This document shows positions 1-42,187 of a stretch of 42,187 bases of DNA, in pieces (within the stretch, counting starts at the first letter, position 1; the number at the start of each line of letters is the position of its first letter). Source of the stretch: Methylophaga sp. UBA2689. Lineage in GTDB: Bacteria; Pseudomonadota; Gammaproteobacteria; Nitrosococcales; Methylophagaceae. The stretch is from contig DELT01000094.1 in the NCBI GenBank assembly GCA_002354555.1, forward strand, positions 65,175 to 107,361, read 5' to 3'. A program made the position numbers and the translations under genes. Under the pieces are notes generated by a model. It was given only the letters and a program-made list of their open reading frames with translations, did not search any database and was not told the DNA's origin.

Positions 1-64
1 TCATTAATGGCATGCATTTGCGGGTTTCCGGATTGTGAAATGATGTTCGTCAACGAGATTGCAA

Positions 65-93
65 CTGTAATTGATTACAAAAGCCCATATAAT
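65..93 (+). promoter_or_regulatory. Candidate promoter of the gpmI-envC-ctpA run
   Basis: A perfect TATAAT lies at 88-93. The hexamer 17 bases upstream (65-70, CTGTAA) is a poor -35, and the TTGCAA at 59-64 is too far away, so the call rests mainly on the -10. It sits 82 bases before the gpmI ATG. The rest of bases 1-175 shows no supportable gene. Confidence 0.35.
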
Positions 94-175
94 ACACAGC
101 ATTGTTGTTGATTTGCAGTGATCACTGTTTTTCACAACCTCAGGTCGTCGCAACCCGTGATTAAAGGATAGTTTC

Positions 176-1708
176 ATGAGCCACATGCACCGCCCACTTG
201 CGCTAATCATTATGGATGGTTGGGGTTATAGTGAAGAGGTCCAGCATAATGCCATTATGGCTGCCAAAACCCCCGTCTGGGATCACCTCTGGAATGATTA
301 CGCACATACATTGATCAACGCCTCTGGCGCTGGTGTTGGCTTACCAGGCGATCAAATGGGAAATTCTGAAGTTGGTCATCTCAATATCGGTGCTGGCCGG
401 GTGGTTTATCAGGAATTCACCCGGATTAGTGGCGCCATTCGAAATGAAACATTTTTTACCAATCAAACACTGACTGATGCGGTGGATGATGTGGTGAAAA
501 ATGATAAGGCTCTGCATATTCTGGGCTTGCTGTCCGATGGCGGCGTGCACAGTCATGACAGTCATATTCAAGCCATGGTAAAACTTGCTGCAGACCGCGG
601 TGCGACTAAAATTTATCTACACGCTTTTCTGGATGGTCGCGATACATCACCCAAATCTGCTCAAAAATTCATTGCGGACATGCAAGCAAGTTTTAACGAG
701 ACCGGTAAGGGTCGCTTCGCCAGTATTATCGGGCGCTTTTATGCGATGGATCGTGACCAGCGCTGGGATAGAGTTCAACAGGCTTATGAACTGATTGCTA
801 ATGGTAAAGCCGTTTATCAGGCAGACAATGCACTTGAAGCTCTTCAGCAGGCTTATGCTAGAGAAGAAAAGGATGAGTTTGTTAAAGCCACCAGAATTGG
901 TGATGCCGTGCCGATTGAGGATGGTGACAGTATCGTATTCATGAATTTCCGTGCTGATCGTGCACGTGAACTAACTCAGTGTTTCATTGATACGGAGTTT
1001 TCTGGTTTTCCCATATCGGCTGCACCAAAACTGTCAAAATTTGTCACGCTGACTGAATATAAAAAGGACTTTGATGTACCGGTGGCTTTTCCCGCTGAAA
1101 AGCTCAAAAACCTGCTGGGTGAATGTATTTCTGCTGTCGGCTTGCGGCAGTTGCGTATTGCTGAAACCGAAAAATATGCGCATGTAACGTTCTTTTTTAA
1201 TGGCGGAAGCGATGTGCCCTATGAAGGTGAAGATCGCATTCTGGTGCCCTCACCAAAAGTCGAAACCTACGATTTGCAACCGGAAATGAATGCTCCGGAA
1301 GTGGCCGAAAAACTGGTTAAAGCCATTCACAGTAATCAATACGATGTCATCATCTGTAACTTCGCCAATGCCGATATGGTAGGCCATACCGGTAATTTTG
1401 ATGCGACAGTTAAAGCCATTGAAACACTGGACAACTGTCTCGGCAAAATATGGTCTGCATTAAAAGAAAGTGGTGGCGAAATGCTGGTAACAGCGGATCA
1501 TGGTAATGCTGAAAAGATGGTCGACAATGAGAAAGGGCAGGCGCATACCGCGCATACCAGCAACCTCGTGCCGTTAATTTATGCCGGACGTTCAGCAGTC
1601 TGTGCGGAACAGGGTGGTTTATCTGATATTGCCCCGACAATGCTAAGCCTGCTTGATCTGCCGATTCCAGCGGAAATGAATAATCATCTTTTGGTGAAAC
1701 TCACCTGA
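176..1708 (+). CDS. gpmI: 2,3-bisphosphoglycerate-independent phosphoglycerate mutase
   Basis: Interconverts 3- and 2-phosphoglycerate in cytoplasmic glycolysis/gluconeogenesis through a phosphoserine and two Mn ions. The 510-residue length is typical of the family. Visible signatures are the N-terminal metal-binding IMDGWG (Asp14), the catalytic Ser64 in MGNSEVGH, the substrate-binding FLDGRDTSP and FMNFRADR segments, and the C-terminal metal motifs NADMVGHTG and TADHGNAE. The ATG at 176 follows an AAAGGA Shine-Dalgarno at 163-168; an ATG three codons later is also possible. envC starts within 10 bases of the stop and ctpA follows, an order common in gammaproteobacteria, so the three are probably cotranscribed. 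Confidence 0.97.
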
Positions 1709-1716
1709 ACGTGCAG

Positions 1717-2865
1717 ATGATAATTCGTGGTTTAATCTTGTTTTTCTGGCTTTTTATGCCGTTAAATCTTGCTGCTGAACCTTCTTCAGCCAAAAAGCTC
1801 GAAGCGGTACGCAGTGAAATTTCTGAACTTGATAAAACGCTTAGCCTCAATAAGAAAACCAAAGCGGAACTGCAACAGCAATTAAAAAAGCAGAGCCTCA
1901 AGGTTTCTGAAATAAGTCGCGAGTTAAACCAGATTAAACAATCTATTGCGGTTAAAGATGACGAATTACTCAATCTTCAACAACAGCTTGGAGTGACGCA
2001 AAAGCAACAGGCAAAGCAGCTGGAGGCATTAAATCAACAGATTCGTTCTGCATTTATGAATGCTCAACCCAGTTATCTGAAGATATTACTGTCTGAACAA
2101 TCACCTGAGCGGGTCAGTCGAAGTAACACTTATTACCGTTATTTTCACACGGCCCGGCAGCAACAGCTTGAAACCCTACACACCACTTTGCAGAACTTAA
2201 CGGAACAGGAAAAAGCGGTTTATGCCGTTAAAAGAAATCTGGATGAATTGGAACAACAACAACTTTCTCAGCAGGAGGCTTTCAAACAGCAAACTGTTGA
2301 ACGTGAGCGAACCCTTGCTGCGCTGAATAAAAAAATCTCCGGGCAGGATGCACAACTGGCTGCATTAAAAGAAGAAGAAAAAAACCTGCAGTCATTATTA
2401 GACTCACTCGCCAAAAAAGCAGCAAAAAGACCTCCACCATCAAAAACAGTGAAACCAAGTGAACGATTTTCGAGTCTGAGTGGGAAGTTACAATGGCCGT
2501 TGTCTGGAAAAATACTGGCAAGCTATGGTAGCCAGCGTAATCTTGATAAACTCAGCTGGAAGGGCATACTGATAGCTTCTGAAAAAGGCACGTCTGTTAA
2601 AGCCAGCGCAGAAGGAAGGGTGGTCTTTGCCGATTGGATGAAAGGCTTTGGCTTATTAATCATCATCGATCATGGCGAACAGTTCATGACACTGTATGGC
2701 AATAATGACAGTCTGCTGAAAAACACGGGGGATACCGTGAGTGCTGGTGAAGTTATCGCTCAAAGTGGTGATCAGGGTGTCAGACAAACCGCTGGGTTAT
2801 ATTTTGAAGTACGTCATAAAGGCAGTCCGACCAATCCTATGCACTGGCTGCGCAAGCAAGGTTAA
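1717..2865 (+). CDS. envC: Murein hydrolase activator EnvC (coiled coil plus degenerate LytM domain)
   Basis: EnvC-type proteins act in the periplasm at the division site, activating AmiA/AmiB amidases under FtsEX control. The sequence shows a signal peptide (residues 1-20), a long Gln/Lys/Glu-rich coiled coil (about 25-235) and a C-terminal M23/LytM domain (about 255-380). The metal-binding residues of active M23 peptidases are missing: the usual HxGxD position reads WKGILI, and the region that should carry HxH reads LYFEVRH. This matches EnvC activators rather than active endopeptidases. The start could be this ATG or an in-frame GTG at 1711; neither has a strong ribosome-binding site. It lies between gpmI and ctpA as in many relatives. 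Confidence 0.9.
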   Translation: MIIRGLILFFWLFMPLNLAAEPSSAKKLEAVRSEISELDKTLSLNKKTKAELQQQLKKQSLKVSEISRELNQIKQSIAVKDDELLNLQQQLGVTQKQQAKQLEALNQQIRSAFMNAQPSYLKILLSEQSPERVSRSNTYYRYFHTARQQQLETLHTTLQNLTEQEKAVYAVKRNLDELEQQQLSQQEAFKQQTVERERTLAALNKKISGQDAQLAALKEEEKNLQSLLDSLAKKAAKRPPPSKTVKPSERFSSLSGKLQWPLSGKILASYGSQRNLDKLSWKGILIASEKGTSVKASAEGRVVFADWMKGFGLLIIIDHGEQFMTLYGNNDSLLKNTGDTVSAGEVIAQSGDQGVRQTAGLYFEVRHKGSPTNPMHWLRKQG

Positions 2866-2889
2866 TTTGAAATAAGGAATGAAGTACAT

Positions 2890-4218
2890 ATGCGCTTTTT
2901 GAAACGTGATTTTGCGCTGGTAACAGCGGGTGTCATTATCGGCATCACAATGATTTTTGGCCAAATGGTACTAGCCGATAAAGAGACTGTCGCAAAGCCT
3001 GACTTGCCAATTGATGATCTAAGAGCTTTCTCTGAAATTTTCGGCCGCATCAAAAGCAGTTACGTTGAGCCGGTTGAAGATAAGGCTCTGCTGGAAAACG
3101 CCATTCGCGGCATGCTTTATGGACTGGATCCCCATTCATCCTATCTTGATCTCAGCGAATTCAAGGATCTCCGTGAAGGTACATCTGGAGAGTTTGGCGG
3201 CTTAGGTATAGAAGTATCAATGGAAGATGGCTTCGTCAAAGTGGTTGCACCAATTGACGAAACACCGGCTGCCGAAGCAGGTGTAAAAGCCGGTGACCTG
3301 ATTATCCGTCTCGATGACACCCCTGTTAAAGGTCTTTCACTGACTGAAGCCGTAGACATCATGCGCGGTGAACCAGGCAGCAAAATTGTTCTGACGATTA
3401 TTCGTGAAGGTGCTGATAAACCGCTGAAACTGGAACTGACTCGCGCCATTATCAAAGTGAAAAGTGTGCGTACCGAAGTTCTGGAGCCCGGTTATGGTTA
3501 TGTACGAATCACCACATTCCAATCTCCAACCGGTGACAACCTTCGTGATGCCGTCAATCAACTCAAAATTGATAATGGTGGAAAATTGAAAGGCCTGGTG
3601 CTTGATTTACGCAATAATCCAGGCGGCGTTTTGGATGCAGCGGTTGAAGTATCTGATGCTTTCCTCAACAAAGGAATGATTGTTTACACTGAAGGTCGTA
3701 TTGAGGATGCTGATCAAAAATTTCATGCCAAACCTGGCGATATGCTGAATGGCGCGCCTATTATCGTGCTGGTAAATGGTGGTTCAGCTTCCGCTTCTGA
3801 AATTGTTGCCGGGGCTTTGCAGGACCATCAACGGGCCGTGATACTGGGTACTAAAACCTTTGGTAAAGGCTCGGTCCAAACGGTTATGCCTTTAACCAAT
3901 GATACCGCGGTCAAGATGACAACCGCGCGATATTACACTCCTTCTGGACGATCTATTCAGGCGGATGGGATACACCCTGATATCGAGATTGATGCCTTAC
4001 AAATCAGTGCAGCTGAAGATAATGGTTTTCAGCCACTGCGAGAGGTTGATCTGAGTCGTCATCTGGAAAATGGTTTACTGGAAGAATCAGACGAAACACC
4101 GGCGGAAGTGGATATCGATGAAGAAGAAGCGAAAAAACAACCTTTAGCGCTGCGTGATTATCCGCTTTCTCAGGCACTGAACCTGCTGAAAGGCATGAAC
4201 ATTATGAGCAAACGTTAA
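2890..4218 (+). CDS. ctpA: Carboxyl-terminal processing protease, S41A family
   Basis: A periplasmic serine protease that cleaves substrates from their C-termini; relatives process envelope and cell-wall hydrolase-regulating proteins. It has an uncleaved or signal-type hydrophobic segment (about residues 10-28), a PDZ domain (about 95-180) and the S41 catalytic domain. The Ser/Lys dyad can be assigned as Ser301 in the SASASE motif and Lys326 in TFGKGSVQ; their 25-residue spacing equals that in E. coli Prc (Ser430/Lys455). A Glu-rich segment near 395-412 precedes the C-terminus. An AAGGA ribosome-binding site precedes the ATG. Being third in the envC operon suggests a cell-wall remodelling role, which is inferred from position. 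Confidence 0.95.
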   Translation: MRFLKRDFALVTAGVIIGITMIFGQMVLADKETVAKPDLPIDDLRAFSEIFGRIKSSYVEPVEDKALLENAIRGMLYGLDPHSSYLDLSEFKDLREGTSGEFGGLGIEVSMEDGFVKVVAPIDETPAAEAGVKAGDLIIRLDDTPVKGLSLTEAVDIMRGEPGSKIVLTIIREGADKPLKLELTRAIIKVKSVRTEVLEPGYGYVRITTFQSPTGDNLRDAVNQLKIDNGGKLKGLVLDLRNNPGGVLDAAVEVSDAFLNKGMIVYTEGRIEDADQKFHAKPGDMLNGAPIIVLVNGGSASASEIVAGALQDHQRAVILGTKTFGKGSVQTVMPLTNDTAVKMTTARYYTPSGRSIQADGIHPDIEIDALQISAAEDNGFQPLREVDLSRHLENGLLEESDETPAEVDIDEEEAKKQPLALRDYPLSQALNLLKGMNIMSKR

Positions 4219-4227
4219 ACGTTATTC

Positions 4228-4782
4228 ATGGCAACGGTATTAATCCCACTCGCTGAGGGCTGTGAAGAAATTGAGGCGGTCACAGTGATAGACGTTCTCA
4301 GGCGGGCTGAGATACAAGTTGTTACTGCCAGTTTGACGGATGATCTACATATTACTGCCAGCCGTGGTGTCCGCCTGGTGGCGGATGCCACACTGGATGC
4401 AGTGATTGATGATGAATTCGACATGGTGGTTCTGCCGGGCGGACAACCCGGCACGAACAATCTGAATGCCGATCAACGCATTCATGCGTTGCTCAAACAG
4501 GTTAACCAGGCTGATAAATGGCTTGGAGCAATCTGTGCGGCGCCGATGGTTCTGGCACATGGTGGCTTGCTAGAGGGCTTACACGTCAGCTGTTACCCAG
4601 GCGCACTGAAGCCAAACGAGTGGCCAGAAATTCAATTCAGTGATGATGCTGTAGTCTGTGATAATAAAATCATTACCTCCCGCGGACCGGGAACGGCAAT
4701 GACTTTTGCGTTAACTATTATCGAAAAACTTATGGATGAAGAGACTCGCCAACAAGTGGAAACGAGTCTCGTTATTCGCTAA
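4228..4782 (+). CDS. yajL: DJ-1/PfpI family protein, YajL-like
   Basis: A 184-residue cytoplasmic protein of the DJ-1/ThiJ superfamily, a group tied to oxidative-stress protection and proposed glyoxalase/deglycase activity. It keeps the nucleophile elbow with Cys103 in AICAAP, the acidic partner in the N-terminal GCEEIE, and PGGQPGTNNL; the arrangement matches E. coli YajL closely. It starts 9 bases after ctpA and ends 12 bases before the response regulator, so it may be transcribed with both. The exact substrate cannot be inferred from sequence. Confidence 0.88.
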   Translation: MATVLIPLAEGCEEIEAVTVIDVLRRAEIQVVTASLTDDLHITASRGVRLVADATLDAVIDDEFDMVVLPGGQPGTNNLNADQRIHALLKQVNQADKWLGAICAAPMVLAHGGLLEGLHVSCYPGALKPNEWPEIQFSDDAVVCDNKIITSRGPGTAMTFALTIIEKLMDEETRQQVETSLVIR

Positions 4783-4794
4783 AACGGAACCAGC

Positions 4795-5598
4795 ATGTAT
4801 TCACTTAATGAATCAGAACTCTCGATATTACTGGTTGAGCCATCTTCCGTTCAGCTGAAAATCATCATGCGTGAATTACGCCAGGCGGGCGTGAATAAAA
4901 TTGATGGTGTTCACGATGGCGCTCAGGCTATCGTGGCGATGCAGAAGTATCCTCCAGATCTGGTGATCAGCGCCATGTATTTACCTGACATGACTGCGAC
5001 TGAACTACTCTCGTCAATTCGTCGACTGGATAATCTGGAAAACACTCATTTTATGCTGATCTCCAGCGAATCAAATATTGAAGCGCTTGAGCCACTTCGC
5101 CAATCAGGTGTTGTGGCCATTTTGCCTAAACCCTTTGATCACGCCAATCTGCAACGTGCCATCCGTACGACGCTGCAGCATATTGATCCAACTGAAATTG
5201 AATTACAAAATTACGAAGTAGAACAGCTGGAAGTTTTGCTGGTCGATGACAGTCTGGTGTCTCGCAACCACCTGCTTCGCGTGTTTCAGAACATGGGCAT
5301 AACCCAGATCCATCAGGCTGAAAATGGCATTGAAGCGATTGAAATGCTCAAACAACAAAGCTTTGACTTGGTGGTGACCGACCTGAATATGCCGAAAATG
5401 GATGGTCAGGCGCTGGTTGAACATATCCGCAGTGAGATGGGCAATACCTTTGTACCCATTTTAGTTGTGACCAGTGAGCAGAACCAGACCCGATTAGGGC
5501 AGGTTGAGCAGGCTGGCGTATCAGCTATTCTGGATAAACCTTTTGAACCTGAGTCTATCCGTGAAATCCTTTATCGAGTGCTTGACGAACAAACTTAA
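4795..5598 (+). CDS. Response regulator with two receiver domains, the first degenerate
   Basis: A 267-residue protein made only of two CheY-like receiver domains (about residues 9-127 and 145-265), with no output domain. The second is canonical: Asp151/Asp152, phosphoacceptor Asp196 in VVTDLNMPKMDG, and Lys248. The first keeps Lys112 and the fold but has Ala60 where the phosphoacceptor Asp should be (codon 4972-4974 is GCC), and only Glu15 remains of the acidic pair. It is therefore unlikely to be phosphorylated there and may bind or dimerise instead. No histidine kinase lies nearby. The stop overlaps the convergent metR stop by four bases (TTAA, 5595-5598). Confidence 0.88.
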   Translation: MYSLNESELSILLVEPSSVQLKIIMRELRQAGVNKIDGVHDGAQAIVAMQKYPPDLVISAMYLPDMTATELLSSIRRLDNLENTHFMLISSESNIEALEPLRQSGVVAILPKPFDHANLQRAIRTTLQHIDPTEIELQNYEVEQLEVLLVDDSLVSRNHLLRVFQNMGITQIHQAENGIEAIEMLKQQSFDLVVTDLNMPKMDGQALVEHIRSEMGNTFVPILVVTSEQNQTRLGQVEQAGVSAILDKPFEPESIREILYRVLDEQT

Positions 5599-6491
5599 TC
5601 GATCACGTCATTGCTGGATTGCGCACCCAGGGAAATAAATTTTTGCAGGTAGCTGACGTCCTGGTCTGACTCTCTTATGGCAGCATAAAGCGTTTTTGCC
5701 AAACCGCCTCTTCCAAGCCTTATCGCTTTAACTGGAAGCGTTTGACAAAATTCCTTGGCCAGCCAGTTAGGCAATACTGTCACCGCTCTTTGTAACGCCA
5801 CCATCTGCACCATAATATCCATTGATTGCATGGCTTTGGTTCGAGGATTAATACCTGCTGGCATCAAAAACTGGGTAAACACATCAAGACGTTCATGGGC
5901 GACGGGAAACGTCAGTAATAACTCTTTTTGCAGCGCTTCAGCCTGAATAAATTTATGCTCACTTAATGGATGACCTTCAGCCACCAGCAAGACCAACTCA
6001 TAATCAAACATTGGTTGATACACCACGCCGACCTGTTTTACGGCATCCGGGGTCACCAGCAAATCAATATGATGATTCAATAAACCTTCCATACCTGAAA
6101 ACTGGAATTGATGCACGATATCCACATCCATTTGCGACATTTCGCGCAGATAGTCTGCCAGAATTTTTTTCAGCCATTCATAACAGGGATGGCACTCCAC
6201 TCCCAGACGTAAAATACCTGCTCGTCCCTCTGAATATGCCTGTAAGGTCTGCTCCGTTTGCTCCAGAACCGGTAAAACCTGCTGTGCAACCTGCAACATC
6301 AGTTCGCCTGCCTTTGTCAGTCTTAACTTACGACCATCCCGCTGCCATAAGCTTATTTCCAACTTCTGTTCCAGATAACGGATCTGATGCGATAAAGCGG
6401 ATTGTGTAAGAAATAAGGCATTGGCTGCTGCCGTTAAACTGCCGTTTTCTGCCAGGGCACGGATGATTCGTAAATGTGCGCGCTCAATCAT
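5595..6491 (-). CDS. metR: LysR-type regulator MetR
   Basis: MetR activates metE and other methionine genes with homocysteine as co-inducer. The N-terminal winged helix-turn-helix (about residues 4-62) contains SLTAAANALFLTQSALSHQI, close to E. coli MetR, followed by a LysR effector domain. I place the start at the ATG at 6491, which begins MIERAHL like E. coli MetR (MIEVKHL). The reading frame stays open to ATG codons at 6539-6542, but that would add 17 residues without homology and would swallow the presumed operator. It is divergent from metE across about 100 bases, the standard metR-metE arrangement. Confidence 0.92.
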   Translation of the reverse strand: MIERAHLRIIRALAENGSLTAAANALFLTQSALSHQIRYLEQKLEISLWQRDGRKLRLTKAGELMLQVAQQVLPVLEQTEQTLQAYSEGRAGILRLGVECHPCYEWLKKILADYLREMSQMDVDIVHQFQFSGMEGLLNHHIDLLVTPDAVKQVGVVYQPMFDYELVLLVAEGHPLSEHKFIQAEALQKELLLTFPVAHERLDVFTQFLMPAGINPRTKAMQSMDIMVQMVALQRAVTVLPNWLAKEFCQTLPVKAIRLGRGGLAKTLYAAIRESDQDVSYLQKFISLGAQSSNDVID

Positions 6492-6494
6492 GTA

Positions 6495-6507
6495 TGAATA
6501 TTTCTCA
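6495..6507. promoter_or_regulatory. Candidate MetR box 1
   Basis: TGAATATTTCTCA fits the MetR consensus TGAA-N5-TTCA with one mismatch. It lies directly upstream of the preferred metR start, where it could mediate autorepression. Confidence 0.4.
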
Positions 6508-6557
6508 TAAATATGTAAATAATCATCATTATTACTCATCAATCAGCCTGATTACAA

Positions 6558-6570
6558 TGAAGCTTTTTGA
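6558..6570. promoter_or_regulatory. Candidate MetR box 2
   Basis: TGAAGCTTTTTGA fits the MetR consensus with one mismatch and lies 21 bases before the metE ATG. With box 1 it makes a paired arrangement like that described for metE-metR in enterics. Its closeness to the start codon implies a short leader or a promoter further left. Confidence 0.38.
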
Positions 6571-6591
6571 AACCGATTGAGAGGATATCGA

Positions 6592-8871
6592 ATGGTCACC
6601 ACACATAATCTTGGCTTTCCCCGTATTGGCGGCCACCGTGAATTAAAATTTGCCCTGGAGCGCTACTGGCGCGGTGAAACGGCTGCTGATGATTTAGAAC
6701 AAACCGGAAAAACATTACGTTTACGTCATTGGTCATTGCAAGCAGAACTGGATCTGGTGCCTGTTGGAGACTTTTCCTTTTACGACCATGTTCTGGACAC
6801 CAGTCAGCTTTTGGATAATCTGCCGTCACGGGTTGATAAAAATGCTGATGCCCTGACACAGTATTTTCAGGCATCGCGTGGGCAGGCAGGTTCTTCCTGT
6901 TGCAATCATCAGGTCGCAGCTGCAGAAATGACTAAATGGTTTGATACCAATTACCATTATCTGGTGCCGGAATTTAACGCGGAAAGTGACTTTAAGGCCT
7001 GTCCGGAACGATTGCTGGCGCAAATTAAAGAAGCAAAAGCTGCAGGTTTTAAGATAAAACCCATTCTTGTGGGTCCAGTAAGCTATCTCTGGCTCGGCAA
7101 AGCCAAGGACGAAACTGACAAATTGGCTTTGCTGGATAAATTACTACCGGTTTATTCAGAAATTCTCGATCAACTGGCAGACAACGGTGTCGATTGGGTG
7201 CAAATTGATGAGCCTGTTCTGGTCACTGAACTGTCAACGGAATGGCAACAGGCTTTGCAGAAAGCCTACTTCTATTTAGCGAAATGTCGTGTCAAATTGT
7301 TGCTGACGACTTATTTCGGCCAACTTCAGCAAAATCTGCAACTAGCCTGCGAATTACCCACAGCAGGACTGCATATTGATGCAATCAATGCTGTAGATGA
7401 ACTAGTCAGAGTGGTTGACTGGCTGCCCTCTCATAAAGTGCTGTCAGTGGGCATTATTAATGGCCGCAATATCTGGAAAACTGATCTAACTCAGGCGATT
7501 GAACTGCTGGAGCCGATTCATAGCCGTCTTGCTGAACGCTTATGGCTGGCACCAAGTTGCTCATTACTGCATGTGCCTATTGATTTAAATTCTGAGCAGA
7601 ATCTGGCTGAGGAGACACGTGACTGGTTTGCCTTTGCGGTACAAAAGTTGGAAGAGTTATCAATATTAGCTCAGGCGCTCAATCTGGGGCGTGATAGTGT
7701 TGCCGCACAGCTGGCAGACAACAAACAATCGATTGAAGGTCGCCAGCAGTCCACTCGGGTTCATAACCCGGTCGTTAAACAGCGTTGTGAAGCAACTCAT
7801 TCCGCGTCAGGCCAGCGGCAGAGTGTTTATTCACAACGGGCAGCCATTCAACAGCAAGCGCTGCAGTTGCCCGCATTCCCAACGACTACCATTGGCTCTT
7901 TTCCACAGACCAATGTTATTCGCCAGACACGTAAACAGTATCGTCTGGGTCAACTTGCTGATGCCGAATATCGCCAGCAAATGCAGGTGGAAATTCGCTA
8001 TGCCATCGAGAAACAACTTGAGTTGGGCCTTGATGTACTGGTGCATGGTGAAGCTGAACGCAATGATATGGTCGAGTATTTCGGTCAACAACTACAGGGC
8101 TTTGCTTTCACGGAATATGGCTGGGTTCAGTCCTATGGTTCACGTTGTGTGAAACCTCCGATCATCTATGGTGATGTGTCACGTCCTGGTCCGATGACCG
8201 TTGAGTGGATTCAATATGCCCAATCATTAACCGACAAACCGGTAAAAGGGATGTTGACCGGGCCAGTCACCATTCTTAACTGGTCTTTTGTCAGAGATGA
8301 CCAACCGCGTAGCGAAACCTGTAAACAGATTTCACTGGCGATTCGGGATGAAGTAATCGATCTGGAAAGTGCCGGGGTTAACATCATTCAGATTGATGAA
8401 GCGGCTTTGCGAGAGGGTTTGCCATTACGTCAATCTCAATGGAAGACTTATCTGGACTGGGCAGTGGAATCATTCCGAATTACCGCTAATGGCGTGGCAG
8501 ATGAGACACAAATCCATACCCATATGTGTTATTCCGAATTCAACGATATTATTGAAGCCATTGCCGCCATGGATGCCGATGTCATCACCATTGAAACCTC
8601 ACGCTCGCAAATGGAATTACTGGATGTTTTTCAGGAGTTTGACTATCCCAATGCGATAGGGCCGGGGGTCTATGATATTCACAGTCCGAATATTCCATCA
8701 GAACAGGAGATGGTGGAATTGCTCAGATTGGCCGCACAGCGAATTAATAAAACGCTGATATGGGTGAACCCGGACTGCGGTTTGAAAACCCGTCGCTGGG
8801 AAGAAGTGGAACCCGCCTTAAAAGCCATGGTTTCAGCAGCAAAATCGCTAAGATTAAAACTGGCTGCTTAA
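6592..8871 (+). CDS. metE: Cobalamin-independent methionine synthase
   Basis: Transfers a methyl group from 5-methyltetrahydrofolate (polyglutamate) to homocysteine in the last step of methionine synthesis. The 759 residues form the two typical barrels. The C-terminal catalytic half has the zinc ligands His644 and Cys646 ([11 protein letters not shown]) and Cys729 (NPDCGLKTR), plus the conserved [13 protein letters not shown] and [11 protein letters not shown] segments. The start is set by the AGAGGA Shine-Dalgarno at 6579-6584 before this ATG; an upstream TTG at 6577 overlaps that site and is rejected. One oddity is IDEAALRE (Asp602, Ala604) where E. coli has IDEPALRE. It is divergent from metR and followed by a terminator. 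Confidence 0.97.
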
Positions 8872-8880
8872 TAAAACATA

Positions 8881-8922
8881 AACCGGGTAGAGGGAGAGGT
8901 ATCTTTCTCTATCCGGTTTTTT
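8881..8922 (+). terminator. Rho-independent terminator after metE
   Basis: Inverted repeat 8881-8892 (AACCGGGTAGAG) pairs with 8907-8918 (CTCTATCCGGTT), with one G-U pair, followed by a T run to 8922. It sits 10 bases after the metE stop. It may also serve the convergent mfnB operon, since A-rich sequence flanks its left side. Confidence 0.85.
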
Positions 8923-8932
8923 GCGTCTACAT

Positions 8933-9640
8933 CTAACAGGCCAATATTTCTGGCAAAGCCACGTTCAATTGAGTTTGTATTTGTTTAGCCAACTCAGGAT
9001 CCAGTCGATTAGTGCGGCGATGCTGCTGACATAACGCACTGCGAAACCCAAGATAATCTGCCTGCAATGGACTGAGTGTTTCGATATCCTCAATCCTCAG
9101 TGCGCCGGCCAAACCGCACAACAGTCCAGCGGATTTTGCTTCCACGACAAATTGTTGCAGAGTTTCTACGGATAAATGATTCAACAATCCCTGACCATCT
9201 TTGCGGGCAGTATCCAGCATCACCCCGGCGAATCCGGATTTTGCCAGTAATGGAATTAGCTCTTGATGAGGCAACTGATCAGCAAATATGACCGCAATCA
9301 CAGGTTTGTTAAGATTTCTGATAGTGGGCTCTAATTGTTGAATACATTGAATAAGCTCCGATTCATCAAACAGGCCAACTTTGACATAATCCACGCCCGT
9401 TTCAGCCATGCTGCGAATTGCTGCTGAAATTATCTCAGCTTGCATGGGTAAGTCACCCACCGTTGCACTGCAAAGACAACGTTTGTTGATCCACTTTATA
9501 ATCTCGGTGACAGTTTGATGGGTTAGAGCTCCCAGAGCGCCTTTTGACGGGTTTTTCATATCCAGGATATCTGGCAACTGCTCCACCAGAAGTTTTGCTT
9601 CCTCAAGCGATTCTACGCTGGCTAACCACTTAGTTATCAT
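8933..9640 (-). CDS. mfnB: (5-formylfuran-3-yl)methyl phosphate synthase, MfnB family
   Basis: Condenses two glyceraldehyde-3-phosphate molecules to the furan phosphate precursor of methanofuran/methylofuran. The 235-residue UPF0264/DUF556 barrel aligns by eye with archaeal MfnB: Lys29 in DILDMKNPSKGALGA, SATVGDLP, Lys87 in DYVKVGLF, Asp143 in MLDTARKDG and the C-terminal GFRSALC. These are the lysines and aspartate implicated in catalysis in Methanocaldococcus MfnB. It is last in the four-gene minus-strand operon and overlaps the DUF447 gene by 11 bases. In aerobic methylotrophs the product feeds the methylofuran cofactor of the Fhc complex, consistent with fhcB at the right end of this window. 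Confidence 0.9.
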   Translation of the reverse strand: MITKWLASVESLEEAKLLVEQLPDILDMKNPSKGALGALTHQTVTEIIKWINKRCLCSATVGDLPMQAEIISAAIRSMAETGVDYVKVGLFDESELIQCIQQLEPTIRNLNKPVIAVIFADQLPHQELIPLLAKSGFAGVMLDTARKDGQGLLNHLSVETLQQFVVEAKSAGLLCGLAGALRIEDIETLSPLQADYLGFRSALCQQHRRTNRLDPELAKQIQTQLNVALPEILAC

Positions 9641-10214
9641 TTAGCTTTATTCCGGATTGTTCAACTTTTTCCATTAACCAGCCCCAGGCCTGAAGCTCGC
9701 GTTCACCGGCCGTTTTTTCAATAGCGATAGTCAAGTAGGCAATTTCGTCGCGGACTTTATGTTCTGGCAACATGCCCAGCCGACTAACCAGAATAGCTGC
9801 CTCAATTACTGCATTCTGGGCACGGTTAAAGCCTCTGAAGGGCTTATGGTTAACATCGCAAATTACAGCTCCATAAAAACAGGCTCGTGGATCATCATCT
9901 TCCAGACGAACAATTTCTAACTCGATATGCGAAAGCGCATCTGCAATATATTCTCCTTCAATCTGCTGACAGGGAGAGGTGGGCCAATCACGATGTCCAG
10001 TTAACGCACCAGCAAAAACACGTACATCATCAACAAAATTTATTGAACATTGACCATGCCGTAGCAAGTTATCGTAAGTACTGGATGGCTTGAATGGCTT
10101 GATATGAAAGTGACCATTTACTTCGCTTATACCCATTGGTGCAGAATGCACTTTTCCATTCTCGGATATTGTGGTGACGATAACTTCATGTATCTGGCTT
10201 GTCAGCAGTGCCAC
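9630..10214 (-). CDS. DUF447 family protein, H4MPT/methylofuran-associated
   Basis: A 194-residue DUF447 protein, a family of methanogens and H4MPT-using methylotrophs with a predicted flavin-reductase-like split-barrel fold; the biochemical role is not established. Visible conserved stretches are IHEVIVTT, HSAPMGI, FKPSSTYDNL and CSINFVDDVRVFAGALTG. I place the start at the GTG at 10214 because AGGAG (minus strand, 10226-10222) lies seven bases upstream. An in-frame GTG at 10259 in a duplicated copy of the same sequence lacks a ribosome-binding site. The gene overlaps both neighbours, the upstream DUF6513 gene by 29 bases and mfnB by 11, so translation is probably coupled. Confidence 0.82.
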   Translation of the reverse strand: MALLTSQIHEVIVTTISENGKVHSAPMGISEVNGHFHIKPFKPSSTYDNLLRHGQCSINFVDDVRVFAGALTGHRDWPTSPCQQIEGEYIADALSHIELEIVRLEDDDPRACFYGAVICDVNHKPFRGFNRAQNAVIEAAILVSRLGMLPEHKVRDEIAYLTIAIEKTAGERELQAWGWLMEKVEQSGIKLNDN

Positions 10215-11661
10215 AGGCGCGCTCCTGTTTTTTGGTTTTTTTAATCTCGGCCGTGCCACAGGCCCGTTGCGGATCTTTTTGCATCGTGGTGCCTTCAGTT
10301 TTCTGCCGGGTCAGATCTTCCTGCTCGATTTCAACAGCACAGCCCCATTGCAGATCTTCATCCTGAGTATAACGTTTCCCCAACTGCCAGGCGATCTCGG
10401 CACGTGCTAACTCTACCCCCAGATAGAAGGCATGGCCCGGATCGTCTTTCACTTGCAGCTGAGGGTAAAAAGCAAACGGATCAGTATCCTGCAACAAGCC
10501 ATCCCGATTAAAAACAAATATCCCTTTAGGGGCAATTTTAATTCGATAGTTCGGATCTTTTATGTTTTCAGATAATTGGATAATTTCCTGCTCAGTATCG
10601 GTAAAGGGTCTGCGTTCATGGCTAACCAGTAAATCGGCAGTGAAATCACGAGGCAGGCTATTGTCATCGCGAGCGGCAAACATCATGCGTCGTGCCACAT
10701 CGGCTTCTCTGATGGCTCGCCGTGCATGAGGACTGACTTCCGTCGCCAGCACATTGGTAATTTTTAACTCCGAAATAATGCCAAACAATAGAGCATTAAT
10801 TCCGCTGGTATCGGCATCGGTTAATTCGGTCAGATTTCCTATTCCCATCATCATAGGTGCTTCTGGATATTTTTGCCGCAGAGTGTGATATCGAACTATC
10901 GACTCTGTAAGGCCAAAATGGATTGGATCCAGAATTGGGTCGGCTATCCACGGTTTTCCCAGCTTGTCCATGGCCTCCATAGCCCGTTCCAGCGAAGCCA
11001 GTGAACCCGGTTGCGCCGGAACCAGGATCGGAATGGCATCGGTTTCTTTCGCAAGGTCGATGGTTTTTTCTGTCAGACTTAACAGGTAATCTGCACCGGC
11101 ATTGCTTGCACGCCTCAAGTCATCTATTGATAGTGAGTCCACACTAACCTTAAAGCCATTTTCATGCAGGGCAGCGATAGCTTCTTCCATCAGCGGGAAT
11201 TTTTCTTCCGGCAGACAACCAATATCAATGACGTTGGCCCCTGAATCACGGTAATAACTTGCCCGTTCCAAAATACCTGCAATATCACGCTGTGGGGCAT
11301 CAACAATCTCGGCGAAGATATTGACATCATAACGACTTAAATCAGGGATTTTCCGCTCCTTACCAAAGAATATCGGTAAATCTTTAATTTCATCCGGCCC
11401 CCGCACGACCTCAATACCCAGTGTTTTACTCAATTCAGCCAAATCTCCACGGCAGCGGCCAGGAACAATTATCTGTTTACAGCCAGCATAATCATTTGGC
11501 TTGAGTCGTCGGGCGATCATCTTATCAGTCATTAATGCGGCCACCGATAGACCCAATTGATGCACTCTATACTCGAATGGCAATGGCGCCATTTCCTGCA
11601 AAACCTTTTCAACACTGGGTCGAGCAAGTTTTCCGGTGAGAAAGAGAATCGTCTCAGCCAT
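10186..11661 (-). CDS. Dihydropteroate-synthase-like protein (DUF6513/TIGR00284 type)
   Basis: A 491-residue protein related to archaeal dihydropteroate-synthase-like proteins and found in the H4MPT gene sets of methylotrophs. The N-terminal ~110 residues (starting AETILFLTGKLA) form the DUF6513 part. A pterin-binding DHPS-like barrel follows: DSGANVIDIGCLPEE, FKVSVDSLSIDDLRRA, GADYLLSL, MMMGIGNLTELT. It probably acts where pterin and the arylamine side chain are joined in H4MPT synthesis; that is inference from fold and context. The last ~40 residues are Lys-rich, low in complexity and contain RACGTA twice, so they look added. The start overlaps the flavoprotein stop by eight bases (ATGGCTGA). 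Confidence 0.85.
   Translation of the reverse strand: MAETILFLTGKLARPSVEKVLQEMAPLPFEYRVHQLGLSVAALMTDKMIARRLKPNDYAGCKQIIVPGRCRGDLAELSKTLGIEVVRGPDEIKDLPIFFGKERKIPDLSRYDVNIFAEIVDAPQRDIAGILERASYYRDSGANVIDIGCLPEEKFPLMEEAIAALHENGFKVSVDSLSIDDLRRASNAGADYLLSLTEKTIDLAKETDAIPILVPAQPGSLASLERAMEAMDKLGKPWIADPILDPIHFGLTESIVRYHTLRQKYPEAPMMMGIGNLTELTDADTSGINALLFGIISELKITNVLATEVSPHARRAIREADVARRMMFAARDDNSLPRDFTADLLVSHERRPFTDTEQEIIQLSENIKDPNYRIKIAPKGIFVFNRDGLLQDTDPFAFYPQLQVKDDPGHAFYLGVELARAEIAWQLGKRYTQDEDLQWGCAVEIEQEDLTRQKTEGTTMQKDPQRACGTAEIKKTKKQERACGTADKPDT
10202..10266 (-). repeat. Imperfect direct repeat carrying duplicated GTG start codons
   Basis: Two 20-base copies (10202-10221 and 10247-10266) match at 17 positions with a 45-base period. 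In the DUF6513 frame each copy encodes RACGTA. In the DUF447 frame each contains an in-frame GTG. Only the copy nearer DUF447 is preceded by AGGAG. Confidence 0.8.
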
Positions 11662-12214
11662 GATCGGCGTTTACGTGTTCCAGACGCTTTTTCAATACTT
11701 CGTATAAAGCCTCAGCGGATTCCACTACGGTGGTTGCCTCAAAAGTACGTAGTGTTTCTGTATGTGCCAGATCAATGGCCCTTGGCCATAATCGAACCAT
11801 ACGGTCGGGGGCGGGGGTATCGACTTCGGATATGGCATCACAGGCAAGCACTATACTCGGTACGCGACATTTACCTGCCTGAGCATAAACGTTGGTGACC
11901 AGTGTGTCAGACAAGCCCATTACCATTTTCGCCACGGTGTTTGAGGTGGCAGGAGCAACCACCAGAGTATGATAATCACCACGATAGAATAATCCGACCG
12001 GAGGTGAACTGGCGGCTCTATCACGATAAATATGGCCTTCTTTGTTCAAGGTTTTGGGATCGTGACCATACATGCGGAGAACTTCTTCTCCAGCACGACT
12101 GTAAAACAGGTCTACATCCGGTAATTCACGGATAATTTCCAGACATTCATCCATATAATGCCCTGAACCCGTGATTGCCCAGGCCAATTTTGGCTTTTCC
12201 GGCCTTGATTGCAT
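11654..12214 (-). CDS. Flavoprotein, dihydromethanopterin reductase (DmrB/AfpA)-like
   Basis: A 186-residue flavoprotein-family protein. The FMN-binding fold shows as LAWAITGSGHYMDECLEII, LVVAPATSNTVAKMVMGLSDTLVTN and IVLACD. DmrB-type enzymes reduce dihydromethanopterin to H4MPT, and placement at the head of a cofactor operon supports that role. Archaeoflavoprotein AfpA is an alternative family name; the electron donor cannot be read from the sequence. It is first in the operon, 138 bases from the divergent ndh, so the operon promoter should lie in 12215-12352. Confidence 0.82.
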   Translation of the reverse strand: MQSRPEKPKLAWAITGSGHYMDECLEIIRELPDVDLFYSRAGEEVLRMYGHDPKTLNKEGHIYRDRAASSPPVGLFYRGDYHTLVVAPATSNTVAKMVMGLSDTLVTNVYAQAGKCRVPSIVLACDAISEVDTPAPDRMVRLWPRAIDLAHTETLRTFEATTVVESAEALYEVLKKRLEHVNADHG

Positions 12215-12290
12215 GCTGTTATCTCAATTGATATTAAGCTGTGAATTTTGCCAGAGTCTGACCGACTAGTAAAAATTAGATAGGTCGATC

Positions 12291-12299
12291 TGTTATATA
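12291..12299 (+). promoter_or_regulatory. Candidate extended -10 element for ndh
   Basis: TGTTATATA fits an extended -10 (TG-N-TATAAT) with one -10 mismatch, 53 bases before the ndh ATG. No convincing -35 lies 17 bases upstream. The region 12215-12352 is AT-rich and must also carry the promoter of the divergent cofactor operon. Confidence 0.3.
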
Positions 12300-12352
12300 T
12301 AAGTTAAAATTAACCACATAATTTGCAACGGATTGATGGGAGTCGCATATCT

Positions 12353-13666
12353 ATGTCAGAAGCAGTGCCAAAAATAGTTGTCGTTGGTGGTGGAGCAGGT
12401 GGCCTGGAACTGGTTACCAAACTCGGGAAAAAACTTGGCAAGAAAAAGAAAGCGCAAGTTACTCTGGTTAGCAGTACTCATACGCATATCTGGAAACCTC
12501 TTTTACATGAAGTTGCAGCCGGTACCCTCGATTCCCATGAAGATGAAATTGAATACTTGAGCCAGGCCATGTGCAGTGGTTTTCGGTTTCGCCTCGGTAG
12601 AATGGAAGGTCTTGATCGGCAAAATAAACAAATAACTGTTGCGCCGACATTCAACGAGGACGGTGTGGAAATTATTCCCCGTCGCAGTTTTGATTATGAC
12701 TATCTCATTATTTCTGTTGGCAGTGTGAGCCATGACTTTGGTATCAAAGGGGTAAGCGATCATTGTCTGTTCCTGGATACTACTAAACAAGCCGAATATT
12801 TCCAGAATCAGTTATTGGAATCCTATCTGCGTGCCCACACCCAGGGTCGTCCCCTCGATAAGGGTCAGTTAAATATTGCTATTGTTGGTGCAGGTGCTAC
12901 CGGTGTCGAATTGTGCGCGCAGCTTTACGAAGTATCACATCTGTTAAATGCTTATGGTCTGGATGAAGTTAAGCCTCAGGACGTAAAACTTACTTTGATT
13001 GAAGCTGCTGACCGTATTTTGCCAGGATTACCTGAAAATATTTCTGCCGCTGCTCTTCAGGAATTAAATGAACTCGGTGTGGAAATTCTTGCTGGTGAGC
13101 GTGTTATTGAAGTGACTGATACAGAGATCAAAACGCAAAGTGGTCGTAATATTCCTGCTGCAATCAAAGTCTGGGCTGCAGGTATTAAGGCTCCTGAATT
13201 TTTGAAAGATATTGATGGTCTGGAAACCAACTGGATGAATCAATTAGTCGTTAAACAGACTCTGCAAACTACCTTTGATGATGATATTTATGCCATTGGT
13301 GACTGCTGTGCCTGTAAATGGATTGGTCAGGATCAGAATGTACCGCCGCGCGCCCAGGCAGCACATCAAATGGCGTCGCTGGTTTATAAGTCAATTGTTA
13401 ATCGAATGAAGGATAAGGAGCTTCCTGAATATCATTACCATGACTATGGCTCTCTGGTTTCTTTAGGTCGTTACGGTACGGTTGGCAACCTGATGGGTAA
13501 TTTAAGTAAGGGTAGTATGAAAGTAGAGGGCTTGATGGCCCGTCTTATGTACCTTTCATTGTATAAGATGCACCAAGTCGCCTTATTTGGGCCGTTCCGC
13601 GTATTGATGTTATCGCTATCTCATCTTTTCCGTCGAAGCGTACATCCTAAAATCAAGCTACATTAA
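12353..13666 (+). CDS. ndh: Type II NADH:quinone oxidoreductase
   Basis: A single-subunit, non-proton-pumping NADH dehydrogenase with FAD at the inner face of the cytoplasmic membrane. The 437 residues show the FAD-binding VVVGGGAGGLE (about residues 9-19), WKPLLHEVAAGTLD, the NADH-binding Rossmann motif IAIVGAGATGVELCAQL (about 178-194), AIGDCCAC for FAD and PPRAQAAHQMA near the quinone end. A C-terminal hydrophobic/amphipathic stretch would anchor it. The ATG at 12353 follows GGGAG (12338-12342); the frame extends to a TTG at 12323, which is rejected. It faces a cytochrome b561 gene, and both end at one terminator. Confidence 0.95.
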   Translation: MSEAVPKIVVVGGGAGGLELVTKLGKKLGKKKKAQVTLVSSTHTHIWKPLLHEVAAGTLDSHEDEIEYLSQAMCSGFRFRLGRMEGLDRQNKQITVAPTFNEDGVEIIPRRSFDYDYLIISVGSVSHDFGIKGVSDHCLFLDTTKQAEYFQNQLLESYLRAHTQGRPLDKGQLNIAIVGAGATGVELCAQLYEVSHLLNAYGLDEVKPQDVKLTLIEAADRILPGLPENISAAALQELNELGVEILAGERVIEVTDTEIKTQSGRNIPAAIKVWAAGIKAPEFLKDIDGLETNWMNQLVVKQTLQTTFDDDIYAIGDCCACKWIGQDQNVPPRAQAAHQMASLVYKSIVNRMKDKELPEYHYHDYGSLVSLGRYGTVGNLMGNLSKGSMKVEGLMARLMYLSLYKMHQVALFGPFRVLMLSLSHLFRRSVHPKIKLH

Positions 13667-13685
13667 TAATTATTGCATTCTTACT

Positions 13686-13713
13686 AAAAAGGCCCTTTTC
13701 AGGGCCTTTTTTT
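13686..13713. terminator. Bidirectional terminator between ndh and cytochrome b561
   Basis: AAAAAGGCCCT (13686-13696) and AGGGCCTTTTT (13701-13711) form a perfect 11-base stem with a TTTC loop. T runs are present on both strands, so it can end both convergent genes. Confidence 0.92.
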
Positions 13714-13734
13714 AATTTCATTGCCTACTCGTCG

Positions 13735-14292
13735 TTATTTCCATAATGACATTCTACGGGTCACTTCAGTGCCATTTAATCGATGTTTTATGGCGGCACC
13801 TATATGTAAAACCAATAGTGCGATAAATAGATACGCTAATACCTGATGAATATCGGTAAAGGTTTCCCTTGCAGTAGCATTGGCTTCAGCAAGGCGTGGT
13901 AACTTCATTCCCCATAGTTTGGTGTCATATTTACTGTACATAGATTGAAGATAGCCCGTTATTGGCATAGCCACCATTAATCCATACAGTAAAAAATGTA
14001 TTCCACTGGACAGCTTCTGTTGCCAGTTTGCAATACTGGTCGGTAGTGGGGGAGTCTTATGTGTTATTCGCCAGACCACACGTAAAACAATAAATGCAGC
14101 GACAGTGATACCCATTGATTTATGTAATAAAAACCAAAAAGCTCGCACGCTTTCCTGATCGGGCGGTAATTCTGACTCCTTTGGCAGACCAACCATCCAT
14201 AGACCTAAGCCAACCATAAAGAAAATCATCGTCGCGATTAACCAATGCAGAATTATCTGTCCTTGATTGTAGCGAACGTCACTCGTCGTCAT
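13735..14292 (-). CDS. cybB: Cytochrome b561 family protein
   Basis: A 185-residue integral membrane di-haem b cytochrome with four transmembrane helices. Candidate haem ligands are His16 (IILHWL) in helix 1, the His in LLHKSMGI in helix 2, and the His residues of DIHQVLAY and VLHIGAAIKHR in helices 3 and 4. E. coli CybB is described as a superoxide:ubiquinone oxidoreductase; other members exchange electrons with periplasmic or quinone partners, and the partner here is unknown. It converges on ndh, and the gyrB terminator lies immediately upstream, so its own promoter must overlap or follow that hairpin. Confidence 0.87.
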   Translation of the reverse strand: MTTSDVRYNQGQIILHWLIATMIFFMVGLGLWMVGLPKESELPPDQESVRAFWFLLHKSMGITVAAFIVLRVVWRITHKTPPLPTSIANWQQKLSSGIHFLLYGLMVAMPITGYLQSMYSKYDTKLWGMKLPRLAEANATARETFTDIHQVLAYLFIALLVLHIGAAIKHRLNGTEVTRRMSLWK

Positions 14293-14312
14293 TTTTTACT
14301 CCTGAATACATG

Positions 14313-14345
14313 AAAAAAGGCCATCCAGAGTCACTGAATGGCCTT
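14313..14345 (-). terminator. Terminator after gyrB
   Basis: On the minus strand AAGGCCAT (14345-14338) pairs with ATGGCCTT (14324-14317), followed by a T run to 14313. It lies between the gyrB stop and the cytochrome b561 start. Confidence 0.85.
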
Positions 14346-14384
14346 CATTACCGACCGTTGGTTTGGGGAACAATTCCCTGAAGC

Positions 14385-16802
<2,418 letters not shown>

Positions 16803-16873
16803 TTAGTCCATTTACAGCAAGGTGAAGCCTAATCGTTCATTCTACTATGTATCGTCTTCGGTTGACAGCTTGA

Positions 16874-17950
16874 CTATACTTGCTCAATCACTCCACGTTC
16901 CACGTGGAACATAATGTCATTTTCTTCCCTAACTAACTTAGATGATAACTCTGTATTGGTCGTTGTGATAAAGGTTTGAACCTGTAGTTTTTTAATCGCT
17001 TGCAGCACAGAAATCTGATGCTCGTTATCCAACTCAGAGCTTAAATCATCAATTAATAACACACTTTGTTGTTTATTCAGTTGCTGCATTAACGATATTT
17101 GTGCCAGGCTTACAGCAAGAAAGAAAAGTTTCTGCTGTCCTCTTGAAAACAATTCTGCTGGATCATGTCCATCTACTCTTATCGACCAATCGGCTGAATG
17201 TGGACCTGATCGGGTATATCCAAGCGCACGATCTCTATCAATTGTTTTGTTCAAGATGTCAGCAAAATCTTCACCTTTTGGCCAGCCTGGTAGATAACGT
17301 AATTCAAATTTTGATTCTTTATAATCATTGCAAAGCAACATGAACCATTCTTTAAACCTAATTATTAATTGTTCAAGGTATTCACTTCGGTATGTTGCGA
17401 GCTTTATTCCATGTTCATTTAACGATGCATCCCAAACTTTAATTTCACCATTAGGTTTTGCATTTCGTAACGCAGCATTACGTTGAGACAGAATTTTTTT
17501 ATAAGCTTGCCAATGATAAAAAAACTCTTGTTCCACGTGAAACAATCCCCAATCGACAACTTTTCGTCTAAACCGTGGACCCAGTTCAAAAAACTGGTGG
17601 CAATTTGCAGGAATAAATTGGAGGGGAAGATGCGTGGCTAATTCAGACAGCTTTTTTAATGGAGCATTGTTAAGACGAATCTGTAAACCACTCGTATTAC
17701 CAAATTGTAATCCGACAGGAATACCCTGAATAATTCTGGCAAATAATTGAAAATATTGCTCTTCGTTTTGAACTACATTCTTCAAATTCCGCGAACGAAA
17801 AGAACGCCCCATTGCCAGCAAGTAAATAGCTTCCAACACACTGGTTTTACCAGAGCCATTTTCTCCAACCAGTAAATTTACTCCAGAACTCGGGTAGAGT
17901 TTTGCTTTATGGATATTTCGAAAATGCGTAAGGGAAAGTTCTGTCAGCAC
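16874..17950 (-). CDS. recF: DNA replication and repair protein RecF
   Basis: An SMC-like ABC ATPase that helps load RecA at gapped DNA (RecFOR pathway). The 358 residues have Walker A GENGSGKT (29-36), the ABC signature region around LFSRGQQKLFFLA, and Walker B LLIDDLSSELD followed by the D-loop. The coding sequence carries two parS-like palindromes: one around residues 136-141 encoding FHVEQ, one near the C-terminus encoding FHVER. The gene precedes gyrB, but upstream lies rubredoxin rather than dnaN. Confidence 0.96.
   Translation of the reverse strand: MLTELSLTHFRNIHKAKLYPSSGVNLLVGENGSGKTSVLEAIYLLAMGRSFRSRNLKNVVQNEEQYFQLFARIIQGIPVGLQFGNTSGLQIRLNNAPLKKLSELATHLPLQFIPANCHQFFELGPRFRRKVVDWGLFHVEQEFFYHWQAYKKILSQRNAALRNAKPNGEIKVWDASLNEHGIKLATYRSEYLEQLIIRFKEWFMLLCNDYKESKFELRYLPGWPKGEDFADILNKTIDRDRALGYTRSGPHSADWSIRVDGHDPAELFSRGQQKLFFLAVSLAQISLMQQLNKQQSVLLIDDLSSELDNEHQISVLQAIKKLQVQTFITTTNTELSSKLVREENDIMFHVERGVIEQV
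16896..16911. other. parS-like ParB-binding site 1
   Basis: CGTTCCACGTGGAACA matches the chromosomal parS pattern (TGTTTCACGTGAAACA and its TGTTCCACGTGGAACA form); relative to the latter only the first base differs. The inner 14 bases (16897-16910) are a perfect palindrome. It lies inside the 3' end of recF. Confidence 0.78.
17529..17544. other. parS-like ParB-binding site 2
   Basis: TGTTCCACGTGAAACA fits TGTTNCACGTGNAACA exactly. It lies in the middle of recF, 633 bases from site 1. Other CACGTG hexamers in the window lack the flanking arms. Confidence 0.82.
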
Positions 17951-18062
17951 GTTGGTTGCCAGATAATAATACGATTAGTTCGTTTTAAGATTACGAATTG
18001 AAGACAATACGCTATATCGAAAAAGGCATAAAAATAAAGAAGCTGGATTTACGAGTCGCTGA

Positions 18063-18227
18063 TCAAATTTCCAACATTTCAAAATCTTCTTTACCAACAC
18101 CACATTCCGGACATTCCCAGTCATCTGGAATATCGTCCCATGAGGTGCCCGGTGGAATGCCTTCTTCAGGTAATCCTCTGGCTTCATCATAGATGAAACC
18201 ACACACTAAACACTGCCACTTACGCAT
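18063..18227 (-). CDS. Rubredoxin
   Basis: A 54-residue one-iron electron carrier. The four cysteine ligands are Cys6 and Cys9 (QCLVCG) and Cys39 and Cys42 (ECPECG), with the family hallmarks FIYDEARG and [12 protein letters not shown]. The start is fixed by AGGAGG (minus strand, 18237-18232) four bases before the ATG; the longer open frame to 18305 is rejected. It is divergent from oxyR across 140 bases. Rubredoxins can feed electrons to peroxide- or alkane-oxidising systems; the partner is not visible here, and the pairing with oxyR only suggests an oxidative-stress link. Confidence 0.95.
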
Positions 18228-18367
18228 GAAACCTCCTGCCAAAATAGTAATAATATGAATACATCTTACAACAAACGAATTTTGTATTGGCTGACGATTT
18301 GCCATTATTTTTGTGCTAACTTATGTAAAACAAATCATTTTTAACTTAATAAGTGGATAGACCGATT

Positions 18368-19279
18368 ATGAGACTTCCCACCCTACGACAATTACAGTAT
18401 CTGACAGCAGTAATCGATGAAAAACATTTTGGTCGTGCCGCAGAGAAGTGTCATGTGACACAATCCACTCTAAGTGCAGGCATTCAGGACTTGGAAGATT
18501 TACTGGAAGTCGGTTTGTTAGAGCGCACCAATCGCAAAGTACTGACAACACCAATTGGTGAAGAAGTGGCTGACCGTGCACGACAAATTCTGTCCTTAAG
18601 TGATGATTTGGTGGATTTGGCGCAAGCTGAAAAAAATCCGTTAGCAGGCAGAATCCGAATTGGCGTTATCCCCACCATAAGCCCATTTCTGTTACCGCGT
18701 GTATTACCCAAAATTCGTAAACAATTACCGGAGCTGGAGGTATTACTGATTGAAGATCAATCGGAAAGATTATTAGTGCAGGTAGAAAATGGCACCATTG
18801 ATGTTGCAATACTGGCTTTTCCATTCAATACGAGAAATTTGAATTACCGGGTAATTTCACAAGAACCCTTTTGGGTAGCCTTACCCAGACAACATAGCTT
18901 AAGCAAATATGAGTCACTACAGCCACATCAGCTACCAATAAACGAGTTATTACTGTTAGCCGAAGGGCATTGTATGCGTGAGCATGCCATCAGTGCCTGT
19001 CAACTACCAGCATCAGCACAACGTCGCAGTGTACAGGCGACCAGCCTCTATACGCTGATAGAAATGGTCGCAAGTGGTTTAGGGATTACCTTGATCCCAC
19101 AAATGGCGATTAATTCCGATATGGTGCGTCATGCTGATATCAGTTTGCGACCGTTAAAACAGGATAGTCTGGCGAACCGTGAAATTGGCCTGGTATGGCG
19201 GCCAAGCTTTCGTCGAACCAGTACACTTGAACAGCTTGCCTTAAGTTTTGCTGAAGCAATGGATGAAACGGCAGATTAA
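18368..19279 (+). CDS. oxyR: Hydrogen-peroxide-sensing LysR regulator OxyR
   Basis: A LysR-type regulator of the peroxide response. The N-terminal helix-turn-helix reads HFGRAAEKCHVTQSTLSAGIQDLE. The redox pair is Cys202 and Cys211 in GHCMREHAISAC, with the same nine-residue spacing as Cys199/Cys208 of E. coli OxyR, and the preceding Gly-His is conserved. I use the ATG at 18368, which gives the family-typical N-terminus (MRLPTLRQLQYL); a GTG at 18353 is an alternative. The stop overlaps the convergent downstream stop by four bases (TTAA). Confidence 0.95.
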   Translation: MRLPTLRQLQYLTAVIDEKHFGRAAEKCHVTQSTLSAGIQDLEDLLEVGLLERTNRKVLTTPIGEEVADRARQILSLSDDLVDLAQAEKNPLAGRIRIGVIPTISPFLLPRVLPKIRKQLPELEVLLIEDQSERLLVQVENGTIDVAILAFPFNTRNLNYRVISQEPFWVALPRQHSLSKYESLQPHQLPINELLLLAEGHCMREHAISACQLPASAQRRSVQATSLYTLIEMVASGLGITLIPQMAINSDMVRHADISLRPLKQDSLANREIGLVWRPSFRRTSTLEQLALSFAEAMDETAD

Positions 19280-19902
19280 TGGCTGGCTGCATAATCTGAA
19301 CGCAATTGTATAAAGCTTTGGCGGATTAACACCGAGGTAAAAGGTGCTTGAAACCTGGCTGCGAGAAAAGCTTTTGGATTAATTAAAAAAACGGCATGCT
19401 CCAGATCCTGCTCGGGATAGGCTCTGCTTCTGGTAAAGAAATTCTTTAGCGATTTATTTTCCGATGGTGTGCCATTAGCGGTGATAATTCGAGCATCAAG
19501 ATCATGAGAATAAGCAAGTGCCATGAGTTCATCTACTTGTTGGCCACCAATATCTATAAGCACCAGTTGAACTGATCGATTTGCCAGCCCATCTTTTAGG
19601 TTTTTTAATACACGGAAAATGGCTTCACAATCATGGCAATCGGTAGACGGAATAAAAACAAAGCTCCATTTGCCCGAAAAAGCATCATTGGTAAATACAG
19701 CATTATCCCTGTTATAAGCCAGAAACTGTGGTATTTCCAGGGTTGGCTCAAAGACTGTCAACATAGAACCACTGGTATTTGATGACTCTGCTGGCGGTTG
19801 CTGTTGACTGAGCGTTAAAAAAACCAATAGCAATAAAACAACCAAGCTAAGATATGTCAGCAAAAAACGCTTAGAATGAACATTTTTAAACATATTTTGC
19901 AT
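19276..19902 (-). CDS. Membrane-anchored thioredoxin-fold protein, SCO1/SenC-like
   Basis: A 208-residue protein with one N-terminal transmembrane helix (about residues 13-32) and a predicted periplasmic thioredoxin-like domain. The active-site-like motif is CHDC (Cys89, Cys92) after WSFVFIPSTD, and a later segment (AVFLINPKAFLAARFQAPF) resembles the C-terminal strand and helix of SCO proteins. SCO copper chaperones normally carry CxxxC plus a distal His, so a copper role is doubtful; thiol-disulfide exchange is an alternative. It is divergent from murJ with only 50 bases between, and convergent with oxyR with overlapping stops. Function not established. Confidence 0.65.
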   Translation of the reverse strand: MQNMFKNVHSKRFLLTYLSLVVLLLLVFLTLSQQQPPAESSNTSGSMLTVFEPTLEIPQFLAYNRDNAVFTNDAFSGKWSFVFIPSTDCHDCEAIFRVLKNLKDGLANRSVQLVLIDIGGQQVDELMALAYSHDLDARIITANGTPSENKSLKNFFTRSRAYPEQDLEHAVFLINPKAFLAARFQAPFTSVLIRQSFIQLRSDYAASH

Positions 19903-19952
19903 TTTTAGCGCCTCACACGCTGAAAGCGTTTATCCAAATAAAATAAGCGACT

Positions 19953-21497
19953 ATGAAAGAAAAACTGCTTAAGTCTACCTTGGTTGTCAGTTTAATGACC
20001 TTTTTATCCCGTATTTTGGGGTTTGTTCGAGATATTGTCATTGCCAGACTTCTTGGAGCAGGGATGGGCGCTGACGTATTTTTTGTTGCCTTTAAAATTC
20101 CAAATTTTCTCCGTCGCCTGTTTGCAGAAGGCGCATTCTCACAAGCGTTTATCCCCGTTCTCGCTGAATATCGTGAACGCGGTGATCAGGATCTGAAACA
20201 GCTTATTGCGGCAACCAGCGGCACGCTTGCAGGCGTATTATTTTTTATTACGTTGATAGGGGTAATCGCAGCACCAATCATTATAATTATATTTGCTCCA
20301 GGGTTTATTGATCAGCCGGAAAAACTACAGCTCGCCAGAGAATTATTAAGAATCACTTTTCCTTACATCCTGTTTGTTTCGCTTACTGCGCTGGCCAGCT
20401 CGATTTTAAATAGCTTTGGTAAATTCGCTGTGCCGGCATTTACACCCGTTTTTCTCAATATCTCGATGATTGGCTGTGCATTGTGGCTGGCTCCCCATCT
20501 TGATGAACCGGTAAAAGCGCTTGCTTGGGGGGTGTTTATCGGCGGGGTGGTACAACTACTTTTTCAAATGCCATTTTTAATGAAAATAGGCAGTTTGCCA
20601 AAACCACGTTGGGGCTGGAAAGATGAAGGTGTGCAAAAAATTCTGCGACTGATGATCCCGGCCATGTTTGGTGTATCAGTTTCACAAATCAACTTATTGC
20701 TGGATACATTACTGGCTTCATTTCTAATCACTGGCAGCATTTCATGGCTTTATTATTCTGATCGACTGGTCGAATTTCCATTAGGCATACTGGGGATTGC
20801 ACTGGCCACTGTAATATTACCCAATCTCTCGAAAAAACATGCAACAGCCTCCATGCAGGAGTTTTCACATACCATTGACTGGGCGCTACGCTGGGTATTT
20901 TTAATCGGTACACCGGCCGCAATCGGCCTGATTATTCTTGCTGAACCGTTGCTGCTTACCTTGTTTCAATACGGTGAATTCACACCACATGATGCCAATC
21001 AGGCGTCATTAAGCTTGATGGCATATGGTTTGGGTTTATTGCCATTTATTTTTATCAAGGTGCTTGCACCGGGTTTTTATGCACGCCAGGACACCAAAAC
21101 CCCAGTCAAAATCGGCATTATTGCGATGATTACCAATATGGGATTAAACATTGTGTTGATGATTTATCTGGCCCATGTCGGTCTGGCTTTAGCCACCGCT
21201 TTATCAGCAATGCTTAATGCTGGCTTACTGTATTTCACGCTTCGAAAAAAAGCGGTCTATCAACCCATTGCGGGTTGGGGCTTATTTTTTATCCGTATGG
21301 TGTTGGCCAATATCGTATTGGTAGCGTTCTTATTATGGGTAACGCCGATTAATAGCGATTGGATAAGCTGGAGTGGCTGGCATCGGTTTGGCATATTAAT
21401 GGGGCTGATAGCGACTTCTGCTATTGTTTATTTTGCTGTATTGGCACTATGCGGAGTCCGGCTGAAAACTTTAATAACGCCACAACGCAAGATATAA
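19953..21497 (+). CDS. murJ: Lipid II flippase MurJ
   Basis: Flips lipid II across the cytoplasmic membrane for peptidoglycan synthesis. The 514 residues form the 14-helix MOP-family fold. Recognisable motifs are the N-terminal SRILGFVRDIVIARLLGAG, ADVFFVAFKIPNFLRRLFAEGAFSQAFIPV and the central DRLVEFPLGILGIALATVILPNLS. The ATG gives the standard N-terminus KEKLLKSTLVVS. It is a single gene between a divergent thioredoxin-fold gene and the convergent ompW; a hairpin begins right at the stop codon. Confidence 0.96.
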   Translation: MKEKLLKSTLVVSLMTFLSRILGFVRDIVIARLLGAGMGADVFFVAFKIPNFLRRLFAEGAFSQAFIPVLAEYRERGDQDLKQLIAATSGTLAGVLFFITLIGVIAAPIIIIIFAPGFIDQPEKLQLARELLRITFPYILFVSLTALASSILNSFGKFAVPAFTPVFLNISMIGCALWLAPHLDEPVKALAWGVFIGGVVQLLFQMPFLMKIGSLPKPRWGWKDEGVQKILRLMIPAMFGVSVSQINLLLDTLLASFLITGSISWLYYSDRLVEFPLGILGIALATVILPNLSKKHATASMQEFSHTIDWALRWVFLIGTPAAIGLIILAEPLLLTLFQYGEFTPHDANQASLSLMAYGLGLLPFIFIKVLAPGFYARQDTKTPVKIGIIAMITNMGLNIVLMIYLAHVGLALATALSAMLNAGLLYFTLRKKAVYQPIAGWGLFFIRMVLANIVLVAFLLWVTPINSDWISWSGWHRFGILMGLIATSAIVYFAVLALCGVRLKTLITPQRKI

Positions 21498-21525
21498 AAA
21501 AAGCCCTCCAGCAATGGAGGGCTTT
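21498..21525 (-). terminator. Terminator between murJ and ompW
   Basis: AAAGCCCTCCA (21500-21510) and TGGAGGGCTTT (21515-21525) make a perfect 11-base stem with a GCAA loop. The long T tail is on the minus strand, so ompW is the main user. For murJ the tail is weak (GAGACG). Confidence 0.88.
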
Positions 21526-21554
21526 GAGACGGAACACTTGTCCTTGAGAGGATC

Positions 21555-22232
21555 TTAGAAACGTCTGCCGATACCAATACCGTATACAAATGGATCAATA
21601 TCAGCATCAATTTTGGCACTGCCAACGGCAATGTTTTTGAAACTGGCAGTGGTATCAATGTCCAGATATTTCACATCCATATTTATGAACCAATCCTGGT
21701 TAATCGCAATATCGACACCGGCTTGAGCTGCCCATCCCCAAGAGCTTTCCAGCGTCACTTTATCGCCAGGACTGCTTATGGCTGAGCTGCTAGGCACTTT
21801 TTCGTCAAAGAAATAGGTGTAATTCACACCAGCACCAATATAGGGACGGATATTGGAATCTGGCAGGAAGTGATATTGCAACGTCAATGTTGGTGGTAAT
21901 ACTTTGGTGTCAATGACGTCACCCAGAGCAGCCCAGCTTTTCTCACCGGTAACCGTGTGTTCTGAATAACCTAAAATCAACTCTACCCCCCAGTTTCGGT
22001 TGATCATGTAAGTAATATCCAGTTCAGGAACTGTATCGCTGTCAACTTTTACACCTTTAGTTCCCTGGTCGACCCCACCGATTGAAAGAGTACCACTGCT
22101 ATCATTTGGATTAACATTGATAACACGACCCCGAATTAACCAGTCACCGGCCTCATAAGCCATAACAGTTGAAACAGGGCTGGCAATGCCAGCAGCCAGT
22201 AGAATTGAGGAAATCAGGGGAATTTTTTTCAT
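21555..22232 (-). CDS. ompW: Outer membrane protein OmpW
   Basis: A small eight-stranded outer-membrane barrel of the OmpW family, proposed to form a hydrophobic channel. It has a signal peptide ending at about VMA (residue 25), typical strands such as GDWLIRGRVINVNP, INRNWGVELILGYSEHTV, LPPTLTLQYHF and RPYIGAGVNYTYFF, and a C-terminal Phe as the assembly signal. Length (225) is normal. A GGAG ribosome-binding site precedes the ATG, and an FNR-type promoter sits upstream. The immediately upstream gene on the same strand is fnr itself. E. coli ompW is FNR-regulated, so the link is plausible. Confidence 0.93.
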   Translation of the reverse strand: MKKIPLISSILLAAGIASPVSTVMAYEAGDWLIRGRVINVNPNDSSGTLSIGGVDQGTKGVKVDSDTVPELDITYMINRNWGVELILGYSEHTVTGEKSWAALGDVIDTKVLPPTLTLQYHFLPDSNIRPYIGAGVNYTYFFDEKVPSSSAISSPGDKVTLESSWGWAAQAGVDIAINQDWFINMDVKYLDIDTTASFKNIAVGSAKIDADIDPFVYGIGIGRRF

Positions 22233-22275
22233 GGGACGACTCCGAATAATGATCTGTTGTGGAACACAGTTTCAG

Positions 22276-22316
22276 ATCATACGGAGTATCTGGATGTCTA
22301 CATTGATCCAGGTCAA
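22276..22316 (-). promoter_or_regulatory. FNR box and -10 element of the ompW promoter
   Basis: TTGATCCAGGTCAA (22303-22316) matches the FNR consensus TTGAT-N4-ATCAA with one mismatch. On the minus strand a TATGAT hexamer (22281-22276) follows. The distance puts the box centre near -41 from a start at about 22269, the geometry of a class II FNR-activated promoter. The element sits between the fnr stop and the ompW start. Confidence 0.72.
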
Positions 22317-22332
22317 TAAAGTGCGGTTAAAG

Positions 22333-23082
22333 CTATCCGCAGCGATGTTTTAATGCTGGCAGGTCTAAAATAGTGACTTCTTTGCCCTGAATCGACATTA
22401 GCTGCTGATCCTGTAACTGGGTAAATAATCGACTGACCGTTTCAATCGCCAATCCCAGATGGTTGGCAATATCACCTCGAGACATGGTTAATTGAAATGA
22501 CATCGACGAATAACCACGTTCACTGAAACGCTGTGACAGTGACAGTAAAAAGCTGATGAGTTTTTCCTGAGCGGTTTTTTTGCCCAGAGAGAGTAATAAA
22601 TTTTTATCCGATGATAATTCTTTGCTTAAGCGGGTCATTAATTGATTTTGCAACTCCGGGATTGTCGCACTGAATTCCTGCAAACGCTCATAAGGCAATT
22701 CACAAACACTACTGGCTTCAAGTGCCCGTGCAGTGGATAAATAACGTTGCTGATAAATGGCATCCATACCAATAAATTCACCGGGGAAATAAAAGCTGGT
22801 GACCTGTTCGCGCCCATCCGTCGCAGAGATGGTGGTTTTGAAGGAACCAGAGCGAACAACAAAGATTGTTTTAAAAGTAGAAGAGGGTTCAAACAGAATC
22901 TGGTGGCGTTTATATCCAGCACTGCGTTTGATGATTTGATCGAGCTTGGTCAGGTCATCCCGATGTAGCCCCAGGGGCAGGCATAACCGAGACAAAGCAC
23001 ATGATTGACAGGCAAGCTGATGATGATGTTCAACCTTAGCAAAGTCCTCAAATAATGGCGTAATCACCCGAGCTTGTGTCAT
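22333..23082 (-). CDS. fnr: Oxygen-sensing transcriptional regulator FNR/ANR
   Basis: A Crp-family regulator that binds an oxygen-labile [4Fe-4S] cluster and activates anaerobic genes. The ligands are complete: Cys25, Cys28 and Cys34 (ACQSCALSRLC) and Cys127 (SSVCELP), the last 93 residues after the third, as in E. coli FNR. The recognition helix AIETVSRLFTQL keeps the E-xx-SR pattern specific for TTGAT half sites. The start at 23082 gives a family-like N-terminus; the frame continues to an ATG at 23112 without a ribosome-binding site. It is divergent from hisB and upstream of ompW. Confidence 0.94.
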   Translation of the reverse strand: MTQARVITPLFEDFAKVEHHHQLACQSCALSRLCLPLGLHRDDLTKLDQIIKRSAGYKRHQILFEPSSTFKTIFVVRSGSFKTTISATDGREQVTSFYFPGEFIGMDAIYQQRYLSTARALEASSVCELPYERLQEFSATIPELQNQLMTRLSKELSSDKNLLLSLGKKTAQEKLISFLLSLSQRFSERGYSSMSFQLTMSRGDIANHLGLAIETVSRLFTQLQDQQLMSIQGKEVTILDLPALKHRCG

Positions 23083-23179
23083 TTTATTATCCGTAAAAAA
23101 GTCACAGGACATGATAACGCTTCAAACCCGCCACTGAAACAGTTATTATTTGTTTTTATTTCAGTTTTCAGGAAAGCAA

Positions 23180-23773
23180 ATGACCGTTCGTAGCGCCACT
23201 GTTGCGCGTAACACGCTCGAAACTCAAATTGAAGTCTCCATCAATCTGGATGGAAGCGGAAAATTTCAATCCCAAACCGGCGTGCCATTCCTAGATCACA
23301 TGATGGAACAGATTGCCCGTCACGGTTTATTCGACCTGCAAATCAATGCCAAAGGCGATCTGCATATTGATGCACATCATACTGTCGAGGATGTCGGTAT
23401 CACTATTGGTCAGGCATTAAAAAAAGCTCTTGGCGATAAAAAAGGTGTTGTCCGTTATGGTCATTCCTATGTCCCTCTGGATGAAGCTTTATCTCGTGTA
23501 GTGTTGGATTTATCTGGCAGGCCCGGCTTTGAATTCGACGTGACATTCACCCGAGACAAAATCGGTGAGTTTGATGTTGATTTGTTTTATGAATTCTTTC
23601 AGGGTTTAGTCAATCATGCAGGTATTACTTTGCATATTGATAATCTTAAAGGTCGAAATGCGCATCATATTGCTGAAACCATTTTTAAAGCGTTCGGTCG
23701 AGCCCTGCGAATGGCTGTCACATTAGATGAACGAGCCTTACAGCAATTGCCATCCACCAAGGGCGCATTATAA
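23180..23773 (+). CDS. hisB: Imidazoleglycerol-phosphate dehydratase
   Basis: A monofunctional HisB that dehydrates imidazoleglycerol phosphate in histidine synthesis. The 197 residues show the Mn-binding histidine motifs: [22 protein letters not shown] and [17 protein letters not shown]. There is no N-terminal histidinol-phosphatase domain, unlike the enteric fusion protein. The ATG at 23180 follows AGGAAA (23170-23175); the frame extends upstream without support. It is the first gene of the his-hinT-tat run, and the promoter must lie in the short gap to the divergent fnr. Confidence 0.97.
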
Positions 23774-23822
23774 TCGGCTAACGATTTTATAACTCTCACT
23801 TTCTAGAGCAGGTCTTTGTTTT

Positions 23823-24458
23823 ATGCGTTGCGTTGCAGTTATTGATTACGGCATGGGTAATTTACGCTCAGTCTCCAAAGCATTGGAAGCCGTGGCTGAT
23901 AATCACACTAACATTCTCGTTACCGCTGATCCCTCAGAGATCCGGGCAGCAGATCACATTGTGTTCCCTGGAGTTGGGGCGATTCGTGATTGCATGGCAG
24001 AACTCAAAAAACTTGAACTCGACAAACTCATCTGTGAAATGGCCAGCAAAAAACCTTTCCTGGGGATTTGTCTGGGCATGCAGGCATTATTAACGCATAG
24101 TCAGGAAAACCAGGGTTCAGCTGGATTGGACATTATTGATGGTGATGTTCTTTACTTTGAACAGGCGGTTGAGCAGGGCCTGAAAGTCCCGCACATGGGT
24201 TGGAATCAAGTCGAGCAAACCGTCGACCACCCCTTATGGCAAGATATACCTCAGAATAGTCGCTTTTATTTTGTTCATAGCTTTTATGTTCAGCCTGCAG
24301 ATGAAACCAAAATCTCTGGTCGTAGTCATTACGCTTTACCGTTTGCTGCGGCGTTGGCACATGAAAACCTTTTTGCAGTACAGTTTCACCCCGAAAAAAG
24401 CCAGCATGCCGGCTTGCAGTTATTGAAAAATTTTATTAACTGGGACGGTCAGTCCTGA
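23823..24458 (+). CDS. hisH: Imidazole glycerol phosphate synthase, glutaminase subunit
   Basis: Class I glutamine amidotransferase that supplies ammonia to HisF. The catalytic triad is Cys83 (LGICLGMQ), His189 and Glu191 (QFHPEKS). The N-terminus has [11 protein letters not shown] and the oxyanion-region PGVGA. 211 residues is typical. It follows hisB after 49 bases and precedes hisA. HisF, encoded two genes downstream, is its partner in the heterodimer. Confidence 0.97.
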
Positions 24459-24482
24459 CATTTGTTTGATGGAGAAAGCGTT

Positions 24483-25232
24483 ATGTTGTTAATCCCTGCC
24501 ATTGATCTTAAAGAGGGTCACTGCGTTCGATTGCGTCAGGGACGCATGGAAGATAACACCGTATTTTCAGAAGATCCGTTGGCGGTGGCAACCAGATGGG
24601 TTGAAGCCGGTGCCAAACGGTTGCACATGGTGGATCTGGACGGTGCTTTTGCGGGTAATCCGGTTAACGCTGATGTTATTCATCGAATCTGCGCTGCATT
24701 TCCTGACCTTGATGTGCAGGTTGGCGGTGGTATTCGTGATGAAGACACTATCCAAACCTATCTGGATGCCGGTGTTCGCTATGTCATTATTGGCACAAAA
24801 GCCATTAATGCTCCGCATTTCGTTGGCGACGTTTGTGCCGAGTTTCCAGGTCACATTATTGTCGGGCTCGACGCTAAAGATGGCAAAGTTGCCATTGACG
24901 GCTGGTCCAAGTTATCCAATCACGATGTTATTGATATTGCCCAACAGTTCGAACAGGATGGCGTTGAAGCCATTATTTACACTGATATCAGCCGAGACGG
25001 CATGATGCAGGGGGTTAACCTTGAATCCACTCGTGACCTTGCTCGAGCCATTAATATTCCGGTAATTGCCTCGGGCGGTGTCACCAACTATGATGATATC
25101 AAAGCCCTTTGCCACTACGAATCAGAAGGTGTTATGGGGGCCATAATCGGCCGAGCCATCTATGAAGGCACCATTGATTTGGCTGAAGGTCAATCGCTGG
25201 CTGATCGCTTAAATCCACCATTACAATTCTGA
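24483..25232 (+). CDS. hisA: Phosphoribosylformimino-5-aminoimidazole carboxamide ribotide isomerase
   Basis: Amadori-type isomerase of histidine synthesis with a half-barrel-duplicated (beta-alpha)8 fold. The catalytic Asp pair lies in [13 protein letters not shown] near the N-terminus and [14 protein letters not shown] at mid-protein; phosphate-binding Gly motifs are GGGIRDE and [10 protein letters not shown]. The ATG at 24483 follows GGAGAA (24471-24476); an in-frame TTG at 24462 is rejected. 249 residues. hisF starts one base after the stop. Confidence 0.97.
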
Positions 25233-25233
25233 T

Positions 25234-26007
25234 ATGGCACTGGCAAAACGTATAATTCCCTGCCTTGATGTTGATGCCGGTCGTGTCGTAAAAGGTGTGC
25301 AGTTTGTCGATATACGTGATGCTGGCGATCCGGTTGAAATTGCCAAACGTTACGATGAACAGGGCGCAGATGAGCTGACTTTTCTGGATATCACTGCCAC
25401 ACATGACAACCGTGACACGATGGAAGATGTTGTCAAAGCCGTTGCCAGTCAGGTGTTTATTCCTCTGACTGTTGGTGGCGGAATTCGAACTGTAGCAGAT
25501 ATTCGTCGCATGCTGAATGCCGGTGCAGATAAAGTTGGTATTAACTCTGCAGCCGTTAAAAACCCTGACTTTGTTCGTGAAGCCGCTGAAAAATTCGGTT
25601 CACAATGTATCGTGGTCGCTATTGATGCTAAGCGTGTTTCTGCAGACGGTCAAACACCAAAATGGGAAATTTTTACCCATGGTGGTCGCCAGCCAACCGG
25701 CATTGATGCAGTAGAGTGGGCCAAAAAAATGGTTGAGCTTGGCGCTGGCGAAATTTTACTGACCAGTATGGATCGTGATGGCACCAAATCCGGTTTTGAT
25801 TTAGAGCTAACCCGGGCCGTCAGTGATGCAGTTGTAGTACCAGTGATTGCCTCAGGTGGTGTGGGTAAACTGCAGGATCTGACAGATGGTATCAAATTAG
25901 GTCATGCCGATGCGGTACTGGCCGCCAGCATCTTCCATTTCGGTGAACATACTGTGGGTGAAGCCAAGCAGCAAATGGCAGAACAAGGTATTGAGGTACG
26001 TTTATGA
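25234..26007 (+). CDS. hisF: Imidazole glycerol phosphate synthase, cyclase subunit
   Basis: Cyclase that uses HisH-derived ammonia to make imidazoleglycerol phosphate and AICAR. The 257-residue barrel has catalytic Asp in [14 protein letters not shown] and in VVAIDAKRV, and phosphate motifs GGGIRTV and ASGGVGKL. It is paralogous to hisA next door. One base separates it from hisA, and its stop overlaps the hisI start as ATGA. Confidence 0.98.
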
Positions 26008-26387
26008 CGGCATGGCTGGAACAGGTCAATTGGGGAAACGATGGATTGCTTCCCGTTATCACACAAGAGTTTTCAACTAAGCAAGTACTTACTTTAGCCT
26101 GGATGAACCGTGAGTCGTTACGACTAACTGCTGAAACCGGTCACGCGGTTTACTGGTCACGCTCCCGGCAAAAACTATGGCATAAAGGCGAACAGTCTGG
26201 TCATCAGCAAATCATTAAATCAATACGTATTGATTGTGATCAGGATGCTATTTTGCTTGAAGTTGAACAGATAGGTGGCATCGCCTGTCATACTGGACGG
26301 CATCATTGTTTTTTCATGGAACTGCAAAACGGTGAGTGGCAAACCACTGAGCCTGTGCTAAAAAACCCCGATGAGATATATCAATGA
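26004..26387 (+). CDS. hisI: Phosphoribosyl-AMP cyclohydrolase
   Basis: Zinc- and Mg-dependent hydrolase opening the purine ring of PR-AMP. The 127 residues show [30 protein letters not shown], the metal-binding [12 protein letters not shown] and [10 protein letters not shown]. It is a stand-alone gene, unlike the enteric HisIE fusion. It overlaps hisF and hisE by ATGA at either end. Confidence 0.97.
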
Positions 26388-26704
26388 GTGATACCCTGAA
26401 AAAATTGATGTCGGTACTCAGTGATCGAAAAAAAGCCGATGCCGATAGCTCATATGTTGCCAGCCTCTATGCCGCCGGTACGGATAAAATTCTGAAAAAA
26501 CTGGGCGAAGAAGCCACTGAAACTGTTATCGCCGGAAAAGCTGGCGATAAAGATCAAATCGTCTATGAAACAGCTGATCTTTGGTTTCATTCAATGGTGT
26601 TACTGGCGCATAATGATATTGATGTTGAAGCCGTTTTACATGAGCTTGATCGTCGGTTTGGCTTATCAGGCCTCGAAGAAAAAGCCAGCAGGAGCAAAAA
26701 ATGA
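26384..26704 (+). CDS. hisE: Phosphoribosyl-ATP pyrophosphatase
   Basis: All-alpha MazG-like pyrophosphohydrolase converting PR-ATP to PR-AMP. Key conserved residues are in [18 protein letters not shown] and [13 protein letters not shown], which supply the Mg-binding acidic residues. 106 residues. It overlaps hisI and hinT by four bases each, implying translational coupling. Confidence 0.96.
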
Positions 26705-27039
26705 CTGATTGTATTTTCTGCAAAATTATTGCCGGTGAGATTCCATCCGCGAAAGTTTATGAAGATGATTTGATCTATGTATTCAACGATATTAACCCCA
26801 AAGCCACCGTGCACCTGTTAGTGATTCCAAAACAACATATTGCCAGGCTGGATCATCTGGATCAGAGTCATCAGGAATTAATTGCCCATATGTTTCTTAA
26901 ACTTCCTGAACTGGCTCAATCTCAAGGCCTAACGACGGGTTTTCGTACGATTATAAATACCGGACCCGGTGGTGGTCAGGAAGTCGATCATTTACATATT
27001 CATTTGTTAGGCGGCAAAGATCTGCCTGGCTTTCATTAG
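26701..27039 (+). CDS. hinT: HIT family purine nucleoside phosphoramidase HinT
   Basis: Histidine-triad nucleotide hydrolase. The triad HLHIHLLGG lies at the C-terminus, preceded by [12 protein letters not shown], and the N-terminus has the zinc-site-like [20 protein letters not shown]. 112 residues is standard. It overlaps the hisE stop as ATGA and precedes tatA by nine bases. Its physiological substrate in bacteria is uncertain; it is a common passenger in this neighbourhood. Confidence 0.94.
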
Positions 27040-27048
27040 GAGTGCACC

Positions 27049-27294
27049 ATGGGATTTGGCGGAATCAGTGTATGGCAATTATTGATCGTCTTGGTCATCG
27101 TCATTTTGCTTTTCGGCACTAAAAAGCTCCGTTCTCTTGGCGGTGATTTAGGCAGCGCCATTCGCAGCTTCAAATCCTCAGTCCGTGACGGCGAAGAGGA
27201 ACAAAAAAATGATGCCAGCAACCTTAAACATGACGATGACAGTGAAAGCCAACAAAAACAGCAGCACGAAGAACACGACTCAACTAAACGTTAA
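27049..27294 (+). CDS. tatA: Sec-independent protein translocase TatA
   Basis: Pore-forming Tat component. A single N-terminal transmembrane helix (about residues 7-22) is followed by [21 protein letters not shown], the FGxKK hinge and amphipathic helix of TatA, then a Glu/Asp/Gln-rich hydrophilic tail. 81 residues. It opens the tatABC block at the end of the his run. Confidence 0.95.
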
Positions 27295-27299
27295 TCGCC

Positions 27300-27623
27300 G
27301 TGTTTGATGTAGGTTTTTGGGAGTTATTGTTAATTGCCGTAGTGGCTTTGATTGTTGTCGGGCCGGAAAAGCTACCTAAGGTTGTTCGCGTCTGCGGCTT
27401 ATGGATTGGCCGTGCCAATGCCTCGCTTCAGGCGGTCAAAAACGACATTGCAAAAGAACTTCGGGCAGAGGAAATCAAACAAGCATTCAAAAAACCGGAT
27501 GATTTACCCGATCTTAATGAAATTATTGATATCGATGAACCGGTAAAACCTAAACAGAATCCTTCAGCTAAAACTGATAATGATTCTGACGCAGATAAAA
27601 AGCAGGCTGAAGATGGAAAATAG
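27300..27623 (+). CDS. tatB: Sec-independent protein translocase TatB
   Basis: Part of the TatBC receptor for twin-arginine signal peptides. The N-terminus [29 protein letters not shown] has the TatB-specific Glu in the membrane helix and the VGPEKLP hinge, followed by a long amphipathic helix and an acidic tail. The start codon is GTG at 27300. It is five bases after tatA, and its 3' end overlaps tatC by 11 bases. Confidence 0.94.
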
Positions 27624-28362
27624 TGAACAACAACCACTGATTTCCCATCTGGTTGAACTTCGGGATAGATTATTGAGAGGTATTCTGGCGGTGTTAATCA
27701 TTGCCGTGTGCCTGTTACCTTTCGCCAATGAGCTTTATCTGATTTTATCAGCCCCATTGCTGGAGCATTTACCCGAGACCAGTTCGATGATTGCCACCGA
27801 AGTGGCTTCGCCATTCCTGACGCCTTTTAAGCTGACCCTGACAGCCGCCATTATGCTGGCGATGCCCGTCTTGCTCTACCAATTGTGGGCGTTTATTGCT
27901 CCCGGCCTCTATAAACATGAAAGACGTATTGTCTTTCCGTTAATGTTTGCCAGTACGGTACTGTTTATTCTCGGCATTTTATTCGCCTATTACGTTGTTT
28001 TCCCACTGGTGTTTGGGTTTTTGACGCAAGCGGCGCCGGAAGGTGTGGCAGTAATGACCGATATCAGCAGCTATCTGGATTTTGTACTGAAATTGTTTTT
28101 TGCTTTCGGGTTGGCATTCGAAGTGCCAATCGCGACGTTACTGTTGATTTGGAGCGGTGTTTCCACACGACAAAGTCTTATTGAAAAAAGACCTTATGTG
28201 ATCGTTGGAGCATTTGTCATAGGTATGTTACTGACGCCACCCGATGTCATTTCTCAGACACTTCTGGCCGTGCCTGTCTGGTTATTATTTGAATTGGGAC
28301 TGCAGGTATCAAGATTACTTCCCAGCGCAAAAGATTCCACTGAAGAAGAAGAGCTATCTTAG
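27613..28362 (+). CDS. tatC: Sec-independent protein translocase TatC
   Basis: Six-helix core receptor of the Tat system. Motifs are the cytoplasmic N-terminal [44 protein letters not shown] and the C-terminal [18 protein letters not shown] take the ATG at 27613 (249 residues), inside the end of tatB; the frame is open further upstream. No clear T-tailed hairpin follows in the 158 bases before the next gene on the other strand. Confidence 0.96.
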
Positions 28363-28469
28363 AGTCTATGGATCTGTCAAAGCGAAAACGGCTGGAGGCT
28401 ATTGTTGTTTCCAGCTAGAGGTAAAGCGCGCTCTGGCATTCTTAATTGATTAACAACGTAGTCGGACGC

Positions 28470-28503
28470 AAAACAAAAATAGTTACAACCCTCAGGTTGT
28501 GAC
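28470..28503 (-). terminator. Terminator after the pentapeptide-repeat gene
   Basis: On the minus strand GTCACAACC (28503-28495) and GGTTGTAAC (28490-28482) form a nine-base stem with a TGAG loop and one G-U pair, followed by a T-rich tail to 28470. There is no T run on the plus strand, so it does not serve tatC. Confidence 0.7.
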
Positions 28504-28520
28504 TGAGAGATCAACAGACT

Positions 28521-28865
28521 TTAGTCTTTATAACGCATCCGGGTGCCATGTTGCAGCGAAAGATTAATTTCTTCTGCTGTTAGCGAGGCAGGGAAATAAA
28601 CGCCGGAAATTTTCGCTCCATGGATACTGGCACCGCGCAGACTGATGCTTTGACTGAAATCAATCCCGCGTAAATCCGCTTGACGAAAATAACTGTTACT
28701 GAAATCCAGACCGCTGGCAATTAATCCCTGCAGATTGAGATGCCGAAAATCACAGCTGGTTAAATCAACGGTTTCGCCCTTGGCAATGCGATGATTAAAT
28801 TCTTCAACTTTTCCATCACGTAACAGTTGGTAAAGCGGATCTTGTGTGATTTTTGGTTCAGCCAT
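28521..28865 (-). CDS. Pentapeptide-repeat protein
   Basis: A 114-residue protein. From about residue 36 to 88 it shows A(D/N)LxX-type five-residue periods (for example CDFRHLNLQG, GLDFSNSYFRQADLRGIDF, LRGASIHGAK), which form a right-handed quadrilateral beta-helix in this family. The N-terminal 35 residues are helical and charged. No signal peptide or membrane segment is seen. It lies 12 bases downstream of another small minus-strand gene and probably shares its transcript. Some pentapeptide-repeat proteins protect gyrase, but this short one gives no basis for that function. Confidence 0.8.
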   Translation of the reverse strand: MAEPKITQDPLYQLLRDGKVEEFNHRIAKGETVDLTSCDFRHLNLQGLIASGLDFSNSYFRQADLRGIDFSQSISLRGASIHGAKISGVYFPASLTAEEINLSLQHGTRMRYKD

Positions 28866-28877
28866 CTTTGTAGTGCC

Positions 28878-29126
28878 TTAAACAGTAATATCTATGGTTC
28901 CGCCTGGGTTTTCCGGATCAAAACCAGCTGATTCATTTTGGGTTGCTTCATTTACCACTTCCGTGGTTTGTAAACTGGTTGGTGCCTGCTCTTGAGCAAC
29001 CGTTGTCGATGCCGTTTCACTATTCTGCTGAACAGGTGTCTGACGTCCTACCAACTGATTTTCAGAGGATAGGGGATTGGTCAATGTAGGCTGACCACTG
29101 AAAGGGGCAATGCCTGGAATTTCCAT
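28878..29126 (-). CDS. Small hypothetical protein, Gln/Thr/Pro-rich
   Basis: I do not recognise this 82-residue protein. It is low in complexity and rich in Gln, Thr, Ser and Asn, without cysteine, a membrane segment or a signal peptide; it is probably disordered. It ends in FDPENPGGTIDITV, a compact tail that looks like a conserved short motif. A ribosome-binding-like CAGGAG lies just before the ATG (minus strand), which supports real translation. It precedes the pentapeptide gene. Confidence 0.6.
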   Translation of the reverse strand: MEIPGIAPFSGQPTLTNPLSSENQLVGRQTPVQQNSETASTTVAQEQAPTSLQTTEVVNEATQNESAGFDPENPGGTIDITV

Positions 29127-29302
29127 TTTTCTGCTCCTGATTAAATCAACAAATACAGCTTACTCTTATCATCACAATATTGTAAACGCATGTATCTGAA
29201 AAACCATGGGTTTTCTCTCAATTTCATGCAATATTAGCAAATACTATTTTAGTGTTGTTTTTATGCTATCGTTGAGTTTACCCAATCGAGTGAGAGTAGA
29301 TG

Positions 29303-30247
29303 ATGCGCCCGGGTAAACGGATTTTGTATTTACTGGTCATTTTTGCCAGCCTGACAGCCTGTAATTCGCAGACAGAAAAACCATTGCGAGTGGGTACTAT
29401 TCCATGGGCGGGTTACGAATTACTTTATTTAGCACGTGATCTGCAATATTACGATAATGCACAAATTCAACTTAAAGAATTAGCTACCAATACCGAGGTA
29501 ATACATGCCTTTCGCCAGGGTCAGCTGGATATGGTAACTGCCACGCTTGACAGTGCACTTCAGTTAGCTGAAACCCAGTCTGATATCAAAATAATCCTGA
29601 TCTTCAATATCTCCAACGGGGCAGACAAACTGATGGTTGATCCCACCATCACTTCACTCAAAGCGCTAAAAGGTAAACGCGTTGGCGTAGAAAAAAGCGG
29701 CGTTGGCGTTTACATGCTAGCGCAGGTTTTAAAGGCGGCAGAGCTTGATAGCAGTGACATCAGCATCGTACCCACCACGGTGAATCAGCATTCTTTTTTG
29801 CTAAAAAATCAACGTGTTGATGCGGTTATCAGCTTTGATCCTGTTGCTTATAAACTTCAGCAACAAGGTTATATTAATCTGTTTGACAGTCGACAATTGC
29901 CAGCGCCAATCGTGGATGTATTGGTAACGCGCGATAGTGCTTTGAAGTTACAGCAAAAAAGCATTCAACAACTACTGGAAGGCTATTGGAAAGCTCGGAA
30001 TTACCTGACGGAAAATCCACAGGATGCCTTAATCAGAATCGCACCCCGTTTAGAAATTTCAACTGAAGAACTTGAGCTTCTTTACCAGAAACTGATTTTG
30101 CCTGAAAGGGAACGTCAGCAATATATTTTTAATCAACAGCTAAAAATTATTATTGAGTCTGTTGCAAAGATGATGATGGACGCTGGATTGTTGGAAAAAG
30201 AACTTGATAGCCAACAACTCCTGGTTGATGAAAAAATGGATTTATAG
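29303..30247 (+). CDS. Solute-binding lipoprotein, SsuA/THI5-like (NMT1 family)
   Basis: A periplasmic-binding-protein fold of the ABC nitrate/sulfonate/aromatic-amine/THI5 class. It starts with a lipoprotein signal (lipobox LTAC, Cys20), then LRVGTIPWAGYELLYLARD, AFRQGQLDMVTATLDSAL, LKGKRVGVEKSGVGVYML and RVDAVISFDPVA. The GAGAG at 29292-29296 favours this ATG over one three bases upstream. No permease or ATPase gene is near. Instead its stop directly abuts the ATG of a membrane PAS/GGDEF/EAL protein, so it more likely serves as a ligand-sensing partner than as a transporter component. The ligand is unknown. Confidence 0.85.
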   Translation: MRPGKRILYLLVIFASLTACNSQTEKPLRVGTIPWAGYELLYLARDLQYYDNAQIQLKELATNTEVIHAFRQGQLDMVTATLDSALQLAETQSDIKIILIFNISNGADKLMVDPTITSLKALKGKRVGVEKSGVGVYMLAQVLKAAELDSSDISIVPTTVNQHSFLLKNQRVDAVISFDPVAYKLQQQGYINLFDSRQLPAPIVDVLVTRDSALKLQQKSIQQLLEGYWKARNYLTENPQDALIRIAPRLEISTEELELLYQKLILPERERQQYIFNQQLKIIIESVAKMMMDAGLLEKELDSQQLLVDEKMDL

Positions 30248-33200
30248 ATGTATCCAATTCAAACCTATCGCCTGACATTATGGCTGCCAGTGGCCGTCAC
30301 CCTGTTGTTCCTTTTTATTTTGGTGTTTTATTCTGTCAATGAATATCGGCATCGGCTTTTAGATATAAAAGAAGTTTCCAGGATTCAACTCCAGGAAACA
30401 GCATTACAACTCGGGCATAGTCTTGAATATGCCCTTGCAAATAATGACTCCCTGCATGCACGAAGTAGCGTTGCCAGGTTTTCATTACGGGCGGATGCAC
30501 AACTGGCAATATTGATTGACGCTGATAATGTAATTGAATCGTCCTCTTATTTTATCTGGCAAGACCAACCCGCCGAGAAGGTGCTCGATGCTGAACTGTT
30601 GCATTATGTAAAACTTGCTCGTTCACAAAAGAGATATATTGAAAGCAGTAATGAAAATGAGGATTTACTGACCTTTTTTTTACCTTTACTTGAAGCGGAT
30701 CAACAAAAGGTTTTGGTGCTGCAGAACTCCATTAAGAAAAAATTAGAAACCGCTAAAACGGAGATCCTCAATGCAATAGCGCCTTTGCTTTTGTTGATAA
30801 CGATAGCCAATATTCTGCTGATTTTTCTGATTCGTAAATTGGTTATAAGGCCATTAAATGCGCTTCAACACCTGACCGAACAGATCCAGAATCAACAATT
30901 CGAGTTAATCAATCCACTTAAAGGCGATACTGAGCAAGCACAAGTGGGGCAGACATTGGTGGATGCTGCCAGACAGCTGCAGTCTCATATCAGCATTCTG
31001 ACTGAAAATGAGCAACGTTTACGAATCACTCTGGAATCAATTGGTGATGCCGTTATCGTTACTGATGCTGCAGGTAATATCACCCGTATGAATCGAGTTG
31101 CCAGCGAATTAACTGCCTGGCCCGAAGAAGATGCCATTGGACTACCGTTACTCAACGTTTTTGACATATATCAAGCTGATACAGGAGAGAAGCTAACTAA
31201 TCCGGTAGATCTGGTCATACAAAATGGTGAAGTGGTTGAATTATCCAATCATACCGTTTTAAAGGCCAGAAATGGCGTGAGCTACCACATATCCGACAGT
31301 GCAGCGCCGATTCGGTTGGATCATGACCGCGGAACTGAAATACTTGGAGTAATTCTGGTCTTTACTAACGTAAGTAACCAGTATCGCTTACGTCAAGAGC
31401 TACGCCAGTCTGTCGATTTTCTGAAAAATCTGCTCACTATTAGCCCCTGTGTCACTTATATTCTGGACATAAAGCAAGATACTACTACTGAATTTCGTCT
31501 GAGCTATGTGAGCGAATCCGTTATCCATTACTCTGGACATCCTGCCGAATACTGGTTAGGTCAGCCAGAAGTCTGGCAACAATCTGTTCATCCAGCTGAT
31601 ATCAATAAGGTTAAACAGACATTGTTGACTGTCTTACAGTCGGATAAACCTGTGAGCAATCAATTTCGTTTTCGTCACCGTGATGGTCATTACATTACTG
31701 TTGAAGATCACCTGTCCGTGGTAAAAAATGACCACACACATAAATTGCAAATTGTCGGCGTTGTACTGGATATCAGCGAACAAAAACATACTGCCGAGCA
31801 GAATGCATTATTTGGTGAAATCCTCGAGCAATCCCTTAACGAAATTTACGTGTTTGATGCCGAAACCTTCCAGTTTATTCATGTAAATCACGGTGCTCTT
31901 ATCAATCTGGGTTATAGCCTTGAAGAAATGCAGACCCTGACGCCGCTGGATATTAAAACCGACTATAACTTCTCGACGTTAAAAGCATTGATCGCGCCAT
32001 TATGCAGCGGTGAAACGCCAAGATTAATCTTTGAAACCAATCACCGTCGTAAGGATGGCAGTCAATATGCCGTTCATGTTGATTTGCAGACAGCAATCTA
32101 TGGCGAGAGAGAGGTGTTTATCGCCATTATTGAGGATATATCTGAACAAAAACAGGTGGAAAAGATCCTCTCTCAGGAACGTTCATTATTACGAAGTATT
32201 ATCGACTCATCGCCCGATTTGATTTTCTGTAAGGATGATCAAGGAAAATATATACGCTGTAATAAGGCCGTAATGGAATTTTTGGCCACGACAGAAGCAG
32301 ACATTATTGGAAAAACAGATTTCGATTTTTATCCGGAAAAAGAAGCTCGCAATTACCGGCACAGCGATCAACTGACGTTGCAACATAACACCAGTCAGTT
32401 TTATGAAGAAGCTGTATACGGAGCAGAGGGACAAAAAGTATTATTTGAAACCCTGAAAACCCCTCTCAAAAATGCAACCGGCAAAACGATAGGTGTACTG
32501 GGCATCAGTCGCGATATCAGTCGGCAATATGAAGCGGACAAGGAGTTACGCCTGGCCAGTCTGGTATTCGAAAATAGTAATGAAGGCATTATTATCACCA
32601 ATGAAAATAATCTCATTATTACCGTTAATCCTGCCTTTACAATCATGACCGGCTACGCCCTCGATGATGTAGCCGGAAAAAACCCTTCGATTCTTAGTTC
32701 TGGGGAACATGATCAATATTTTTATGAACAAATGTGGGCACAACTTGAGCAGCAGGGATTCTGGTCAGGTGAGGTACAGAATCGCCGGAAAAATGGTAAA
32801 ACCTATCCACAATGGTTATCGATCAGCCGTGTTGAAAACGCCCAGCAGCAACTGCAAAACTATGTCGCCATCATGTCTGATATCAGTAAATATCGTGAAG
32901 CCGAACAAAAAATTAACTTTCTGGCACATCACGATGTTCTGACCAGTCTGCCGAACCGGGCATTACTTAAAGATCGTGTGGGACAGGCACTGATATCTGC
33001 TGAACGGCATCGACAAAAACTGGCTTTACTCTATCTGGATCTGGATCGCTTTAAATTTATCAATGACAGTCTCGGCCATGCCATAGGGGATCAATTACTT
33101 ATTAAGGTCGCGGAAAGGTTGAGTCAGCAAATGCGTGAGGAAGATACCGTATGTCGGACCGGTGGTGACGAATTTATAATTTTATTACCGGATACCGATG

Positions 33201-34225
33201 CTGACGGCGCTGGCCATGTTGCTCAGAAACTGGTCGAAAATATCACTACACCTTTTGAAATTGATGGAAATCAGTTATTTGTCACCGTTTCAATTGGTAT
33301 CAGTATTTACCCTGATAATGGTGAGGATGCGGAAAGTCTTAATAAGCATGCTGATACAGCAATGTATCGGGCAAAACAGGCCGGTCGAAATCAATATCAG
33401 TTTTTTACTGCAGAAATGCACTCACAAATTGTCCATAAACTGGAACTGGAACATGCCTTGCGCTTTGCCCTGGCTCGCAATGAGCTCTCTCTGGTCTATC
33501 AACCCCTGGTTGATATAAAACTGAATAAAATCACAGGTGCTGAGGCATTGATTCGCTGGAATCACCCTGAACTTGGGAGTATCTCGCCATTGGAATTCAT
33601 CCCGATTGCGGAAGAAACCGGGATGATTAATCCGATAGGCCAATGGATATTGCACACCGCGATAGCTCAGTGCAAACAATGGGTTGATGCCGGACATAGA
33701 GATTTATTAATAGCTATCAATCTTTCTGCAGTGCAATTCAATAACCCCTTACTGGTCACTATGATTAATACCATCCTCCATGAGCATCAGTTACCAGCAG
33801 ATAATCTGGAGCTGGAAATCACCGAATCGGTGGCCATGATCAATATAGATCTGACCATCAAACAATTAAAATCACTGGCAGATGCCGGTATAAGATTGTC
33901 TCTGGATGATTTTGGAACCGGGTACTCATCGTTAAATTATTTGAAAAAATTCCCCATTAATAAACTAAAGATTGATCAAAGCTTTGTGTTTGACATGTTG
34001 ACCGATGAAGATGATGAAGCAATCGTCGATGCTGTTATTACACTGGCTCGTTCACTGGGTCTCAAAACCTTGGCAGAAGGGGTTGAAACACTTGAACATC
34101 TTAGGGTCTTGAATAATAAAGGCTGTGATTTCATGCAAGGTTATTTGTTCAGTAAACCTGTTCCGGCAGAACCATTTTTTAATTTATTAAATCATCCCCC
34201 CGTCGGTAATTTAGGCGTAGACTGA
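30248..34225 (+). CDS. Membrane sensor with multiple PAS domains, GGDEF and EAL
   Basis: A 1325-residue cyclic-di-GMP enzyme. Order: transmembrane helix (about 9-30), periplasmic sensor region (about 31-172), second helix (about 174-197), HAMP-like linker, five PAS-type domains (starting near 258, 390, 518, 644 and 768), GGDEF (about 892-1050) and EAL (about 1062-1315). The cyclase signature is intact (GGDEF at 972-976), as are the phosphodiesterase motifs: EAL at 1099-1101, AINLSAVQF, EITES, LDDFGTGYSSL, KIDQSF, AEGVE and QGYLFSKP. Either activity is possible. The ATG follows the stop of the solute-binding lipoprotein with no gap, suggesting that lipoprotein signals to the periplasmic region. 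Confidence 0.93.
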   Translation: MYPIQTYRLTLWLPVAVTLLFLFILVFYSVNEYRHRLLDIKEVSRIQLQETALQLGHSLEYALANNDSLHARSSVARFSLRADAQLAILIDADNVIESSSYFIWQDQPAEKVLDAELLHYVKLARSQKRYIESSNENEDLLTFFLPLLEADQQKVLVLQNSIKKKLETAKTEILNAIAPLLLLITIANILLIFLIRKLVIRPLNALQHLTEQIQNQQFELINPLKGDTEQAQVGQTLVDAARQLQSHISILTENEQRLRITLESIGDAVIVTDAAGNITRMNRVASELTAWPEEDAIGLPLLNVFDIYQADTGEKLTNPVDLVIQNGEVVELSNHTVLKARNGVSYHISDSAAPIRLDHDRGTEILGVILVFTNVSNQYRLRQELRQSVDFLKNLLTISPCVTYILDIKQDTTTEFRLSYVSESVIHYSGHPAEYWLGQPEVWQQSVHPADINKVKQTLLTVLQSDKPVSNQFRFRHRDGHYITVEDHLSVVKNDHTHKLQIVGVVLDISEQKHTAEQNALFGEILEQSLNEIYVFDAETFQFIHVNHGALINLGYSLEEMQTLTPLDIKTDYNFSTLKALIAPLCSGETPRLIFETNHRRKDGSQYAVHVDLQTAIYGEREVFIAIIEDISEQKQVEKILSQERSLLRSIIDSSPDLIFCKDDQGKYIRCNKAVMEFLATTEADIIGKTDFDFYPEKEARNYRHSDQLTLQHNTSQFYEEAVYGAEGQKVLFETLKTPLKNATGKTIGVLGISRDISRQYEADKELRLASLVFENSNEGIIITNENNLIITVNPAFTIMTGYALDDVAGKNPSILSSGEHDQYFYEQMWAQLEQQGFWSGEVQNRRKNGKTYPQWLSISRVENAQQQLQNYVAIMSDISKYREAEQKINFLAHHDVLTSLPNRALLKDRVGQALISAERHRQKLALLYLDLDRFKFINDSLGHAIGDQLLIKVAERLSQQMREEDTVCRTGGDEFIILLPDTDADGAGHVAQKLVENITTPFEIDGNQLFVTVSIGISIYPDNGEDAESLNKHADTAMYRAKQAGRNQYQFFTAEMHSQIVHKLELEHALRFALARNELSLVYQPLVDIKLNKITGAEALIRWNHPELGSISPLEFIPIAEETGMINPIGQWILHTAIAQCKQWVDAGHRDLLIAINLSAVQFNNPLLVTMINTILHEHQLPADNLELEITESVAMINIDLTIKQLKSLADAGIRLSLDDFGTGYSSLNYLKKFPINKLKIDQSFVFDMLTDEDDEAIVDAVITLARSLGLKTLAEGVETLEHLRVLNNKGCDFMQGYLFSKPVPAEPFFNLLNHPPVGNLGVD

Positions 34226-34250
34226 AGATAAACAGGTAACGGAGCCGGAT

Positions 34251-34487
34251 ATGCAACAGCAAAAAATTGATCAACTCGAAGTGTTATTACAATTTGATCC
34301 CAGTAATACTTTGCAAGGAATTAAAATTCACCATTCAACCGCTCGCGAAGGTCTGGTGGAAGCAGCACAGAAATTATTTGATAACGGCCTGATCAGCCAG
34401 CCTGATGGCGGTTATCTGACCGATCTCGGCCATGAAGCCTCTGAACATTTACATACCGCTTTACAGCTGATGTCACCACCAAACTAA
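34251..34487 (+). CDS. TIGR02647 family protein
   Basis: A 78-residue conserved gammaproteobacterial protein of unknown function. The family pattern is QFDPSNTLQGIKIHH, AQKLFDNGLISQPDGGYLTDLG and a helical C-terminus; the GLI-x-DGGYLT part resembles a winged-helix wing, so nucleic-acid binding is possible but unproven. GGAG precedes the ATG. It follows the c-di-GMP gene by 25 bases, and its stop overlaps the convergent folA stop by four bases (CTAA). Confidence 0.82.
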   Translation: MQQQKIDQLEVLLQFDPSNTLQGIKIHHSTAREGLVEAAQKLFDNGLISQPDGGYLTDLGHEASEHLHTALQLMSPPN

Positions 34488-34969
34488 ACCCGCTGATAAA
34501 CCTCAAAGCTGTAGGCATAGTCATTTTTCTCATCGGCCGGATGGGATTCCTGGCTGAGTAATTGCCATTGGCTTTCGTCCCAATCGGGAAACCAGGTATC
34601 CCCATCAAGTTCAGCATGTACACGAGTCAGGTAGAGCATATCGGCGTTACCAAACATTTGCTTAAACAGCGATGAACCGCCTATGACCATCAATTCTTCA
34701 GCATCCCCAGCTGCGTTTAACCCATCCTCGATGGAGTGAACAACATCACAGCCTGGCGCCTGATATTCTGACAGAGAACTCACCACGATATTTTGCCGTC
34801 CTGGAAGAGGACGGCCAATAGATTCATGAGTATGGCGTCCCATTAAAATGGGTTTCCCCATGGTGATTCGGCGAAAGTATTGCAGATCAGCAGAGAGTCG
34901 CCAGGGGAGATCGTTATCCCGCCCAATTAATCCATTTTCATCCATTGCTACTACAAACGCCGTTCTCAT
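34484..34969 (-). CDS. folA: Dihydrofolate reductase
   Basis: Reduces dihydrofolate to tetrahydrofolate with NADPH. The 161 residues show NGLIGRDNDLPWRLSADLQYF with catalytic Asp28, GKPILMGRHTHESIGRPLPGR (NADPH site) and VIGGSSLF. The organism therefore runs a folate system alongside H4MPT-linked C1 transfer. The gene converges on the TIGR02647 gene, and its start is 95 bases from the divergent transporter gene. Confidence 0.96.
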   Translation of the reverse strand: MRTAFVVAMDENGLIGRDNDLPWRLSADLQYFRRITMGKPILMGRHTHESIGRPLPGRQNIVVSSLSEYQAPGCDVVHSIEDGLNAAGDAEELMVIGGSSLFKQMFGNADMLYLTRVHAELDGDTWFPDWDESQWQLLSQESHPADEKNDYAYSFEVYQRV

Positions 34970-35064
34970 CGGTCACCTCATTCAATAACTTTGGCATAGC
35001 ATAGCATTGCTGATTTTTTATCCGGTATTATCAATTCAACTATGAAAATCAATAAATCGGGTAA

Positions 35065-36681
35065 ATGATGTTGAATATGTTGGGATCGCTGATAGGTGGC
35101 TTGGGTTTGTTTATGCTGGGGATGTGGTTGATGTCTGACGGCCTTAAACAAATTGCCGGGGAAAGGCTCAATCAAATCCTTAAAAACTGGACTAACAGCC
35201 TTCTGCGTGGCTTAAGTGCGGGTTTTCTGCTCACCGCGATTATTCAACATTCAGGTGCAGTTACTTTGGCCACGATTGGGTTTGCCAATGCCGGTATTCT
35301 CAGCCTGCGTAGAGCTATGTGGATTGTATTTGGCAGCAATGTTGGTACGACGGTCACCGGATGGCTGGTTGTGCTGATCGGTTTCAACCTGAATATTGAA
35401 CATTTTGCCTTACCGCTAATTGGAATAGGCATGGCGATGCGCTTATTAAACAGTAATCGAGCCTATGCGAATATCGGATTGGCACTAACCGGTTTTGGCC
35501 TGCTGTTTATGGGTATAGCGGCCTTAAAAACAACCTTCTCAGGAGCTGACAGTTTATTTGATCTGCATTTCTCCAGCGGATTATTGGCCATTGATATTGT
35601 GATGTTTGCGTTGGCGGGTTTAATTCTGACCACTTTACTGCAATCTTCCAGCCTTACTTTAACTCTTGCATTGACTTCGCTCGCTGGCGGAATCATCGAT
35701 TTATTACCTGCCGCTGCAATTGTGATTGGCAGTAATCTAGGGTCAACTACGACAGCTATATTCGCCGTTATCGGCAGTCAGCCGGTCGCTAAACGTATTG
35801 TCGCCAGTCATGTTCTTTTTAATCTGCTAACAGCTATCGTCAGTCTTATTTTGCTGGTGCCGTTAATCTGGATTATCCATTGGTTTCAGCAATTAGTGGT
35901 TGAGGATGTGCAATTTACTACCACATTGGTTTTATTCCACACCGTATTTAACTTATTAGGTGTAGCACTTATCTGGAAGCTGGCCGATCCCCTGGAAAAC
36001 TGGTTGAAAACGAAGTTTTCAGCAACAGATGAAAATATTGCAGAAACGAAATATCTTGATAACATCACATTAAAGATTCCCAATCTGGCAATCACCTCCA
36101 TTCGACTTGAATTAATCCGATTGAATAAACATGTTTTAAAGATGGTGACTCATTGTATCCATAAAAACCGTTCAATTAGTTGGTTAAAACAGCAACATGC
36201 CTTTACTGAGCAAAATATTTTAAAAATTGGCAACTTCAGTCACAAACTCTACCAACAACACATTAATGAACAGATTTCTGAAAAAACGGCTGATTTATTA
36301 CGTGTTTCGCAATACTGTGATGCAATTTCTGCCTTAACCGTTGCTATTGCTGAAAACCGTGCTTTATCAAGTCATCCGATTGAGGCCCAACTGCAGCAAC
36401 AGCTCACCAATTTTAATGTGGATTGTTTACTGCTGATTGATGTTTCTGCATTAGATAAGTCCAATCCATCCTTAAAAAATCAGCTCGACAGCCTGGAAAA
36501 AACCTACCTTTCATTAAAGTCATTGTTATTGCGTCGAGGTGCTGAGGGAAGAATATCAATCGCCCGCATGGAAAAAGAATTACAAGCCATATCTCAACTG
36601 CGAAGAATTTGTCAGCAGGCCGTAAAAGCCAGTCTGTTTTTTAATAACAGTCAACTCGATCATGCTATAAAACATGCTTAA
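35065..36681 (+). CDS. Na/Pi cotransporter (NptA/PF02690) family protein
   Basis: A 538-residue membrane protein with an inverted pair of Na/Pi cotransporter repeats and a cytoplasmic PhoU-like helical C-terminal region (about 335-535). The second repeat keeps the signature LLQSSSLTLTLALTSL. The equivalent in the first repeat reads IIQHSGAVTLATIG, so the QSS motif is degenerate. GSNVGTT and GSNLGSTTTA are the paired glycine/threonine motifs. Phosphate/sodium symport is the family function; the degenerate site leaves activity uncertain. Two ATG codons occur in tandem at the start. The oriC-like region follows the stop. Confidence 0.87.
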   Translation: MMLNMLGSLIGGLGLFMLGMWLMSDGLKQIAGERLNQILKNWTNSLLRGLSAGFLLTAIIQHSGAVTLATIGFANAGILSLRRAMWIVFGSNVGTTVTGWLVVLIGFNLNIEHFALPLIGIGMAMRLLNSNRAYANIGLALTGFGLLFMGIAALKTTFSGADSLFDLHFSSGLLAIDIVMFALAGLILTTLLQSSSLTLTLALTSLAGGIIDLLPAAAIVIGSNLGSTTTAIFAVIGSQPVAKRIVASHVLFNLLTAIVSLILLVPLIWIIHWFQQLVVEDVQFTTTLVLFHTVFNLLGVALIWKLADPLENWLKTKFSATDENIAETKYLDNITLKIPNLAITSIRLELIRLNKHVLKMVTHCIHKNRSISWLKQQHAFTEQNILKIGNFSHKLYQQHINEQISEKTADLLRVSQYCDAISALTVAIAENRALSSHPIEAQLQQQLTNFNVDCLLLIDVSALDKSNPSLKNQLDSLEKTYLSLKSLLLRRGAEGRISIARMEKELQAISQLRRICQQAVKASLFFNNSQLDHAIKHA

Positions 36682-36720
36682 CAACTACGGTATGCTTTGC
36701 TTATAAAACAAGGCATAAGC

Positions 36721-36900
36721 TGTGGATAAAATCACCTGTGGATAAGTCGTTAAGTTATCCACAAGAGATCGATCCCGCAACGATAAACTTATACACAATT
36801 AGATCATTCTTTAACGTAATGAATAAAAAGGCTTTTCAGGATTAATACAGCTATCCACAGGACTAAAGCATTAACATCATTAAAAGATCTCTTTTATTTA
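36721..36900. other. Candidate chromosomal replication origin (oriC)
   Basis: Five DnaA boxes occur in 139 bases: TGTGGATAA at 36721-36729 and 36737-36745, TTATCCACA at 36755-36763, TTATACACA at 36789-36797 and CTATCCACA at 36851-36859. The first three are perfect; the fourth equals E. coli box R2. Dam sites (GATC) are at 36767, 36771, 36802 and 36886. An AT-rich stretch ends in GATCTCTTTTATT (36886-36898), one mismatch from the E. coli 13-mer pattern GATCTNTTNTTTT, though its orientation relative to the boxes is reversed. The whole lies in a gene-free 233 bases before priA. Confidence 0.68.
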
Positions 36901-36914
36901 AGTAGTATTGTTTA

Positions 36915-39089
36915 ATGAGTTGCATCGTCGAAATTGCCTTAGCTTGCCCCTTGCGTCAGACATTTGATTATCTGAGTGATGAACCAGTTGAACACTGGCA
37001 ACCCGGTATGCGTGCTGTCATTCCATTTGGCAGCAGACAGCTGATAGGGATCGTAATTGCCATCAAACCTGTCAGCGAGATTTCTACCGGTAAACTCAAA
37101 AAAATCGAACAGCAAATTGATAAACAAAGTTTTTTACCCGTTGAAATCATGGAACTGGTACAGTGGGTAAGTCGTTATTATCATCATCCTATTGGCGAAT
37201 GCTTTCAGGCAGCATTACCCAAGAAACTCCGTCTTGGTGATAGCGATGAAATGCAAACCGAAACCTATTGGGCCTTGCAACAGATACCGGACAGTAAACC
37301 GGGTAAAAAACAGCAGCAGATCCTGGATTTACTGGAGGACTATCCGGAAGGACTCAGTGAAAAAGCATTACGGGTTCAGTTAGGCAATGTAAAAAGCAGT
37401 TTGTCTGCTCTGGCACAACAAAACGTAATTACTGCCAGACAACACGTTGCATTACCGGTCCCCTGCCTTGAGCTACAACTAGCTGTTTCATTAAATAACG
37501 AACAAAAACAGTCTGTTGAACAGGTTATTGCTGAAAAAGAGCAATTTTCATCTTTTTTATTGCAAGGTATCACCGGGAGTGGCAAAACAGAGGTTTATAT
37601 TGAAATATGTCGTGAGTTTGTCGAAAACCAGCAACAGGTTTTAGTGTTAATTCCAGAGATTGGATTAACCACACAGTTTGTTGAGCGTTTCCGTCATTCC
37701 CTTGCGACCAACATCGTTGTTATAAACTCATCGGTCTCAGATGCTGATCGTAAACAGGCCTGGTTATTGGCCAGATCGGGTAAAGCCGACATTATTATCG
37801 GTACCCGCTCTGCAGTTTTTACTCCCATGCTCAATCCGGGACTGATAATCATCGATGAAGAACATGACAGTTCCTACAAACAACAGGATGGACTGCGTTA
37901 TCACGCCCGAAATGTGGCATTGATGCGAGCTAAAACACTGAATATTCCCATTGTGCTGGGCAGTGCAACGCCTTCTCTGGAAACCCTTTACCAAGTAAAA
38001 CTGAAACGTTATCAGTTACTTAGGTTAACAAAACGTGCTGGTGGAGCGACACTGCCCAACATTAAGCTTATTGCTGCCAATAAAACAGCAGATAACAATG
38101 GTTTAAGTTCAGTGTTAATTAATTCTATTGAAAAACATCTGCAGCAAAATCATCAGGTTCTATTATTTATAAATCGTCGTGGATTCGCACCGGTTTTGAT
38201 GTGTCATGAATGTAACTGGCAGGCGAATTGCCGAAGTTGTGATGCCAAAATGGTGGTTCATCAACATCAAAACCGTTTGTTTTGTCATCATTGTGGTTTG
38301 ATCCAGACACTACCGAAAAAATGTCCTGAATGTGGTCATTCCGAACTTAAAAGTTATGGCGTCGGAACAGAGAAAATTGAGCAGGCTCTGACAGCAATTT
38401 TTAACGATGTACCGGTTTTACGGATTGATCGGGATAGTACCCAACGGGTCAATGCCTTTGCCAATATGGTCAAACAGATTAATCAGGGGCAGGCGGCTAT
38501 TCTGGTGGGTACGCAGATGCTGGCTAAAGGACATGATTTTCATGATGTGACGCTGGTCGGTGTTGTGGATGCTGATCAGGCCTTATTCAGTGCTGATTTC
38601 CGAGCAACTGAAGGGCTGGCACAGTTAATTACTCAGGTTACTGGTCGGGCTGGACGTGGCAAAAAGTCAGGGGAAGTCTTGATACAAAGCGAACAACCGG
38701 AGCACCCTTTCTGGAAAAAATTACTACAGGATGGTTATGAAGCTATCGCTGAAAATTTATTAGCAGAACGAATTCAAATGGAGCTGCCCCCTCATGGTTT
38801 CTGGGCAGTCTGGCGCGCTGAGGCAAAAGAAGCCGATTTAGCTATGCAATTATTACAACAGGTTGCCGAATTATTGCAGCAAACCGCATCAGGGGTCATG
38901 ATTTTAGGACCGGTTCCAGCTTTAATGGAAAAACGTGCCGGTCGATATCGGGCACAATTGCTGATGCGATCCGCAGATCGTGCATCGTTGCACCAATTAA
39001 TCGACCAACATATCGAAGCTGTCAGCAAGCTTAAACTGGCGCGAAAAGGTCGTTGGTCGATTGACATCGATCCTACTGAATTAATCTAA
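36915..39089 (+). CDS. priA: Primosomal protein N' (replication restart helicase PriA)
   Basis: A DEXH helicase that reloads the replisome at stalled forks. The 724 residues have the N-terminal DNA-binding domain, Walker A GITGSGKTEVY (about 217-227), the DEEH box IIDEEHDSSYKQQDGLRYHARN, the eight-cysteine zinc region starting MCHECNWQANCRSCDAKM and continuing FCHHCG...CPECGH, and GTQMLAKGHDF and QVTGRAGRG of the helicase core. It begins 15 bases after the AT-rich element of the oriC candidate. No strong Shine-Dalgarno is visible. Confidence 0.96.
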   Translation: MSCIVEIALACPLRQTFDYLSDEPVEHWQPGMRAVIPFGSRQLIGIVIAIKPVSEISTGKLKKIEQQIDKQSFLPVEIMELVQWVSRYYHHPIGECFQAALPKKLRLGDSDEMQTETYWALQQIPDSKPGKKQQQILDLLEDYPEGLSEKALRVQLGNVKSSLSALAQQNVITARQHVALPVPCLELQLAVSLNNEQKQSVEQVIAEKEQFSSFLLQGITGSGKTEVYIEICREFVENQQQVLVLIPEIGLTTQFVERFRHSLATNIVVINSSVSDADRKQAWLLARSGKADIIIGTRSAVFTPMLNPGLIIIDEEHDSSYKQQDGLRYHARNVALMRAKTLNIPIVLGSATPSLETLYQVKLKRYQLLRLTKRAGGATLPNIKLIAANKTADNNGLSSVLINSIEKHLQQNHQVLLFINRRGFAPVLMCHECNWQANCRSCDAKMVVHQHQNRLFCHHCGLIQTLPKKCPECGHSELKSYGVGTEKIEQALTAIFNDVPVLRIDRDSTQRVNAFANMVKQINQGQAAILVGTQMLAKGHDFHDVTLVGVVDADQALFSADFRATEGLAQLITQVTGRAGRGKKSGEVLIQSEQPEHPFWKKLLQDGYEAIAENLLAERIQMELPPHGFWAVWRAEAKEADLAMQLLQQVAELLQQTASGVMILGPVPALMEKRAGRYRAQLLMRSADRASLHQLIDQHIEAVSKLKLARKGRWSIDIDPTELI

Positions 39090-39166
39090 TCGGCTGGATG
39101 ATGTCATCCGCTAGTCTGATCGGTTAAAATGCGCCATCACAATTCTGTTATCCGGACTTCATTACC

Positions 39167-40930
39167 TTGAAAGACCAATTAAAAGAACTTATTGAAAGTG
39201 CTTTAGCTTCGTTGATTACCCAACAAAGCCTTCCAGCAGATGTTTCATCCGCTGATGTTCAGCTGGAGCGAACCAAAGATCGTAGTCATGGTGATTTCGC
39301 CAGTAATATTGCGATGGTATTAGCCAAACCCGCCAAAATGAATCCTCGGCAAATAGCGACATTGATTGTTGATGCGCTTCCCCAGCATGAAATGATTGAG
39401 AAAGTAGAAATTGCCGGTCCAGGATTTATTAATTTCAGCTTATCCGCTAGCTCAAGGCAACAGGTGGTGGCAGATGTCCTGAAAAAAGCCGGCCAATTTG
39501 GTCTGAGCAATTACGGCAATGGTCAGAAAGTTCAGGTGGAGTTTGTTTCGGCCAATCCAACCGGACCACTGCATGTAGGCCATGGTCGTGGCGCGGCATA
39601 TGGTTCAGTCGTCAGCAGCTTGTTAAAAGCCGTAGGATTTGATGTTCACCGTGAATATTACGTAAATGATGCTGGCCGTCAGATGGATATTCTGGCCACC
39701 AGTGTCTGGCTGAGATACCTGGAAAAATGTGGCGAACAGTTTACTTTTCCAAGTAACGGATATCGCGGGGAATATGTCTTAGACATTGCTGAAACCTTAA
39801 AACAACAGCATGGAAATGCATTGTTTCATAAAGCATCTCTGGTTTTTGATGGTGTTCCGGCGGATGAACCTCAAGGTGGTGATAAAGAGCTGCATATAGA
39901 TGGGCTGACACAACAGGCCAAAAATCTTCTTGGGGCAGATGTGTATCGTCAGCTGTTTGATTTGGGCCTCAATGCCATTCTGGATGATATTCGTAATGAC
40001 TTGGCTGGGTTTGGTGCCGAATACGATGAATGGTTTTCTGAGCGTTCACTGGTGGAATCCGGTGTGGTTGATGAAGCTGTTGAACAACTGAAAGCCGCCA
40101 ATATGCTTTATCAGCAGGATGGTGCCTGGTGGTTTAAATCCACTGATTTTGGCGATGAAAAAGACCGGGTGGTGGTTCGTGACAATGGTCAGGCAACCTA
40201 TTTCGCTTCTGATGTCGCTTATCACCTGAATAAATTCAATCGTGGCTTTGATCAGATTATTGATATCTGGGGCGCCGATCATCACGGTTATATAACACGG
40301 GTGAAAGCCTCTATGGAGGCGCTGAATCAGGATGTCAGCAAGCTGAAAGTTTTACTGGTGCAGTTTGCTGTGTTGTATCGTGGTAAAGAAAAAGTCGGTA
40401 TGTCGACTCGTAGCGGAGAGTTTGTCACATTACGCGAACTGCGTGACGAGGTCGGTAAAGACGCTGCCCGTTTCTTTTATGTGATGCGTGGTGCTGACCA
40501 GCATATGGATTTTGATCTTGAACTGGCAAAATCACAAAGTAATGATAATCCGGTATATTACGTTCAATATGCACACGCACGTGTCTGCAGTGTTTTCCGC
40601 CAACTGGCAGAAAGACAGATGAACTGGGATGAGCAGACAGGAATAGGCAACCTGTCTTTATTGACCGAGGATCATGAACAGGCTTTGTTTACTATGTTGT
40701 CACGTTATCCCGAAGTGGTGGAACTGGCAGCTATAACACATACCCCCCATTTACTGGCGCATTTCCTAATGGATTTGGCACGTGATTTTCACACCTACTA
40801 CAACGCTCACCAGTTTATGACAGATAATATTGATTTAAGTCAGGCACGACTGACGCTGATCACCGCGGTCAGGCAGGTTATTGCCAATGGTCTTGGGTTA
40901 ATGGGCGTTTCAGCGCCACAATCAATGTAA
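39167..40930 (+). CDS. argS: Arginyl-tRNA synthetase
   Basis: Class I aminoacyl-tRNA synthetase of 587 residues. The N-terminal tRNA-recognition (Add1) domain has [23 protein letters not shown] in part; the HIGH-type motif is HVGHG at about 136-140 ([13 protein letters not shown]); the KMSKS loop is replaced by KVGMSTR (about 409-415), as usual for bacterial ArgS. The C-terminal anticodon-binding helical domain ends [14 protein letters not shown]. The start is taken as TTG at 39167, because the next ATG would remove the conserved N-terminal domain; no strong ribosome-binding site is seen. It precedes the SPOR gene by nine bases. Confidence 0.95.
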
Positions 40931-40939
40931 GAGGTTTTT

Positions 40940-41536
40940 GTGGCAACCAGAAGAAATACGCGTAAACAGTCTTCAAAACAAGGTGGAAGCATGCCTTGGG
41001 GACCAATGTTAATCAGTTTTGCCGTGGGTGCTTTTGTGATGTTTTTATTGCACCTGAAAGAAAATGTTCCAGCAGATAAACAACAGGCAAAAACCACTCA
41101 GCAACAGCAAAAGAAAGCGAGTGTGGAACCCACTTTTGATTTTTATACGTTATTACCCGAAACCGAGGTGGTAGTAGAAAAGCCCAAAACGATTGCCAAT
41201 CAACCGCAGAAACCAATCGTTTCCTCGCCACCCGAAGAAGTTTCGGCAGCGCCAGAGCAAACCCAGCAGGCCGCAACTGAAGCTCCGGCAGATGCCGTTA
41301 GCTACATGATTCAGGTGGGGTCATTCAAAAAACTTGAAGATGCAGATGGTTTCCGGGCCAGATTAGCCTTTTTAGGTATTGAATCAAAAGTACAAACCGT
41401 CACAATTGATAATACCGATACCTGGCATCGGGTGCAGGTTGGGCCGGTGGTAGGGCGAAGTAAGGCTGATGCATTACAGAAGCAGCTACGTGATAATGAT
41501 ATTGATTCACTCCTGCTAAGGGCAAAGCATGGATAA
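40940..41536 (+). CDS. SPOR-domain protein, FtsN-like
   Basis: A 198-residue inner-membrane protein with a short basic cytoplasmic N-terminus, one transmembrane helix (about residues 20-38), a Gln/Pro/Ala-rich linker and a C-terminal SPOR domain (about 120-195: SYMIQVGSFKKLEDADGFRARL, HRVQVGPVVGRSKAD). SPOR domains bind denuded septal glycan, so a division role like that of FtsN is likely. The GTG start is supported by AGAGG upstream. argS-SPOR(ftsN) is a common gammaproteobacterial pair. Confidence 0.9.
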   Translation: MATRRNTRKQSSKQGGSMPWGPMLISFAVGAFVMFLLHLKENVPADKQQAKTTQQQQKKASVEPTFDFYTLLPETEVVVEKPKTIANQPQKPIVSSPPEEVSAAPEQTQQAATEAPADAVSYMIQVGSFKKLEDADGFRARLAFLGIESKVQTVTIDNTDTWHRVQVGPVVGRSKADALQKQLRDNDIDSLLLRAKHG

Positions 41537-41630
41537 AGCAATGCACATTTTCTGCTGAATGTCCGGCTGGACTTGAAGCAGGTCATAATGGCCCCAGTGT
41601 ATTTAATTGAAAACTATCGAGGACAGCGAT

Positions 41631-42187
41631 ATGACAGAAAACAGTACGGCCACCGTTTGGCATGAAGTTGCCAGTCCATTTTGTGGAATAGCGTCCGATG
41701 ATCTGACGATAGAGGTCAACGGCAATACTGTTAAAGTGCTGGAAAATGGCGATGCTGTCACCCGGCCCGGTTTTGAAACACCTATCACCGATACTCAGCC
41801 CCGAATTAACGGCAAAGAGGTCACGCTGGATCAAGCTGTTTCTCATATTGCTGATTTACTGATTAACAGCAAACAACCATTAATTGCCGGTCTGGGAACA
41901 GACTTGAATGGTGCGCGTGCAGCAATGGCGCTTGCCGATAAAAGTGGCGCTACCATCGACAGTTATTATTCTCCGGCCGCATTTCGCAACATTCTGGTAT
42001 TACAGGACACGGGCTATATGACCACCACACTGACAGAAGTCAGAAACCGGGTGGATTTACTGGTGGTTGTTGGTACCGATATTGAATCTACTTTTCCACG
42101 TTTTTACGAACGTATGGTGTGGAACAAGGAAAGTATGTTCGGTCAGGATATTGAGTCTCGTGAAGTTATTTATTTAGGCAAACCCCC
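41631..42187 (+). CDS. fhcB: Formyltransferase/hydrolase complex subunit B (FhcB), partial
   Basis: First 185 codons of a formylmethanofuran-dehydrogenase-subunit-B-like gene, cut by the right edge. The Fhc complex of aerobic methylotrophs converts formyl-H4MPT to formate through methylofuran. The N-terminus VASPFCGIASDDLTIEV corresponds to the iron-sulfur segment of archaeal FwdB/FmdB, but only one of its cysteines remains, as expected for the non-redox bacterial subunit. Later conserved parts are PLIAGLGTDLNGARAAMALADKSGA in part and TEVRNRVDLLVVVGTD. The ATG follows GAGGA at 41619-41623. It is probably the first gene of an fhc operon continuing to the right; the 94 bases upstream would hold the promoter. 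Confidence 0.92.
   Translation, partial: MTENSTATVWHEVASPFCGIASDDLTIEVNGNTVKVLENGDAVTRPGFETPITDTQPRINGKEVTLDQAVSHIADLLINSKQPLIAGLGTDLNGARAAMALADKSGATIDSYYSPAAFRNILVLQDTGYMTTTLTEVRNRVDLLVVVGTDIESTFPRFYERMVWNKESMFGQDIESREVIYLGKP

Follow-up and report, generated by a model that had tools for sequence, protein, structure and literature searches.

The intergenic gap directly upstream of priA in the DNA analysed here is very probably the chromosomal replication origin, oriC, of a Methylophaga-like bacterium and, as judged from comparison with its relatives, of most of its family. In silico, an oriC at priA is strongly supported by the DnaA boxes of the gap, their layout and conservation, an element of low predicted stability, a turn of the GC skew and the absence of a box cluster at the dnaA loci. 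The original prediction had put forward a probable oriC upstream of priA, a proposal now supported by the skew turn in three relatives, the lack of a cluster at dnaA and the conservation within the family. The whole stretch that we analysed, termed the window, is 42,187 nucleotides long and corresponds to positions 65175-107361 of contig C66 in a 2.9-Mb draft genome of 111 contigs (G000). The best named match to its PriA, at 84% identity, comes from a Methylophaga sp. MAG, which suggests that the genome is Methylophaga-like. The features of the gap and its neighbours are as follows.

14385-17950, strand n/a, recF-gyrB, approximately 19 kb from the box cluster
35065-36681, strand n/a, Na/Pi-symporter-like gene, left neighbour of the gap
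36682-36914, strand n/a, intergenic gap with the proposed oriC, 233 bp, non-coding, between the Na/Pi-symporter-like gene and priA
36721-36729, minus strand, DnaA box 1, TTATCCACA, perfect
36737-36745, minus strand, DnaA box 2, TTATCCACA, perfect, starting 16 bp after the start of box 1
36755-36763, plus strand, DnaA box 3, TTATCCACA, perfect, in opposite orientation to boxes 1 and 2, starting 18 bp after box 2
36789-36797, plus strand, DnaA box 4, TTATACACA, starting 34 bp after box 3
36812-36824, minus strand, candidate IHF-like site between boxes 4 and 5, with 2 mismatches in the window's genome and better in most relatives
36851-36859, plus strand, DnaA box 5, CTATCCACA, adjoining the predicted unwinding element, in an R1-like place
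36861-36914, strand n/a, probable DNA unwinding element (predicted), AT-rich, of low predicted stability
36869-36881, conserved CATTAACATCATT inside the predicted unwinding element
36886-36898, plus strand, 13-mer-like GATCTCTTTTATT inside the predicted unwinding element, one mismatch to the E. coli motif
36915-39089, plus strand, priA, replication restart helicase, 724 aa, directly right of the gap
39167-40930, plus strand, argS, next gene after priA

The five boxes, two on the minus and three on the plus strand, fall within 139 bases of non-coding DNA (36721-36859), just as the original prediction had described, and its division into three perfect boxes and two degenerate ones also holds (three copies of TTATCCACA, one each of TTATACACA and CTATCCACA). 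Their starts are 16, 18, 34 and 62 bp apart and the smallest space between two boxes is 7 bp; a double DnaA box, in which two boxes stand 2-3 bp apart, is absent from the gap. The four GATC sites reported beside the boxes are present at 36767, 36771, 36802 and 36886, compared with 0.93 expected in 233 bp from the window's own frequency. The AT-rich block with its near match to the E. coli 13-mer was likewise recovered. The 13-mer GATCTNTTNTTTT occurs in the predicted unwinding element as a single copy with one mismatch (GATCTCTTTTATT, at 36886), an equally good match being found once elsewhere in the window, and the least stable 60-mer of the gap by prediction starts at 36861, overlaps the first 6 bases of priA and is among the lowest 0.04% of the window's positions, though not necessarily the window minimum. 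The inverted orientation of the 13-mer had been raised as a caveat. This weighs little as an objection: the 13-mer is an E. coli motif, and the conserved part here is an AT-rich element carrying CATTAACATCAT.

Over the whole window the loose pattern TTWTNCACA is not enriched (8 matches compared with 5.94 expected, a number reached by 22 of 100 shuffles), and four of these eight matches are packed into 77 bases of the priA gap. The 162-kb contig C66 holds 72 boxes at no more than one mismatch, and outside the priA cluster every 250-bp stretch contains at most two. Box density, GATC sites, the unstable 60-mer and the contig count together show that the earlier observation was right and is not a product of chance. 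A DnaA-trio motif in the gap is weak as judged by eye, and Rfam gave zero matches at gathering scores over the window. Separately, the window at 30248-34225 encodes a protein of 1325 aa that has matches of GGDEF and EAL type besides several PAS boxes and is probably a c-di-GMP enzyme.

The original prediction had also proposed looking for the gap in related genomes, and it is conserved there. A search for boxes 1 and 2 at 15-17-bp spacing recovered 49 of 57 family genomes and none of six genomes from the order's other family; the exact pattern is missing from eight family genomes, three of which are listed as 99-100% complete. A wider set of 370 genomes of the class, with four members of the window's family among them, gave the pattern in two of these members and also in two genomes from a single further family, in which its position is near dnaA. 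For alignment, 76 candidate loci gave 69 with a readable priA start and 330 bp upstream, and from these 45 unique sequences were aligned. Only 23 of the 45, the window's own included, are free of selection, since these came from priA searches alone and the others from loci chosen by the pattern. Boxes 1 and 2 are exact in all 23 unique priA-found sequences, and in 45 of 45 when the pattern-found loci are added.

The anatomy of the element is shared as well. It sits 188-202 bp before the priA start throughout the family, with boxes 1-3 almost invariant in the 45 rows, box 4 mostly TTATCAACA, and the 16/18/34 spacing of boxes 1-4 retained. Box 4 is mostly followed by one or two boxes and then by GG and the conserved CATTAACATCAT, which lies in AT-rich DNA that reaches to the priA start, so that the AT-rich element abuts the gene. 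An IHF-like site precedes the last box: at 0-1 mismatch it is present between boxes 4 and 5 in 36 of 45 sequences, in 35 of which it keeps a single offset to within 2 bp, compared with 11 of 45 in dinucleotide shuffles and 7 of 45 in a neighbouring stretch used as control, although these and the layout counts are not independent because the aligned rows are related. The number of GATC sites is not conserved and ranges from 0 to 6 per 320 bp among family loci. A SeqA homologue was found in none of the 57 family genomes (the E. coli control was positive), and with the variable GATC number this led us to reject SeqA sequestration at these sites. Matches to PF02086, the D12-class methyltransferases among which a Dam homologue was sought, occur in 51 of the 57 genomes, weakly in the window's own. 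One family locus (L276, in G024) carries three extra DnaA boxes 496-383 bp upstream of priA, which lie beyond the conserved cluster and may be part of an additional copy.

An oriC is usually sought beside dnaA or gidA/mnmG. The original prediction had called a place next to priA unusual, and it is: in three relatives (G007, G005 and G002) dnaA lies 123-217 kb from the priA cluster, inside one arm of the chromosome. The dnaA locus of G000 has the order yidC-rnpA-rpmH-dnaA-dnaN (rpmH read by eye) with one one-mismatch box in 3.5 kb, and none of eight dnaA loci carries a box cluster, each having 0 or 1 one-mismatch box in approximately 3.5 kb. recF and gyrB often come next after dnaN. Here recF-gyrB is in the window and dnaA-dnaN on another contig of G000, and thus the classical dnaA-dnaN-recF-gyrB block is split.

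The GC skew of these three relatives, which belong to the window's genus and have their chromosome in one contig, was sampled rather than computed over the full sequence, using 60 stretches of 20 kb in G007 (3.135 Mb) and 20 stretches each in G005 and G002, some of those in G002 being masked. In G007 the samples have negative skew as far as 280 kb and positive skew beginning at 312 kb, and the origin side of the best two-break fit is at this turn; the cluster lies at 305.7 kb, and the position of dnaA is 160 kb. In G005 it passes from -0.025 (1,415-1,435 kb) to +0.093 (1,442-1,462 kb), with the cluster at 1,438.7 kb and dnaA at 1,655.6 kb. In G002 the values run from -0.065 (1,965-1,985 kb) through +0.012 (1,990-2,010 kb) to +0.065 (2,020-2,040 kb), placing the turn between 1,985 and 1,990 kb, with the cluster at 1,988.0 kb and dnaA at 1,865.0 kb. 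The sign therefore changes at the priA cluster in all three sampled chromosomes, within gaps of 5, 7 and 32 kb, and is equal on either side of dnaA in each. A distant skew minimum combined with a stronger box cluster elsewhere, for example at dnaA, had been named in the original prediction as evidence that would count against this site; in the relatives the turn is at priA and the dnaA loci have no cluster.

A search with a dif pattern gave dif-like sites at 1,989 kb in G007 and 2,958 kb in G005, where a second, weaker match with 2 mismatches lies at 511 kb, and none in G002. Measured to the dif-like site, the arms are closer to equal from the priA cluster, at 54/46 (G007) and 49/51 (G005), than from dnaA, at 58/42 and 42/58. 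Close to the cluster, 15 of 23 family loci combine a negative skew in the left 6-kb flank with a positive one in the right, three of these 15 having a left value no more than 0.005 from zero, compared with 2 of 60 loci from other gammaproteobacteria; the left flank is positive in seven of the 23 (G050, G005, G021, G052, L016, L019 and L020). On contig C66 itself there is a skew change-point matched in strength by 0 of 2000 permutations, with 2-kb bins that are not independent. Both the best change-point and the cumulative minimum fall in a flat region at approximately 84 kb, which is 18 kb to the left of the cluster; from 83.6 to 101.9 kb the third-position skew stays close to zero. The skew of C66 alone would not pin the exact origin position. 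KOPS-like motifs are few in the G007 samples, where their cumulative minimum (416-488 kb samples) lies more than 110 kb past the cluster on the side opposite dnaA, a point that speaks against the site; in the samples of G002 and G005 they are too few to show a trend.

DnaA control of priA had been offered as an alternative, in which the boxes form a DnaA-responsive regulatory site for the gene and not an origin, and other gammaproteobacteria lend it some weight. A double DnaA box, TCCACANANTTWTCCACAG, is present in 186 of 370 class genomes. We checked the neighbourhood of priA in 80 of the 98 genomes among the matches listed, 77 of which gave a priA match, and the motif stood upstream of priA on the same strand in 30 of these 80. 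It lies 73-329 bp from the matched priA start in 29 of the 30 and 918 bp away in one with a partial match; a 31st case (G412), where it is ahead of a second, partial priA match, is outside this count. When 30 TCCACANANTTWTCCACAG loci were read around the motif, priA was beside 11 and dnaA beside 4, while others lay next to hemW-like, purL-like, typA-like or DUF2782 genes or to genes without an obvious connection. In 61 of 74 non-family loci the 600 bp before priA contain no box at one mismatch. In E. coli, according to PMC11317965, most of the sites bound by DnaA contain double boxes, both regulatory sites, upstream of polA, purH and nrdA, and oriC, datA and DARS2; as control sites and oriC alike carry them, the motif alone cannot separate one from the other. 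The one double-box genome that we sampled for skew, G092, has its site 156 bp before priA at 826 kb and dnaA at 574 kb. Its skew was sampled in six 10-kb stretches, of which one lies to the left of dnaA: the turn falls between 570 and 640 kb, close to dnaA, and priA has positive skew to its left and right. A DnaA site ahead of priA is therefore not in itself an origin. A class-wide origin at priA, which we had considered from the 30 double boxes, was not upheld in view of the turn in G092; these boxes suggest that priA may be DnaA-controlled in many gammaproteobacteria.

DnaA control fits those bacteria, with double boxes of a different kind at priA, better than the window's family. The family element shares with the E. 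coli double boxes a place upstream of a replication gene, but differs from their 2-3-bp separation (passages of PMC11317965) in having spaced boxes, together with an IHF-like site and an AT-rich element. Regulation of priA may act here too and coexist with an origin; on its own, however, it leaves the skew turn at the cluster and the oriC-like anatomy unexplained, and we consider it very unlikely that the boxes are a regulatory site in place of an origin. Less probable still is a DnaA titration or reactivation site, similar to datA or DARS, close to an origin within the same few kb. Such loci also bind DnaA, and PMC4451416 describes regulation of DARS2 by Fis and IHF, but contig C66 has no second box cluster and the skew turns within 5-7 kb of the cluster in two chromosomes. 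We give hardly any weight to an origin in the rpmH-dnaA gap, as in Pseudomonas, with the skew turn at priA a relic of rearrangement. The gene order kept at dnaA in G000 would suit it, but the eight loci without a cluster and the single skew sign across dnaA in all three relatives oppose it, and an origin at dnaA was rejected with neither a box cluster nor a skew turn to mark it. In the window's family it is the skew and the anatomy, beyond a mere DnaA site at priA, that make the case for an origin.

Several features of a DnaA-dependent oriC are present at this gap: a box cluster in non-coding DNA, a predicted AT-rich unwinding element, a skew turn in the three relatives, and conservation. From this arrangement we infer binding of DnaA and IHF, unwinding and helicase loading. 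DnaA would occupy boxes 1-2, which point one way, and boxes 3-5, which point the other, and a bend at the IHF-like site between boxes 4 and 5 could bring box 5 to the other boxes. A DnaA filament would then open the AT-rich element that separates box 5 from the start codon of priA, where DnaB may be loaded and two forks launched.

In five genomes of a sister genus two matches to the box pattern lie approximately 2.5 kb apart. The second copy (L266-L270, in G033, G047, G043, G039 and G034) is 74-264 bp past the end of the priA match, before a gene that reads as argS in all five. The upstream and downstream copies have the same orientation and match at 70-72% over approximately 230 bp in four genomes and at 69% over 175 bp in G034. 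All five genomes have, in each copy, three exact boxes at 16/18 spacing, further boxes downstream of these and, as judged by eye, an AT-rich element. In a joint alignment the upstream copies of G033, G047 and G039 agree at 0.74-0.92 and their downstream copies at 0.72-0.95, those of G043 and G034 agree at 0.86 and 0.75 respectively, and the two positions of one genome agree at 0.60-0.68. Because copies at the same position agree better than the two positions within a genome, both look old and retained within each clade. On a priA tree, in which the G005 row is an artefact of a broken frame, the five genomes fall in two clades and two changes are required. Their history may have involved two duplications, or one and a loss; the copy tree is compatible with either. 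The priA match of G005, a single-contig genome, is itself in three pieces (G005:C1:1438928-1441103), either because the gene is broken or through an error in sequencing. As a pointer to the active copy we compared the GC3 skew of priA: the values in the five genomes (0.054, 0.059, -0.039, 0.080 and -0.040) overlap those of 12 single-copy genomes.

A tentative picture, which we hold with less than even confidence, is that the origin settled at priA and was duplicated in part of the sister genus, leaving priA between two complete, retained oriC copies; this would be a naturally twin-origin chromosome, perhaps with initiation coupled to the expression of priA. These genomes would allow one to ask whether a bacterium keeps two adjacent origins, and which of them fires. 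More generally, an origin at priA would mean that origins are able to move away from dnaA and become established at a different replication gene, one that other gammaproteobacteria may already keep under DnaA control. It is an attractive, if speculative, idea that an ancestral DnaA control site at priA was turned into an origin. The finding also advises caution with origin calls based on the position of dnaA.

What is new is the location of the origin at priA and the twin copies; the origin itself is ordinary in kind. In the titles and abstract starts of the open PMC literature, the matches listed contained neither an oriC at priA in Methylophaga, for which DoriC may hold a prediction, nor a twin oriC around priA. 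Term searches of the main texts of Ori-Finder 2022 (PMC10225481) and gammaBOriS (PMC7174414) returned no priA and no Methylophaga. The nearest precedent is the gene list for the oriC of Francisella tularensis in an excerpt of PMC5859110, where priA and dnaA are both among the marker genes near oriC. Likened by description rather than by sequence, that origin too has priA nearby, but dnaA as well. The bipartite oriC of Bacillus and Helicobacter flanks dnaA, and its two parts share one unwinding element. The twin genomes are similar in that box clusters flank one replication gene, but the flanked gene is priA and each copy has both boxes and an AT-rich element. Pseudomonas-type oriC lies in the rpmH-dnaA gap. 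Like the present site it is a gammaproteobacterial origin with DnaA boxes, placed in a gap before a replication gene. Here, by contrast, no box cluster lies between rpmH and dnaA, and dnaA is far from both the cluster and the skew turn.

The boxes of E. coli oriC form two groups of opposed orientation. According to PMC4451416, the unwinding element of this origin is followed by R1, then by a 45-bp gap that holds an IHF site, and then by R5M. Unlike E. coli oriC, which lies between gidA and mioC, the present site is upstream of priA, has five recognisable boxes and belongs to a family in which SeqA was not found (0/57). An IHF-like site of the E. coli type is present at 0-1 mismatch in most of the family alignment, the window's own having 2. 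In a comparison based on recognisable boxes, with low-affinity arrays outside it, the two origins are alike in their opposed box groups, the R1-like box beside an AT-rich element, and the IHF-like site in the next gap.
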